64,000 nt of DNA, from assembly GCA_011171075.1 (NCBI GenBank), contig DUFD01000002.1:1-64000 (forward strand), given 5' to 3'. A program made the translations under genes and the position numbers. Every line of letters starts with the position of its first letter. Within the stretch, counting starts at the first letter, position 1. A model generated the notes under the pieces. That model was not told where the DNA came from and did not search any database. It saw nothing but the letters and a program-made list of their open reading frames with translations. This document shows positions 1 through 64,000 of the stretch, in pieces. Origin of the DNA: Dehalococcoidia bacterium (lineage in GTDB: Bacteria > Chloroflexota > Dehalococcoidia > Dehalococcoidales > Fen-1064).

Positions 1-3000
1 AACGACCAGCGAAACTGGCGGCTATACCATTATCGGTCTGCCATACGGTGACTACAATATATTCGCTGGCGGTGGGGCGAACCCGCAATATGTTAGTGAG
101 TGGTACAACAACCAGTCCACACGTGAAACGGCCGACACCGTATCGGTAACGGCCGAAGCTGCCGATGTCACTGGCATAGATTTTGTTCTGGCAATTGGTG
201 GTAGTATCACGGGTGTTGTCACTCCGAATGGCGGCGACTCGTGGCTCAATGACGTCAGAGTTCTCGTCTTTAACGCTACCACCAAGGGAAAGGTTGCTGA
301 AGCCGGTACGCTTCAGGACGGCATGACCTACCTTGTCCAGGGTATCCCGGCAGGTAGCTACATCGTTATGGCCAAGGCGCAGGAGCGTGCCCGTGTCTAC
401 TGGAACAATACCATAGATATAAACGCTGCTACGTCGGTACAGGTAACCGCTCCCGGCGTTACGGCCAACATCAACTTCAGTCTTCCGGAAGGTGGTCGTT
501 TCAACGGTCGGGTGATGATGCCCGGCAGTCCCGAACCTGTGCAGCTCTCTGGGGCCAAGGTTACCGCCTACATGCTGAATGACCTTACCACTTCAGACGA
601 GGAATTTGATGACCTCATTTTCAGTATATACACGAACGATATGGGTGAATACGAACTGGATGGCCTCCCCTTCGGTGATTACAAGATAAAAGCCCAGGGG
701 GGCGAAGGCCAGACAGTCATCCCAAGATACTGGAGCGAGTACGGCGGTGCCAGTACCTGGGAAGAGGCCGGAGTCAAGCACCTCGATAACCGCTGGGGTG
801 AGTGGATAGAATTCTGGCTCGACCCGGCCGCACTGGCAACTGGCTCCGTTTTCCAGGGTGACGGCGTCACCCCGATTGAGGGTGCTAACGTCTTCGCCAT
901 GGAGGAAATGTTCTACGGTGAAGGTAGCGACTGGCAGCACTTGTCAGCGACGCAGACAGAAGCCGACGGCAGTTTTGAGCTGTTCGTGCCGGCTGACCGT
1001 AACTTCGTGGTCGGCGCTGAGGCCGAAGGCAGAGTACGCATGTTCTTCCAGGGCACCTTTGATCCCTCTGAAGCTGTTCGGTTCCACCTCATGGTAGGTG
1101 AAGAGGTTGGAGGTGTGAACTTCAGCCTTGAGCCTGCCGGTACTATCTCCGGAACCATATACGATGCGGCTACTGGCCAGCCGCTGGCGGACTGCATGGC
1201 CATGGCTACGAACCCGACAACCGGTGTCAATTTTAAGGCATCAACTGATGCAAGTGGCACCTATACAATAGACAACCTGCCTTTCGGCGAGTACATCGTA
1301 ATGGCTATGGGTATGCCGGATGACCCGGATACCCAGAACTACGCGATGGAATGGTGGCAGGAGACGAACAACTGGGATGCGGCGACTCCGGTGGTCGTGA
1401 ATACAGCCACGTCTGATGTCACCGGTATTAATTTCACACTCGAGCCAGGCGGTGCCATTGAGGGCATGGTCAGGCACGAGCATGGCTGGGACATGGACGG
1501 TGCCCTGGTGACGCTATATCTTCTCGACGGTACACCAATAGCTCGGACCCGAAGTCGGGGTTGGGAAGGCTACCGCTTCAACGGCGTGCCTTCCGGGTCC
1601 TACAAGATAAGCGCCTGGTATATCGAGCCGCAGGGTAACAGTAACACCCAGCATGTCTTCTACAATGGTCAGGGCTCTTTTGAGACGGCCGATGTGATAG
1701 AGGTGACTGCCCCAAATACGGTCTCCGGCATCGACTTCTCACTACCCCAGGCCAACGGTCAGATAAGCGGACTTATAATTTACAGCGGTGAATTACAGCC
1801 CAGCGACTACCAGCAGGTGGTGGTTGTGGCACGGCCTTATGACTTCTATGCTTCCGACGAAATGTCGTACACAAAGATACTGGCTGATGTCGGCTCTTAC
1901 ATGCTGGAGCGTATTGCCGACGGTACCTACATAGTGATGGCTTTCCTGGATGTGGATGGCAACTCCCGTCCTGATGCCGGCGAGCCCTACGGTTTCTACG
2001 GTGACCCGAACACGGTCACCCTGCAATCTACTCCTGAGAACCAGTGGCCTCAGGTACCTGGAGTGACCATAATCATTACCGACGAGGCCAAAGGTATCAT
2101 CGTAGGTGAAGCCTTCCTCGAAGATAGTGAGGACAACAGCGGCATCACAGTCAGCGCCGGAAGCTACCAGACGACCACTGACGCAGACGGCTCATACATC
2201 CTGAACGTGGCACCCGGTACCTACACGGTAACCATATCCAAGGGTAATTACCTGGCCGCTGTCTCAGCGGAGGTATACGTGGTCGACGTCCTCAGTGGCG
2301 AACCGACCGAGATGCCGGCCGCAGTGCTGCTTAAAGGTGACTATAATGGTGATGGGATTATTAACATCGCTGACCTCATAGCCGTAGCAGAAAACCTCGG
2401 CACGACCGGACCTGCTGGTGACTTGAACAGTGATGGTTCTGTGGATGCTTTGGACCTAGTCCCGATTGGCAGGAACTTCGGCGAGACCAGCAGCCTCTGG
2501 CTGGAAGAAGGGTCTACTCCCTCAGTACTGCCTCAGGGTAATGGTCTTGCCTCGGTTACTATAGACCCTGCTGCGGAGACATTTGCCCCGGGTGAGACGA
2601 CAGGCATCGATGTTAACGTTAAGGATGCCCTGAACATCTTTGCTGCCGAGTTTCACCTGAGCTTTGACCCTGCTCTGGTCGAGGTGCAGGATGCTGACGC
2701 GTCGCTCGGTGGCGCTCAGATTGCTCCTTCAGACGAGCTCTTCCCGTTCGTACCTGGGGCATACCACAGTGATGCTGGGACAGCCCTCTACTACTACAGC
2801 TACTCGGCTTCCGGCGGAGGTTATTTCATTGCCAGTTGTGAGGCGGATAATACCCTCGGTACGATAGACTATACCATCGTTTTACTGGCCCCCGAGAACA
2901 AGGATAATACTAACCCTGTCTCGGCTGGCTCCAGTGGGGCAGACCTGGCAACAATTACCTTCCTCGGAGTTGACGAGGGCAATGCCGACATCGCTTTCAG

Positions 3001-5467
3001 CGGCACGCCCAAGCTGGCGGACGGCCTGGGTGATCTCATAACCGTGGATACCCTGACCGGCGCCACACTTACTGTACAGACACCCCCGCCGGAGATTTCT
3101 GACATCGTGATTAGCAATGTTGGTGACAAGAGCTTCACGGTGTCGTGGGTGACTAACGTTGACACCACTGGACAGATAAACTACGGCACCTCTGTCGATA
3201 GTCTGACGAGCGCGGCCTATGACGACCGTGGTGAGACGACGGAGGATGATACGCACCATGTCACCATCAGTGGTCTGGCAGCAGGTACTACCTACTACTT
3301 CGAAGTTGTCTCCGGTGTAACTACAGATGACAATGGCGGGTCGAAATATAACGTGACCACGGGGCCCAGTCTTTCATTCACCATGCCGGAGATGATAAGC
3401 GGCAAGGTGTACAAGATGGATGGTACCACGCCGGCTGAGGGCACCATCGTTTACGCCCAGATTGGTACTTCTCAGGTGCTCTCCGGTCTGGTGGACAGCA
3501 GCGGTACCTGGGGTTTGAATATTGCCCCGATAAGGACAGCCGACTTCCAGAACTACTACACACACGCGGACGCAGATGAGATGACGATTGATGCTCAGGG
3601 TGGCGGTGACGGCTCCGGCTCGCAGACGGTGACCATTGCTGATGCCAAAGCAGGCACGCCGGAGATAACCCTGATACCCAACTACGCCCCTACTGTTGAG
3701 AACGTTACAGCATCGCAGGATGCCGGCACCGGTACTATCAGCATTGAGTACGATGTCTATGACCAGGACGAGGACGACACCAGTGTTGAGGTGAGCTTCG
3801 CCTACTGGAATGGCTCGGCTTATGCTACCTGTACCACGGTCACCGGTAGCGGTACCAAGACGGTGTCCACCACAGCAACTCACTACACCGCTACCTGGGA
3901 TGCCAAGACGGACTTCAATGGCAAGTACATGACTACTGCCAAGATAAAGGTCCTTGCCAACGACGGTAATGTCCAGGGCATTGGAAATGGTATAAGTGCT
4001 GACTTCACACTGGACACCAAGGGCCCAATCGATGTTGCCTGCAGCTCTCCGGCGACCGGGGCGACCGATGTGTCCGTCAGTCCGACCCTGACAGCAGGCA
4101 CGGCCTCTGACCAGAGCGCGCCTATATCCTATAAATTCGTGGTCGCCAGAGATGCGGCCTTCGAGACAGGGGTCCAGGAGAGCAGCTGGTTAGACACCAA
4201 TACCTGGGTTCCCTCACCTCGCCTGCAGGCACCGGAGGTAACCTATTATTGGAAAGTGAAGGCGAAGGACAGCTTTGGAAATATAAGCGAGAGTACTGCC
4301 TTCACACTCACCACGCTGGCAGTAATACCAGTCGACGCCACACTGGTGGACGGCTGGAACATCATCGGCCTGGCGGTGGAGCCAAGTGAGACGTATACTG
4401 CCTCGACCATGGCTGCGGAGATAAACGAACAGGGTGGAAATGTCACCCAGGTGTTCTACTGGAACGCGGCTGCTGGCAGCTGGGACTTCTACCTGGTGGA
4501 AATCCAGTACGGCACCGATTTTGAGTTAGAGGTCGGTAATGGCTACCTGCTCCAGAGCACAACGGCCAGCACCTGGACCTACTGGGGTGTGCCGATGTCG
4601 GCGGACTACTCAGCCACGGTCGACCCGCAGGTAACTAACGTAGCCGACAAATCATTCACCGTATCCTGGATAAGCCAGAGTGCCGAACAGGGTCTGGTGA
4701 ACTATGGCACCAGTCCTGACAGCCTGACAAACGTGGCCTATGACGACCGCGGACAGTCAACCTCTGATGACACCCACCACGTCAGCATCAGTGGCCTGAC
4801 TGCCGAAACAACCTACTACTATGAGGTCGTCTCCGGTGGCACTACCTATAACAACGGCGGTTCTCCCTACCAGATAACCACCGGGCCCAGCCTGTCGTTC
4901 ACCATGCCGGAGATGATAAACGGCACGACAAACAAGACCGGTGGCACCACGGCAGCCGAAGGCGCCATTGTCTATGCCCAGATTGGTACCTCTCAGGTTC
5001 TTTCCAGTCTGGTAGACAGCAGTGGCACCTGGGGCCTGAATATCGCCCCGATAAGGACGGCCGACTTCCAGAGCTACTACACACATGCTGACACAGACGA
5101 GATAAGTGTCGAGGCGCAGGGCGCCGGTGACGGCTCCGATTCGCAGACGGTGACTATCTCTACTGCGAAATCTGGGGCACCTGCGATGGAGGTATCCATC
5201 GCCGCCCAGCTAGACTTCGTTGACGGCTGGAATCTGGTTGCCCTGCCGGTGGAACCCGCCACCAGCTACACTGCCAGTACTGCCGCTGCGCAGATAAATG
5301 ACCAGGGTGGCAATATTACCCAGGTGTTCTGGTGGAATGCAGCCGCCGGTGGCTGGGACTTCTACCTGGTTGAAATCCAGTACGGCACCGACTTCGACAT
5401 CGAGCTTGGAGAAGGCTACCTGTTCCAGAGTAGTACGGCCAGCACCTGGAGTATCCCGGGCTCTTAA
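1..5467 (+). CDS. Large modular secreted/surface protein, 5'-truncated by window edge: tandem carboxypeptidase-regulatory/Cna-B-like repeats, dockerin type I, cohesin, two FN3-like 195-aa modules, two C-terminal DGWN..YLFQS repeats
   Basis: Frame 2 is open from base 2 to the listed ORF start at 323 (TTSETGGYTIIGLPYGDYNIFAGG...), so the gene begins upstream. Repeated G-x-Y-x-I-x-x-L-P-x-G-x-Y-x-V motifs; GDYNGDGIINIADLIAVAENLG...GDLNSDGSVDALDLVPIGRNFGE dockerin; cohesin-like segment follows. Confidence 0.85.
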   Translation, partial: TTSETGGYTIIGLPYGDYNIFAGGGANPQYVSEWYNNQSTRETADTVSVTAEAADVTGIDFVLAIGGSITGVVTPNGGDSWLNDVRVLVFNATTKGKVAEAGTLQDGMTYLVQGIPAGSYIVMAKAQERARVYWNNTIDINAATSVQVTAPGVTANINFSLPEGGRFNGRVMMPGSPEPVQLSGAKVTAYMLNDLTTSDEEFDDLIFSIYTNDMGEYELDGLPFGDYKIKAQGGEGQTVIPRYWSEYGGASTWEEAGVKHLDNRWGEWIEFWLDPAALATGSVFQGDGVTPIEGANVFAMEEMFYGEGSDWQHLSATQTEADGSFELFVPADRNFVVGAEAEGRVRMFFQGTFDPSEAVRFHLMVGEEVGGVNFSLEPAGTISGTIYDAATGQPLADCMAMATNPTTGVNFKASTDASGTYTIDNLPFGEYIVMAMGMPDDPDTQNYAMEWWQETNNWDAATPVVVNTATSDVTGINFTLEPGGAIEGMVRHEHGWDMDGALVTLYLLDGTPIARTRSRGWEGYRFNGVPSGSYKISAWYIEPQGNSNTQHVFYNGQGSFETADVIEVTAPNTVSGIDFSLPQANGQISGLIIYSGELQPSDYQQVVVVARPYDFYASDEMSYTKILADVGSYMLERIADGTYIVMAFLDVDGNSRPDAGEPYGFYGDPNTVTLQSTPENQWPQVPGVTIIITDEAKGIIVGEAFLEDSEDNSGITVSAGSYQTTTDADGSYILNVAPGTYTVTISKGNYLAAVSAEVYVVDVLSGEPTEMPAAVLLKGDYNGDGIINIADLIAVAENLGTTGPAGDLNSDGSVDALDLVPIGRNFGETSSLWLEEGSTPSVLPQGNGLASVTIDPAAETFAPGETTGIDVNVKDALNIFAAEFHLSFDPALVEVQDADASLGGAQIAPSDELFPFVPGAYHSDAGTALYYYSYSASGGGYFIASCEADNTLGTIDYTIVLLAPENKDNTNPVSAGSSGADLATITFLGVDEGNADIAFSGTPKLADGLGDLITVDTLTGATLTVQTPPPEISDIVISNVGDKSFTVSWVTNVDTTGQINYGTSVDSLTSAAYDDRGETTEDDTHHVTISGLAAGTTYYFEVVSGVTTDDNGGSKYNVTTGPSLSFTMPEMISGKVYKMDGTTPAEGTIVYAQIGTSQVLSGLVDSSGTWGLNIAPIRTADFQNYYTHADADEMTIDAQGGGDGSGSQTVTIADAKAGTPEITLIPNYAPTVENVTASQDAGTGTISIEYDVYDQDEDDTSVEVSFAYWNGSAYATCTTVTGSGTKTVSTTATHYTATWDAKTDFNGKYMTTAKIKVLANDGNVQGIGNGISADFTLDTKGPIDVACSSPATGATDVSVSPTLTAGTASDQSAPISYKFVVARDAAFETGVQESSWLDTNTWVPSPRLQAPEVTYYWKVKAKDSFGNISESTAFTLTTLAVIPVDATLVDGWNIIGLAVEPSETYTASTMAAEINEQGGNVTQVFYWNAAAGSWDFYLVEIQYGTDFELEVGNGYLLQSTTASTWTYWGVPMSADYSATVDPQVTNVADKSFTVSWISQSAEQGLVNYGTSPDSLTNVAYDDRGQSTSDDTHHVSISGLTAETTYYYEVVSGGTTYNNGGSPYQITTGPSLSFTMPEMINGTTNKTGGTTAAEGAIVYAQIGTSQVLSSLVDSSGTWGLNIAPIRTADFQSYYTHADTDEISVEAQGAGDGSDSQTVTISTAKSGAPAMEVSIAAQLDFVDGWNLVALPVEPATSYTASTAAAQINDQGGNITQVFWWNAAAGGWDFYLVEIQYGTDFDIELGEGYLFQSSTASTWSIPGS
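2336..2485 (+). other. Dockerin type I domain (two Ca-binding DxNxDG repeats)
   Basis: GDYNGDGIINIADLIAVAENLGTTGPAGDLNSDGSVDALDLVPIGRNFGE. Confidence 0.85.
2551..3075 (+). other. Cohesin-like domain
   Basis: ASVTIDPAAETFAPGETTGIDVNVKDALNIFAAEFHLSFDPALVEVQDAD...LATITFLGVDEGNADIAFSG, typical cohesin pattern immediately after the dockerin. Confidence 0.75.
3092..3676 (+). repeat. Surface module copy 1 (FN3-like + PEMISGxVYK domain)
   Basis: ISNVGDKSFTVSWVTN...DDRGETTEDDTHHVTISGL...FTMPEMISGKVYK...IGTSQVLSGLVDSSGTWGLNIAPIRTADFQ. Confidence 0.9.
4622..5200 (+). repeat. Surface module copy 2
   Basis: VTNVADKSFTVSWIS...DDRGQSTSDDTHHVSISGL...FTMPEMINGTTNK...IGTSQVLSSLVDSSGTWGLNIAPIRTADFQSYYTHAD. 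Confidence 0.9.
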
Positions 5468-5518
5468 GCGGGTGGTGCGGTTGAAGAGAAAGAGATGGAG
5501 CCTAGGATGACCTGGCAA

Positions 5519-5549
5519 GACAGGGGAAGGTTTAACGCCTTCCCCTGTC
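5519..5549 (+). terminator. Strong hairpin terminator after the first surface gene
   Basis: Perfect 12-bp stem GACAGGGGAAGG / CCTTCCCCTGTC, 7-nt loop, followed by CTTCTTG. Confidence 0.7.
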
Positions 5550-5864
5550 CCTTCTTGAACTCCGAACCCGTTACGTCGGCGTATCAGTATATCTACCTAG
5601 ATTATCGTTGCGGGCACTACTTATTGGGAAGTCCATCATCAAGTGTAGACAGGTACTCACGCTCTAAGGGATTTCTCTATGGAAAGCTGTGTCCACTACC
5701 TATCTTGAAATAGGTGCCGAGACGAATGTGCCACCATTATGGTGCGGGCGATAATTGGGTAGACAAGTATTGGCTGTGACGGATGTTATATAGAGCACAG
5801 AAATACATGCAGGAGACTGAGGAGACACTCAGTTTATACGCATTGTCTCGGAGGAGGTAGGACA

Positions 5865-8800
5865 ATGGTAAGTTCCACTATTGTCAAACTATGGCGTATT
5901 GCCACAACGGTCAGTCTGATAGCGGCTCTGATGCTTGCACTTCCGTCTATTCAGGCTGAAGCAGCGAGCATGGCCCATCAGGTGACCAATGTTGGTGACA
6001 AAGCGTTTACCGTAACCTGGACTACCAGTACCGCAGAAACAGGTTATGTGAAATACAGCACCAACCCCGAAAGCCTGACCAACATCGCCTCTGACGACCG
6101 GGGGCAGACTACGGAAGACGATACTCACCATGTCAGTATCAGCAGTCTCACTGCCGAGACTACTTACTATTATGAGATTGTATCCGGTGGCACTACTTAC
6201 AACAATGAAGGCTCTCCATACGAGTTGACTACAGGACCCGGGCTCGGGTTCGCCATGCCGGAGATGATTAACGGCACGGTGTATAAATCAGATGGGACTA
6301 CGGTTGCGGAGGGTGCTATCCTCTATGCCCAGATTGGTACTTCCCAGATATTGTCGAGCCTGGTGAATGACCAGGGAGTCTGGGGACTGAACATTGCCCC
6401 GATAAGGAACAGTACCTATCAAAGCTATTACTCGCACTCCGACAGCAGTGAAAGCACCCTTAGTGCCGACGGCAGTGCTGACGGTACCACCAGCCAGACA
6501 CTAACCATCGCTCAGGTAAAGGCCGGAAGCCTGGAAATGACACTGGCAGTTGCCCTGGCTGCAGACTTCACCGCCGATATCGTGGTGGCTGATGTCGATG
6601 AGACCATTCAGTTCACCGATGCCACCTCCGGTGGCGTCTCTCCTTATACATATGAGTGGGACTTCGATAACGACGGCACCGTGGACAGCACCGAGGCCAG
6701 CCCTACCCATGCTTATACCTCGGCTGGCACCTACACCGTCAGTTTGACAGTGACAGATAATGAATCAGCTACGGATACAAAGACCAGGACCGATTACATC
6801 AATGTTGCCGAGACGCTGGTAGCCGGTTTCAGTGCTGATATTGTGGTAGCCGATATTGATGAGACCATTCAGTTCACCGATGCCACCACTGGTGGTACCA
6901 GTCCTTATACCTACCGGTGGGACTTTGAGAATGACGGTACCGTAGATAGCACGGAGGCCAGTCCTACCCATGCCTATTCCAGCGCCGGGACTTACACCGT
7001 TAAGCTGACGGTATTCGACTCCTTATCGCGCTCCGATTCCGAGACCAAGACAGATTACATCAATGCCGCCGAGACGCTGGTAGCAGCTTTCAGTGCCGAT
7101 ATTGTAGTGGCCGACATCGGTGAAAGTATTCAGTTTACCGATGCCACTGCTGGTGGCGTTACCCCTTATACCTATGCGTGGGACTTTGACAACGACGGGA
7201 CGGCCGATAGTACCGAGGCCAGCCCCAGCTATGCTTATTCCACGTCAGGCACCTTCACCGTTGACCTCGCTGTGACCGATGCATTATCACGCAGCGATTC
7301 CGAGACCAAGACCAACTATATCACAGTACCGGCAACGCTGGTGGCTAACTTTACAGCCGACCAGACTGAAGCCGGCGTCGGTACGACCATTCAGTTCACC
7401 AACACCAGTACCGGCGGTGTGGCCCCCTTTACCTATGCCTGGGACTTCAATAACGACGGTACTACAGACAGCACGGAGGCCAGCCCTACCCATATTTACA
7501 ACACCGACGGCTCCTATACCGTCAGCCTGACAGTGACCGATTCCCGCTCGAGTGAGGATTCCGAGACCAAGACTAATTACATCACTGCTCTGCCTGTCAG
7601 CATCACTCACCAGTTGACCAACATAGGTGATAAGGCCTTTACGGTGACCTGGTTTACCAGTGAGGCGAAAGTGGGTTATGTAAAATATGGCACCAGCGCC
7701 GGCAGTCTAACGAACATAGCCTCCGACGACCGGGGGCAGACTACAGAAGACGATACTCACCATGTCAGCATCACCGGCCTTGCAGCTAATACCACATATT
7801 ACTATATGATTGTGTGTGGCGGTGTTACCTACAACAATGAAGGGGCACCGTATGAGGTGACCACCGGTCCCAGCCTCTCCTTCACCATGCCTGAGATGAT
7901 TAGCGGCACTGTCTATAAAGAGGACGGAACCACACCCGCCGAGGGTGCCATTATCTTTGCCAGCATTGGTGATTCCCAGGTGCTGTCAACGCTGGTAGAC
8001 AGCAGCGGGCTCTGGGGATTGAATATCGCTGCAATAAGGGAGGCCGATTTCCAGAGCTACTACACGCATGCAGATGAGGATGAGATTACTATTCAGGCCC
8101 GCGGCGGTAACGACGGCACAGCCAGTCAGGCCGTGACCATTACCGAAGCTAAAGCCGGGACACTTGAGATGACGTTAATGACCTACCTTACCGCTGACTT
8201 TTCAGCTGATGAGACAGCGCCCGGAGTTGGTGACACCGTCCAGTTCAGTGACCTGACTGCCGGTGGAACCTCTCCTTACACATATGAATGGGACTTCGAC
8301 AATGACGGAACGGTCGATAGTACCGAGGCCAGCCCAAGCCACGTTTATACCTCCTCCGGCACCTATACCGTCAGCCTGACAGTCACCGACAACGAATCCG
8401 ATACGGATACCGAGACTAAGACAGATTATATTACCGTAGTTGATGTGCTGGTCAGTATTACCGTATTCCCGGCCAGCCCTGAGATCACCCTTGGTGACCA
8501 GCTGCAGTTCAAGGCGATAGGGACCTATACTGACGGCTCAAAGTCCGATATCACCACTGGTGCTGGGGTCAACTGGACCAGTTCCGTTACAGCGGTGGCC
8601 GACATTGCTGCTGGAACCGGTCTAGCCAGCACCGCCGGTAAGGCAGCAGGCACAACTGTGATAACAGCAACCCATACCGGTCGGAGTATTAGTGGCAACA
8701 CGACCCTTACGGTGCTTGCCGATAAGGTGGCCCCGGTGGTAACCCTGGCCAGTCCGACCGAAGGACTGGTGCTAAGTGACACCGCCCTAACAGTCAGTGG

Positions 8801-11690
8801 TAATGTCGATGACACGGACGCTACGGCGACTGTTATTGTTAACGGCGGGACACCTGCTGCCCTCACTCTGGATGGCAGTGGCGATTTCAGTCAGGCTGTG
8901 ACGCTCAGTGTGGGTAGCAATACGGTGCTGGTGCGGGCGGTTGATGCCAGTGGTAACACGGGGACGTCAGGCACGAGAACGGTTGTTGTCGACCCCAATA
9001 AACCGGATATCACCATTACCTCACCGACGGAAGGGACGCTGACCAATAACGCGACGCTGTCGGTGACCGGTACTATCACTGGTGCCGAAACAGCCAGCCT
9101 CATCTTAAACGGTTCTTCGCAGACCGTCACACCTACCAGCGGCAGCTTCACGGCAGAGGTCATCCTGGCTGAAGGGACCAATATCATCGTGGTCACGGCC
9201 TATGCCACCGACCATGAAGGCGAAGCTGATTATCTGGGTACCTCAGGAGTTAGAAAAGTTAAGCTGGACACGACTGCTCCGGTTGTGGATATCGACTCGC
9301 CCGTGTCCGGTAGCGTGGTGAACAAGGCCGGGGTCGCAGTATCCGGGACGGTGGACGACCCTGCCGTCACTTCGGTAAACGTTACCCTGAATAGTGGCAC
9401 ACCACAGGCAGTGTCGGTGATAGCTGGCAACTTCAGTATTGTGGTCACCCTGGAGGCCGGTGAAAACACCATCGAGGTTGCGGCCACAGATACAGCTGGT
9501 AATTCCTCTTCGGATTCGGTACAGGCAACACTCGACACGACCAAGCCGCGGGTGACGATTACCTCGCCAGCCAATAAGTTGTTGACCAAGCTGACCAGCC
9601 TGGATGTAACGGGTACAGTCAGTGACACCTCAATAACTACAGCCACCCTGCTTCTAAACGGGTCTTCACAAAGCGTAACAGTTACCAATGGTAGCTTCAG
9701 TAAGACAGTGACACTCAGCTCCGGAGCAAACACCATCGAGGTTACCGCCACCGATGCAGCTACCAATACGGGAACGTCCGGTGAGATTACCGTGACTGTT
9801 GATACCACTTCACCGACGCTTGTTGTCGGCCTGAATGACCCGACCGACTCCATAACTATCACCGTAACCTCCGGCGAGGCACTACAGGCAGCGCCGACCA
9901 TTACTGTTGACCCGGTTATCGACCCCACCGGTACGACACAGAAAATCAGTATAAACAAGTGGAGTCGGACCGACGGCAGTTCCGCCAGTCCGATACCGGC
10001 TGGCGCTTACACCATCACCATAAGTGGTACTGATAAAGCGGGCAACACCACCACGAAGACGGTCACTTTTGCCAAGCAGACAATCGATGTTGACGGTGTT
10101 GACCCGACGACCGTATCTACGGCTAGCACCACGCTCGAGGTGGAAACAGACACGGCAGTAAACGACGTCACTATTTCGGTCACCCAGCATCTGGAAAATC
10201 CTTCCGGAAATGCGGGCAATCCAACGGGTGCAACTGTGGCCGCTGCCTTCGTTGAAATCATTGCTTCACCTGAACTGCGGAATAACCTGAATCAGATATA
10301 TATCGAAGTAAGTTACGATCCCGATGAACTGGCATCAGGTACTGACGAGTCAACTCTGAGACTCTATGTCTGGGATGTGTCTGCGGGGGTGTGGAGTGAA
10401 GTAGAGGATAGCGGGGTGAATACGACAGAGAATTACATTTATGGCACCATTACACATCTGAGCAAATACGGTGGTTTCGGTAGAGTCTCTTCACCACCAT
10501 CGGGCGGAGGCTCGGCTCCCTCACAACCAACCGGTACCACCTACGTCACCAGATATATAGATTCAGAAGGCAGATTCATATACACTGTTAAAGCCTACTC
10601 TATTGATGAAGTCTGTATGCTTGAGATACCCTCAGGCACTATTGGTTTGCAGGCCAACGGAGACCCTCTTACCAGCATCACTATCCTGACCACAGAGGAT
10701 ATCCCGGCAGCACCGGCTGGCTCAGCTATTATAGGTCAGGTGTACGACTTCGGGCCTGACGGGGCTACCTTCTCTCCTGCCGTGACTCTTACCGTTGAGT
10801 ATGATCCAAACGAGCTTCCGGCTGGGGTTAGTGAGGAAGACCTTGTCCTTGCCTTCTGGGATGTCGATGCCGGTGAGTGGGTTATACTTGGGGATAGTGC
10901 CGTTGATGCGGATGCCAACACCATCAGCGCCTCGGTGAGTCATTTTACGGCTTTCGCTGTCCTGTCGTCCGATACTCGCCCGGCAGCTTTCACTTGCAGT
11001 GGTCTAACAATCAGTCCTGCCGAGGTTGAAGCTGGCGAGACGGTAACAATCAGCGTAACGGTATCCAATAGCGGCGACCTCGAAGGTACTTATCAGCTGG
11101 TACTAAATATAAACGGCGTAGCGGTAGCGACTGAGGACGTTACCCTGGCTGGAGGGACCAGCCAGCATGTATCCTTTACTACAGCGCAAGACGCTGCGGG
11201 TGAATACACGGTTGGCATCGGTGATTTGACAGGCTCCTTTACGGTCACAACCTCGGCTGTAACTGAACCTGATGAAGAGCCGGCCACGTTTGTAGTCAGC
11301 AATCTATCAGTATCTCCGGCTGAGGTTGCCATTGGCGAAACCGTAACCATAACCGTCCTGGTAAGCAACACAGGCGACCTTGAAGGCACCTATCAGCTGG
11401 TGTTGAAGATTGCCGGTGAAGTAGTTGCCACCAGGTCTGTGACCCTGGCTGGAGGGGCCAGTCAGGAAGTTACCTTCATCACGACAGAAGAGGCCGCTGG
11501 TGGCTATCGGGTGGATATTGATGGTGAATCAACTACATTTGCAGTAACGCCCAGTGTCACTCCATCAGACTCCGGCGAAACACCCGAACCAAGACGCCTC
11601 AACTGGTGGCTGATTGGTGGTGCCATCGCTGGTGTCGCCTTTATTACACTGTTTGCCCTCTTGATAAGGAGGCAGGTCCGTGCTTCATAA
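5865..11690 (+). CDS. Large modular surface protein: signal peptide, two FN3-like modules, five PKD domains, Big-like and Ig-like repeats, two CARDB-like repeats, C-terminal TM anchor
   Basis: RBS GGAGGAGG before ATG; signal MVSSTIVKLWRIATTVSLIAALMLALPSIQAEAA; five PKD motifs (YxWDFDNDGTVDSTEASPTHAYxSxGTYTVxLTVTD); C-term LNWWLIGGAIAGVAFITLFALLIRRQVRAS. Confidence 0.93.
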   Translation: MVSSTIVKLWRIATTVSLIAALMLALPSIQAEAASMAHQVTNVGDKAFTVTWTTSTAETGYVKYSTNPESLTNIASDDRGQTTEDDTHHVSISSLTAETTYYYEIVSGGTTYNNEGSPYELTTGPGLGFAMPEMINGTVYKSDGTTVAEGAILYAQIGTSQILSSLVNDQGVWGLNIAPIRNSTYQSYYSHSDSSESTLSADGSADGTTSQTLTIAQVKAGSLEMTLAVALAADFTADIVVADVDETIQFTDATSGGVSPYTYEWDFDNDGTVDSTEASPTHAYTSAGTYTVSLTVTDNESATDTKTRTDYINVAETLVAGFSADIVVADIDETIQFTDATTGGTSPYTYRWDFENDGTVDSTEASPTHAYSSAGTYTVKLTVFDSLSRSDSETKTDYINAAETLVAAFSADIVVADIGESIQFTDATAGGVTPYTYAWDFDNDGTADSTEASPSYAYSTSGTFTVDLAVTDALSRSDSETKTNYITVPATLVANFTADQTEAGVGTTIQFTNTSTGGVAPFTYAWDFNNDGTTDSTEASPTHIYNTDGSYTVSLTVTDSRSSEDSETKTNYITALPVSITHQLTNIGDKAFTVTWFTSEAKVGYVKYGTSAGSLTNIASDDRGQTTEDDTHHVSITGLAANTTYYYMIVCGGVTYNNEGAPYEVTTGPSLSFTMPEMISGTVYKEDGTTPAEGAIIFASIGDSQVLSTLVDSSGLWGLNIAAIREADFQSYYTHADEDEITIQARGGNDGTASQAVTITEAKAGTLEMTLMTYLTADFSADETAPGVGDTVQFSDLTAGGTSPYTYEWDFDNDGTVDSTEASPSHVYTSSGTYTVSLTVTDNESDTDTETKTDYITVVDVLVSITVFPASPEITLGDQLQFKAIGTYTDGSKSDITTGAGVNWTSSVTAVADIAAGTGLASTAGKAAGTTVITATHTGRSISGNTTLTVLADKVAPVVTLASPTEGLVLSDTALTVSGNVDDTDATATVIVNGGTPAALTLDGSGDFSQAVTLSVGSNTVLVRAVDASGNTGTSGTRTVVVDPNKPDITITSPTEGTLTNNATLSVTGTITGAETASLILNGSSQTVTPTSGSFTAEVILAEGTNIIVVTAYATDHEGEADYLGTSGVRKVKLDTTAPVVDIDSPVSGSVVNKAGVAVSGTVDDPAVTSVNVTLNSGTPQAVSVIAGNFSIVVTLEAGENTIEVAATDTAGNSSSDSVQATLDTTKPRVTITSPANKLLTKLTSLDVTGTVSDTSITTATLLLNGSSQSVTVTNGSFSKTVTLSSGANTIEVTATDAATNTGTSGEITVTVDTTSPTLVVGLNDPTDSITITVTSGEALQAAPTITVDPVIDPTGTTQKISINKWSRTDGSSASPIPAGAYTITISGTDKAGNTTTKTVTFAKQTIDVDGVDPTTVSTASTTLEVETDTAVNDVTISVTQHLENPSGNAGNPTGATVAAAFVEIIASPELRNNLNQIYIEVSYDPDELASGTDESTLRLYVWDVSAGVWSEVEDSGVNTTENYIYGTITHLSKYGGFGRVSSPPSGGGSAPSQPTGTTYVTRYIDSEGRFIYTVKAYSIDEVCMLEIPSGTIGLQANGDPLTSITILTTEDIPAAPAGSAIIGQVYDFGPDGATFSPAVTLTVEYDPNELPAGVSEEDLVLAFWDVDAGEWVILGDSAVDADANTISASVSHFTAFAVLSSDTRPAAFTCSGLTISPAEVEAGETVTISVTVSNSGDLEGTYQLVLNINGVAVATEDVTLAGGTSQHVSFTTAQDAAGEYTVGIGDLTGSFTVTTSAVTEPDEEPATFVVSNLSVSPAEVAIGETVTITVLVSNTGDLEGTYQLVLKIAGEVVATRSVTLAGGASQEVTFITTEEAAGGYRVDIDGESTTFAVTPSVTPSDSGETPEPRRLNWWLIGGAIAGVAFITLFALLIRRQVRAS
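5969..6555 (+). repeat. Surface module copy 3
   Basis: HQVTNVGDKAFTVTWTTS...DDRGQTTEDDTHHVSISSL...FAMPEMINGTVYK...IGTSQILSSLVNDQGVWGLNIAPIR. Confidence 0.9.
6556..7596 (+). repeat. Four tandem PKD domains (~84 aa each)
   Basis: Four consecutive AxFxADxxxADVDETIQFTDATxGGxxPYTYxWDFDNDGTxDSTEASP units. Confidence 0.9.
7599..8187 (+). repeat. Surface module copy 4
   Basis: HQLTNIGDKAFTVTWFTS...DDRGQTTEDDTHHVSITGL...FTMPEMISGTVYK...IGDSQVLSTLVDSSGLWGLNIAAIREADFQSYYTHAD. Confidence 0.9.
8188..8440 (+). repeat. Fifth PKD domain
   Basis: LTADFSADETAPGVGDTVQFSDLTAGGTSPYTYEWDFDNDGTVDSTEASPSHVYTSSGTYTVSLTVTD. Confidence 0.9.
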
Positions 11691-11725
11691 GCCGTGTGAG
11701 TAGCTAAGTAAGTCGGAGGGGGCGT

Positions 11726-11791
11726 GAGTGGCTGCGGCCCGCTGGAGAGAGAAAGAAGAAGAAAATAACCAGCTTGTGGTCGCAGCCACTC
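11726..11791 (+). terminator. Long hairpin between second and third surface genes, possible terminator
   Basis: GAGTGGCTGCG ... CGCAGCCACTC 11-bp stem, ~44-nt loop, then CGTTTTGC. Confidence 0.45.
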
Positions 11792-11843
11792 CGTTTTGCT
11801 ATCAAGAGGAATCCATCAGGGAGGCGGAAAAACGGTTAACTTA

Positions 11844-12698
11844 ATGCACACAAAGCGATATCGTGTAATTATAAGTGCTTTTATACTCCTTCTAGTATTT
11901 ATTTTCCCCATCGGCCAGGTCTCAGCGGCCAGTATAGACCACCAGGTGACCAATGTACGTGACAGGGCTTTCAGCGTGATATGGGTGACCGATAGCGCAG
12001 AAACAGGCTATGTGAACTATGGCATTACCTCAGGAAATCTGAATATAAAGGTCTATGATGACCGTGGGCAAGACACCATTGATGATACTCACCATGTCAC
12101 CATAACCGGCCTTAATCCCGGTACCACTTATTACTACGAGATTGTCTCCAGTGGTAATACCTATAATAACAATCGTAGTCCCTACCAGATGACCACCGGA
12201 CCAGGCCTGGGATTCACCCTGCCAGAGATGATTAGCGGCAAGGTGTATAAGGCTGGCGGTGCGGAAGCCGAAGGTACTATTATCTATATCAGTATGGGGA
12301 CGTCCCAGGTATTATCGAGCCTGGTGAACGACCAGGGAGCCTGGGCAATGGACGTCGCCCCGATAAGGACAGCGGATTATCAAGCATACATCACATACGC
12401 CAACGATGATAGTATTTCGCTGGATGCCAGCGGGGGACGTGATGGTACGGCTTCCACTACGACAACGCTAGCGGCAGCTAAAGGCGGAGAACTGGAGATG
12501 ACACTGGCCGGTGGCACTGAGCGAGATAATACCTCTGGTGATACTGCCGGAAGCGAGTCAATGTCGGACGGAGGCCGGTCAGAAGACTCTATGACACAAT
12601 CCGGCGGCATCTACTGGTGGGTATGGCTGTTTATCGGGTTAGGGATTCTTGGTATTGCCGGATTTATCTTGAAAAAGCTTGTGTTCTATCACGATTGA
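11844..12698 (+). CDS. Small membrane-anchored surface protein with a single FN3-like module
   Basis: ORF 11796-12698; preferred start MHTKRYRVIISAFILLLVFIFPIGQVSA (signal peptide); C-terminal TM YWWVWLFIGLGILGIAGFILKKLVFYHD. Confidence 0.88.
   Translation: MHTKRYRVIISAFILLLVFIFPIGQVSAASIDHQVTNVRDRAFSVIWVTDSAETGYVNYGITSGNLNIKVYDDRGQDTIDDTHHVTITGLNPGTTYYYEIVSSGNTYNNNRSPYQMTTGPGLGFTLPEMISGKVYKAGGAEAEGTIIYISMGTSQVLSSLVNDQGAWAMDVAPIRTADYQAYITYANDDSISLDASGGRDGTASTTTTLAAAKGGELEMTLAGGTERDNTSGDTAGSESMSDGGRSEDSMTQSGGIYWWVWLFIGLGILGIAGFILKKLVFYHD
11928..12512 (+). repeat. Surface module copy 5
   Basis: DHQVTNVRDRAFSVIWVTD...DDRGQDTIDDTHHVTITGL...FTLPEMISGKVYK...MGTSQVLSSLVNDQGAWAMDVAPIRTADYQ. Confidence 0.9.
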
Positions 12699-12722
12699 GA
12701 GAAACAACCGGGTAGCCTGCTA

Positions 12723-13124
12723 TTACTCGTCTTTTCTCTGCTTGCCTTCATTTATAGTCTGCGTTGGGTTTACAGGCCTGGGTTCCCTCAGTAACCTCAG
12801 CACCCAGTATGGTACCTGCCAGAGGAACCAGCAGGTCACCCCTATGCTCAACCATAGTTCTGTCCGGGCTATCACAACATCCGGTTCGCCTACCGTGCCA
12901 CCACTCGATAAAGCCTGGAATACATATATGTATGTACCCGCCAGCCATAGACCTACCAGTACATCTACGAGCAGCAGTGCTTTGACCCCGGAACGCCTTA
13001 AAGCATTCAGTTGAGCACGATGTTTCCTATCTCGCAGTGTTCTGATTAGCCAAGACAGCGGTGTGCGTCTCAACAGGTCGTATGTCTCAGTACGCGTGTG
13101 GTCAATTGACAAAGATGAATCCAT
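12723..13124 (-). CDS. Hypothetical small membrane protein
   Basis: Two hydrophobic segments (VKALLLVDVLVGLWLAGTYIYVF; LWLSIGVTCWFLWQVPYWVLRLL); start at MDSSLSID preceded by GGGGGGAGTGAAGGG. Confidence 0.6.
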   Translation of the reverse strand: MDSSLSIDHTRTETYDLLRRTPLSWLIRTLRDRKHRAQLNALRRSGVKALLLVDVLVGLWLAGTYIYVFQALSSGGTVGEPDVVIARTELWLSIGVTCWFLWQVPYWVLRLLREPRPVNPTQTINEGKQRKDE

Positions 13125-13254
13125 CCCTTCACTCCCCCCGATAAGATGATTACTGCAGGTGGTCGTATATATCATCTTAGACAGTGAAGGTTAGAGAGCA
13201 GTGAAAGGTCTGTTGTAATTCGGTATCAATTGATACACCGTTGGTGGAGTGAAG

Positions 13255-13329
13255 TGGAGCGGGTGACGGGATTCGAACCCGTGACGTTCTGCTTGGGAAG
13301 CAGACACTCTGCCGCTGAGTTACACCCGC
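13255..13329 (-). tRNA. tRNA-Gly (anticodon CCC), CCA encoded
   Basis: Minus strand GCGGGTGTAACTCAGCGGCAGAGTGTCTGCTTCCCAAGCAGAACGTCACGGGTTCGAATCCCGTCACCCGCTCCA folds into a cloverleaf; anticodon loop TTCCCAA. Confidence 0.97.
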
Positions 13330-13473
13330 AGGCCGTACTACACGTAAATTGTACGTCAAAAGAGATGTAAAAACAAGGCGCAGGCTACCTGCCCGGTAAT
13401 TATTTGCTCCAAATGCCTGTATGAGGTAGTATTGGAACATCGCGGGTATATTCTGGGTAATGAAGGTGTATTT

Positions 13474-14130
13474 ATGACTGTTACAGACGAAAAGGGCCTC
13501 GTTATTCCCGAAGTGAGTATATATGACCCCCAACGTGATGAGGACGTTATCCTGAAAAACGTCCATATCGATACTGATTATGTGTGCGATGCTGAGGGCA
13601 GGGTTATCTATTTCAATGCGGACGAAGCCAGGGCATATCTGGGGGAGCAGGGTAAGTCCCTGACATCGCTGCCCCTGCTGGTCGGCATATACATTGCCAT
13701 TGATACTCTTGCTCGCGAGGATGAATTGGCCGCCCGTGTCCTGAAGCAGTTGAACACCGCCTGGGACCGTACCAGCACCACTATCAGTCCTGATGGTCGT
13801 ATTGTTCACTCCGACTCTATTATCGGGGAAGTGGCCTACGATGACCTGCAGATACCGCTGGAAGGTAATGCCATCGACGTGCTGTATGACAAATATTCGG
13901 GATTTTTTCAGGCGTTGCTGGGGGTCAGGGATCTGGACAGGCTAAAGACAGCGGCCGATAAGAACGACCAGATACTTTTTTACTGGTATCCACGGGGAGA
14001 GCGCCAGGCCATGTTCGGTGGTGGTGATTTCTACTACATGCACCAGCATATCCCCGGTCTATTGATGGTCTTTTGCGATGATGAGCCCCACCCGCGTCGA
14101 ATTCTGCGCGGGGTCTGGACTGACAAATAG
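13474..14130 (+). CDS. Hypothetical protein
   Basis: ORF 13432-14130; internal ATG (MTVTDEKGLV) preceded by GAAGGTG. Confidence 0.65.
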   Translation: MTVTDEKGLVIPEVSIYDPQRDEDVILKNVHIDTDYVCDAEGRVIYFNADEARAYLGEQGKSLTSLPLLVGIYIAIDTLAREDELAARVLKQLNTAWDRTSTTISPDGRIVHSDSIIGEVAYDDLQIPLEGNAIDVLYDKYSGFFQALLGVRDLDRLKTAADKNDQILFYWYPRGERQAMFGGGDFYYMHQHIPGLLMVFCDDEPHPRRILRGVWTDK

Positions 14131-14151
14131 TCTGGTGCTAGCGGTCTGTTC

Positions 14152-14679
14152 CTATTTACTGCGGATACTGTAAACGCACCCGCAGTAGTCCTGGCGGTAT
14201 AGCTCCCACTGCTTTGCAATCTCTATCGCCCGCTGGAAACCGGCCTTCTTCTTAAAGTCCCTGGCCAGAAAACATTCGCCGCCAATCTCATGCCCGATAC
14301 GGTTGACGGTATCTGCTGATTTATGCGGGCTTATCGTCAGGGTGGTGGTAAAGGCATCCGCCCCCTGCTCTATCATGCATTCATGTGTCCTCTGTAGCCT
14401 GAGCCGGAAACAGACCTCGCACCGCCGGCCACCCTCGGGCTCACCAGCCAGTTCTTCAGCCACCCGAAACCACTCATCGGGCTCGTAGGGTGGCACCTGC
14501 AAGGGGAAGTCGAACTCAGCAGCGACCCGTCTGGCGACCTCGAGTCGGCGGTCATACTCCTCCGCAGGGTGAATATTGGGATTATAGAAAAGGCCGTGGA
14601 CCTCATGCCCTTCAGACGTTAACCGCTCAACGACCCCGGCTGCACAAACACCACAGCAGATATGAAGCAGGACTTTCAT
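14152..14679 (-). CDS. queH: Epoxyqueuosine reductase QueH (DUF208)
   Basis: MKVLLHICCGVCAAGVVERL...FYNPNIHPAEEYDRR...RRCEVCFRLRL...YRQDYCGCVYS, QueH-type paired Cys motifs. Confidence 0.93.
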   Translation of the reverse strand: MKVLLHICCGVCAAGVVERLTSEGHEVHGLFYNPNIHPAEEYDRRLEVARRVAAEFDFPLQVPPYEPDEWFRVAEELAGEPEGGRRCEVCFRLRLQRTHECMIEQGADAFTTTLTISPHKSADTVNRIGHEIGGECFLARDFKKKAGFQRAIEIAKQWELYRQDYCGCVYSIRSK

Positions 14680-14683
14680 AGTT

Positions 14684-15358
14684 TCAAAGCTTTTCCATTA
14701 CATTAATGATGTCATGGAAGCTGGTATAGGGGTGACATTGAACGTTCTCGCGGCGACAGAGTGGCAGCAGGCCACCTGCATCGGCTGCGGCAAAAATCGT
14801 ATTGCAACGCTGAGCCGGTAAGAAGTCCGACCGACCATCACCGATGTATATCACCCGGTAACCTTCCGCCAGGAAGAAATCTGTATAGGCATTCTTGGGG
14901 CCACTGTCCACAGCAGAACCATCCGGCCCGGTATACTCCACCCGGAGCCCGTCGGGGCAGAAATCGGTTTCCGCAGCGTATACTTCCAGTGTGGGCATAC
15001 CGATATCTCCCAGCACCTGTTCTATGTAGAATCTGAGGCCATTACTGACAATCACAAGTCGAAATTCCCGCTGTCGGCACAGGGCTACAAAATCGCTGAA
15101 GCCGGGCCTGATAACCACCCTACCTTTAATATAATCGAGCATTGTCTGCCGGTCGGCGGTCACCATGGAGAAGACCTCTGTATTAAATCTGCCGACGGAT
15201 ATTTCACTGGCGGCATACTTCTTTTCCCATTGTCTCCAGTCGCCACTGGCAAAGCCGTCCAGCAGCATAAAGCCGACGTCTCCGATGGTCACCGTACCGT
15301 CGAAATCGCACTGCACCAGCGTCTTCGGTCTGCTATGCATATCGTTCATCATCAACAC
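14684..15358 (-). CDS. HAD-superfamily phosphatase, MtnX-like
   Basis: QCDFDGTVTIGDVGFMLLDGFA...VIVSNGLRFYIEQVL...VIYIGDGRSDFLPAQ. Confidence 0.85.
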   Translation of the reverse strand: MLMMNDMHSRPKTLVQCDFDGTVTIGDVGFMLLDGFASGDWRQWEKKYAASEISVGRFNTEVFSMVTADRQTMLDYIKGRVVIRPGFSDFVALCRQREFRLVIVSNGLRFYIEQVLGDIGMPTLEVYAAETDFCPDGLRVEYTGPDGSAVDSGPKNAYTDFFLAEGYRVIYIGDGRSDFLPAQRCNTIFAAADAGGLLPLCRRENVQCHPYTSFHDIINVMEKL

Positions 15359-15423
15359 TGTAGATAGTCGAACACTCCTTTGTCAATAAAGCCATATTAG
15401 CGTGTTCAGAGCGTGGAAGCTCA

Positions 15424-16563
15424 TTAAGATTTCCTGTAGGGTGCTGACAGCCTCTCGTAGTAAGATGAGGTCCCTGTTTTCAGAATCTCCCGTATCAGCC
15501 GCTCTGTGGCCTCACCGACACCCCTCAGCACGCGTAGCTCTCCCATCATGGACGAAAGAGGCTGCTCCAGACGCGAGATTGAATGGGCAGCATAACCGAA
15601 GGGCGTTCTCTCCCCTTCCATTCCCAGAAGATAATCGATATGTTCCAGTAATACCGCGACTAGGTCATTTTCACTCAGTATGTCTGCAAAGAAGGCACGT
15701 GGCATTCGCACCGGTACTCTGTATTTCCTAGCAGCCCGGTAAAAAGTGCGGTTCAATGAATCATAATACCCGGCAGTTGCCTGTCCCCACCTGTTGCCAA
15801 GATATATCGCCTGATATTTTAAAATCAGCTCAGGACGGTGCTCTTTAAGCACGGCCATAAAATGGTCTTTCTGCCGTCCGTCTTTCAGTGTCATCCCTCC
15901 GAATATAATGAAATCCACGCCCGTCTCACTCGCCTTTTTAACAGTGTTCTCTATCGACTCCGTCGTGTCGGTTATAAAAGGAATGACAGGCAGCAGGAAC
16001 ATGCCGCAGGCAATGCCTTCGTTCTTGAAATATCTCAGGGTTTCGAGTCTTTCTGTCGGGGATGGCACTCCTGGTTCAAATATGGCAGCTAGTGTGTCAT
16101 CAGCGGTGGAGAAGCTCATACTCACGATTGCCCGACTCTGCCTGTCTATCTCTTTAATAATGTCAACATCCCTGGTGACCAGCGTCGATTTTGTGAGTAC
16201 GTGCACAGGGAAGTCATACTCCCTTATCAGTTCGAGCACCCTTCGCGTTAGCAGGTATTTCTTCTCGACTGGCTGGTAGCTGTCACCCACGCCACCACCG
16301 AGCATGATGTAGCTCCGTTTTAGCGGCACGCGTTTTCGCCTCGGGTCCAGTTCCCGTCGCAGTACCTCTATGGCGTTTACCTTCACATCAATGTCCTGAC
16401 CGAAATCACCCTTGGTGTTGTAGGTCTCGGAGCGCCCGTCGCAATAGGCACAGGCATGAGAGCATCCCCGGTACAGGTTCATCCCGTAGCACGAGACAAA
16501 CCACGAGTCGACCCTCCGGTGTTTGCGTAGGATAGACTTCGCCTCAATCTCCCTGATATTCAT
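15424..16563 (-). CDS. Radical SAM protein, SPL/photolyase-like family
   Basis: YGMNLYRGCSHACAYCDGRS (CxxxCxxC), VHVLTKSTLVTRDVDI. Confidence 0.9.
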   Translation of the reverse strand: MNIREIEAKSILRKHRRVDSWFVSCYGMNLYRGCSHACAYCDGRSETYNTKGDFGQDIDVKVNAIEVLRRELDPRRKRVPLKRSYIMLGGGVGDSYQPVEKKYLLTRRVLELIREYDFPVHVLTKSTLVTRDVDIIKEIDRQSRAIVSMSFSTADDTLAAIFEPGVPSPTERLETLRYFKNEGIACGMFLLPVIPFITDTTESIENTVKKASETGVDFIIFGGMTLKDGRQKDHFMAVLKEHRPELILKYQAIYLGNRWGQATAGYYDSLNRTFYRAARKYRVPVRMPRAFFADILSENDLVAVLLEHIDYLLGMEGERTPFGYAAHSISRLEQPLSSMMGELRVLRGVGEATERLIREILKTGTSSYYERLSAPYRKS

Positions 16564-16631
16564 CGGTACTGTACTCTATCTGGTACACTAGCTGACGATG
16601 CTTTGCTGGATTGAGTAAACCCTGACTTCCT

Positions 16632-17300
16632 TCACACCTTCTTTATAATGCAAAACACCGAGCTATAGCGTCTTGGATTCTTCTTGAATATCTCGATAAA
16701 CCGCTGGTCTTCAGCAGCCTCCGGGAGTACCCCGGTGCTGCCAGACTGTGCCCGAATATCGTTTATATGCTTTTCCAGAGGGGCATACATTTCCGTCCAC
16801 CATATTTCTGAATCCAGCACAAAATGGTCAAGCAGTTCATAACCGCAGTCGGTAATCTGGGCCAGTTTTTCTTCTAAGTTCCCTTCTTCATCGTGGACTG
16901 CAAGAAAGCCACCAGGTTTCAGAAATCGCCGCCACTCCTTGAGCCCCCTTATGAAGCCAATCGCTGCTATCGAGCCTTCAGCCCATATTACATCAAAGCT
17001 CTCATCGGCAAAATCCATGTCAACCATGGAACGCCGCATAGTTTTTACCCTGTCCGAAAGCCCGGCCTCCTCTATACATTTAGTAAACCTGTCCAGAGCA
17101 GACTGGTCGATATCAAGGCCAAGTATCTGGCCATTGCTCAATCTGGCGAGTTCGAGCGCAGGGACGCCTGAACCGCAACCGATGTCCAGAATGAAAGGCC
17201 TATCCAAGACAGGCAGCGTGTGATACGCTTTTATTGTGTATCTGTTAAACCTGGCCCTCAGCGTGTCTTTGAATCTCTGGTATTCTACTTCTTCGGTCAT
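16632..17300 (-). CDS. Class I SAM-dependent methyltransferase
   Basis: FILDIGCGSGVPALELARL...ILGLDIDQSAL. Confidence 0.88.
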   Translation of the reverse strand: MTEEVEYQRFKDTLRARFNRYTIKAYHTLPVLDRPFILDIGCGSGVPALELARLSNGQILGLDIDQSALDRFTKCIEEAGLSDRVKTMRRSMVDMDFADESFDVIWAEGSIAAIGFIRGLKEWRRFLKPGGFLAVHDEEGNLEEKLAQITDCGYELLDHFVLDSEIWWTEMYAPLEKHINDIRAQSGSTGVLPEAAEDQRFIEIFKKNPRRYSSVFCIIKKV

Positions 17301-17346
17301 CTATTGCCACATAGTTGGTATATTTCGGTAATAGAAGCGCATAAGA

Positions 17347-17377
17347 CATCAGGGAGACAAGTCAGTTCTCCCTGATG
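17347..17377 (-). terminator. Hairpin downstream of hisF
   Basis: CATCAGGGAGA / TCTCCCTGATG perfect 11-bp stem. Confidence 0.5.
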
Positions 17378-17435
17378 GAATATCGAGCATCCTTATTTGT
17401 TGGCACAGGTTTTCAGTATAAATAGGCTGTTTCAG

Positions 17436-18209
17436 CTACAACCTCACCGGTATGCCGGCTTCCTGAAGGTATTTTTTCGCCTGCGGAATGGATATCTCAC
17501 CAAAGTGGAAGATTGAAGCCGCCAGTACTGCTGAGGCCTTGCCTATCTTTACCGCATCCACAAGGTGTTGCAGCTTGCCGGCCCCCCCGGAAGCAATCAC
17601 CGGTACGGCGACAGCCTCAGCAACCGTCTTCGTCATTTCCAGGTCGTAGCCGTCTTTGGTGCCGTCCGCATCCTTACTGGTGAGTAGTATGCTCCCCGCT
17701 CCAAGGTTTTCCACCTGCCGAGACCATCCTACCACGTCCATTCCGGTAGGTTCGTCCCCGCTCCTGACCACCACCTCTAAGCGGGGAAGGTCACTTTCAA
17801 GAGAATTTTTCCTGCCATCGATTGCAACGACCAGTCGTTCGCTGCCGAACTTCTTGGCTGCCTCCGAGACAAGTTCTGGCTGTCTGACTGCTGACGTATT
17901 AATGGAGACCTTATCGACCCCGATATCGATTAAAGCCTGCATGTCTTCAATGCTACTGATGCCACCGCCAACGGCAAAGGGCACCGTGACCACATCACGG
18001 ACCTTTTTTACCCAGTCGAGCCTTGTCTTGCGGGCCTGTACCGTAGCAAAAATGTCCAGAAACACCAGCTCATCGGCGCCTTCCTTACAGTACGCTTGCG
18101 CCGCTTCAACCGGGTCGCGGGCATCCCGCAGATTTACAAAGTTCACCCCCTTGACTACTCTGCCGTCCTTGATATCAAGGCAGGGTATTATTTTCACCTC
18201 ATCCATCAT
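17436..18209 (-). CDS. hisF: Imidazole glycerol phosphate synthase cyclase subunit HisF
   Basis: VKIIPCLDIKDGRVVKGVNFVNLRDARDPVEAAQAY...PFAVGGGISSIEDMQALI...PVIASGGAGKLQH. Confidence 0.97.
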   Translation of the reverse strand: MMDEVKIIPCLDIKDGRVVKGVNFVNLRDARDPVEAAQAYCKEGADELVFLDIFATVQARKTRLDWVKKVRDVVTVPFAVGGGISSIEDMQALIDIGVDKVSINTSAVRQPELVSEAAKKFGSERLVVAIDGRKNSLESDLPRLEVVVRSGDEPTGMDVVGWSRQVENLGAGSILLTSKDADGTKDGYDLEMTKTVAEAVAVPVIASGGAGKLQHLVDAVKIGKASAVLAASIFHFGEISIPQAKKYLQEAGIPVRL

Positions 18210-18392
18210 TTTCTCCTGGTTCTTTTAAAAATTTGTGTAACTGCCGGGCTCATCTGGCAGTCGCTCTCGTATATTACCTTCTTAATCAACAAACATATAA
18301 TATGCAATCCAGGGACAACTTAGCAAGTCAGATTGACTGTGCAAATGCAGTGTTATATGCTTAGCGGAGTAGGAACTAGCGAGGGGGGACTC

Positions 18393-19202
18393 ATGAGAAT
18401 TAAAGCGAACGGGATTTCGATGAACTACGAGGTAACCGGAAGCGGCAAGTGGCTGACACTGGTACATGGGGCTGGTGATAACCTGGGGGCGTGGTGGAAT
18501 CAGGTGCCTGCCTTTTCTCGCAGCTACCGGGTGCTCACTTATGATGTCCGTGGTTACGGCCAGACAGAAACACCGCCCGGAGATTACTCAACGGATATTC
18601 TGGTTGACGATTTGTACGAACTGTTGAAAGCTCTGGATATAAGTGAGACCTATCTTATGGGTTATTCAATGGGGGGAAGAGTAGCTGTCGGGCTTGCTTT
18701 AGGACACCCTGAGATGGTGAAGGCGCTTATAATTGCCAACAGCGGTTTTGCACCTATGGAGCGGAGCGAGGAGCAGATGCAGGAGATGGCGAAGATGCGC
18801 GAACAGCGCATGAAGGTCGTAGAGGAGCAGGGTCTGGAACCTATCATGGATGAAAGCACAGTCATGGTGTTCTCTGCCGGCTGGCCGGAAAAGAACCCTG
18901 ATGTCTTTGCGCAATATAAGAAAATACGGCTCAAGAATGACCCTAAGTCTTACCTGGTAGCCATGAGGGCTATGGTCTGGGGAGCACAACCGCCAGATGT
19001 GAGCAGGCTCAGCTGCCCGACGCTCATAATTGGCGGTGAGAGCGACGGCCTCATGGGTGCCGAGAGTGCTAAGGCCACTCAGGCGTTAATCCCCGGTTCA
19101 CAGCTAAAGGTCATGTCGACAGGGCATGCGTCGGCCATCGAGCAACCGGAAGAGTTTAACGCGGCGGTATTGGGATTTCTGGCAAGCCTGCAAGGTTCGT
19201 AG
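18393..19202 (+). CDS. Alpha/beta hydrolase
   Basis: LVHGAGDNLGAWWNQ, GYSMGGRVAVGLA; start MRIKANG preceded by GAGGGGGG. Confidence 0.9.
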   Translation: MRIKANGISMNYEVTGSGKWLTLVHGAGDNLGAWWNQVPAFSRSYRVLTYDVRGYGQTETPPGDYSTDILVDDLYELLKALDISETYLMGYSMGGRVAVGLALGHPEMVKALIIANSGFAPMERSEEQMQEMAKMREQRMKVVEEQGLEPIMDESTVMVFSAGWPEKNPDVFAQYKKIRLKNDPKSYLVAMRAMVWGAQPPDVSRLSCPTLIIGGESDGLMGAESAKATQALIPGSQLKVMSTGHASAIEQPEEFNAAVLGFLASLQGS

Positions 19203-19289
19203 CAGAAGCGTTTGTTATTTAACCCGCCTGAGAAATCATGCGCAGGTATTAAATCTAGTTGTGTGTGATGCATAGAAACGGAGGTAAGC

Positions 19290-19850
19290 ATGGCTGGTGA
19301 CAAACTCTCTGTGGTTCTAAGGATTCTGGACAACGAGAACCACCTGCTTGAGCGCGCCGACCAGAAGGCGATAGCGCTGCTCTCTACTCTGGGGGTATTT
19401 ATGGTCTTCTTTGTCGTGTATTTCCGCGTTATTCCGATAAACGCAGTCACCATTACGTTAAGCTCAATCTATTTCTTTTTCGCTCTGCTATCCATAGTCA
19501 GCCTGATCATGACGGTACGTCCCAGGATTCGACCAATTGATGAAGACACAGGGGAGAAGGACAGTGTACCTGCCAGCGAGCCGGCTTTTTTTGCAGGAAT
19601 CCGCAGGTTCCGGAACCTTACTGCCTATAAAGAAGCCCTGGATATTATGGCTAAGGATGAAGAGACTACCATTAACGTGTATATACGTCAGATATACAGC
19701 CTAGCCCAGATAAATGCGGCCAAGTACAAATATATTCAGCGTGCTGTTCTGCTGGTCATTATTTCCCTGACTGTGGAACTCATAATAATCGCATATTTAT
19801 TTGCCTATCACTTGGGGGAAGGGCTGGTCCCACCGATTACGGGGATGTAG
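19290..19850 (+). CDS. PycTM/DUF5706-like membrane protein (Pycsar effector-like)
   Basis: ADQKAIALLSTLGVFMVFFVVYF; FFAGIRRF...AYKEAL; INVYIRQIYSLAQINAAKYKYIQRAVLLVIISL; two-TM N-terminal hairpin plus C-terminal TM; RBS GGAGG. Confidence 0.6.
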   Translation: MAGDKLSVVLRILDNENHLLERADQKAIALLSTLGVFMVFFVVYFRVIPINAVTITLSSIYFFFALLSIVSLIMTVRPRIRPIDEDTGEKDSVPASEPAFFAGIRRFRNLTAYKEALDIMAKDEETTINVYIRQIYSLAQINAAKYKYIQRAVLLVIISLTVELIIIAYLFAYHLGEGLVPPITGM

Positions 19851-19891
19851 ATATCCATGAGACTATCCAGTGTAAGGGCTCGGGTATCTGC

Positions 19892-20929
19892 TCAGATAAT
19901 CAGCATGGCATCGCCGAAGCTGTAAAAACGGTATTTCCGGGCGGCGGCCTCATTGTAGGCGCGCAGGATGAAGTCCTTGCCAGCAAAAGCCGATACCATC
20001 ATCAGTAGCGTTGACCGGGGTAGATGGAAGTTGGTGATGAGCGTATCAGTCACCCGAAAACGGTATCCCGGCAGGATGAAGAGGTCTGCCCAGCCAGAAA
20101 ATGGTCGCACTCCGGCAGGGCTACTACTCTGAGCAGCCGCCTCTACCAATCGCACCGAGGTAGTACCGACACACACCACCCTTCGCCCTTCTGCTTTGGC
20201 CTGGTTCAGCTCCCTGGCTACATCCGTACTGACCACTCCATATTCCTGGTGTATCCGGTGCTCACTGGGGTTACTGGCCTCCACCGGCCGAAAGGTGTCC
20301 AGCCCCACGTGCAGGGTAACGAACTGGCAGCTTACGCCCCTGGCTTTTATTTTATCAAGTAATTCGGGGGTGAAATGCAGTCCGGCGGTCGGTGCGGCGA
20401 CACTCCCCTCTTCACGGGAATATACTGTCTGATACCTTTCGGGGTCTTTCAGTGGTACGTGCACATAGGGCGGCGGGGCAATTTCTCCCAGTCTAGAGAG
20501 CGGAGCTTCCCCAGCAAAGCGAATGTGCCTGATGCCTCTCTCACCAATGCCGACTACTTCGGCCGCAAGGCAGCTATCTTCGTGGTCGGAAGTACCCACC
20601 ACCTCTATCCGGTCGTTTACTCTGACCCGTTTTGCCGGTCTGACCAGTGCCTCCCAGACGTTGGGTTCCAGCCGACGCAGCAGCAAAACTTCCAGTTTGC
20701 CCCCGGTGTTAGCTCTCCGGGCATGGAGACGGGCAGGCATGACACGACTGTCGTTTAATACAAGGACATCGCCTTCGCGTAGAAAATCTACTACTTCATA
20801 GAATTGATGATGTTCGATAGTACCGTCACTTCGATTAAGGACCATAAGCCTGGACTGGTCTCTTTCGGGAAGTGGCGTCTGTGCAATAAGCTCCGGTGGT
20901 AACGAGTAGTCGAATTCAGAGGTCTGCAC
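19892..20929 (-). CDS. queA: S-adenosylmethionine:tRNA ribosyltransferase-isomerase
   Basis: FDYSLPPELIAQTPLPERDQSRLMVL...PTAGLHFTPELLDKIKARG...FNLITNFHLPRSTLLMMVSAFAG-type motif. Confidence 0.97.
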   Translation of the reverse strand: MQTSEFDYSLPPELIAQTPLPERDQSRLMVLNRSDGTIEHHQFYEVVDFLREGDVLVLNDSRVMPARLHARRANTGGKLEVLLLRRLEPNVWEALVRPAKRVRVNDRIEVVGTSDHEDSCLAAEVVGIGERGIRHIRFAGEAPLSRLGEIAPPPYVHVPLKDPERYQTVYSREEGSVAAPTAGLHFTPELLDKIKARGVSCQFVTLHVGLDTFRPVEASNPSEHRIHQEYGVVSTDVARELNQAKAEGRRVVCVGTTSVRLVEAAAQSSSPAGVRPFSGWADLFILPGYRFRVTDTLITNFHLPRSTLLMMVSAFAGKDFILRAYNEAAARKYRFYSFGDAMLII

Positions 20930-21097
20930 TGGTTTCTCCTCGCGTGGTCCCTCGGATTATTATATGTGTTTCTCTTATATTATAACAAAGGAATATAAGC
21001 CTCCACGGGTGGCAGGTTTCTCGAGAAACAGTTAAAATAGTTGCTGATTCTGTGATTCGTTGCCGCTGAAAAATACGAATATGAGGACGGTTGCTGA

Positions 21098-22345
21098 ATG
21101 ACTAGCCGATATTTAGCCGAACTTATCTCTGTAGGTACCGAACTCCTGAGGGGTGAAGTAACCGACACAAATGCCGTATATCTCGCCTCGGAGCTGCCCC
21201 TGCTCGGGATTGAACTCCAGGCAATGTCCACGGCCGCTGATGACAGGGAGCAGCTTTGCCAGTTGCTCCGGCAGGCCATGGAAAGGTCAGACCTGGTGAT
21301 TGCCGGGGGCGGTCTTGGACCGACCGAAGACGACCTGACGCGGGACTGTATTGCCAGTGTCCTCAACGAAGAGATGACAGTCGACCCGGACTTGGAACAG
21401 CAACTGCGGGCTATGTTTTCCCGTACGGGGCGTGAAATGCCTGCCCACAATATCAAGCAGGCCTTTATCATTCCCTCGGCCATATCTCTGCCTAATCCGC
21501 GAGGTACAGCCCCAGGATGGTGGGTGGAGAAAGATAACAAGACCATCGTAGCCTTACCGGGTCCGCCGCGCGAACTAAAGCCGATGTGGAAAAATGAGGT
21601 AATACCGCGTCTGAGGTTGAGGTTTCCCGGTGAGGAAATCCTCTCCCGCACCATCAAGACCTTCGTCATCGCCGAAGCCAGGGTCTCCGAACTCGTGCAG
21701 CCCTTTTTCCAGTCGGATAATCCCACCCTCGGTATCTACTCTCATCCGGATGGGATTCATATCCGCATGGTTGCCCGAGGGGACAATGCCAGGCAGCTGC
21801 TCGACACCACTGAGGCACAACTGGAGGAGATTCTGGCGCCACATGTCTGGGGTAAGGACAACGACACCCTGGAGGGAATCATCTGCGGGTGGTTAAGTCG
21901 GAGAGGACTTACGCTGGCTACCATGGAGGACGGCACCGGCGGTCTGCTGGCCAATATTATCGCCGATACTCGTGAAAGCTCTAACTGTTATCGTGGGGGG
22001 CTGGTTGTCTGCTCGAACGAGACTAAGGCCGCCTGGGGGGTACCACCCGAGGTCATAGAGCAGCACGGCACAATCAGTGCTGAGGTAGCCGCGGCAATGG
22101 CAGTGGCCGTCCGTGAACGGTTTTCAGCCGATTTTGGGTTGGGCACTACCCCTGTTGCCAGTACGGACAATCCCGAAGGTAAACAACCCGGTCTGGCCTT
22201 TATCGGTGTTGCCGATGCAAATGGAACACAGACATGGCAGCAGAACTACCCGCCTACCTGGGAGGGTGTCAGAAACCGTGCGGCGATTTCGGCCCTCTTT
22301 CGCCTCAGGGAAAGGATGATTGAACTCAAGCTCAACACTTCGTGA
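21098..22345 (+). CDS. cinA: CinA family protein (competence/damage-inducible, NMN amidase domain)
   Basis: AELISVGTELLRGEVTDTNAVYLASEL...GGLGPTEDDLTRD. Confidence 0.93.
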   Translation: MTSRYLAELISVGTELLRGEVTDTNAVYLASELPLLGIELQAMSTAADDREQLCQLLRQAMERSDLVIAGGGLGPTEDDLTRDCIASVLNEEMTVDPDLEQQLRAMFSRTGREMPAHNIKQAFIIPSAISLPNPRGTAPGWWVEKDNKTIVALPGPPRELKPMWKNEVIPRLRLRFPGEEILSRTIKTFVIAEARVSELVQPFFQSDNPTLGIYSHPDGIHIRMVARGDNARQLLDTTEAQLEEILAPHVWGKDNDTLEGIICGWLSRRGLTLATMEDGTGGLLANIIADTRESSNCYRGGLVVCSNETKAAWGVPPEVIEQHGTISAEVAAAMAVAVRERFSADFGLGTTPVASTDNPEGKQPGLAFIGVADANGTQTWQQNYPPTWEGVRNRAAISALFRLRERMIELKLNTS

Positions 22346-22456
22346 TATGATACCGGGATTTCTAAACCGTAGTTAGCGGAATAGAAGTGAGAACATCCGA
22401 CCTGAATACAGAAGTATTAGATAAGGCAGGCCGGCAGCTAATACCCCTGAGAAGGA

Positions 22457-22942
22457 CTATTGGAAGAACTCACGTATTGAGTCGAACCGGCTGGGAAGCA
22501 GCCCTAATATAATCGGGAATGAGTCCAGCAGAAACTGTCCGAGTGCCGATTCGGTAACCAGTCCCTCGCCAAAAAACTTCACGACGGTGGCCAGTAAGGC
22601 GCTGATTAATATAGCGCCCATGATAAAGCCGAAGACGGCACCACCAACACGGTCGACCCAGCCGAGTGTAAGTGCTTTGATGGTAGCCCTAAGGAAGAAG
22701 GCCGCTACCTGAGCGATGATGAATACCAGTGCCAGAATGATAATGAAGGCGACGATGTTGGCGACATCTTCATTGGATATAAAGGTGAGCCAGCCACCAA
22801 CAGTCTCATAAAAATTGCTCGCCAGGACAACTCCCACGATAATACCTGCCAGAGACAGGGCTGCCTTGATGAGCCCCTGCATCAGTCCGGTGAAGATTGG
22901 GACGATTAGGGCAATGATGATAATTATGTCAAGCCAGTTCAT
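22457..22942 (-). CDS. CvpA family membrane protein
   Basis: NWLDIIIIIALIVPIFTGLMQGLIKAALSLAGIIVGVVLA...GWVDRVGGAVFGFIMGAILISALL. Confidence 0.88.
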   Translation of the reverse strand: MNWLDIIIIIALIVPIFTGLMQGLIKAALSLAGIIVGVVLASNFYETVGGWLTFISNEDVANIVAFIIILALVFIIAQVAAFFLRATIKALTLGWVDRVGGAVFGFIMGAILISALLATVVKFFGEGLVTESALGQFLLDSFPIILGLLPSRFDSIREFFQ

Positions 22943-23068
22943 CGGCTATCCCTCCTCGGGTATCATGTACGTTAGTGAATTGTATCACAGTAGCTACTCT
23001 TGGTAAACTGGTAAAAAGTACTAGGACTGGTTCACGACCGGAGAGAAACGTCTGGATAGGAGAAATCG

Positions 23069-24994
23069 ATGGGCAAATATAGAGTAACCTTCCTGCCAGA
23101 TAAGAAAGAGATAGAGGTAGAGGACGGCACTACCCTGCTACAGACAGCCGAGCAGGCTGGAATCCAGCTTAACACCCTCTGCGGTGGTGAAGGTCTCTGC
23201 GGCGAATGCCGTCTTCAGGTAGTGGATGGAAAAGCCCGAGCTGACAAAAACGCTATTGGTTTCTTCTCCAAAGATGAGCTGAAAAAGGGATTTGTCCTGG
23301 CCTGCCAGACCAGGGTAGAGGATGATTTACAGGTAAACGTGCCGGCAAGGTCACTAGCTGGTGAGACACAAATTATAACCGAGGGGACCGCAATCGCCTA
23401 CAGCGAACCGGAGAAGGTAGTTCTGCATAAAAGGCCATATGACCCAGCTACCTTCTTCGAGCCCCTGGTGAGCAAGGTCTACCTTGAACTTCCCGAACCA
23501 ACGCTTGCTGATAACACCGCCGATATCGAACGTGTCACCCGGGAGTTGAGAAAAAAGGTAGGCAGGGATTCATATGAGATATCACTGGTCTGTCTCCAGA
23601 ACCTGGCTGAAAAACTGCGTCGTCATGATTGGAAGGTTACTGCTACTGTGGCCTGGGACAACAATGTCGGCAGGATATTGAGTATTGACGGTGGCGATAC
23701 CACCGACCGGCACTATGGTTTGGCCATTGATGTCGGCACCACCACGGTGGTTATGCAGCTAATCGACCTCGCAACGGGCAAGGTAATTGGCGTGGAGGGT
23801 AGTCATAACCTTCAGGCACGATACGGTGAAGATATCATTTCGAGAATGGTCTTCGCCTGTGGTCGCGGTTCTCTCGACCAGGTACATAAGGCGATAATCA
23901 CCAATATAAACAATTTGCTCGACACCCTGTCCCGCAATAAGAAAGTGGATAAAAACGATATTACAGCCATTGTCGCTGCCGGCAATACCACGATGAGCCA
24001 TTTTCTGTTGAATCTTATGCCCTGTAATATCAGACTGGAGCCTTACGTACCGACCGCCACCGTATATCCGCAAGTGGTCGCCCAGGAAATCGGGATAGAT
24101 ATCAATCCTCAGGGTGTGCTTGAAGTAATGCCCGGTGTTGCCAGCTATGTCGGCGGCGATATTGTAGCCGGTATCCTTGCCTGCGGGATGGCTGATAAGC
24201 CGGAGACGAAGTGCCTTATCGATGTCGGCACCAACGGCGAAATCGTGATTGGTAACAATGAATGGCTCGTCTGCTGCTCTGCCTCGGCCGGTCCTGCCTT
24301 CGAGGGGGGTGGCTCGCGCTGTGGTATGCGGGCCGCCCGGGGAGCTATCCAGAAGGTTGGGATTAACGATAATGAGTTGACCTATGAGACTATCGGTAAA
24401 GCCAAACCGAGGGGCATCTGTGGTTCCGGCCTGATAGACACTATATATGAACTGGTCAGGAATGGCATTATCGGGCCGGAAGGCAAATTCAATACCTCCC
24501 GGAAAGATAAACGCCTGATTGAGGAAGACGACCCGCGTTACATACTGGCCCTCCCTGAGGAAACGGAGTCGGGAGAAGCAGTATCCATTTCAGAATCGGA
24601 AATTGCCAACATCCTCAAGTCAAAGGGGGCGGTCTTCGCTGCCATTAAGTCATTGGCTGACTATGTTGGATTGAAATCTGAACAACTGGATACCATCTAT
24701 GTTGCCGGGGGCTTCGGTAGTTCCCTGGACATCAACAAGGCGGTTGCTATCGGACTTCTGCCTGATATTGATAGAAGCAGGATTCAGTTCATTGGCAACA
24801 GTTCAGTCATGGGGGCACGAATGGCCCTGCTATCGACGCCTGCTTTCGAGAAAGCAATCGCCATCGCCAGAAAGATGACCAACATCGAACTGTCTAATTA
24901 CCCGCCATTTATGGACGAATTTATTGCCGCCCTCTTCTTGCCCCACACAGACAGCAGCCTGTTTCCTTCAGTACACTATGATGGACCATCTTAA
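23069..24994 (+). CDS. 2Fe-2S ferredoxin-ASKHA protein (DUF4445; reductive activator of corrinoid proteins-like)
   Basis: N-terminal LNTLCGGEGLCGECRLQVV..ACQ ferredoxin; ASKHA core GLAIDVGTTTVVMQLIDLATGKV, AAGNTTMSHFLL, LIDVGTNGEIVIG. Confidence 0.93.
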   Translation: MGKYRVTFLPDKKEIEVEDGTTLLQTAEQAGIQLNTLCGGEGLCGECRLQVVDGKARADKNAIGFFSKDELKKGFVLACQTRVEDDLQVNVPARSLAGETQIITEGTAIAYSEPEKVVLHKRPYDPATFFEPLVSKVYLELPEPTLADNTADIERVTRELRKKVGRDSYEISLVCLQNLAEKLRRHDWKVTATVAWDNNVGRILSIDGGDTTDRHYGLAIDVGTTTVVMQLIDLATGKVIGVEGSHNLQARYGEDIISRMVFACGRGSLDQVHKAIITNINNLLDTLSRNKKVDKNDITAIVAAGNTTMSHFLLNLMPCNIRLEPYVPTATVYPQVVAQEIGIDINPQGVLEVMPGVASYVGGDIVAGILACGMADKPETKCLIDVGTNGEIVIGNNEWLVCCSASAGPAFEGGGSRCGMRAARGAIQKVGINDNELTYETIGKAKPRGICGSGLIDTIYELVRNGIIGPEGKFNTSRKDKRLIEEDDPRYILALPEETESGEAVSISESEIANILKSKGAVFAAIKSLADYVGLKSEQLDTIYVAGGFGSSLDINKAVAIGLLPDIDRSRIQFIGNSSVMGARMALLSTPAFEKAIAIARKMTNIELSNYPPFMDEFIAALFLPHTDSSLFPSVHYDGPS

Positions 24995-26406
24995 TCCAGC
25001 GGAGGGTATTTATCCGCCCAGGGAGCAGCCTCCTCAAAGGCAGCGGCAACCCTGAGCACAGTCGCATCGGCAAAACGCCCCCCTACTATCTGAAGACCGA
25101 CTGGCAGACCATCCTCCGTCCAGCCGCAAGGTACAGATGCTGCCGGCTGGCCGGTGAAGTTAAAGGGATAAGTAAACGGTGTCCAGTCCAGGGCTGGTTC
25201 GCCTTTGACACCGGCTATCTCGGTCACCTGATATGTACTTATGTCAAATGCCGGCACGGATAACGTTGGTGTCAGTAAAACGTCGTATTTTTCGAATATG
25301 GGCTGGATTTTACTCCAGAACTCCTTTCGTGCCTGGGCAGCGTATGCGTAATCTATTGCCCGGACATTCATACCACGCTCTACGGTTCGCACCAGTTGCG
25401 GGTTCATCTTATCCCGCCATTCTTCGAGCTTGTCAGCCACTTCACTGGCTATAGTAACTGCCCATATTACGGAAAAGACTGGCCCCTGGTTTTCCAGTTC
25501 AAAGCCGGCATCCTCAATGTTAGCACCGAGTGACTCGAAGACACGTAGCGCCGAGGTCGTTATTACCAGAACTTCAGGGTCAACCAGCGCATAGCTGAGG
25601 TCTGGACTCCAGCCAACCCTGATTCCTTTGAGGTCTCCATCGAGGAGTGACAGGTATTCAAGTCCAATCTCCGAGAGGGAATATATATCCCTGTCATCCC
25701 TGCCCGCAATGACCTCCATCATCAGGGCGGCATCGGCAACGGTACGCGTTATCGGACCGGTGTGTGACAGCGTTTGCCAGTCTGGCAGCCCCGGCCCTCT
25801 CGGAACGCGGCCATACGACGGTTTCAGGCCGAAAGCCCCACAAAAACTGCTGGGGATACGTATCGAACCGCCGCCGTCGGTGCCGACGGCCAGTGGCCCC
25901 ATACCAGCAACCACGGCCGAAGCCGCACCACCGCTGGAACCACCGGCATGTCGCCCAAGGTTCCACGGGTTTCGTGTCGGTCCGAAAAGCAGGTTATCGG
26001 TCACGCCCATAAATCCGAATTCGGGAGTGTTGGTCTTGCCCGTCACGATTGCTCCGGCTGCCTTGAGCCTCTCAACGACTATATTATCTTTATCAGGTAC
26101 GAAATTTTCGTAGATACGAGAGCCATACGTGGTACGAACACCCTTCGTGAAAACCAGGTCTTTGACTGATACAGGTACGCCGTGCAGTCTGCCTAGTTCT
26201 CCGCCTTGCATTACAAGGGCTTCGGCTTCTCGAGCCTGTCTCTTAGCATCCTCAGCCAGGAGAGTACAATAAGCATTTATTTTCGGATTAAGCCTTTCAA
26301 TACGAGCCAGGATGGCGTCCATTACCTCTACTGGAGAGAGTCTTTTCTCACGGATTGCTGCCGCCATCTCCACCGCCGGCATATACACAATATCTGAAAT
26401 GCCCAT
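24991..26406 (-). CDS. Amidase (amidase signature family)
   Basis: GVPVSVKDLVFTKG...HAGGSSGGAASAVVAGMGPLAVGTDGGGSIRIPSSFCG. Confidence 0.95.
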   Translation of the reverse strand: MGISDIVYMPAVEMAAAIREKRLSPVEVMDAILARIERLNPKINAYCTLLAEDAKRQAREAEALVMQGGELGRLHGVPVSVKDLVFTKGVRTTYGSRIYENFVPDKDNIVVERLKAAGAIVTGKTNTPEFGFMGVTDNLLFGPTRNPWNLGRHAGGSSGGAASAVVAGMGPLAVGTDGGGSIRIPSSFCGAFGLKPSYGRVPRGPGLPDWQTLSHTGPITRTVADAALMMEVIAGRDDRDIYSLSEIGLEYLSLLDGDLKGIRVGWSPDLSYALVDPEVLVITTSALRVFESLGANIEDAGFELENQGPVFSVIWAVTIASEVADKLEEWRDKMNPQLVRTVERGMNVRAIDYAYAAQARKEFWSKIQPIFEKYDVLLTPTLSVPAFDISTYQVTEIAGVKGEPALDWTPFTYPFNFTGQPAASVPCGWTEDGLPVGLQIVGGRFADATVLRVAAAFEEAAPWADKYPPLD

Positions 26407-26585
26407 ATTATCTCCTTCACTATAAACATGTTATCCAAAGGGGATTATATTGTGTTTAATGCAGCGAAGCAAACTTGTCCAGTTACACACTGTCTTTGAC
26501 TCTGGTATTGACAACCACGGCGTACCTGATTACCATATCTACAACAGGCAGATGCATTCAGGTATGATGCCTTGGAGGTAATCGG

Positions 26586-26873
26586 GTGGCTAAGGAGACG
26601 TGCAAGGTCTGCAATAGCGTCGTTGACCCCGATACCATGGAGAAGCACCACATCGTTCCCAGGGACGTGACAGATGAGGCAGGTATTCCGGAATCTCAGA
26701 CTGTTCGTCTTTGTACCGACTGTCACGAAGAGGTCCATACCTGGTACACCGCTAGGGTACGCCACACGGAATATGACCCTGACACGAAGCGATTCCGCAC
26801 TAAGTCCTCTCTGGAAATGGTACGGGAATACCAGGCAGCCTTCAGTGCCTTCGTAAACTACAAAAGCGCATAG
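26586..26873 (+). CDS. Small HNH-type zinc-binding protein (GTG start)
   Basis: CKVCNSVV...EKHHIVPRDVTD...VRLCTDCHEEVH. Confidence 0.75.
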   Translation: MAKETCKVCNSVVDPDTMEKHHIVPRDVTDEAGIPESQTVRLCTDCHEEVHTWYTARVRHTEYDPDTKRFRTKSSLEMVREYQAAFSAFVNYKSA

Positions 26874-27008
26874 CGTTCCTGAGCATGAGACCACTCAATA
26901 CAGCCGTTATTATGACCTCCATACAGGTAATTCTTAGATATATTGCCCTGTTTTACTTAGAATTGACTTCAGCATTGTAAGCGACATACCTGTAGCACCT
27001 TCAGTTGC

Positions 27009-27037
27009 TTTGACATATATTAGCTTTCTTGGTAAAC
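27009..27037 (+). promoter_or_regulatory. Sigma70-like promoter upstream of glycine betaine transporter operon
   Basis: TTGACA - 17 nt (tatattagctttcttgg) - TAAACT. Confidence 0.5.
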
Positions 27038-27276
27038 TAACGCAGACCTTTGTGTAGCCAATCGACCTTGAGGTAGCCGATGGCAACAGCATGGTTAGGA
27101 GGTAAGGTCCCTTAAGCAGCAGGGACCGGAATTAATTGAATAATCTAATCCCGCCTCTTTTACACCACTCTCCAGGCGCTACATCGCTTATCCAAAGTTC
27201 TCTCTGACTAGAGCCGTATCTCGCCGGATTGCGTCCACCTGGGACTTTTCCTATTAAGAATCATGCATGGGGGAAT

Positions 27277-28509
27277 ATGCCTGAGGAAAATATCAGTATC
27301 TCATGCCAGAATGTCTGGAAAATCTTTGGTCCAGACCCGCAGAGTATAATTGCCAACTCTGGTAATGGTTCCACCAAGCAGGAGATACTGGAGCAGACCG
27401 GGCATGTTATCGCCGTGAAAGATGTGTCCTTCGATATCAAAGAAGATGAGATATTTGTTGTCATGGGGCTGTCGGGTAGCGGTAAATCGACATTGGTCCG
27501 TTGCATCAACCGGCTTATCGAACCGACAGCGGGCAAGATATTCCTCGAAGGCGAAGACCTGTCCCTGATGAATGAGAAGCAGCTCAGAGAATTGCGGCGT
27601 CACAAGTTGAGTATGGTCTTTCAGTACTTCGGATTGCTTCCACATCGCTCGGTGCAGGATAACGTAGCTTTCGGTCTGGAAATCCGCGGAGAACATGGGA
27701 AAGAAAAGGATGAGAAGGTCGCCCAGGCACTTGAACAGGTAGGTCTCAAAGGCTGGGAAAAGAGTCGCATTAATGAGCTCAGCGGTGGCATGCAGCAGAG
27801 AGTTGGACTGGCAAGGGCTTTGGCGGTCGGTGCCGAAGTTTTGCTGATGGATGAGCCTTTTAGTGCCCTGGACCCTCTAATCCGCCGCCAGATGCAGGAC
27901 GAGTTCATAAACCTGCGGGGCACGGTCAAGAAAACGGTGGTGTTCATTACCCACGACCTTATGGAGGCGCTTAAGCTAGGCGACCGTGTTGCCATTATGA
28001 AAGATGGAGAAATCGTTCAGATAGGTACACCACAGGAAATAGTCAATGAGCCTGCTGATGAGTACGTAAGTGAATTCGTCAAAGACGTGCCCCGCGGACA
28101 GGTTATTACAGCTGAAAGCGTTATGGAAGAACCTCCCGTGCTGGTGAACAGCGAGCAGAACCTTGCGGAGGTAATCGAGCAGATGAGGACCGCTGGGGTT
28201 GATGTTGCCTTTATTACCGATGCTTTTGGCAGACTGCGGGGACTGACTACTCTCGAAAACGCTGAGACTGCACTGCAAAATGGATTAAGCAGAGTTCGAG
28301 ATGCGGTACAAAACGAGTTTCTGTCAGCTTCTCCAGATACCCCCCTGGACCAGTGCCTTCCACTGGTGACGGATGATGATATCCCCCTCGCCATTCTTGA
28401 CGAACGGAGCCATCTCCTGGGCGTAGTTACGCGGGCAGCCCTTGTCCAGGGCATGCAGTCTACTGATGGAAATGGTAACGGTAATAAGAACGGAAATAAA
28501 AGCCAATAA
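27277..28509 (+). CDS. Glycine betaine/proline ABC transporter ATP-binding protein with CBS domains
   Basis: ORF 27229-28509; [61 protein letters not shown]; start [10 protein letters not shown] preferred. Confidence 0.93.
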
Positions 28510-28540
28510 AGGGGGTGATAGTGAGTTTTGTAATTCACAC

Positions 28541-28586
28541 TACCGATATGCCAGACAGGCTGCTTTAGCCGGTCTGGCTTACGGTA
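28541..28586 (+). other. Intercistronic hairpin between ATPase and substrate-binding protein genes
   Basis: TACCG-ATAT-GCCAGAC-A-GGCT-loop-AGCC-G-GTCTGGC-TTA-CGGTA. Confidence 0.65.
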
Positions 28587-28623
28587 TCTACAAAACAGTA
28601 CTTAAATAAAAGGAGAACTCAAA

Positions 28624-29628
28624 ATGAGAAAGATTTGCTTAGTTCTATTAGCAGTAATGCTATCTTTAAGCATAGTTGTAACGAGCTGCGATGGTGAGAA
28701 AGAGACAATCAAGCTCTCTGAACTCAACTGGGGCAGTGCCCAGTTCCAGTCTGCTGTGGCCAAGATTATCATTGAGGAAGGGTATGGTTACGATGTAGAG
28801 CTTGTGCCTGGAGAAACCATACCGCTTTTCCAAGGGCTACGCGATGGTGACATTGATGTCTTCCTAGAGGGCTGGATGGAAAATCAGCAGGAGGCATACG
28901 ACGCCGCCATAGCCGCCGGAGATATTGTGAACCTGTCATTTATCAACGATGACAACTGGCAGAGCGGATTTGTCATACCCACCTATGTTATCGAAGGGGA
29001 TACAGCCCGAGGCATCGACCCCATGCTACCGGATCTGGAAACCGTAGATGACCTCAAGGATCCGGAATGTGTAGCAACATTCGCAGACCCAGAAGACCCT
29101 TCTAAAGGTCTCATCGTGAATGGTCCGGTTGGCTGGGAGTGTGAGATAGTTCTTAATGAACAGGTAGTAACGTATGGATTAGCCGACTACTATAATGTGA
29201 TGAATGCCGGCAGTTCCACGGCGCTTTTTGCTTCTCTGAAGGGTGCTTATGATGCGGGTGAACCCTGGATAGGTTATCTGTGGGGTCCCACCTGGATTGC
29301 CGGCGCTCTTGACCTCACACTGGTCGAAGAACCTCCATATGATGAGGATGTCTGGAATGAAGACCATGGCTGCGGCTGGCCATCGGTTCACCTTTTTATT
29401 GCGGCACACAAGGACTTTGAAGATAAGGCAGCGGATGTGGCTGACATGTTCCGCGAGTGGGAGATGTCTACCGCGACCCTCGATGAGGTTCTGGCCTACA
29501 TGCAGGATACTGAGGGCGAACCCATAGATGCTGCGATCTGGTTCCTCAAGAACCGCGAGTCAATCTGGACTGAGTTTGTACCCGATGACATAGCCGATAA
29601 GGTCAGAGATGCCGTAGCCGATATGTAG
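28624..29628 (+). CDS. Glycine betaine/choline ABC transporter substrate-binding lipoprotein
   Basis: Lipobox SIVVTSC; KLSELNWGSAQFQSAVAKIIIEEGYGYDVELVPGETIPLFQGLRDGDIDVFLEGWM. Confidence 0.93.
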   Translation: MRKICLVLLAVMLSLSIVVTSCDGEKETIKLSELNWGSAQFQSAVAKIIIEEGYGYDVELVPGETIPLFQGLRDGDIDVFLEGWMENQQEAYDAAIAAGDIVNLSFINDDNWQSGFVIPTYVIEGDTARGIDPMLPDLETVDDLKDPECVATFADPEDPSKGLIVNGPVGWECEIVLNEQVVTYGLADYYNVMNAGSSTALFASLKGAYDAGEPWIGYLWGPTWIAGALDLTLVEEPPYDEDVWNEDHGCGWPSVHLFIAAHKDFEDKAADVADMFREWEMSTATLDEVLAYMQDTEGEPIDAAIWFLKNRESIWTEFVPDDIADKVRDAVADM

Positions 29629-29690
29629 CATCATCCTGGATAACCATGAGTAAAATATCATAGTAGTTGCCGTAGAGGTAACCAATAAGA

Positions 29691-29753
29691 GCAGCCACTC
29701 CTACTGACCTGTAGCGAAAGATAATTGTCCTTAAGGTAGGTAGGGGTGGCCGC
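29691..29753 (+). other. Intercistronic long hairpin between substrate-binding protein and permease genes
   Basis: GCAGCCACTCCTAC pairs with GTAGGGGTGGCCGC (one mismatch, one G-T), 35-nt loop. Confidence 0.5.
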
Positions 29754-29769
29754 TGGTGGGTAGGGTATC

Positions 29770-30618
29770 ATGTGGGATTTTCCTGAACTGAATTTTCCCA
29801 TAGGTGAATGGGTGAATAGGGCTGTTGCCTGGCTCACCGATAATTTGGAAGCATTCTTCGATGTTATTACAACAGCCATCCGAGAACCACTGGTCTGGAT
29901 AAAAAATGATGTGTTGTTGTGGTTACCATGGTGGGTAGTCATCATTATAGTTGCGGCAATTGCCTGGAAAATTGCCAACTGGAAAGTTGCCTTGCTAGCA
30001 GTTTTGGGGCTGTTCTTCATCGGCGCCATGGGACGCTGGGATGATACCATGACCACAATCGCCATAATGGTCACCTCAGTAATAGTATCGGTGATAATTG
30101 GTGTTCCCCTCGGCATAATATCTGCTAAGAGTGACCGGTTCGAAGCATTCCAACGACCGATACTTGACATGATGCAGACCATGCCCGCCTTTGTCTACCT
30201 TGTCCCGGCGGTGTTCTTTTTTGGGCTGGGCCTGGTACCTGCAGTGGTGGCTACCTGCATATATGCCATCCCTCCTGCCATACGGCTTACCAACCTCGGC
30301 ATTCGCCAGGTATCACCCGAGGTAGTTGAAGCCGGCAGGTCGTTCGGTACTACTGGCATGCAACTCCTTCTTAAGATACAACTGCCCCTGGCTCTACCTA
30401 ACATTATGGCCGGTGTCAATCAGACTATCATGATGGCTCTGGCTATGGTGGTACTGTGCTCAATGATTGGTGCCGCCGGTCTTGGCCTTGAGGTGTTGAG
30501 AGGCATGAACAACCTTGATGTAGGCCGTGGCTTCGAGGCCGGTATTAGTATTGTAATTGTGGCTATTATCCTTGACCGTATTACTGCGGCACTCGGTAAG
30601 AAAGGCACAACTGCGTAG
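29770..30618 (+). CDS. Glycine betaine/proline ABC transporter permease
   Basis: Multi-TM; IGVPLGIISAKSDRFEAFQRPILDMMQTMPAFVYLVPAVFFFGLG...EAGRSFGTTGMQLLLKIQLPLALPNIMAGVNQTIMMALAMVV. Confidence 0.95.
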   Translation: MWDFPELNFPIGEWVNRAVAWLTDNLEAFFDVITTAIREPLVWIKNDVLLWLPWWVVIIIVAAIAWKIANWKVALLAVLGLFFIGAMGRWDDTMTTIAIMVTSVIVSVIIGVPLGIISAKSDRFEAFQRPILDMMQTMPAFVYLVPAVFFFGLGLVPAVVATCIYAIPPAIRLTNLGIRQVSPEVVEAGRSFGTTGMQLLLKIQLPLALPNIMAGVNQTIMMALAMVVLCSMIGAAGLGLEVLRGMNNLDVGRGFEAGISIVIVAIILDRITAALGKKGTTA

Positions 30619-30672
30619 GTACCTTTACTGCCTTTTGAGAACGAGACAACTCGTACTTTAAACAAGAAAAGC

Positions 30673-30699
30673 CCCCTGCACGGAATTCTCTGGCAGGGG
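30673..30699. terminator. Bidirectional hairpin terminator between convergent permease and acyl-CoA dehydrogenase genes
   Basis: CCCCTGC ... GCAGGGG; followed by CTTTTCTTG on the minus strand. Confidence 0.6.
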
Positions 30700-30726
30700 A
30701 CATTCTCTTTCGGGTACTAGTATTGG

Positions 30727-31935
30727 CTACTTGAGTTGCTCGCGGGTGTAATCAAGAATGCGGCGGGCGACAATCAGCATGTTTATCTGACCGGTACCCT
30801 CGAAGATATCGTTTATCTTGCCGTCACGCATCCATTTTTCAAGGAGGTTTTTGCGGGAGTATCCCAGCGGACCCATCATCTCGACGGCCTTCTGGGTAAT
30901 CCGGCTGACCACTATTCCGGCTTTTGCCTTGGCCATAGACGCCTCAAGGCTGTTTGGCTGGAACTGGCTCATCATCCATACGGCCCGCAACATCAGCATC
31001 AGAGCGGCTTTATAACTGGCCTCCATATCCATAATGTCACGCTCCATAGCTGTTAGCTCATGGCGCGGTAGACCATACCTTATCGGAATACCTTCTTTCT
31101 CGAACACGTCCTTGACAAAATCCAGTGCGGCACGCCCGACTCCCAGAGCCATGGCTGCAATAATCGGGCGAGTAGCGTCAAAGGTAGCCATCGCCCGTCT
31201 GAAGCCGGCGGTCTGGCTGGGGTCAACCTTTCTTACCTCCGGACTGCCCAGAATGTTCTCATACGGGATACGGCAATTGTCCAGTATCAGCGTGGCGGTA
31301 TCACTGGCCCTTATGCCCAGCTTGTTCTCGACCTTATCGATATGTGCTCCAGGAGTGCCGGCTTCTACCACAAATGGTTTCATGCCAGCCCGTCCGGCCG
31401 TCTTGTCAACCGTTGCCCAGACCACTACCAGGCCGTCGGATTCATCCATAGCCCTTTGCCCGCCGGTGATAAATATCTTCTCACCGTTAAGTACCCATTC
31501 ATTGGTCTCGTTGTCCAGCACCGCCATTGTCTGGATGGCTGCCGTATCCGAACCAGCTCCGGGTTCGGTCATTGCCATGGCGCCCCACTTGGGCTCACCC
31601 TCACCGAAGCGCTTTAAGAATTTCGCCTGCTGTTCCTGCGTCCCACTCGTCAGGATAGCAGCGCCTCCCAGACCAGAACCGGGGGCCACCAGCATCAGGC
31701 CGGCATCGCCCCAGCAGTTCTCCAGTATCCGCAGAGAAGCACCAACGCCCAGACCCAATATGCCGCTGCCACCACCCTCTGCCTGCTGTTGCCAGTTTCG
31801 TGCAATTAAATCCTTGGGGCTCTCATGCTCATGTTCATCGTAGTAACGGGCTAATGGGCGAATAACTTCTAAAGATTCTTTATGGGCTGAATCTATCATC
31901 GCCTGCTCTTCAGCCGTTAGCTCGAAATCAATCAT
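30727..31935 (-). CDS. Acyl-CoA dehydrogenase
   Basis: GAMAMTEPGAGSDTAAIQT, EKIFITGGQRA, QKAVEMMGPLGYSRKNLLEKWMRDGKINDIFEGTGQINM. Confidence 0.95.
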   Translation of the reverse strand: MIDFELTAEEQAMIDSAHKESLEVIRPLARYYDEHEHESPKDLIARNWQQQAEGGGSGILGLGVGASLRILENCWGDAGLMLVAPGSGLGGAAILTSGTQEQQAKFLKRFGEGEPKWGAMAMTEPGAGSDTAAIQTMAVLDNETNEWVLNGEKIFITGGQRAMDESDGLVVVWATVDKTAGRAGMKPFVVEAGTPGAHIDKVENKLGIRASDTATLILDNCRIPYENILGSPEVRKVDPSQTAGFRRAMATFDATRPIIAAMALGVGRAALDFVKDVFEKEGIPIRYGLPRHELTAMERDIMDMEASYKAALMLMLRAVWMMSQFQPNSLEASMAKAKAGIVVSRITQKAVEMMGPLGYSRKNLLEKWMRDGKINDIFEGTGQINMLIVARRILDYTREQLK

Positions 31936-31967
31936 CTTTACAGACCTCCTGCTATCTTCCGAAAGTC

Positions 31968-33068
31968 CTATACTATGGCCATGCCATCAAAAGTGGCAAA
32001 GCCGCGACCATTTCTGAACCATAGCTCAACAGGGTGGTCGCGAATATAACCGTGTCCGCCCAGTACCTGGACAGCATTATTGGTAACACTCATTACCATA
32101 TCATCGGCGTACATCTTTGCCAGAGAAGCTTCTTTGGTAGCATCCTCATTGCGGTCGAGTTTCCAGGCGGCCTCCCATGTCATCAAGCGGGTAGCATCGA
32201 CATCGATAGCCATTTCGGCCAGCATGAAAGCGATTGCCTGCCTTGAGGCAATCGGCTCACCAAAAGCGTGGCGTTCCTTGGCATAGTCCCGAGCATATTC
32301 GAAGGCAGCCCGGGCGACACCGACCGCCATTCCGCAGAGGGCTACCCTTGATAGGTTCATAATCCGCCCGAAATCACACCCGGCATCACCACCAAGTCGG
32401 TTCTCCTTGGGCACCTTACAATTTTTCAGGGATAGTTCATAGGTTGCCAGGGCTTTAATTCCCATGTTTTTCTCACGCTCGGTAATTTCAAGACCGGGAG
32501 TACCCTTCTCGACAATAAAGCCCTGGGTATTACCGCTTTCGTTGGCATAGACCAGAAGCAGGTCTGCATCGGCTGCCAGAGGGACATAGCACTTCTCCCC
32601 GTTAATCACATAGCCACCGTTGTCAGGCTTGGCGGTCGTCTGCAACGAGGCCGGGTTGAAATTATAACTTGGCTCTATTAGGGCAGCCGTGGCTACCTTA
32701 AATTGGTCGCCACAAAAAGAGGGGAGATATTGTCTCTTCTGCTCCTCGGTGCCCATTTCGACCACCGGCGTGGCTACCAGTGCAGGACAGAGGATATGCA
32801 TGGCTATTGACAGGTCTCCCCAGGCCAGTTCTTCGGCAATCAGCGTTCCGGTCAATGCCGAACGTTCACCGCCGAATCCCTCGAATTCTTCCGGGATACT
32901 GCTGGCGATAAATCCCAACTGCCAGGCGGTATCGATAACGTTTGCAGGGATATCACCGCTCTCGTCGCACTCCCGGTAGACCTTACGCGCGTGGTCATTA
33001 ACGAACTCTTTGACCATATTGACTATCATCTGCTGGTCTTCGCTGGGGCTAAATGATATCATCGCCAC
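31968..33068 (-). CDS. Acyl-CoA dehydrogenase
   Basis: FGEPIASRQAIAFMLAEMAIDVDATRLMTWEAAWKLD, NAVQVLGGHGYIRDHPVELWFRNGR. Confidence 0.95.
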   Translation of the reverse strand: MAMISFSPSEDQQMIVNMVKEFVNDHARKVYRECDESGDIPANVIDTAWQLGFIASSIPEEFEGFGGERSALTGTLIAEELAWGDLSIAMHILCPALVATPVVEMGTEEQKRQYLPSFCGDQFKVATAALIEPSYNFNPASLQTTAKPDNGGYVINGEKCYVPLAADADLLLVYANESGNTQGFIVEKGTPGLEITEREKNMGIKALATYELSLKNCKVPKENRLGGDAGCDFGRIMNLSRVALCGMAVGVARAAFEYARDYAKERHAFGEPIASRQAIAFMLAEMAIDVDATRLMTWEAAWKLDRNEDATKEASLAKMYADDMVMSVTNNAVQVLGGHGYIRDHPVELWFRNGRGFATFDGMAIV

Positions 33069-33160
33069 CTCCTTACATTGTCCAGTACAGTATAAAATTA
33101 AGCGTAAAGGCTATCATCAACGATAGCACAATTGACCCGTTCCAGCAAACACCAGTATTG

Positions 33161-33730
33161 CTACTGCTCCATTTCCAAGCCTACACTAAATGCCTTTGCG
33201 GCGACGTTTCCAAAGGTATAATACTGGCGTTGCGGTGTAACGAAGATAAACGGCCTGATTTTTTCAACATCTGGCTTGCCGTCTGTGAGACAATCGTCAG
33301 AAACATGAGTCTCCTCTATCCGGCCAATGACGAGATTATGGCTGCCAAGGTCCAGCATCTGTACCACACGGCATTCCAGATTTACCGGGCACTGCTCAAT
33401 CAGAGGAGCCTTTTCAACCTCGCCGTAGAATATGTTGAAGTTGCAGACTGCCACCTTATCAACCGTTGCACCGGACCTTATACCACAGTAGTCCGCTTCT
33501 TTGATAATTTCTGTCGAAGGCACATTGACAGAGAAGGTCTCATTTTGTTTGATATCTTTTAACGTATGTCGCGTATGTCGCACGGCTACCGAAATCATCG
33601 GTGGTTCGCCGTTGGCAATTCCACACCAGGCAATCGCTAAAAAGTTTGGTTTACCGTCTACATCTGCTCCGACCAGTACCGTAGGCATCGGATATATCAG
33701 TGTCATCGGGCCCATCTTAGTTTTACCCAT
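33161..33730 (-). CDS. Flavin reductase-like (FMN-binding) family protein
   Basis: ORF 33161-33775; start MGKTKMGPMTLIYPMPTVLVGADVDGKPNFLAIAWCGIANGEPPMISVAVRHTRHT preceded by AGGAGGAG. Confidence 0.88.
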   Translation of the reverse strand: MGKTKMGPMTLIYPMPTVLVGADVDGKPNFLAIAWCGIANGEPPMISVAVRHTRHTLKDIKQNETFSVNVPSTEIIKEADYCGIRSGATVDKVAVCNFNIFYGEVEKAPLIEQCPVNLECRVVQMLDLGSHNLVIGRIEETHVSDDCLTDGKPDVEKIRPFIFVTPQRQYYTFGNVAAKAFSVGLEMEQ

Positions 33731-33912
33731 GTTTCTCCTCCTGCAATTAGTTTCTAGACCTTGCCACAATCGCAATTAACACCTTAGGTTGTCCGTATAT
33801 CTTTGTCAAGCAAGACCACCCTGACATCCGGCTCATCTAGCTCGATAGTTAATGACTGAAGTTAAAATACCATATGCAGTAGTTTTTTTGGTCTGATTTT
33901 CTCGATTAGTAG

Positions 33913-33941
33913 TTGACAAAATCATTTAGTGGTGATAGTTT
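33913..33941 (+). promoter_or_regulatory. Sigma70-like promoter upstream of coiled-coil lipoprotein
   Basis: TTGACA - 17 nt - TAGTTT. Confidence 0.45.
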
Positions 33942-34010
33942 ATCTGATGAGTAATTCGTAAATCTCGTTCAACTGGTATCGTGTCGCAAAAAAATATGGA
34001 AAGGAGACTG

Positions 34011-34859
34011 ATGATGAAAAGAAAGGTCCTATCTGGGGTGGCGTTGTTGGCGGCGGTGGCATTGTTGTTAGCGGGCTGCAACGGTGGTGTTTCTCAGGAA
34101 GACTATGATGCTGCCTTGGCTGATTTAGAGGACTGCCAGGCAGAATTAGCTGCCGCCGAGAGTGCGCTGGCCGACTGCGAGGATGCCTTGGCAGACGCAG
34201 AGAGTGACGCGGCCACTGCTGCGAGCGCCTTGGCTATCGCTGAGATTGACCTGGCCGCTGCCGAGGGTGACCTGGACGACTGCGAGGATGACCTGGCTGC
34301 TGCTAACGCTGAAATCGCCGACCTGGAAGCGCAGCTAGCCGCCTGTGAGGCAGCCGGTGAGGAAGAGGAGGAAGAAGAGGAGGAAGAAGAAGAGGAGGAG
34401 GTTGAACTCTCCTTCACACCGGCCACTTATACCAATACCGACTACGGCTTCTCACTTCAGTACCCTGACACCTGGTCAGAGAAGACAGATGACCCTGCTA
34501 TGGGTGTTGTCTGGCGATATGGTGATGCAGCTACCTATGTCATGCCCGCGGTCAGGGTTATCATTATAGATGAGTCAGAAGGAGCTACCCTGGAAGAGGC
34601 ATTCGAAGCAGTATTGGCGAGTGATGGCAAGACCCTAGTGTCCTTTGAAGCAAGTGAGGTCACCATTAATGGTACTGTCTTCTCCCAGGGCATACCAGAG
34701 TATTCGCATGCTTATGGTCCCTATGACAGTAAAGTCATTGGCCTGATCAAAGACGGCAAGTGGATTATAATTGAGGTATACACTCTGCCTGCTCTGGGTG
34801 CCAACTGGCCAACTGAGACAACTCAAGACGAAATAATCAGTACCGTCACATTTGACTAA
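34011..34859 (+). CDS. Coiled-coil lipoprotein with poly-Glu linker and C-terminal PsbP/DUF1795-like domain
   Basis: Signal/lipobox MMKRKVLSGVALLAAVALLLAGC; Ala-rich heptads; E-run EEEEEEEEEEEEEE; FTPATYTNTDYGFSLQYPDTWSEK. Confidence 0.88.
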   Translation: MMKRKVLSGVALLAAVALLLAGCNGGVSQEDYDAALADLEDCQAELAAAESALADCEDALADAESDAATAASALAIAEIDLAAAEGDLDDCEDDLAAANAEIADLEAQLAACEAAGEEEEEEEEEEEEEEVELSFTPATYTNTDYGFSLQYPDTWSEKTDDPAMGVVWRYGDAATYVMPAVRVIIIDESEGATLEEAFEAVLASDGKTLVSFEASEVTINGTVFSQGIPEYSHAYGPYDSKVIGLIKDGKWIIIEVYTLPALGANWPTETTQDEIISTVTFD

Positions 34860-34887
34860 TCTCTCTGTCAGCACACGTGAAACTGTA

Positions 34888-34921
34888 CGGAGGGCGTATC
34901 TAGAAGTAGGTACGCCCTCCG
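34888..34921 (+). terminator. Hairpin terminator after lipoprotein gene
   Basis: CGGAGGGCGTA / TACGCCCTCCG perfect 11-bp stem. Confidence 0.6.
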
Positions 34922-35040
34922 GTAACGCTTTCTTCGTATAGGGTAGCCGTATATAGTCGATACGCCGGCAGAAGAAGTACAGTATGGGTGAGAACGGCCT
35001 GCCAACCGAAAGCAACGGTGCTATATGGCTGCTCTATTTT

Positions 35041-36267
35041 TTATGGTCGTGACCTGACATTGTTAATACGACCGCAATGAGGACACCTGACATTACTCCG
35101 CTTGAAGTCAGGTGGTATTTTTAGCTTTGTTCCGCAATCACAGTTAACAGTCTCGTATTCGTTCATCCGCCACATCAGGTCTGACACCTCGCGGGTACGC
35201 TCGACCTTAGTCGGCTCACGCTCACCAAGGGCTGTTTCCGGTACCGCTGCCCTGATTCCGACCGTACCGGCGCCAGCCAGACTGGCCGCTGAGAAGACCG
35301 GTTTGCCACCTTTATGAATAGTCCGGTAGGCCTGATTGTAGTCGGCAAGGGAAGCACCTCCCGCCATGGAACGTAGTATGCGTATTCGTTCGGAGATTGG
35401 TGGGTGGGTGCTTGTCAGGTCGGCGGCAGCTCTTCCTTTCTCACGGAATGGATTGATAATATAGGCCGGAGCGGTTGCCTGGTTGGCTGCCTGTACCTGT
35501 ACCTTTGAACCGGCCAGCTTCTCCAGGGCTGAGGCCAGTCCTTCAGGGTACCTGGTGTATAAGGCAGAAGATGCGTCTGCCATATATTCCCGTTTTCGGG
35601 ATATGGCAAAGTAAATTAGCTGGGCCATAATGGGCGCCAGTATCGCCAGCACAATGGCCACAATTATGATTATCCCCTGGGCGCTGCCACCGCCACCTCG
35701 TGAGCTCCGGCGACCTCCGGCCATCCCACCGAAAAGCATCATGCGGGAGCCGTACCAGGCCAGCAAAACGATTGCACCGAGCAGAACGCCGCACAGGGAC
35801 ATCAAAAGGACATCGCGGTTTTTAATATGGGCAATCTCGTGGCCGATGACACCCTGTAACTCATCGCGATTTAGGGCCTGAAGAAGTCCTGACGTCACCG
35901 CCACCGAGGCGTGTTGGGCATCGCGGCCGGTCGCAAAGGCATTCATGGCGGGGTCATCGATGATATATACATCGGGCATCCGTTCGAGGCCAGAGGCAAT
36001 CCTCATTTCCTCGACGATATTATAGAGTCTGGGATGGTCATCAGGTTTTATTTTCCGGGCACGCGATATCGCCAGCATAATGTTGTCGCCCTGGAAAAAA
36101 GCAATCAGATTCAGCACTGCCAATATAACCAGTGCTATCGCCAGGCCACCGATGGGGCTATCGAGGAAGGCCCATCCCAGAAGATAACCAACCGCCAGCA
36201 GTAGCAACGCCATCATGCCGACCAGCACAACCGACCTGATTCGGTTTGACCGAACCTGTTCCCACAT
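35041..36267 (-). CDS. htpX: HtpX-like M48 zinc metalloprotease with C-terminal zinc ribbon
   Basis: GVIGHEIAHIKNRDVLLMSL (HExxH); C-term NCDCGTKLKIPPDFKRSNVRCPHCGRINNV. Confidence 0.93.
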   Translation of the reverse strand: MWEQVRSNRIRSVVLVGMMALLLLAVGYLLGWAFLDSPIGGLAIALVILAVLNLIAFFQGDNIMLAISRARKIKPDDHPRLYNIVEEMRIASGLERMPDVYIIDDPAMNAFATGRDAQHASVAVTSGLLQALNRDELQGVIGHEIAHIKNRDVLLMSLCGVLLGAIVLLAWYGSRMMLFGGMAGGRRSSRGGGGSAQGIIIIVAIVLAILAPIMAQLIYFAISRKREYMADASSALYTRYPEGLASALEKLAGSKVQVQAANQATAPAYIINPFREKGRAAADLTSTHPPISERIRILRSMAGGASLADYNQAYRTIHKGGKPVFSAASLAGAGTVGIRAAVPETALGEREPTKVERTREVSDLMWRMNEYETVNCDCGTKLKIPPDFKRSNVRCPHCGRINNVRSRP

Positions 36268-36285
36268 TACCTCTACATCACCCCG

Positions 36286-36849
36286 CTAGGAAAAACTGAC
36301 CTTGGGCGCTTCACGTTCAGCCGGGGCTTCCACCTCAAAGAACTCACCCAGCTTGAAGCCTGTCATGTTTGCTACAAAATTGGAAGGGAACATCTGGACC
36401 TTGTTATTAAGACCCAGCACTGAATCGTTGTAGTACTGTCTTGAAAAGCTTATCTTGTTCTCAGTAGAGGTGAGCTCTTCCTGTAGAGCGAGAAAGTTCT
36501 GGTTGGCTTTCAGGTCGGGGTAGTTCTCCACCACAGCTAATAGCCGGGACAGAGCACCGCTGAGTCCCTGTTCGGCCTCAGACTGTGCACCAACACCCTT
36601 CCCTATTGCCTGTTGTGCCAGATTACGGGCGTTAGTGACGGCCTCCAGCGTCTCCCGCTCGTGTTGCATATAGCCCTTGACCGTCTCCACCAGGTTGGGG
36701 ATAAGGTCATGCCTTCGCTTGAGCTGGACATCAATCTGCGCCCAGGCATTCTGCGTCTGGTTGCGCAGCCTGACCAGTCCATTGTAAGTGACCATAACGA
36801 AAAGCAGGAGCAACAGTAAAATACCCAGGACTACATAGAGAGCAATCAT
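36286..36849 (-). CDS. lemA: LemA family protein
   Basis: YNGLVRLRNQTQNAWAQIDVQLKRRHDLIPNLVETVKGYMQHERETLEAVTNAR...RQYYNDSVLGLNNKVQMFPSN. Confidence 0.96.
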   Translation of the reverse strand: MIALYVVLGILLLLLLFVMVTYNGLVRLRNQTQNAWAQIDVQLKRRHDLIPNLVETVKGYMQHERETLEAVTNARNLAQQAIGKGVGAQSEAEQGLSGALSRLLAVVENYPDLKANQNFLALQEELTSTENKISFSRQYYNDSVLGLNNKVQMFPSNFVANMTGFKLGEFFEVEAPAEREAPKVSFS

Positions 36850-36911
36850 TTAACACCTCCACAAGATACCCTTTTTTTAATTGTTATAACACTGCCGTTG
36901 ATAAACAGACC

Positions 36912-37325
36912 TTAATGTCGTACCTTAAACACTTCTCCGAGGAACTCTATAACCCGCTCCTGGGAATCCTCTTTGGCCTCTACCTGGGCAGATAAATGCG
37001 CTACCAGTTGACCGACCTCTCCACTGTCAAACCACAGTCCATCTCCCTGAGGGCAGACATCAATAAGCAACTCCGGGGTATGCCCCAGGGCAACCTTTTT
37101 CATCTTCTTACCGCAGCTGGGACACCTGCGCACTCCCTCGGTCGACTTTGCCTCAGTGGCCAGATGAAGACTGTCCAGGCCGGTCGACTCCAGTCCTATC
37201 GTCTCCATGAGGAGCTCCACTTCACCGGCGTCGAACCAGACCCCGGAGCAATTATCACAGTAGTCAAGCTCGATGTTCTCGTGCTCAACCACTATCATCG
37301 GTTCTTTACAGGCGGCGCATTTCAT
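36912..37325 (-). CDS. Zinc-ribbon protein with two TFIIB-type zinc-finger domains
   Basis: ORF 36912-37415; MKCAACKEPMIVVEHENIELDYCDNCSGVWFDAGEVELL plus RRCPSCGKKMKKV...DVCPQGDGLWFDSGEVGQLV. Confidence 0.88.
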   Translation of the reverse strand: MKCAACKEPMIVVEHENIELDYCDNCSGVWFDAGEVELLMETIGLESTGLDSLHLATEAKSTEGVRRCPSCGKKMKKVALGHTPELLIDVCPQGDGLWFDSGEVGQLVAHLSAQVEAKEDSQERVIEFLGEVFKVRH

Positions 37326-37408
37326 ATTGTAGTCCTCGCAGGTGTCTTTCACAGTGTAGATAAACAGAGAAGCTGTGTCAAGAATGCCTTTAAGAAACGG
37401 ACAAACTT

Positions 37409-37437
37409 TTGACATTTACATCTTAGCATGGTATTCT
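37409..37437 (+). promoter_or_regulatory. Sigma70-like promoter of the Rrf2-cys operon
   Basis: TTGACA - 17 nt (tttacatcttagcatgg) - TATTCT. Confidence 0.6.
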
Positions 37438-37447
37438 ATACTTTGTC

Positions 37448-37460
37448 GATTAACTTAATC
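37448..37460. promoter_or_regulatory. Perfect palindrome GATTAA-C-TTAATC, candidate Rrf2 operator
   Basis: Inverted repeat just downstream of the -10 and immediately upstream of the Rrf2 gene RBS (GGAGGGG). Confidence 0.5.
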
Positions 37461-37480
37461 AACAATAATCGGAGGGGCAG

Positions 37481-37924
37481 ATGAAGCTTTCCACCAGAGG
37501 ACAATATGCCACCAGGGCGCTTGTCGACCTGGCAATGCACAGGGACGAAGCACCAATATTGCTCAAGGATATCGCGAGGCGGCAGCAAATATCACAGAGA
37601 TATCTGGAACACCTCATTACGCCCCTGGTTGCAGCGGGTATAATTGTCAGTACCCGGGGCCCGAAGGGTGGTATTACCCTGGTGAAATCTCCCGAAGAGA
37701 TAAGGTTGGACGAGGTAATCCAACTACTTGAGGGTGCTATTGCCCCTGTGGAGTGCATTAATAATCCTGGTACATGTATTAGGTCCCGCTCCTGCGCTAC
37801 CCGCGACGTCTGGGACGAGCTCAGGCAGACCATGACGGACTTCCTGCGTTCTGTCACTATCCAGGACCTGATGGAGCGACAACGTGAGAAGGAGAAATCC
37901 ACCGAGGTCATGTACTACATCTAG
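37481..37924 (+). CDS. Rrf2 family transcriptional regulator
   Basis: MKLSTRGQYATRALVDLAMHRDEAPILLKDIARRQQISQRYLEHLITPLVAAGIIVSTRGPKGGITLVKSP. Confidence 0.95.
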   Translation: MKLSTRGQYATRALVDLAMHRDEAPILLKDIARRQQISQRYLEHLITPLVAAGIIVSTRGPKGGITLVKSPEEIRLDEVIQLLEGAIAPVECINNPGTCIRSRSCATRDVWDELRQTMTDFLRSVTIQDLMERQREKEKSTEVMYYI

Positions 37925-38005
37925 AAAATATGAGAAGGTCAGTCACTCAACAGATTTTAGAGTATGAAATTGGCTGTTAAGTGATGGAAGGATATCAGGA
38001 TAATA

Positions 38006-39019
38006 ATGCCAGAACAAGTGCAGAAAATAGAGACGCTACGGCATAAGGCGCTACAGATACCGAAATTGACGCGGGGTATAGCCAGTGACTCCACCGAGCT
38101 TATCGGGAATACGCCTCTGGTCAGGCTTAATCACGTAATCGATGGTGCGGTTGCCGAAGTGGTTGCCAAGCTGGAGTCTTTCAATCCGCTCGGCAGCATC
38201 AAGGACAGGATAGGCGTGGCCATGATAATCGATGCCGAGGAGAAGGGACTGCTCAAGCAGGATACCGTTATTGTTGAGCCTACCAGTGGTAATACCGGCA
38301 TTGCCTTAGCCTTCGTCTGTGCCGCCCGTGGGTATCGCCTGATTCTCACCATGCCGGACACGATGTCTCTGGAGCGACGCCAGTTGTTATCCATTTTTGG
38401 TGCCGAACTTGTTTTAACTCCAGGGGCTGAAGGTATGCCTGGGGCAGTAAAGAAGGCGGAACAACTCGTGGGTGAAAATCCTGGTTACTTCATGCCGAAC
38501 CAGTTTGGCAATCCGGCAAATCCCGAAATCCATCGGTTGACCACCGCTGAAGAAATCTGGCGTGATACCGATGGACGGGTAGACATCCTTGTTGCCGGTG
38601 TCGGAACCGGCGGTACTATCACTGGTATTGCAGAGGTATTAAAGGAAAAGAAGCCCGAATTCAGGGCAATAGCCGTTGAACCGTCCGATTCCCCGGTGCT
38701 TTCCGGCGGTAACCCGGGAGGTCATAAGATACAGGGTATCGGTGCTGGCTTTATCCCCGATATTCTACGGAAAGATTTGGTCGACGAAATCGTTACCGTC
38801 AGCAATGACGATGCCGGCCAGATGACGCGTAGACTTGCCCGCGAAGAGGGAATACTGGCCGGAATATCTTCCGGGGCGGCTGTCTGGGCAGCGATACAAG
38901 TGGCGTGTCGACCAGAGAACCAGGGTAAGCTGATAGTCACCATCCTGCCGGACACGGGTGAGCGATACCTCGCTACCTGGCTCTTCCAGGAGCTATTACA
39001 GGGAGCACCAAACATATAG
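38006..39019 (+). CDS. cysK: Cysteine synthase
   Basis: [14 protein letters not shown]...[20 protein letters not shown]...[21 protein letters not shown]. Confidence 0.96.
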
Positions 39020-39070
39020 TATGGAGAGTGACAGGTTCACCGTAAGGTAGGTCAGGAGGCGACAAAGAAG

Positions 39071-39790
39071 ATGTTTTTCAGGACACTCAGAGAAGACATC
39101 CGGACAGTCTTTGATAACGACCCGGCAGCGAGGAGCCTGCTCGAGGTCCTCTTTTGCTATCCTGGACTGCATGCTCTGTGGTCTCACCGCCTGGCACACT
39201 TCCTCTGGCGGCACCACCTACGTTTCCTGGCCCGGTTCATTTCCCATATAAATCGTTTCCTGACCGGTATTGAGATTCATCCCGGTGCTACTATCGGTCG
39301 GCGCTTCTTTATCGACCACGGTATCGGTGTGGTCATCGGTGAGACCGCCGAAATAGGCGATGGTGTCCTTATATACCAGGGAGTTGTCCTCGGAGGCACA
39401 ACTTTGAGTAAAGGAAAGCGACATCCCACTGTCGGTAATAATGTTGTATTCGGCACCGGTGCGGTGGCCCTTGGCGCTATCACCATAGGCGATGGTGCCA
39501 AGATTGGGTCAGGCTCGGTGGTGGTCAAATCAGTCCCTCCCGGGGCAACCGTAGTCGGAGTACCGGGTAGAGTAATTGCAGACAACGCCCCGGAACCACC
39601 GGCCCTGGAACACGGCCGGCTGCCCGACCCGGTAGCAGAGGCAATACGTCTTGTCCTGGAGGAACAGGACAAGCTTGAAGAACGCCTGCACAGATTGGAG
39701 AGTGCATCCGGTATAACCGTCCCCGCTGACGAGCTAAAGGAAAAGCTTGAGGAAATAGCCCGTGATTTCAACGAAGGTGGGGGCATATGA
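39071..39790 (+). CDS. cysE: Serine O-acetyltransferase
   Basis: [66 protein letters not shown]. Confidence 0.96.
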
Positions 39791-39857
39791 TATGCGTGAA
39801 TTATGCTATACTGTTTTATTACCAATCTCAGACAATGGACATGGACCGGGGGCTAGC

Positions 39858-40106
39858 ATGGTCAAGAGACGGGTGATGTTTACCTTCCAGCAGGAACAGC
39901 TGAAAGAGCCTATCATCTTCAACCTCAGTCACCAGTTCCAGATAGTGACCAACATCCTGCGCGCCGATATCACGGATGACAAAGGCTGGATGATACTGGA
40001 GCTGGAGGGCAATGGCGAGGAAATCGAACAGGGAATCGCCTGGGTGACTACCAGGGGAGTGCGAGTTGAACCCGCGGACGGAGAGATACTCGAGGATAGA
40101 AGATGA
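39858..40106 (+). CDS. NIL domain protein
   Basis: ORF 39762-40106; FTFQQEQLKEPIIFNLSHQFQIVTNILRADITDDKGWMILELEGNGEEIEQGIAWVTTRGVRVEP; stop overlaps next start. Confidence 0.85.
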   Translation: MVKRRVMFTFQQEQLKEPIIFNLSHQFQIVTNILRADITDDKGWMILELEGNGEEIEQGIAWVTTRGVRVEPADGEILEDRR

Positions 40107-41266
40107 AAAGGATATACCTCGATTATGCCGCCACAACGCCGACACACCCCGATGTTGTCGAGGCAATGCTACCGTATTTTAGCGATAGCTTCGGTAATCC
40201 CTCCAGTATCTATTCATACGGCCAGGAAGCTAAGGGGGCTGTTGAGAAGGCACGGGAGCAGGTTGCCGCTCTGATTGGTGCCCGTGACGATGAGGTCGTA
40301 TTCACCAGCGGTGGGACGGAGGCAGATAATTCTGCTATACAGGGTGTTGCTTTAGCCGACCCCGAACGAAACCATATCATCACCAGTGCCACGGAGCACC
40401 ACGCCGTTATCGAAACCTGCCGGTTCCTCGAGAGGCGAGGTTTTAAAGTTACTTATCTGCCAGTGGACAAGGAAGGACTGATTAACCCGGATGATGTCAG
40501 GAATACTATCACCGAAAAGACTTGCCTGGTTTCGATAATGCACGCCAATAACGAAATCGGAACGATACAGCCTATCAAAGAACTGGCCGTTATTGCCAGG
40601 GGAGCGGGTGTGCTTATCCATACCGATGCAGTGCAGACCGCGGGACAGATTCCGGTGAATGTTGACGACCTTGGGGTAGACCTGCTTTCAATATCTGCCC
40701 ACAAGCTTTATGGCCCCAAGGGAGTCGGCGCACTCTATATCCGAAAAGGTACCAAGCTGGTCCCCTTCATGCATGGTGGTGGCCAGGAGAGAAACCGCCG
40801 TGGCAGTACTGAGAACGTCCCTGGTATCGTCGGTTTTGGTAAGGCTACTGAGATTGCCCGTAATGTAATAGCGGGAGAAATAGAACGTCAGACACAACTC
40901 CGCAATCACCTTATCAGTGGCATCCTTGAGCAGATAGACGGCGTTCGCCTGAATGGCCATCCTACCAACAGGTTGCCCAATAATGTAAATGTCAGCGTTG
41001 ACTACGTTGAAGGTGAGTCAATGCTACTCAATCTCGACCTGGAGAATATATGCGCGTCCACCGGCTCAGCTTGCAGTTCCTCCAGCCTCGAAGCCTCTCA
41101 CGTACTTCTTGCCCTGGGACTTACCCACGAGCAAGCCCACAGCTCGTTACGCTTTACCGTAGGTAAGTGGACCACCGATGAGGACATAGACCGGGTCAGT
41201 GAGGTATTACCCCGGGTTGTGGCCAGATTGAGAGCGATGTCGCCGCTGTTGAAAAGTCATAAATAG
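40103..41266 (+). CDS. iscS: Cysteine desulfurase (NifS/IscS)
   Basis: IYLDYAATTPTHPDVVEAMLPYF, SAHKLYGPKGVGALYIRKG, CASTGSACSSSSLEASHVLLALG. Confidence 0.97.
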   Translation: MKRIYLDYAATTPTHPDVVEAMLPYFSDSFGNPSSIYSYGQEAKGAVEKAREQVAALIGARDDEVVFTSGGTEADNSAIQGVALADPERNHIITSATEHHAVIETCRFLERRGFKVTYLPVDKEGLINPDDVRNTITEKTCLVSIMHANNEIGTIQPIKELAVIARGAGVLIHTDAVQTAGQIPVNVDDLGVDLLSISAHKLYGPKGVGALYIRKGTKLVPFMHGGGQERNRRGSTENVPGIVGFGKATEIARNVIAGEIERQTQLRNHLISGILEQIDGVRLNGHPTNRLPNNVNVSVDYVEGESMLLNLDLENICASTGSACSSSSLEASHVLLALGLTHEQAHSSLRFTVGKWTTDEDIDRVSEVLPRVVARLRAMSPLLKSHK

Positions 41267-41276
41267 GAGATTTAAC

Positions 41277-41699
41277 ATGCCTGATATTCAGTCCCTTTAC
41301 AGTGAAAAAGTAATGGACCATTTCCGGAATCCGCGGAATGTTGGTGAAATAGAGAACCCGGATGGAACCGGTCATGTCGGTAATCCTATCTGTGGCGACA
41401 TTATGGAGCTCTATATCAAGGTAAATGGTAATATAATCACCGACGCCAAGTTCAAGACGTTTGGTTGTGGTGCTGCTATTGCTACCAGCTCCATGGTAAC
41501 CGAGATGGTCATCGGCAAGACCATTGATGAGGCGCTAGAAATCTCCAACAAGACGGTGGCCGAGGCACTGGGTGGGCTACCCGCAGCCAAGATGCACTGC
41601 TCTGTCCTCGCCGAAGACGCTCTCCGCTCAGCCATCGACGACTACCATAGCAAACAAAAGAAACAGAGTAAAACAAAAGCCAAAGCTAAAAAGAAGTGA
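41277..41699 (+). CDS. nifU: Fe-S scaffold NifU/IscU with Lys-rich tail
   Basis: YSEKVMDHFRNPRNVGEIENPDGTGHVGNPICGDIMELYIKV...KFKTFGCGAAIATSSMVTE. Confidence 0.95.
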   Translation: MPDIQSLYSEKVMDHFRNPRNVGEIENPDGTGHVGNPICGDIMELYIKVNGNIITDAKFKTFGCGAAIATSSMVTEMVIGKTIDEALEISNKTVAEALGGLPAAKMHCSVLAEDALRSAIDDYHSKQKKQSKTKAKAKKK

Positions 41700-41770
41700 C
41701 TGTGTTCATAAACACCGTTGCCCCTTATCGTCAATCATTCCTGTGAATATCCTCGATTTGGCCAACCAGC

Positions 41771-42562
41771 ATGGAAGATAAGATCGAGAGATTAAGCATA
41801 CTCAGACTCACTGAGGAAAACGTCAGCGAAATAGACGACACCATTGTCCGTGAGTTTCCACTTACTATCATACTCAATGACCAGGAACTGGTGACCATGC
41901 TCTGTTCCCCCGCCAGCCAGAAAGAACTGGCTGTCGGGTTTCTCTATTCTGAGGGGCTTATCGAGACCCGGGAAGAGATTAAAAACGTCACGCTACACGA
42001 AGGCACCGGTGTTATCCGGGTCGAAACCGAGGGCGGGGACGAGCTTGACCGTGAGACCCTGTTTAATCGGCTGATAACGTCGGGGTGCGGTCGTGGGGCC
42101 TCTTTTTACAGCGCTACCGATATTACCGGTAAGAAAGTGGAATCACTGCTCCAGGTCTCGGTTAGCGAGATTCTGGCCCTGATGAGGGATTTTCAGCATA
42201 AATCTGAAACCTTTCGTGCCACCGGCGGTGTACACTCCGCCGCCCTGTGCGATACCAGTAAAATCCTCGTCTTCAACGAGGACATCGGGCGGCATAATGC
42301 CCTGGACAAGGTCTTCGGGGAATGTCTTCTAAAGGGTATTCCTACAGACGACTGCCTCGTAATCACCAGCGGTCGTATTTCATCCGAGATACTGCTCAAG
42401 GTGGCACGGAGAAACATCCCAATACTCATCTCAAAGTCGGCCCCTACCAACCTCGGTGTGAAGATGGCCAACGAGCTCGGCGTGACACTGGTCGGCTTTG
42501 TCAGGGGTAAACGGGCAAACGTTTACACCAACACGTGGAGGATTACCCGCGACGGTAAATAG
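41771..42562 (+). CDS. fdhD: Formate dehydrogenase accessory sulfurtransferase FdhD
   Basis: REFPLTIILNDQELVTMLCSPASQKELAVGFLYSEGLI...SGCGRG...FRATGGVHSAALCD...EDIGRHNALDKVFGECLL. Confidence 0.96.
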   Translation: MEDKIERLSILRLTEENVSEIDDTIVREFPLTIILNDQELVTMLCSPASQKELAVGFLYSEGLIETREEIKNVTLHEGTGVIRVETEGGDELDRETLFNRLITSGCGRGASFYSATDITGKKVESLLQVSVSEILALMRDFQHKSETFRATGGVHSAALCDTSKILVFNEDIGRHNALDKVFGECLLKGIPTDDCLVITSGRISSEILLKVARRNIPILISKSAPTNLGVKMANELGVTLVGFVRGKRANVYTNTWRITRDGK

Positions 42563-42579
42563 CCGGTGGGCAGTCTGCC

Positions 42580-43215
42580 CTACTCCACATAGTCTACCAC
42601 GACCTCTTTGATGTCCCAGAGCGTGTCCAGTTTCTCGTGTATCTCCTGCTTGATGGCAGAGGCAAACTGGTGACCGGACGGCAGGTCAACTTTAATCCGC
42701 ACCACTCCATCTTTAACCTTAATATCCTGCACCAGTTTGGCACGCACCAGACCTAACCCTGTCAAAGGGTCCATCACCTTCCTGAGCCGCTGCTGTACTA
42801 TCTCTACGGTTGTCGGCTTCTTTTCCTTGACCAGACCGTGCTTTTCCTCATAGTTCTGTATGGCGGAACGCAGTCCCTCTACCGCCAGCACCGAGCAGTG
42901 GGCTTTGATGGGTGGCAGCCCGCCCAGGGCATCTGAGGCCTGCTTCCAGGTGATTTTCTTGGCCTCGTCTAACGTTTTACCTTTAGCCAGCTCCGTGATA
43001 ATCGAGCCAGTGGCGATGTTGGAGGCACAGCCATATGACTCAAACTTAACATCGGAGATAGTTTTGGTGGCTTCGTCTACGCTTATGTAAACCGATACCA
43101 TATCGCCACAGGCCGGACTACCTTCGGTCGACTTGCCATCCGGGTTATCTATTTTCCCAACATTACGCGGGTGCCGGAAGTGCTCCATTACTGTCTCATT
43201 ATAAGGTGACCTCAT
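42580..43215 (-). CDS. NifU/IscU N-terminal scaffold fused to a MIP18/DUF59-like C-terminal domain
   Basis: YNETVMEHFRHPRNVGKIDNPDGKSTEGSPACGDMV...KFESYGCASNIATGSIITEL; C-term VQQRLRKVMDPLTGLGLVRAKLVQDIKVKDGVVRIKVDLPSG. Confidence 0.88.
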   Translation of the reverse strand: MRSPYNETVMEHFRHPRNVGKIDNPDGKSTEGSPACGDMVSVYISVDEATKTISDVKFESYGCASNIATGSIITELAKGKTLDEAKKITWKQASDALGGLPPIKAHCSVLAVEGLRSAIQNYEEKHGLVKEKKPTTVEIVQQRLRKVMDPLTGLGLVRAKLVQDIKVKDGVVRIKVDLPSGHQFASAIKQEIHEKLDTLWDIKEVVVDYVE

Positions 43216-43229
43216 CTCTGGCCCTCCTC

Positions 43230-44402
43230 TTAGTCGTTTTCCTTTCCCAGCGGGCTGATGCTCCTCAGCTCCGATACAATCTCAGCAAGGGCATCAACCA
43301 CGGCATCGGCATCCTCCATGGTGTTGTAACGCCCCAGACTGAAGCGAATCGACCCGTGTGCCCGCTCGTGGTCACCCCCGATGCCGTAGATAACGTGGCT
43401 CCCTTCCAGAGAACGACTGAAACAGGCGGAACCGGTGCTGACAGCAATGCCACGCATATCCAGGTGCAATGTAATCGACTCTCCCTCGACAAAATGGAAA
43501 GTGATATTGGCGTTCTGGGGCAAACGCTGTGTACGGTGACCGTTCAGCGTAGAGTTTGGTATTTCCGCAAGTGCCCGCTCAATGATGTGTTCGCGTATTT
43601 CCTGCAATTTATCCGTCTCTTCAGGGGCGACAATCTCTACCGCCCGGGCAAAGCCGACCGCGCCGGGGATATTCTCCAGTCCGGCACGCAGGTTGAACTC
43701 CTGGAAGCCGCCATCCATCCACTTGGTAATTGGAGTCCCCTTGCGAATATACAGTCCACCGATACCCTTGGGGCCGTGAATGGTATGAGCAGCTACTGTC
43801 ACCAGGTTTACCGGTACTTTACTCGCATCGAGGGGCACCCTCGTGTAGGTATGGGTGGCATCGGTATGGAAGACTACCCCTTTCTCCCGGCAGACCTTAC
43901 CGATACCTTCGATGTCCTGTATGGTGCCTATTTCCTGATTGGCGTGCTGGACTGATACCAGTATCGTTTCGTCGGTTATGGCTTCCCTGAGCTTATCAGG
44001 ACTGACCAGGCCATCTCCGCCTACTTCCAGGAGCGTAACCCTGAAACCCTGTTTTTCAAGGGCCTGGGCACTGTGGATTACCGGGAAGTCCTCTATTCGG
44101 GACACTATAATATGCTTGCCCTTCTTCTCTCCCAGCGCCAGCGCCACTCCCTTGATAGCCATGTTCGAGGACTCGGTCGACCCCGAGGTGAAGACGAACT
44201 CCTCAGGCGAGGCACCCAGCGCTTTCGACAGGGTTGCCCTTGCTTCATCCAGTGCATCACGGGCCTCGATACCCAGGGAATAACCGAACTCGGATGTAGC
44301 CACGGCATACGTATCAAAGAAATATGGCTGCATTGCCTCCAGCACACGCTCGTCCATCCGGGTGGCAGCCGCATTATCAAGGTAGATAGTCCTGTCCGCC
44401 AT
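43230..44402 (-). CDS. Cysteine desulfurase family protein (second copy)
   Basis: IYLDNAAATRMDERVLEAMQPYF, AAHTIHGPKGIGGLYIRKG, VSTGSACFSRSLEGSHVIYGIGG. Confidence 0.95.
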   Translation of the reverse strand: MADRTIYLDNAAATRMDERVLEAMQPYFFDTYAVATSEFGYSLGIEARDALDEARATLSKALGASPEEFVFTSGSTESSNMAIKGVALALGEKKGKHIIVSRIEDFPVIHSAQALEKQGFRVTLLEVGGDGLVSPDKLREAITDETILVSVQHANQEIGTIQDIEGIGKVCREKGVVFHTDATHTYTRVPLDASKVPVNLVTVAAHTIHGPKGIGGLYIRKGTPITKWMDGGFQEFNLRAGLENIPGAVGFARAVEIVAPEETDKLQEIREHIIERALAEIPNSTLNGHRTQRLPQNANITFHFVEGESITLHLDMRGIAVSTGSACFSRSLEGSHVIYGIGGDHERAHGSIRFSLGRYNTMEDADAVVDALAEIVSELRSISPLGKEND

Positions 44403-44424
44403 GCTGTCCTCCTCTATTTCAGGA

Positions 44425-44862
44425 CTAAATAAACAGGGTTATTGCCGATTCCCTGGCCTCATTCACGTAGGTACCGACAGCACAGTAATCGGATATCAGG
44501 TCATCCCGGAGGTCCTCTTTCTTGATGCCCATTATCTCCATCGTCATGTCGCATGCAAGGATTTTACCGCCCATTTCCACGAAGTCGCTCAGCATCCTCT
44601 CCAGAGAGGCCACTTTGGCCGCCTTCATTTTCCGCGTCACCATCCACTTGCCAAGCCCGAGCATGTTCATCTTGGAAAGAGGGCCCTTGTCCAGGCCACC
44701 TTTTTTAAGACGCTGGAGACCCCAGAAGGTAAAAAAGATGGAGGCTTCCATACCCATGGCGAGCGCTCCGTTAGCCACGATGAGGGCGCTGTATATCTTG
44801 TCCATATCACCGCTGTGAGCAATGATAGTAGCCTTGTTCTTCCCGTTGTCAGCCATATCCAT
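44425..44862 (-). CDS. DsrE/DsrF-like (DsrE2) family protein
   Basis: KATIIAHSGDMDKIYSALIVANGALAMGMEASIFFTFWGLQRLKKGG...GGKILACDMTMEIMGIKKEDL. Confidence 0.88.
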   Translation of the reverse strand: MDMADNGKNKATIIAHSGDMDKIYSALIVANGALAMGMEASIFFTFWGLQRLKKGGLDKGPLSKMNMLGLGKWMVTRKMKAAKVASLERMLSDFVEMGGKILACDMTMEIMGIKKEDLRDDLISDYCAVGTYVNEARESAITLFI

Positions 44863-44871
44863 CGCCTCCGG

Positions 44872-45093
44872 CTATTTACGTATCCTGATTCGCCAGGTGT
44901 CCCCTTCTTCAGTCTGCTCAACCAGCTCTAGGCCCAACGCCTTTACCGCCATCGGTATCTCTTTCTTAGAGGCAGGATGTGTGCCAATTACCTCAATGAT
45001 GTCACCCGCTGCTGCCTTCCGCAACGCTTTACGGGTCTCAACCAGTGGTACCGGGCAGGTTTCACCCGTACAATCGACCTTTATTTCAGCCAT
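44872..45093 (-). CDS. tusA: TusA family sulfurtransferase
   Basis: MAEIKVDCTGETCPVPLVETRKALRKAAAGDIIEVIGTHPASKKEIPMAVKALG (CPxP motif). Confidence 0.93.
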   Translation of the reverse strand: MAEIKVDCTGETCPVPLVETRKALRKAAAGDIIEVIGTHPASKKEIPMAVKALGLELVEQTEEGDTWRIRIRK

Positions 45094-45384
45094 TAAGTCA
45101 TGTCCCCCGATTTGGTCTACGTAGAATACTCCAGATATAAAGCCTTGTCAAAATAAGGGCCGGCAAGCGGTCAGGTCTATCCTGCTTCCACCCAGCAACT
45201 CACCGCACGCCTCGCCCACCGGCCAACGTAATTTTATCCTTATCATCTATCATAAGTATGTGACTAATGTCTCTTATTAATTCACTCAGATATGTAATGG
45301 TAGCGAATGTAGTCTCGCTGTGCTATAATGTACCTTTAATAACCTCTCTGGAGGCATTTGGAAGCGACAGAAAGGGGGCACTAC

Positions 45385-45498
45385 ATGGCAACAGCAGCTT
45401 CAACACTACCAGAAACCTCCATACTTGCCAGACGTATCGAAAGGACGATGCTGATGCCATGGCTAATGTGCTGCCCGAAAGGGCAATCGGGTGAATAA
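45385..45498 (+). CDS. Putative 37-aa small ORF / Met-Cys-rich leader peptide
   Basis: AAAGGGGGCACTAC-ATG; MATAASTLPETSILARRIERTMLMPWLMCCPKGQSGE; ends 25 nt before the DUF39 gene; below the length cut-off of the supplied ORF track. Confidence 0.4.
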   Translation: MATAASTLPETSILARRIERTMLMPWLMCCPKGQSGE

Positions 45499-45522
45499 TA
45501 TGCAGTATGAGAGGTTAAAAAT

Positions 45523-46731
45523 ATGGCGAAAACAATCGCTGAGATAAACGATAGAATAAGCAAAGGCCAGGCAGTGGTGGTCACTGCCGAAGAAATAATA
45601 GACATTGTTACAGAAAAGGGCGCGGAGGAGGCAGCCCGTGAGGTGGATGTTGTTACCACCGGTACCTTCGGCCCCATGTGTTCCTCTGGCGCCTTTCTCA
45701 ATGTTGGTCATACCAAGCCACGAATCAAGCTGGGTGGCGGCGAAGTCTACCTGAATGACGTACCGGCATATACCGGCATTGCAGCAGTAGACCTGTTCAT
45801 TGGTGCAACAGCCGTTCCAGATGATGACCCCCGAAACAAAGCATACCCCGGCGACTTTAACTATGGCGGCGGGCACGTCATCGAAGAACTGGTAGCCGGT
45901 AACGATATCAGGCTGACGGCCAGGGCATACGGGACTGATTGCTACCCCCGCAGGAGATTAGAGACCTGGATTAATATTGCCGACATCAATGAGGCGACAC
46001 TGTTTAACATCCGTAACGCTTATCAGAACTACAACGTGGCCGTAAACCTGTCCGACAGGACAATCTATACCTACATGGGTGTTCTCAAGCCGCACCTGGG
46101 CAATGCCAATTACTCCACTTCCGGGCAGCTGTCTCCACTGTTCAACGACCCCCTTTACAAGACACTGGGCATAGGGACGAAGATTCTGCTCGGGGGCGGT
46201 ATCGGCTATATCGCCTGGCATGGCACCCAGCATAATCCTGCTGCTCCCAGGTTAGACAATGACGTGCCACGTCGACCAGCGGGAACGCTGGCGGTCATAG
46301 GCGACCTCAAGCAGATGAAACCAGAGTGGCTCAGGGGAACGAGCATGCTCGGATACGGCACCACCATAACGGTGTGCATCGGTGTTCCGATACCGATACT
46401 TAATGAAGAAATCGTGCGCTACACAGCGGTGAGAGACAGGGATATCGTAGCCGCTATCGTCGACTATTCCGATGTTTATCCTCAGGGAAAACCTGATGTT
46501 CTCGGTGAAATTGACTACGCCAGCCTGAAGTCGGGTCAGATAACCGTTCAGGGCCAGGAGGTGCCTACCGCATCTCTGTCCAGCTACCCGAAAGCAGTAG
46601 AAATAGCCAATCTCCTTAAGAAATGGATAAAGGCCGGAGAGTTCCTGCTTACCGAACCGGTGGCGCCGCTGCCCGGTGTAGAGTCGGGAATCAGGTTCAA
46701 GAATCTGGAGGACCGCCCGATAAACGGCTAG
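45523..46731 (+). CDS. Homocysteine biosynthesis protein (DUF39 family)
   Basis: KTIAEINDRISKGQAVVVTAEEIIDIV...VDVVTTGTFGPMCSSGAFLNVGHTKPRIKLGGGEVYLNDVPAYTGIAAVDLFIGAT. Confidence 0.93.
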   Translation: MAKTIAEINDRISKGQAVVVTAEEIIDIVTEKGAEEAAREVDVVTTGTFGPMCSSGAFLNVGHTKPRIKLGGGEVYLNDVPAYTGIAAVDLFIGATAVPDDDPRNKAYPGDFNYGGGHVIEELVAGNDIRLTARAYGTDCYPRRRLETWINIADINEATLFNIRNAYQNYNVAVNLSDRTIYTYMGVLKPHLGNANYSTSGQLSPLFNDPLYKTLGIGTKILLGGGIGYIAWHGTQHNPAAPRLDNDVPRRPAGTLAVIGDLKQMKPEWLRGTSMLGYGTTITVCIGVPIPILNEEIVRYTAVRDRDIVAAIVDYSDVYPQGKPDVLGEIDYASLKSGQITVQGQEVPTASLSSYPKAVEIANLLKKWIKAGEFLLTEPVAPLPGVESGIRFKNLEDRPING

Positions 46732-46751
46732 ACCGACTGCAAAGAACAAAA

Positions 46752-46797
46752 GGCACCTGCCGGATGGAAGATACAATCGGCAGGTGCCCCCTTTTTT
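46752..46797 (+). terminator. Rho-independent terminator
   Basis: GGCACCTGCCG / CGGCAGGTGCC 11-bp stem then CCCTTTTTT. Confidence 0.92.
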
Positions 46798-46804
46798 AAC
46801 TGAA

Positions 46805-46834
46805 TTGACATTTGCAGATGGCGTTGTGTATAGT
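46805..46834 (+). promoter_or_regulatory. Sigma70-like promoter driving the TPP riboswitch
   Basis: TTGACA - 18 nt - TATAGT. Confidence 0.6.
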
Positions 46835-46851
46835 ATAGAAAATTGAATATT

Positions 46852-46934
46852 GACTGGGGGAGCTGAAAGGCTGAGAGTCCCATGGGGACGACCCTTGGAA
46901 CCTGATCTCGGTAATGCGAGCGTAGGGAAGTAAG
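46852..46934 (+). ncRNA. TPP riboswitch (THI element)
   Basis: CTGGGGGAGC..GGCTGAGAG..ACCCTTGGAACCTGATCTCGGTAATGCGAGCGTAGGGAAGTAA, matches conserved THI-box core. Confidence 0.96.
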
Positions 46935-46935
46935 G

Positions 46936-46975
46936 AACCAGAAGGCCTCGTCACACTTCCCACTTCTGGTTTTTT
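46936..46975 (+). terminator. Riboswitch expression-platform terminator
   Basis: AACCAGAAG / CTTCTGGTT stem followed by TTTTAATT. Confidence 0.85.
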
Positions 46976-47063
46976 AATTGTTGGCCAGGCCATTCGTCTA
47001 TACAGAGTGCGGATTTATATTATGCAGTTATACGAGACAAAATAAGGTTAAGAGAGGTTTAAC

Positions 47064-47837
47064 GTGGATGATGTAATTATTTCGAAAGCAATCACGCAGA
47101 GCTTCACAGATGAGTTTATGAATTATCTGGACGTAGACGTGGCCATCGCTGGTGCTGGCCCTTCCGGCCTAACGGCCGGGTATTACCTGGCCAGGAAAGG
47201 CATTAAGACCGTAATCTACGAAAGGAAACTTAGCATCGGTGGTGGAATGTGGGGAGGCGGCATGATGTTTAACCGTATCGTGGTTCAGGACGAGGCCAGG
47301 CCCATTCTGGATGAGATGGGAGTGGCTACCGTGGAGTATGAGCCAGGCTATTACGTGGCCGATGCCGTGGCGACCGTATCTGCGCTTGGCTACCAGTGTA
47401 TTAAGGCAGGTGCCCGTATCTTCAACTTGGTCAGTGTTGAAGACGTGATGATTCGTGAAGATGACCGCGTGGCAGGACTGGTCCTGAACTGGAGCGCCGT
47501 AGGTATGGCGAATTTACACGTCGACCCGCTTTCAATGAAGTCTAGGTTTGTGATAGACGCTACCGGCCACGATGCTGAGGTATGCCGTATTGTAGCGCGA
47601 AAAATAGGTGCCAGGCTGAATACCTCCACCGGTGAAGTGGTAGGCGAAAAACCGATGTGGGCCGAGCATGGAGAGAGAGACCTGGTGGCCAAGGTCGGAG
47701 AGGTCTATCCTGGCCTGCTGGCGAGCGGCATGGCAGTCAACGCAGTATATGGATATCCTCGTATGGGCCCAATCTTTGGTGGTATGCTCATCTCAGGTAA
47801 ACAGGTAGCGGAACTAACGGCCGAATTGTTAAAATAA
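47064..47837 (+). CDS. thi4: Thiamine thiazole synthase, Thi4 family
   Basis: VAIAGAGPSGLTAGYYLARKGIKTVIYERKLSIGGGMWGGGMMFNRIVVQDEARPILDEMGV...LHVDPLSMKSRFVIDATGHDAEV; preceded by TPP riboswitch. Confidence 0.95.
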   Translation: MDDVIISKAITQSFTDEFMNYLDVDVAIAGAGPSGLTAGYYLARKGIKTVIYERKLSIGGGMWGGGMMFNRIVVQDEARPILDEMGVATVEYEPGYYVADAVATVSALGYQCIKAGARIFNLVSVEDVMIREDDRVAGLVLNWSAVGMANLHVDPLSMKSRFVIDATGHDAEVCRIVARKIGARLNTSTGEVVGEKPMWAEHGERDLVAKVGEVYPGLLASGMAVNAVYGYPRMGPIFGGMLISGKQVAELTAELLK

Positions 47838-47886
47838 ACAACAACTAGATAGATGAGAAGGGCACCTGCCCGTGGAGGAGGTTGTA

Positions 47887-48774
47887 ATGAGTAAGGTGAG
47901 TCTGGTACGTACCAGCGACCGCACCGATGGGGTACGCAGGGTAATCGCCCTTCTCGATGTCAACCCGGTAAAGGAAAAGGCCGTTGTCCTGAAACCCAAC
48001 TTCAATTCGGCCGACCGTACACCGGGCTCGACTCACATCGAGACACTCCGTGCCCTGGTACAGAATCTCAAAGAGATGGGTGCTAAGAGTATCACACTGG
48101 CCGAGCGTAGCGGACCGGGAGACAGCACCCACACCGTTATGGAGAAAAAGGGTATCTTTCAGCTGGCTGATGAGCTTGGCTTCGACATCCTGGACCTCCA
48201 GGCAATGGGGCCGGAAGGCTGGATTCACTTTCACCCCGAGGACAGCCACTGGCGGGATGGATTCCAGTTCCCCAGAATATACACGGAAGCCGAATGCATT
48301 GTGCAAACCTGTTGTTTAAAAACGCACGCCTACGGCGGCCATTTCACCCTGTCACTGAAGAATTCAGTAGGCATGTTACCCGGCGGAAGTCCCTATATGG
48401 CTGAACTACATACCTCACCGCACCAGCGACAGCTGATTGCCGAGATAAATACTGCCTATTCCCCAGACCTCATCGTGCTCGACGGCGTTGAGGCTTTCGT
48501 CGACGGGGGTCCTGCCCAGGGTACCCGGGCCAACGCCAACGTGATGCTTGCCAGCGATGACCGGGTAGCCATTGATGCCGTGGGAGTAGCCATACTGCGT
48601 GAACTGGGTACAACCCCGGAGGTAAGCAGGGGTCGAGTCTTTGAGCAGGACCAGATTGCCCGGGCAGCCGAGCTTGGCCTCGGGGTTACATCAGCGGAGC
48701 AGATTGAGCTTGTTACTGACGACCCTGCCAGCCACGACTACGCGGAGAAGATAAAGAGCATCCTAGTAGTCTAG
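47887..48774 (+). CDS. DUF362 domain-containing protein
   Basis: ORF 47872-48774; VVLKPNFNSADRTPGSTHIETLRALVQNLKEMGAKSITLAERSGPGDSTHTVMEKKG; RBS GGAGGAGG before ATG at 47887. Confidence 0.88.
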   Translation: MSKVSLVRTSDRTDGVRRVIALLDVNPVKEKAVVLKPNFNSADRTPGSTHIETLRALVQNLKEMGAKSITLAERSGPGDSTHTVMEKKGIFQLADELGFDILDLQAMGPEGWIHFHPEDSHWRDGFQFPRIYTEAECIVQTCCLKTHAYGGHFTLSLKNSVGMLPGGSPYMAELHTSPHQRQLIAEINTAYSPDLIVLDGVEAFVDGGPAQGTRANANVMLASDDRVAIDAVGVAILRELGTTPEVSRGRVFEQDQIARAAELGLGVTSAEQIELVTDDPASHDYAEKIKSILVV

Positions 48775-48791
48775 CACCGGTCATTCAATCT

Positions 48792-49415
48792 TCAGACCTG
48801 GGGTCGCTTTAGCTCTTTGATTTGATATCTTTCCTCTGCCAGGCAGCGTACGTCTTCGAAAACGGATACAGCTTCTCCGGGAGACGGTGGTGGTGCCATT
48901 TTCAGGAAGACGGCTTTCTGCTCGGGGAAGACCAGCGTCGGGGTACCGAAAACGCCGAGAGTCTCAACAGCAAAGGTATGGTCTTTGGCCAGCCTGTCCA
49001 GCAGGTGACGGTCATTGAGGTCTTTCCGAAATTTGTCCGTATCCAGACCGACACCTTCAGCCACTCTGCACAGCGTTGTTATATCTGAGATGTCCTGTTT
49101 CTCTTCGTGTCTTGCTCTGAGCAGAGCGAAATGGAAGGCATTAAAAGCTGATTCTCCCTGGCGACGTGCCGCTTCCGCGGCATGAAAGGCATTCCGGCCG
49201 CGACTGGGATAGTCGTCCGCTTGTTCCCATAGCTTCCAGTCGGGTCCTTCTTTACTATTGACCTGCTCCAGGCTGAAATACTTCCAGTTAATGGTTAACC
49301 GAGGGCCAAGCTCGGCTTGAACGCTTTGCAGCCAGACCGCTGCACTGTAAACATAGGGTCAGAGGTAGTCGAAATATACGTCCAGAGGTATATTGTCAGG
49401 TGTTTTGCTGCGCAT
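48792..49415 (-). CDS. Probable selenoprotein: DsbA/HCCA-isomerase-like thioredoxin-fold protein with in-frame TGA (Sec) at codon 19
   Basis: Reading through TGA at 49359-49361 gives MRSKTPDNIPLDVYFDYL-U-PYVYSAAVWLQSVQAELGPRLTINWKYFSLEQVNSKEGPDWKLWEQADDYPSRGRNAFHAAEAARRQGESAFNAFHFALLRARHEEKQDISDITTLCRVAEGVGLDTDKF...GVFGTPTLVFPEQKAVFLKMAPPPSPGEAV; the only in-frame stop; cis-Pro motif GTPT; hairpin downstream of TGA. ORF track lists only the internal M fragment 48792-49064. Confidence 0.8.
49327..49344 (-). promoter_or_regulatory. Candidate bacterial SECIS hairpin
   Basis: mRNA UGCAGC-GGUCUG-GCUGCA: 6-bp perfect stem with GGU-containing apical loop; loop starts 20 nt after the UGA. Confidence 0.65.
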
Positions 49416-49640
49416 CTCCAAATACTTTCCCTTGATATATAGTCTTTCCTATAACTAATTATTATTCTAACTGTAAGTGCTGGCAACTAACAAGCCAGCA
49501 GGACATCGGGTAGTATATTATTTTGATAATCGTATTTAGGCCGCTAATTGTTCTATAAACTCAATGGTGATAAGATAGCGGATAAATGAGTTTGATTACT
49601 TATCATCTTGAACGTTAGCAATTCGGAGAACTAAGAGAAT

Positions 49641-50024
49641 ATGAAAAGGAAAGTGATGATTATCCCGGGAATTGTAAAACCAGACCTGCCTTTCAATCAT
49701 GTTATACAGGCAGGCAGGTTCTTATTTCTAACAAGTCAATTATCCTCCGACCTGAAAACCGGAGAAATTGTTAGTGGCACTATCGCTGAGCAAACACGGC
49801 AAGCTTTAGACAACATAAAGCTCCTACTGGAGGGTTGCGGTGCTACTATGGATGATATTGTCAAGGCCGTGATATACATGAGGGATTTAAAAGATTTTGA
49901 TAAGGTGAATGAAGTATATTGTAAATACTTCACTAAAGGCAATGAACCTGCTAGAGTGGCTATGCAAGCGATATCCCCACTTGAGAGCATTGATATTGAA
50001 ATTGAGGTTGTAGCGTATAAATAA
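49641..50024 (+). CDS. ridA: RidA/YjgF family protein
   Basis: QAGRFLFLTSQLSSDLKTGEIVSGTIAEQTRQALDNIKLLLEGCGATMDDIVKAVIYM...PARVAMQAISPLESIDIEIEVVA. Confidence 0.92.
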   Translation: MKRKVMIIPGIVKPDLPFNHVIQAGRFLFLTSQLSSDLKTGEIVSGTIAEQTRQALDNIKLLLEGCGATMDDIVKAVIYMRDLKDFDKVNEVYCKYFTKGNEPARVAMQAISPLESIDIEIEVVAYK

Positions 50025-50040
50025 CTCGGGAGGGACAGAG

Positions 50041-50973
50041 ATGGAATATCGCAGACTGGGTAATTCAGGACTAAAAGTTTCGGCGGTTGGCCTAGGGGGT
50101 AACAACTTCGGCTGGTGGGCTGACGAGCAGACGTCCATCCCTGTAATTCATCATGCAATAGACCGTGGGATTAATTTCCTTGACACTGCCGATGTTTATG
50201 CCCGGGGACAATCCGAAGAGTTTATCGGGAAGGCAATAAAAGGCAGACGTACCAATCTTATTATTGCCACCAAATTTGCCAATCAAATGGGTGACGACCC
50301 TAACGAAAGAGGTGGTTCGCGTCGCCATATCATGCAGGCAGTAGATGCCAGTCTTAAACGCCTCCAGACAGACTATATAGACCTATACCAGATGCATGTC
50401 CCCGACCCGACGACACCGATGGGCGAAACGCTGCGTGCCCTTGATGACCTTATTAGAGCGGGCAAGGTGCGATACATCGGCTGTTCTAATTTTGCCGCAT
50501 GGCAGATGTGCGAGGCAATATGGATATCCAGAACCAACACCTTCAGCACATTTATCTCGACGCAGCCCATGTACAACCTGTTATCGCGAGGGATTGAACG
50601 TGAACTTGTCCCGTGCTGCCAGCATTATGGTATTGGCATCATCCCGTACAGTCCCCTAGCCAGCGGCTTCCTGACCGGTAAATATCGTCAGGGTGAGGCG
50701 CCGCCTGAAGGTGCCCGCCTTTCAGGGTCAGACCCCAGGTTCCAACGTGTTTTCAATGAGGCCAACTGGGACAAATTAAGCAAGCTTGAATCCTGGGCTA
50801 AAGAACACGACCATTCCGTCGGGGAGTTGGCGATTGCCTGGCTGCTGGCAAAACCGATGGTGGCCACCATCATTGCCGGGGCACGAAAAACCGAACAGGT
50901 GGATGCTAATGTTGCTGCCGGTGACTGGCAACTTACCCCTGAAGAACTGGCCGAGGTAGAAGAGCTGCTATGA
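50041..50973 (+). CDS. Aldo/keto reductase
   Basis: MEYRRLGNSGLKVSAVGLGGNNFG...INFLDTADVYARGQSEEFIGKAI. Confidence 0.96.
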   Translation: MEYRRLGNSGLKVSAVGLGGNNFGWWADEQTSIPVIHHAIDRGINFLDTADVYARGQSEEFIGKAIKGRRTNLIIATKFANQMGDDPNERGGSRRHIMQAVDASLKRLQTDYIDLYQMHVPDPTTPMGETLRALDDLIRAGKVRYIGCSNFAAWQMCEAIWISRTNTFSTFISTQPMYNLLSRGIERELVPCCQHYGIGIIPYSPLASGFLTGKYRQGEAPPEGARLSGSDPRFQRVFNEANWDKLSKLESWAKEHDHSVGELAIAWLLAKPMVATIIAGARKTEQVDANVAAGDWQLTPEELAEVEELL

Positions 50974-51010
50974 AAATAATCCAGGGCACACTGCCCTAAC
51001 AGGAAGTCCC

Positions 51011-51196
51011 TCAGGTCGGGCCAGCAGTAGAAAATTCCGACCGCGAGGCCATCACGGTACCGAACATGGAACAAAGCCGGCGTGGGTGCTTATCATTACA
51101 TTCGGGACACTTTACGTCGTCGTCTCTATCTGAAATACTACGACGCAATTCAAATCTCTCTCCACACTTAGCGCATTCATATTCGTAAATTGGCAT
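51011..51196 (-). CDS. FmdB-family zinc ribbon protein
   Basis: MPIYEYECAKCGERFELRRSISDRDDDVKCPEC. Confidence 0.93.
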   Translation of the reverse strand: MPIYEYECAKCGERFELRRSISDRDDDVKCPECNDKHPRRLCSMFGTVMASRSEFSTAGPT

Positions 51197-51352
51197 TACT
51201 CATTACCCTCACATATGTATATTATATTACTGGCATAGACATTGTAAAGACATCTTCATGGTGGCTAATTGGATACAGGAATAAGAAGACCGTCACCACA
51301 GATTGCGATAACGGTCTTGGGGTTGAGACATGAACCCACTGTGGCTATTTAT

Positions 51353-54300
51353 TCAATTATGCAGCCCGTCTTCTTGCATCTGTGTGGCCAGTATCCCGTT
51401 CACTTCTTTCCGCAATTGACCAGCACTGAACGGCTTTACTATGTAATGGGCCTTAGTTCTTGAGAGGAAACTCCTCGTATCACCACCCATGATGTCACCG
51501 GTGATGAAGACAACTTTCTTTGCTAGAGCCGGTGTCCTCTTCTGCATGTGCTTGTAGAGTTCTATTCCGCTTGTACCGGGCAACTTTATGTCGAGTAAAA
51601 TGAGGTCATACCCGCCATTCCGAAGTTTGAGTAGTACATCTTTGGCATCCTGTACTCCATCCACGTTATAGCCCTGTTCTTCTAATGTCCGACACAGAAA
51701 CTTCAGTACGGCAGGCTCATCATCGACAACAAGGATATTTGCAGAGGTCACCGCAACTGTTTCCTCGGTAATCGGCTTTGGCATTTCCAACTGCTGCCCA
51801 CCTTCTATAATCGGTAATTCAACAATAAAAGTAGCTCCCACACCCGGTTCATTTCTGGCAGTTATTCTCCCTTTATGGTCTGTAATTATCCCATGGCAGA
51901 CACTCAGGCCTAATCCAGTCCCTTCATCTTTTTTCCTGGTGGTGAAAAAGGGTTCAAATATCTTCTCCAGGTTCTCCTCGGGTATCCCACGGCCGTTATC
52001 GGTAACGTATATTCGGATGCAACTATCATCCACCTCGGTTTTAATAGTGAGCTTTCCGCTAGATTTTAGCTGTTTCAATTCTATCTCAGCATTGAGTATC
52101 AGGTTCAGGAACACCTGCTGCAACTGATTGCTATCAGCCATGGTCAGTGGCAGGTTTGTGTCTAATAATGTATTGATTTGGATATTGTTCGTTTCCAGTT
52201 CGTATAATCTCAGACCAATCGCTGTCTGCACAACGTCGTTAATATTAATATACTCCATCTCCGGTTCGCGCCGGCGAGCAAAAGCAAGGAGCTTGCTGAC
52301 GATGCTGGCAACACGCTCCGCTTCGGAGTGAATCACATTTACGTCTTCCCTGACATCGTCGGGTATATCCCTCTCAAGTAGGAGGTCGGCAAAGCCAATT
52401 ATGCTAGCGACCGGGTTGTTAATCTCGTGGGCCACGCCGGACGCCATCTGACCTATGGAAGCCAGACGACTTGCCAGCTGTGCTCTCTGTTCCAGCTCGG
52501 TCCGCTCTTTCTCTATCTGCTTACGCCTTGATATATCCCTTATAACTGCGACAAAGCCAACTGCATCTCCGGACGTGTCCCTCATTACGGCAACGTTCAT
52601 ATTACCTGGGAATTCACCCCCATCCTTTTTCAGGAATTGGTATTCCAGGCTCCCGAGGGTGCCACCTTCGAAAGTTTTTTGCATATTCTCTCGGGCCCTC
52701 TCGCGGTCATCCCCGACGATGAGTTGGTAAATATCCAGCCCAATCAGCTCTTCGACACACTCAAAGCCATGCATACGGACTACTGCCATATTAGCGTCAA
52801 CAATGCGCCCCTCCGTGTCGGTGACAAGTATTCCCTGTCTTACGGAGTCGAACGTGAGGCGTAGTTTCTCTTCAGAACGCATCACCTCCTCATACATTCG
52901 TATCTTTTCAGTGGTAATACCTATCTGGTCACCGATGTGCGTAAGCATGTCGACATGTTCATTCGTGAAACAATTTTCCTGGCAGCTTACTAGTGCCATC
53001 ACCCCTAGAATATTGTCACCTGCCCTGATGGGAACACCGGCATAGGAACGTATCTTGCCCCGGATGGTGGCTCTGCGAATGCCTCTGGAATCATCCCCGA
53101 TATTTGATACTATTAGCGGCTCTGCCGACTCTGCCACATCGAATGTCAATCCTTCTTCTACCTTGAGTGCGGCAATATCTTCAAGTGTTTTCTGTGATAT
53201 ACCCTGGTATACTTTCGGTGAGAGGCTCTTACTTGCACTGTCGTACAGACATATCATCCCGCCCTCAACAGCCAGCAGGTCCATTGTCCTTTTCAGTACT
53301 GTATCCAGTACCACTTCCAGGTCCAGAGACTGGCTTAGCGTGGAGGATATGACATTCAGCGCTGACATCTCTTCACTGTGCTGCCTGGCCACTTCCTCCA
53401 TTCGCTTGCGTTCTGTGACGTCTCTAATGGAGGCCACACCAGCCGGTCTGCCCTGGTATTCCGTAAGGACACCTATGGCACTTACCCATATCTCCTCACC
53501 TGATTTTTTCCTGCACCGGAACTCGTTGAGCCTCCTCAGGTCCTTCTCAAACATGTCCTCCGTCATTAGCTGGAAGACCCTGTCTCTTTCTTCAGGCATT
53601 ACGTAATCGAACAGGTTGAGATGATATAGTTCTTCCGCGGACTTAAACCCAAACATGTCAGCGGCAGCCTGGTTTGCCAGCAGCATCTTCATGTCTTCAC
53701 CAACGACTACCGTACCATCGACCTTGCTTTCGAATAATGCCCGGTACCTCTCTTCGGATTCCCGAAGCATGTTCTCTGCCTGTTTGCGCTCTGTAATATC
53801 TTCCAGAACCCCATCGAAATATGCTATCTCGCCATTTTCATTGAGTATTGTGAATTTAGTGTCAGATACGACTATTTCAGTCCCATCTTTTCTTCGCAGG
53901 TTCAGCTCTCTAGTCACTTTCCCAGTGCCCCTGGCGGCTGCCTTCATCACAGAAGCTCTCTCCTCCGGGTACACGTACAAGTCAGTGACATTCATCTTTA
54001 ATAGCTCATCACGAGAATAACCGGTGACCTCTTCCATGCCCGGATTTACCTCAAGAAAGTGGCCTTCCGGACCCGGTGTGCTCCGGAATATGCCCAGTCT
54101 GATGTTGTCGACCAGGCTGCTATACCGCTCTTCTGAGTCAAGCAGCGCCTCTTCTGCCTGTTTGCGTTCCGTGATATCTTCGCCGGAGCTGAGGTGACCG
54201 ATGATTTTTCCGTCCGCATTCTTTATAAGGACATTGTTCCACGCAATAATCCTCTCATCACCGCTCCTGGTCAGGACGGGATTTTCATAGTATTCGGTTG

Positions 54301-55258
54301 CTTCTATTTCTCCACTCAGGAGTTTCTGGGCAACTGATTTAACTTCCTTGCGTACTCTTGACGGCAGGAAGTTATCAAACCAGTTTTTGCCAATGATTTC
54401 CTCCTCTGGGTACCCCAGAACCTCACAGCCCTTCCTGTTTATCATGGTGACCTTGCCGTCAGCATCTATGGCTACGAACATAACCCCGGCAACATCAAGA
54501 TACTGCTGTGCCCTATCCCTCTCTTTCCTTAGTGCTCCCTCTGCCTGTATTCTCTCCTGAATTTCTCGTTGCAACGCGCTGTTAGCCCGGGCAAGCTCAG
54601 CAGTGCGCTCTTCAAAGCGTTTTGCCAGCTCATGGTAGACCCTCTTCAGGACTTCCTGAGCACGCTTTCTTTCAGCACTCTCTATTCCTACCCACTTTCC
54701 GTTACGTCGGATTAAAGCCAGTTGGTGCTTGCTGACAATATCTACCAGCTCGGATATCTCGCACTTCTCAACACCGTATGCGCAGAGTGCGATTATCCGG
54801 TAATCCCCAATGACATTATCGACGGTTTCTTCGTACTCTAGTAAGTATTCCGAATGGTCGTTCATCACGAGAGTAACATCACCCGCAACCCTTACACCTT
54901 CGTAACCACTGACCTTCGCATCTTGGTGTTTCTCTATGAATTTGTCCACGACTGTAAGCAGGTCGAGCACGCCATCTCTGTAATACCACTTTGTATAGGG
55001 GATGATTTCTATCTGCCCTTTCTCAACATACTGATCGTAATCAGGTAAAACCTCCCTTAGTGCACGCGCGGCCTCGATTACATCCAGAGGCTCAGCCGTG
55101 AGCCATATACAGTACTCATTGCTCTCCAGTCCTGCCTGAAAATAAGGCACCATGATATCAAGCAAATCTTGTTCGGAACGGTAAAACTGGCAGAGATGAG
55201 TGCCCCACGGGACATTGCCAACAGCATCAATCCCCGATGGTCTACTGTTTCCTGGCAT
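51353..55258 (-). CDS. Hybrid sensor histidine kinase: MEDS domain, multiple PAS, GAF, PAS, HisKA/HATPase, C-terminal receiver
   Basis: N-term GTHLCQFYRSEQDLLDIMVPYFQAGLESNEYCIWLTAEPL; PAS ITERKQAE repeats; MASGVAHEINNPVASIIGFADLLL; GTGLGLSVCHGIITDHKGRI; REC NILVVDDEPAVLKFLCRTLEEQGYNV...DLILLDIKLPGTSG. Confidence 0.95.
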   Translation of the reverse strand: MPGNSRPSGIDAVGNVPWGTHLCQFYRSEQDLLDIMVPYFQAGLESNEYCIWLTAEPLDVIEAARALREVLPDYDQYVEKGQIEIIPYTKWYYRDGVLDLLTVVDKFIEKHQDAKVSGYEGVRVAGDVTLVMNDHSEYLLEYEETVDNVIGDYRIIALCAYGVEKCEISELVDIVSKHQLALIRRNGKWVGIESAERKRAQEVLKRVYHELAKRFEERTAELARANSALQREIQERIQAEGALRKERDRAQQYLDVAGVMFVAIDADGKVTMINRKGCEVLGYPEEEIIGKNWFDNFLPSRVRKEVKSVAQKLLSGEIEATEYYENPVLTRSGDERIIAWNNVLIKNADGKIIGHLSSGEDITERKQAEEALLDSEERYSSLVDNIRLGIFRSTPGPEGHFLEVNPGMEEVTGYSRDELLKMNVTDLYVYPEERASVMKAAARGTGKVTRELNLRRKDGTEIVVSDTKFTILNENGEIAYFDGVLEDITERKQAENMLRESEERYRALFESKVDGTVVVGEDMKMLLANQAAADMFGFKSAEELYHLNLFDYVMPEERDRVFQLMTEDMFEKDLRRLNEFRCRKKSGEEIWVSAIGVLTEYQGRPAGVASIRDVTERKRMEEVARQHSEEMSALNVISSTLSQSLDLEVVLDTVLKRTMDLLAVEGGMICLYDSASKSLSPKVYQGISQKTLEDIAALKVEEGLTFDVAESAEPLIVSNIGDDSRGIRRATIRGKIRSYAGVPIRAGDNILGVMALVSCQENCFTNEHVDMLTHIGDQIGITTEKIRMYEEVMRSEEKLRLTFDSVRQGILVTDTEGRIVDANMAVVRMHGFECVEELIGLDIYQLIVGDDRERARENMQKTFEGGTLGSLEYQFLKKDGGEFPGNMNVAVMRDTSGDAVGFVAVIRDISRRKQIEKERTELEQRAQLASRLASIGQMASGVAHEINNPVASIIGFADLLLERDIPDDVREDVNVIHSEAERVASIVSKLLAFARRREPEMEYININDVVQTAIGLRLYELETNNIQINTLLDTNLPLTMADSNQLQQVFLNLILNAEIELKQLKSSGKLTIKTEVDDSCIRIYVTDNGRGIPEENLEKIFEPFFTTRKKDEGTGLGLSVCHGIITDHKGRITARNEPGVGATFIVELPIIEGGQQLEMPKPITEETVAVTSANILVVDDEPAVLKFLCRTLEEQGYNVDGVQDAKDVLLKLRNGGYDLILLDIKLPGTSGIELYKHMQKRTPALAKKVVFITGDIMGGDTRSFLSRTKAHYIVKPFSAGQLRKEVNGILATQMQEDGLHN

Positions 55259-55425
55259 CCTGAAAACCTCCCGTCGATAGTATTATGCGATGCTCACTGC
55301 CGGGCTCTCACATCACACACTACCGACACCCCTGGGCCAGGCCTTGTGCATCCAAATGATAACCGCTTAATGAACCCCCCTGCTGAGATTCATCAATTCT
55401 AAAGACAGCTTGGAGCAACTACCGG

Positions 55426-56076
55426 TTACCAATCTGTTTGCGAGTTATGTCGATTGTTAATGGCATAAAGAGCTGCCTGAGTACGGTGGGCCAAGTTCAG
55501 CTTGTGCAGGATATTACTCACGTGTGTCTTTACTGTTTTATCGCTGATTATAAGTCGGTTAGCGATCTCCTCATTACTGAGACCACAGGCAATCAGTTCG
55601 ATGACCTCTGTCTCCCTGGGGGTCAGTTTTTCCTCCATACTGCCCTTATTGCGATTTGAGAAACTATGCATCAGTTTCTGGGCAACATCCGGATGAAGCA
55701 CAGACCGGCCACTACGCACGGATTTCACAGCATCAATGATGTCTATCGGCAGCGTGTCTTTCAGCAGATAGCCATCGGCACCTGCTTTGATAGACGGAAA
55801 CAGCTTGTCATCTTGAGCGTAAGTTGTAATGACGATAACCCGTACTTCCGGTGACGATTCCTTAATGCTGCGTATCGCCTCGACACCGCTCATACCGGGC
55901 ATCACCAGATCCATCATAACAACCTCGGGATGCAGCCTTTCAACAGCCTCGATGGCCTCTTCACCGGTAGCGGCTACGCCCCTTACCTCCAGTTCGCCTT
56001 CGGCCTCAAAGAAATTCTTTAATCCCTGTCGCACGACAGGATGGTCATCCACAATCAATACGCCTATCTTTTCCAT
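55426..56076 (-). CDS. NarL/FixJ-type response regulator
   Basis: IGVLIVDDHPVVRQGLKNFFEAEGELEV...VVMMDLVMPGMSG...LTPRETEVIELIACGLSNEEIANRLIISDKTVKTHVSNILHKLNL. Confidence 0.97.
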   Translation of the reverse strand: MEKIGVLIVDDHPVVRQGLKNFFEAEGELEVRGVAATGEEAIEAVERLHPEVVMMDLVMPGMSGVEAIRSIKESSPEVRVIVITTYAQDDKLFPSIKAGADGYLLKDTLPIDIIDAVKSVRSGRSVLHPDVAQKLMHSFSNRNKGSMEEKLTPRETEVIELIACGLSNEEIANRLIISDKTVKTHVSNILHKLNLAHRTQAALYAINNRHNSQTDW

Positions 56077-56146
56077 GTTCCTTCAAACACCCGTCTTTTT
56101 TGTATCCCTTACTGTGAAAATACCTCCTTCCCCTTTGGTTTATCAT

Positions 56147-57748
56147 TTATCTTTCTACAGACGTGTCTGCTACCGTCTTAAATGCTCCAGCTTCACCCTC
56201 TACCTTACCGGTAGGAACCGTCAATATAACCGTAGTTCCCTTACCTGGTCGGGATTCTATGTTTATGGTTCCGTTCATGATTCTGGTTCGCTCTTTCATG
56301 CTTCGTATCCCAATATGCCCTTCAGTGAACTCAGAAGAGACGGCAGATGTATCGAACCCGCGGCCATTATCAACGATTGAAATTACGAGTTTTCCAGCAC
56401 CAGCACTAATTGAGACACGGACCTCCGAGGCCCCACTGTGCTTCCTTACGTTGGTCAGAGCCTCGCGAATCACGTAATATATTCCCCTTTCCATGGAAGT
56501 ATCGAGCACACCCTCAGGGTCGGTTACTTCGAAATGGCATTTGATTCCGTCATTTTGCTCCACGCTTGCTACATATTCCTCTATTCCGGCGATGAGCCCC
56601 TCTTTACTCACGGAAGGAGGATTAAGGTCACGTACTATCCTTCGCAAATCACGGACGCTTTCGCCAAGAGCCTTCATGGTCGACTCCATTTTGGCCTCGG
56701 CCTCGTCCAGCTTGTTTCTACTGACATACAAACTGCATGTCTTCAGTTCCAGTTGCGAAGCTACTATCGTCTGTATCGGGCCGTCATGAAGGTCCAGCGA
56801 CAACCTCAGGCGTTCATTTTCAGCGGTATTGACCACCTTTTTTAGCAGCCTTTCAACCTCAGCCTGCTTGTGCTGCAAATTCTCAATAAGACGGGCATTA
56901 TCAATGGCAATAGCCCCCTGCCCACAAAGGGTGCGTAGAAACTCGATATCGCTCTGCCGGCAGGTTACCCCGCTCTCTGTACTGCCGAGCACCATGACAC
57001 CTATTGCCTCACCTCTGGCAGCCATGGGAACATAGAGACAGTAACCACCCAAGTCGCGTTGGCCATTGTCACCAACGCTTAGCGAGTTGTTATCCTCACC
57101 ATATACAATGACAGGCTCAAGCTTCGTACTAACCTCATCTGCAACATCATCTTCCACCACCTCTCCTAAACCCTCCGCTGATACCGACCCGCGTATGGCT
57201 CTTCTGACTAACTTTTCGTCATTGTTCCGGAGAAAAAGTTGAGCGAAATCGGCTTTTACTTCATTCGTTGCCGTCTTAAGAATAACGTCGAGTAGATTTT
57301 CCTCGTCAACCTCTAACAGCACTACTTTGCTGAGTTCGAATAGGGGTAACAAGGCCTTGAGCCGGGTATTCTCTTTCTGCAACCGACCCCGGGCCAGAGC
57401 CCCCTCTATCGCCACCGTCAGTTCATCAATAGAAGCCGGCTTGCGTACAAAGTCCAGCGCCCCCAGCTCCATTGCCTCTATAGCATTCTCAACACTTCCG
57501 TAACCGGTTACAATGATAGCCATTATCTCCGGGTTTATTCCCTTTACCTGGCGGAGCAGTTCAAGACCGCTTATGTCCGGCATTTTGATATCGAGTAATA
57601 ACAGGTCATACGGCTCGCTGGCAATCCTCTCCAGGGCTTCTTTCCCGGACTCAGCGCCGGCAACATCATAACCCCTGTTTTTGAGACGTCGCATCGTAGC
57701 CTCGAGAACATGGTGCTCGTCATCTGTGATGAGAATCTTCTCAGGCAC
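56147..57748 (-). CDS. Receiver-GAF-histidine kinase (HisKA_3/NarX type)
   Basis: ILITDDEHHVLEATMRRLKNRGYDVAGAESGKEALE; GAF; RLRLSLDLHDGPIQTIVASQLELK; HATPase VIREALTNVRKHSGASEVRVSIS. Confidence 0.95.
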   Translation of the reverse strand: MPEKILITDDEHHVLEATMRRLKNRGYDVAGAESGKEALERIASEPYDLLLLDIKMPDISGLELLRQVKGINPEIMAIIVTGYGSVENAIEAMELGALDFVRKPASIDELTVAIEGALARGRLQKENTRLKALLPLFELSKVVLLEVDEENLLDVILKTATNEVKADFAQLFLRNNDEKLVRRAIRGSVSAEGLGEVVEDDVADEVSTKLEPVIVYGEDNNSLSVGDNGQRDLGGYCLYVPMAARGEAIGVMVLGSTESGVTCRQSDIEFLRTLCGQGAIAIDNARLIENLQHKQAEVERLLKKVVNTAENERLRLSLDLHDGPIQTIVASQLELKTCSLYVSRNKLDEAEAKMESTMKALGESVRDLRRIVRDLNPPSVSKEGLIAGIEEYVASVEQNDGIKCHFEVTDPEGVLDTSMERGIYYVIREALTNVRKHSGASEVRVSISAGAGKLVISIVDNGRGFDTSAVSSEFTEGHIGIRSMKERTRIMNGTINIESRPGKGTTVILTVPTGKVEGEAGAFKTVADTSVER

Positions 57749-58355
57749 CGTGATGCTCCCTTCACATGTTATTCAAGCCAGGGGCGCTGGCCTATCTGAA
57801 TATCCGACGGCAGTCATGTACCTTACAATAATAAGCAGGGGTGATATTTGTGGGGAAAATGATGAGCGAAGAATTGGCCATCCCCCCTACTTATTCAGCC
57901 GATGCATCGACTGCCTAAATGTCCAATCTGATATAGCTTAATGTGCCACGTGGCAAATGTCAAGTACTTTTTTAAACAATTATTACAAGCACCTACGCTC
58001 AATTATCGTATCCTACTGTCCAAATACGCCTGTGGCTACTGGACAACCTGCCTAATCCTGTGTCTGCCGTTTTTACGTCTTCTGCTGGCAATCTTCATCT
58101 TGGCTACTGTCCTCTTAATACTCCTCTTTACTTTCAACGTTCTCCCCCCTTAAAAATTCGTTCTTTTTCGTCGTCTCGTACACATTACCATGTAATAATA
58201 AACACCAATCAGCAAAGGCGAATCCGCCAATGAGACTGTTTACCACCTACATAAATAGTCGTAGAGGTAGGTTATTAGTCGTAGTAAATATTAAAAATTA
58301 TCCTCGTTCCAAATCGATTTGACCATCTGCTCAAAAACGGGCAAAATAGGGCAAC

Positions 58356-59183
58356 ATGGATATCGCCTTAATTATTCTCTTCACCCTGCTGGGCACTATT
58401 GTCGGTAGTTTCCTGAATGTGTGTATCGACCGCTTGCCGGTAAAGAAGTCGCTGCTCCGACCTCCTTCTTACTGCGATGCCTGTCAGCGCAGAATTGCCA
58501 TTAAAGACCTCATACCTTTGTTCAGCTTTCTATGGCTACGCCGAAGATGTCGTTACTGTGGAGCACTGATACCGTGGCGTGTTTTCTGGGTAGAAGTTGG
58601 CACTGGTATACTCTTCGGTTTTATTTACTGGTATTTGATGGTACACCCGGCATCACCCGAAACAGTACAACTCGTTGTTACCATTTTCTACTCCTGTGTA
58701 TTCGTTGTTATTTTTGGTATCGACCTCAAGCACCAGCTCATCCTGAACAGGATTGTCTACCCGATAGCGCTGATAGCCCTGGTGCTCGATATTGCCCTGA
58801 ACCAACCATGGATTCTGGAATCGGCACCAGGTGCATTTCAGTCCATGCCGGATGTTGCCGCCCGAACGGTCATTGGAATTACCGGAGGTGCTACCGGCTT
58901 TGTCCTGCTCCTGATACCGGCGCTTGTTTTCCGCGGCGGCATGGGCTGGGGGGATGTTAAGATGGCAGGTCTTATTGGCCTGGTAGTCGGTTTCCCTCTG
59001 GTATTTGTCTCTATCCTGGGAGCAATTATTGTTGGTGGTCTCATTGCCGTAGTTCTTCTGATAACAAGGGTTAAGAAACGAGGCGAGGCCATTCCCTTCG
59101 GTCCGTTCCTCTCACTGGCAGCTATAGCGACCCTGCTTTTCGGCAACGAAATCCTCAGCTGGTACCTGGGTTTATTCCCCTAG
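58356..59183 (+). CDS. Prepilin peptidase (A24)
   Basis: GTIVGSFLNVCIDRLPVKKSLLRPPSYCDACQRRIAIKDLIPLFSFLWLRRRCRYCGALIPWRVFWVEVGTG. Confidence 0.96.
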   Translation: MDIALIILFTLLGTIVGSFLNVCIDRLPVKKSLLRPPSYCDACQRRIAIKDLIPLFSFLWLRRRCRYCGALIPWRVFWVEVGTGILFGFIYWYLMVHPASPETVQLVVTIFYSCVFVVIFGIDLKHQLILNRIVYPIALIALVLDIALNQPWILESAPGAFQSMPDVAARTVIGITGGATGFVLLLIPALVFRGGMGWGDVKMAGLIGLVVGFPLVFVSILGAIIVGGLIAVVLLITRVKKRGEAIPFGPFLSLAAIATLLFGNEILSWYLGLFP

Positions 59184-59196
59184 TTGGCCATTAACC

Positions 59197-60357
59197 ATGA
59201 AGATAGTAATTGCCCCGCAGAGTTTCAAGGGAAGTCTGTCCGCCCATAAAGTAGCTGATGCCATGGCGCGTGGCATCTGTAGGGTTCTGAGCAATGTTGA
59301 GCTGGTGAAGGTACCCATGGCTGACGGTGGCGAAGGTACGGTCGATGTACTGGTTTCCGCCACCGGCGGTTCATTCAGGTACAATGAAGTAACCGGACCG
59401 CTGGGTGAAAAGGTAACCGCCAAATGGGGAATACTCGGTGATGGGACTACCGCTGTCATCGAGATGGCAGCCGCCTCGGGAATCACCCTGGTGAAACCGG
59501 ACAGGCTGGATCCGATGGTTGCCACGACCTACGGTACAGGAGAGCTTATTAAAGCAGCCCTTGAGGCTGGCTGTCACCATCTGATAATCGGTATCGGTGG
59601 TAGTGCCACCAACGACGGTGGCGCCGGGATGGCCCAGGCACTTGGTGTCAGCCTGCTGGACGAAGAGGGAAATGAGCTTCTTCTGGGTGGGGCCGAGTTA
59701 TTACGATTGAGCCGGATAGATACCTCCGGGCTTGACACAAGATTGGTAACGTGCAGGGTTACGGTAGCCATTGATGTTACCAACCCGCTGTACGGCGATC
59801 AGGGTGCGTCCTGGATATATGGTCCCCAGAAAGGTGCCACTGAAGAGATGTGCCGTCAGCTTGATGAGACCCTGGAGCACTATGCCACCATAATTAAACG
59901 CGACCTCGATGTCGACGTCGGCAATATACCGGGTGGCGGAGCTGCCGGAGGGTTAGGGGCCGGACTCGTGGCATTCCTTGGAGCAAAACTCGAACCGGGT
60001 ATCGATATTGTCTGTGAAGCGGTGGGGCTGTCAGAACACCTCAAAGGGGCAAATATCGTCTTTACTGGGGAAGGTAGGATAGATGCCCAGACCATGTTCG
60101 GCAAAACGATTGCCGGTGTCGCCGCGAAAGCACAGGCACTCGGAGTACCGATGATAGCTATCGCAGGGGAAATTAACCTCAGCAGCGAGGAGCTTGCCCG
60201 GCATGGTATTGACATTGCCCTAAGCCTTGTTTCGGACTCAGTCAGTCCGGTAGAATCCATCGCCAACGCCAGTCAGTTAATCACGGAGGCCGCAGAACGT
60301 GCTCTGCGCCTGGCTATTGACAAGCCTTCCACTTCCCTGGAAAGTCCAGAGGCATAG
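59197..60357 (+). CDS. Glycerate kinase
   Basis: KIVIAPQSFKGSLSAHKVADAMARGICRV...PMADGGEGTVDVLVSATGG...GIGGSATNDGGAGMAQALG. Confidence 0.96.
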   Translation: MKIVIAPQSFKGSLSAHKVADAMARGICRVLSNVELVKVPMADGGEGTVDVLVSATGGSFRYNEVTGPLGEKVTAKWGILGDGTTAVIEMAAASGITLVKPDRLDPMVATTYGTGELIKAALEAGCHHLIIGIGGSATNDGGAGMAQALGVSLLDEEGNELLLGGAELLRLSRIDTSGLDTRLVTCRVTVAIDVTNPLYGDQGASWIYGPQKGATEEMCRQLDETLEHYATIIKRDLDVDVGNIPGGGAAGGLGAGLVAFLGAKLEPGIDIVCEAVGLSEHLKGANIVFTGEGRIDAQTMFGKTIAGVAAKAQALGVPMIAIAGEINLSSEELARHGIDIALSLVSDSVSPVESIANASQLITEAAERALRLAIDKPSTSLESPEA

Positions 60358-60484
60358 AACGAGTAACTGAGACTGGACGTAACCATAGCTGTTACCATAC
60401 AATAGGAATAGAGAAAGGTTAAAATCGGTTATCGGTTGCTTTCCGCTGAGTACCTGATTTCGGGGAAGTGGAGGAGGAGAATCA

Positions 60485-61606
60485 ATGCTACGAGGCGGCA
60501 TACCCCTCGGCAGGGTATTCGGTATATCCCTGAAGCTGAACTACACCTGGTTCATTATTTTTGCGCTGGTAACGTGGTCGCTGACTGTCTATTACTTCCC
60601 GGATGCATTCCCAGAATGGAGTACGGTCACCTCACTGGTAGCCGGCATAATTACCAGTCTGCTTTTCTTCTGTTCTGTCCTGGCGCATGAGCTGATGCAC
60701 AGCATCGTTGCCCAGAAGCTCGGCATACCGGTACATTCGATAACGCTTTTCGTCTTCGGCGGGGTCTCGCAGATGAGCGAGGAGCCGAAGACACCCAAAG
60801 ACGAGCTGCGCATCGCCCTGGCCGGCCCCCTGACAAGTATAGCCCTGGGCCTTATCTTCGGGGCAATATGGTACTGGCTCAACCCACAGTACGAATTTGT
60901 CCTGGGAATCGCTTTCTGGCTCTTCTGGATTAACCTGGCTCTGGCCGCGTTCAATCTTATCCCAGGCTTCCCTCTGGATGGTGGCCGTGTTCTCAGGTCG
61001 ATTCTGTGGTGGCGTAACAAGGACCTGCAAAAGGCCACAAAAATCGCATCCAATATCGGGAGGGGTGTAGGTTACCTGTTTATCTTCGGCGGGGTATTCC
61101 TAGTTTTTCAGGGCCTCTGGATAAATGGATTCTGGCTGGCCCTCATCGGCTGGTTTCTCGAGAACGCCGCTGTGGGCAGCTATCAGCAGGTAGCTTTACT
61201 GGGTATGCTGCAGGGCCACACGGCACGCGAGGTAATGACGCGGGACTGTCCGGCCATACCTCCCGGGCTCACTCTTGACGAACTGGTAAACGAGCATGTC
61301 CTGACTACCGGACGCCGTTGCTTCCCGGTAACAACCGATAGTCGTGTTCTAGGCCTGGTCACGCTAAGCGATATCCGCGCTGTACCCCGTAGCGCCTGGC
61401 CAACAAAAAGAGTTAGTGAAGCGATGACGCCCCTGGAAAAGATGAAATCCGTTTCGCCTGATGATGACCTATCCAAAGTCCTCAGGTATCTCACGGAGGG
61501 GGATATCAATCAGGTGGTCGTATTGGATAACGGAGACATCGCCGGGGTCATCGGTCGTGACAACCTTCTTTCTTTCATAAACCTACGTGGCGAACTCGGG
61601 GCTTAG
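60485..61606 (+). CDS. Site-2 protease family protein (M50) with CBS domains
   Basis: SVLAHELMHSIVAQKLGIPVHSITLFVFGGVSQM; FNLIPGFPLDGGRVLRSILWW; C-terminal CBS pair. Confidence 0.95.
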   Translation: MLRGGIPLGRVFGISLKLNYTWFIIFALVTWSLTVYYFPDAFPEWSTVTSLVAGIITSLLFFCSVLAHELMHSIVAQKLGIPVHSITLFVFGGVSQMSEEPKTPKDELRIALAGPLTSIALGLIFGAIWYWLNPQYEFVLGIAFWLFWINLALAAFNLIPGFPLDGGRVLRSILWWRNKDLQKATKIASNIGRGVGYLFIFGGVFLVFQGLWINGFWLALIGWFLENAAVGSYQQVALLGMLQGHTAREVMTRDCPAIPPGLTLDELVNEHVLTTGRRCFPVTTDSRVLGLVTLSDIRAVPRSAWPTKRVSEAMTPLEKMKSVSPDDDLSKVLRYLTEGDINQVVVLDNGDIAGVIGRDNLLSFINLRGELGA

Positions 61607-61767
61607 TACCCAGTCAGAGCAATCCCCTAATACATTAGCTATTACCATTCCTTACCATCATTAAAACTGGTTATGTCAACCACTACGATACGGACTTTCA
61701 ATTCCGTGTCACAATAAGGTAAACTGTAGATAAAGGCGTACATAAAGAAACGACAACACAGTTAACC

Positions 61768-62526
61768 ATGACATTGCACTACAAACAGATTTCACCTGAG
61801 CTCGCTGGTCACTTCAGATTGGTCATGGCTGATGTTGACGGTACGCTCACCGATGAGCACGGCTCCCCGAACGAGGCTGCGAACGAGGCAGTGCGCCTCC
61901 TCGAAGAATGCGGTATCTCCGTGGGCTTCGTATCGGGTCGGCATCTGTCCAACCTGGAAGCCCTGGCCAAGCAACTGAGTATCAGCGGCCCCATCATCGC
62001 GGAAAACGGTGGCGTCGCCAAGCTAACACCCGATGATAACACCCTCGACCTCGGCTATTCCCGGCAACCGGCCCTCGATGCCCTCGACAGGCTGAAAAAG
62101 CTTTTCCCAGGGGCTATCAGAGAGCGCGAAGACAACGTCGAGCGTTTTATTGACGTTGTATTCTTTGCTGATGGCGTAGCCCATGCAGATGTAATACAGC
62201 ACCTGGGGAATGTCCAGTACTACGATTCAGGCTATGTCCTGCACCTGATGGAGCGGGGGATCAGCAAGGGAAGGACACTGCTGAGGCTGCTCAATGAGAT
62301 GGGATATAAACAGATATCACCGACCGAAACCGTGGTCATCGGCGATTCTCCTACCGACATCTCGCTCTTCGAGCTGTTCCCGCACAGCATCATGATACCC
62401 AATCCAAGACTAACGGACGAACAAAGCCGGGCAGTCCTGAAGGTTGCCAGATACGTGAGTGACATTCCCTGCGGTGACGGCTTTGCCGAGGTAGCCCGGC
62501 ACATTGCAGCCGCTCATGGTTGCTGA
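61768..62526 (+). CDS. HAD-superfamily sugar/phosphoglycolate phosphatase
   Basis: FRLVMADVDGTLTDEHGSPNEAANEAVRLLEECGISVGFVSGRHLSNLEALAKQL...PIIAENGGV. Confidence 0.92.
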   Translation: MTLHYKQISPELAGHFRLVMADVDGTLTDEHGSPNEAANEAVRLLEECGISVGFVSGRHLSNLEALAKQLSISGPIIAENGGVAKLTPDDNTLDLGYSRQPALDALDRLKKLFPGAIREREDNVERFIDVVFFADGVAHADVIQHLGNVQYYDSGYVLHLMERGISKGRTLLRLLNEMGYKQISPTETVVIGDSPTDISLFELFPHSIMIPNPRLTDEQSRAVLKVARYVSDIPCGDGFAEVARHIAAAHGC

Positions 62527-62548
62527 GATGATTCTCCTGTCGGGATAT

Positions 62549-63673
62549 CTATAGTCCGGTCAGGCACCTCGCCAACTGCCGACGGTGATAGGCCGGGTCG
62601 CCCAGATAATGATACAGGCTTCGAGACGCCCTGGTATGAAAGCTTGCCGGGTGCTCCTTTGAATAACTCACTCCGCTGAATACACGGTGTGCCAGAGTGG
62701 CCGCCTCCCAGTAAGCCTTGCTGGTGACAGCCTTGGCCATGTGAACGCTCTCGGTAGCCGGTCTATCGGTATCCAGTTTCCAGAGACACTCATAGGTGGT
62801 CCATCGTGCCGCATCGAGCTGGTCCACCATCTCGATAATCATGTCCTGCACCCGTTGAAAACGACCAATCAGCTGCCCGAACTGGACCCTCATACGACTG
62901 TACTGGATGGTCATATCCACCAGTGCCTGACAGCCGCCCACTTTATAGGCACACAGCACCGGTATCGACCGGCTGATAGCACGCTCCAGGGCCGACCAGT
63001 TATCAGCACTCCCCCCGAGCAAAGCCGACTCCTCTACTTTTACCGAGTCCAGCTTTACCTCGAAGGTCTGTCCGGCCAGGTAGCCGGGTAGTCGTTTTAC
63101 AGTTAAACCTTCTGCCTCCCTGTCCACCAGAAAGAGCCCGATTCCCTTATCAATACCTGCAACCACGATAATATGAGTGGCTGCTCCGGCATCGTAGGCA
63201 AATAGCTTGACACCGCTGATGATAAAACCACCGTTATTGCGGGTGGCCTTCGTCTGGATTGCGTCCGGCTCCCAGCTGAAGTTTGGTTCGGTCATTGCCA
63301 GAGCCATGACTGTCTTGCCATCGGCAATGGCTGACAAGACCTGCTGCTTCTGCTCTTCGCTACTGGCTTCTATGATAATTGAGCTACCCAGTATACTCGA
63401 AGAGAAAAGTGCTCCCGGCAGAGGTCCAGTACCCAGAACCTCTAGAAGTACCCCGGCACTGGTCAGCGTGTTCGCGGTACCACCGTATTCCTCCGGGACA
63501 ATTATGCCTGTCCACCCCAGCCCGACCATCTTCTGCCATAGCTCCGGCGTACAACCGGTGTCCGTGTCCTGCAAGGCCTGGACAACGTTCTTGGGGGCAT
63601 CACGGCTCATAAATTCCAGAGCCGTTCTCTTCAGCATTTCCTGACTTTCAGAAAGGCCCAGGTCTAATTTCAT
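62549..63673 (-). CDS. Acyl-CoA dehydrogenase family protein
   Basis: MKLDLGLSESQEMLKRTALEFMSRDAP...FGQLIGRFQRVQDMIIEMVDQLDAARWTTYE...HRVFSGVSYSKEHPASFHTRASRSL. Confidence 0.92.
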   Translation of the reverse strand: MKLDLGLSESQEMLKRTALEFMSRDAPKNVVQALQDTDTGCTPELWQKMVGLGWTGIIVPEEYGGTANTLTSAGVLLEVLGTGPLPGALFSSSILGSSIIIEASSEEQKQQVLSAIADGKTVMALAMTEPNFSWEPDAIQTKATRNNGGFIISGVKLFAYDAGAATHIIVVAGIDKGIGLFLVDREAEGLTVKRLPGYLAGQTFEVKLDSVKVEESALLGGSADNWSALERAISRSIPVLCAYKVGGCQALVDMTIQYSRMRVQFGQLIGRFQRVQDMIIEMVDQLDAARWTTYECLWKLDTDRPATESVHMAKAVTSKAYWEAATLAHRVFSGVSYSKEHPASFHTRASRSLYHYLGDPAYHRRQLARCLTGL

Positions 63674-63711
63674 CTTATTTACCTCCCAGTATAAGGAGCG
63701 ACTTCACATTT

Positions 63712-64000
63712 TTACCTTCGGGACTCACGACCAATAGCCAGCGCCCGCGAGATGATTATCTTCTGTGCCTCGGGAGTGCCGGCCGGGGCAAAGCAGAGTC
63801 CAGCCCTTTGTACCACCTCGAATATATCCTCTGCCAGCGACCATTCAGTATCTTCAATAAGTGTATATGGTCCGAGGACTCTGGCCAGGTCTTCAATAAT
63901 TTCGCCGCCCTTTACCTTGGTGTACAGACCAAGTTGTGGCCCAACATAAGGGGCACGCTGTCCGCTATCGGCTATCCAGGCATTTCGCAGGCCCCACAAC
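63712..64000 (-). CDS. Acyl-CoA dehydrogenase C-terminal fragment, truncated by window edge
   Basis: YVGPQLGLYTKVKGGEIIEDLARVLGPYTLIEDTEWSLAEDIFEVVQRAGLCFAPAGTPEAQKIIISRALAIGRESRR; ORF reaches right edge. Confidence 0.75.
   Translation of the reverse strand, partial: LWGLRNAWIADSGQRAPYVGPQLGLYTKVKGGEIIEDLARVLGPYTLIEDTEWSLAEDIFEVVQRAGLCFAPAGTPEAQKIIISRALAIGRESRR

Follow-up and report, generated by a model that had tools for sequence, protein, structure and literature searches.

Methionine genes are controlled by SAM riboswitches, T-boxes and repressors. Leaders of leuA and ileS in Actinobacteria were proposed as translational attenuators, and no conserved RNA structure or control was found for the methionine operons of these bacteria (PMC1262725). 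Outside Proteobacteria and Actinobacteria, amino-acid leader peptides were treated as new and were known only from the authors' own His case in bacilli (PMC2965389). The polycysteine uORFs of mycobacteria are leaderless frames with contiguous Cys codons (Canestrari et al. 2020, via PMC9031893). A description of a methionine leader-peptide attenuator was not found in the literature searched, in which subscription journals were sparsely covered.

The DNA analysed here (the window) was a 64,000-nt stretch from a Dehalococcoidia bacterium (contig DUFD01000002.1, positions 1 to 64,000), in which a short frame precedes an HcyBio (DUF39) gene. We give a little better than even chances to a reading in which the HcyBio mRNA begins with a 5′ leader (45337–45522) that attenuates translation in response to methionine, through the ribosome. 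The short frame belongs to a conserved leader family (type B) which probably lets the ribosome sense methionine supply. The features of the locus, in window coordinates, are listed below.

45324–45329, plus strand: predicted −10 box TATAAT (TGTGCTATAAT), kept in three congeners.
45340–45357, plus strand: 5′ anti-SD, TAACCTCTC (45340–45348) and GGCAT (45353–45357), complementary to the HcyBio RBS; pairing probability >0.9 in G000, G001 and G002, about −18 kcal/mol.
45370–45379, plus strand: Shine-Dalgarno sequence of the uORF, GAAAGGGGGC, kept in congeners.
45385–45498, plus strand: 37-aa uORF of the original prediction, its N-terminal part without protein-level constraint.
45414–45428, plus strand: second anti-RBS segment, inside the uORF (codons 10–15), AACCTCCATACTTGC; duplexes of −18.1, −18.8 and −17.2 kcal/mol.
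45440–45445, plus strand: internal SD AAAGGA of the conserved mini-ORF.
45454–45498, plus strand: conserved mini-ORF, MPWLMCCPKGQSGE, with an alternative in-frame start at 45448; in most lineages an SD and start lie just before the core.
45458–45484, plus strand: type B core, TATGKNYMATGNNNNGCCCGNRAGGGC, 27 nt, with C at the first base in the window; matched by model R2 at 45434–45490 (E 6.4e-13, as a training member).
45466–45476, plus strand: R1, the invariant Met codon (45466–45468) with a segment that in other lineages pairs with the RBS of HcyBio; this pairing is weak in the window.
45473–45484, plus strand: hairpin GCCC-GAAA-GGGC with a GNRA loop.
45509–45517, plus strand: SD of HcyBio, GAGAGGTTA, predicted to be the sequestered site.
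45523–46731, plus strand: HcyBio (DUF39) gene (PF01837, 515.8 bits), the proposed regulated target.

The original prediction was of a 37-aa, Met/Cys-rich uORF with its own Shine-Dalgarno sequence, ending 25 nt before the DUF39 start. The frame was confirmed (ATG at 45385, TAA at 45496–45498, quoted translation exact), as was its Shine-Dalgarno sequence at 45370–45379, and the gap between its stop codon and the HcyBio ATG at 45523 was 24 nt. The cluster MLMPWLMCC, found at 45448 as described, was unique: across six frames of the 64-kb window no other nine-codon stretch held at least three Met and at least two Cys, and shuffled windows gave a mean of 0.15 such stretches each. The TATAAT box was kept in three congeners and its predicted transcript start, near 45337, lay upstream of the uORF, indicating that the uORF should be transcribed. 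Its translation is putative, a Shine-Dalgarno sequence and start codon being present and kept. The 37-aa peptide as such was not conserved. Between congeners the N-terminal 23 codons showed non-synonymous to synonymous codons of 12:5, 14:5 and 6:3, mostly replacements, and are without protein-level constraint; the conserved part was the mini-ORF with its internal SD. The uORF frame in the congeners ran 25 nt into HcyBio, an overlap that would suit coupling.

HcyBio adjoins a divergent sulfur cluster on the minus strand (42580–45093), encoding TusA, a DsrE-like protein, a class V aminotransferase (cysteine-desulfurase-like) and a NifU-like scaffold. Directly after HcyBio, a TPP riboswitch (RF00059, 73 bits) at 46846–46945 precedes a Thi4-family gene at 47064.

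The type B core pattern, searched blind in 84,980 species genomes, gave 17 matches. Fifteen of them sat 63–72 nt before a DUF39/HcyBio start and one, at a contig end, had the same layout; the match in Paraburkholderia was taken as chance. With a covariance model, two further type B cases were found at HcyBio in other families of the class (L152 and L153), and two matches with no DUF39 nearby (L154 and L155) were set aside as chance. The type B leaders collected (n = 25) were all from Dehalococcoidia. The equivalent of the Met codon at 45466–45468 was invariant in 25 of 25, and it was the only internal Met codon strictly conserved, a point against the attenuator reading. In frame 0 the core encodes L-(W/C)-x-M, the L being P in the window. 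Most lineages had an SD and start codon a few codons ahead of the core, frame 0 being the best in 14 of 19; two lineages would need a CTG start.

HcyBio orthologs were then sought in the family and order of the window, and the upstream DNA of 84 was read. Type B leaders preceded 15 and a second kind, type A, preceded 12 (one cut by a contig end); neither was found at the remaining 57, a few of which were truncated by contig ends or interrupted by masked bases. In the window's own family, each of the 11 orthologs found carried one or the other, type B in g1 (the window's genus) and g3, type A in g2 and g4. Leaders that are short and keep a Met codon thus preceded DUF39 in many relatives; the Cys codons of the predicted cluster were not conserved. 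The lack of a leader at 57 of the 84 genes in the order counts against the attenuator reading. By eye, a promoter-like TTGACA...TATTAT lay immediately ahead of the start codon at many of these 57 loci. At L010, L033, L034 and many other HcyBio upstreams of the order, this sequence was so near the start codon that little or no leader would remain on the mRNA. One ortholog (L009, G025:C215) had a single in-frame TAG; the other copy in that genome (G025:C183) was open.

Type A leaders encode a peptide of the form MPN...MMMP(R/W)AW..A(S/G)SG.M, starting with GTG or TTG (ATG in distant copies). A Met run (MMM, M.M or M..MM) was present in all of them; an indel inside the ORF was of 3 nt, and irregular indels occurred only past its stop. 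Before the gene stood an intrinsic terminator, a co-varying stem with four pairs changed on both sides, followed by a T run. The segment GGGCUUGG, just after the Met triplet, could pair as an antiterminator with the 5′ arm of the terminator, CCAAGCCC (96/96 cells; 96 percent over 14 type A sequences), and the ORF start paired with a later ORF segment (95 percent). Type A thus has the anatomy of a classical attenuator: a codon run, a terminator, a competing antiterminator and a target gene for the same amino acid.

Strong type A matches were found at methionine genes only (DUF39, metG and metX). Type A preceded DUF39 in 12 genomes; metG in Dehalococcoidales at L121 (leader 1456–1611; TIGR00398, 416.8 bits, cut-off 336); and metX at L130 (G017:C14:124432-124585, minus strand; NF001209, 490 bits against 331), where the leader was a diverged type A (..ASKMKMGRPWHVTGSDFMRK*) with a terminator. 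Two genomes of another Chloroflexota class also had type A before metG: L157 (TIGR00398, 378 bits) and L158 (leader 1501–1646), attenuator-like leaders with a Met triplet or rich in Met directly upstream of methionyl-tRNA synthetase. In these distant metG copies the stem was re-paired (CCGAGC:GCUCGG) and the antiterminator cells were still paired at 96 percent. The metG of L158 (1654–3126) was split into two frames by a frameshift or an assembly error, and the L157 copy was open. Among the type A model matches below 25 bits, L131 was rejected as lying inside a coding gene, L159 as an ordinary terminator and L160 for its place at the 3′ end of a Clp-like gene. Between the terminator and HcyBio, a second promoter-like TTGACA...TATnnT was seen at L018, L022, L026, L037 and L050; as most DUF39 type A loci had such a sequence, part of the transcription may escape the terminator. 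It was less clear at type A metG loci. In the window's own genome (G000), the covariance model found no type A leader, and no Met leader was seen by eye at metG.

The type B leader differs in its apparent output. No terminator-like stem with a T run was seen by eye in 45385–45522, and in the window the downstream RBS was predicted to be sequestered by leader segments. Among 19 distinct type B leaders, 10 had an R1 complementary to the HcyBio RBS (p ≤ 0.01 against shuffled RBS), with up to 14 consecutive pairs. R1 paired better with its own RBS (−13.4 kcal/mol) than with permuted ones (−11.2 kcal/mol; p = 5e-5), and L090 and L097 had matching changes on both sides. When a ribosome stall was modelled by blocking a footprint at the Met codon, mean RBS accessibility rose from 0.40 to 0.55 (p = 9e-5) in a set of 22 leaders, some of them close relatives, with folding that ignores tertiary structure and with predicted transcript starts. 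Control of translation by RBS sequestration fits about half of the type B lineages directly. In some lineages with a weak R1 (the window's genus and L035), another upstream segment was complementary to the SD. In the window's genus the R1 pairing is weak, and two other segments pair with the HcyBio RBS instead, the 5′ anti-SD and the segment inside the uORF. For the latter, the own duplex was the best among cross-genome pairs in each of three congeners, though both arms differ. A modelled Met stall left the window RBS closed (0.41 to 0.42), and in two congeners accessibility rose modestly (0.23 to 0.40 and 0.42 to 0.53).

On the attenuator reading, a ribosome would start on the short leader frame and soon reach the conserved Met codon at the edge of the RNA switch. 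When Met-tRNA is short it would pause there, the pause would alter the choice of leader segment paired to the HcyBio RBS, and more of the enzyme would be made for homocysteine and hence methionine. Both the pause and the direction of control are steps that we infer. The same applies in the window to how a pause would open the RBS, since this site would there be held by the 5′ anti-SD and the uORF segment and not by the Met-codon region. Since the modelled stall leaves this RBS closed, the mechanism proposed for the window is drawn from relatives, and its direction of control is unproven. Charging of Met-tRNA is the likely signal for both types, as sister lineages have, at the same position before the same gene, two dissimilar leaders that both contain Met codons, and type A is also found at metG and metX.

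Translational coupling without sensing is an unlikely explanation, the strongest of the rivals. Ribosomes reaching the leader end would re-initiate or free the HcyBio RBS from sequestration, and the Met codons would be incidental. Strong sequestration in the window's genus would agree with this, as would a leader stop that in many lineages lies 21–28 nt short of the gene, or a frame that runs 25 or 68 nt into it. Coupling, however, leaves unexplained why a Met codon is invariant, why exactly that region is complementary to the RBS and why sister lineages carry Met-triplet attenuators on DUF39.

Slightly less probable is that a structured RNA element, such as a small riboswitch or a protein site, controls the RBS, with the reading frame incidental. 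The hairpin GCCC-GNRA-GGGC persists despite a one-base shift against the frame (L035) or a stop codon in the loop (L045 and L153), indicating that its conservation is that of an RNA. The two AUGs, and the A that precedes TGG, are invariant at the nucleotide level. Like the Met codon, the +1-frame AUG never varied, and core substitutions had no codon-like pattern in either type B frame, so part of the core conservation is at the RNA level. The +1 frame itself, which would run from the other invariant AUG (MxHALPxRA), was not preferred; its SD spacing was usually ~13 nt and it stops after four codons in L005 and L007. Against an RNA element alone, most lineages have an SD and start codon ahead of the core, the conserved sequence spans only ~27 nt with upstream sequence that could not be aligned, and the Rfam 15 covariance models gave no match at the leader, to a known riboswitch, a T-box or otherwise, at gathering or lax thresholds. 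SAM-I riboswitches, as an alternative control, were not found in G000 and were scattered in relatives.

That the leader senses cysteine or tryptophan in place of methionine is very improbable. The window has two Cys codons, and Trp occupies core codon 2 in most lineages. The residues after the invariant Met, however, vary (CC, RC, RR, RG, RS, RV, HC, AC, LC and PG), the double Cys being limited to the window's genus and one other lineage (L090); thus cysteine is not conserved, and Trp is replaced by Cys in at least six leaders. Type A leaders, moreover, have Met runs and precede metG and metX. The original prediction of stalling on a shortage of Met- or Cys-tRNA is accordingly supported in part: the invariant codon and the type A leaders on DUF39, metG and metX point to methionine as the signal. 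Cysteine was unsupported, since its positions are taken elsewhere by Arg, Ser, Gly, His, Ala, Leu or Pro, and RNA pairing explains the nucleotides found there. A functionless chance ORF is the least credible reading: short ORFs are common in the window and many relatives lack the leader, but the blind scan found the core almost only upstream of DUF39, and the Met/Cys cluster is rare in shuffled windows.

For Chloroflexota as a whole, chances are about equal that Met-specific ribosome-mediated attenuation exists in two forms swapping before DUF39, one transcriptional (MMM and a terminator) and one translational (a Met codon and RBS sequestration), with the transcriptional form also on metG and metX. 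If so, transcriptional and translational attenuators would swap on one gene within one family, and a Met attenuator on the DUF39 pathway would provide, in Dehalococcoidia, a handle on the regulation of this route to homocysteine.

SAM riboswitches and T-boxes would share with these leaders the control of methionine genes at the RNA level; they differ in that nothing in Rfam matches the leader. The polycysteine uORFs of mycobacteria have in common with it a uORF before a sulfur-metabolism gene (PMC9031893); here, in contrast, the frame starts behind an SD, and conservation does not extend to its Cys codons. With the classical leader-peptide transcription attenuators of the trp, his, leu and thr operons, type A shares the codon run, the overlapping antiterminator, the intrinsic terminator and the biosynthesis or tRNA-synthetase gene behind. 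It differs in the amino acid, methionine, and in the phylum, Chloroflexota, whereas the type B leader of the window has no terminator and would act on translation. That leader resembles translational attenuators that sequester the RBS (ermC type) in its short upstream frame, in an RBS predicted to lie in a helix and in a pairing that would be set by ribosome position. Unlike the ermC type, no antibiotic is involved, the Met codon is the proposed stall site, and in half of the lineages the Met-codon region is itself the anti-RBS.
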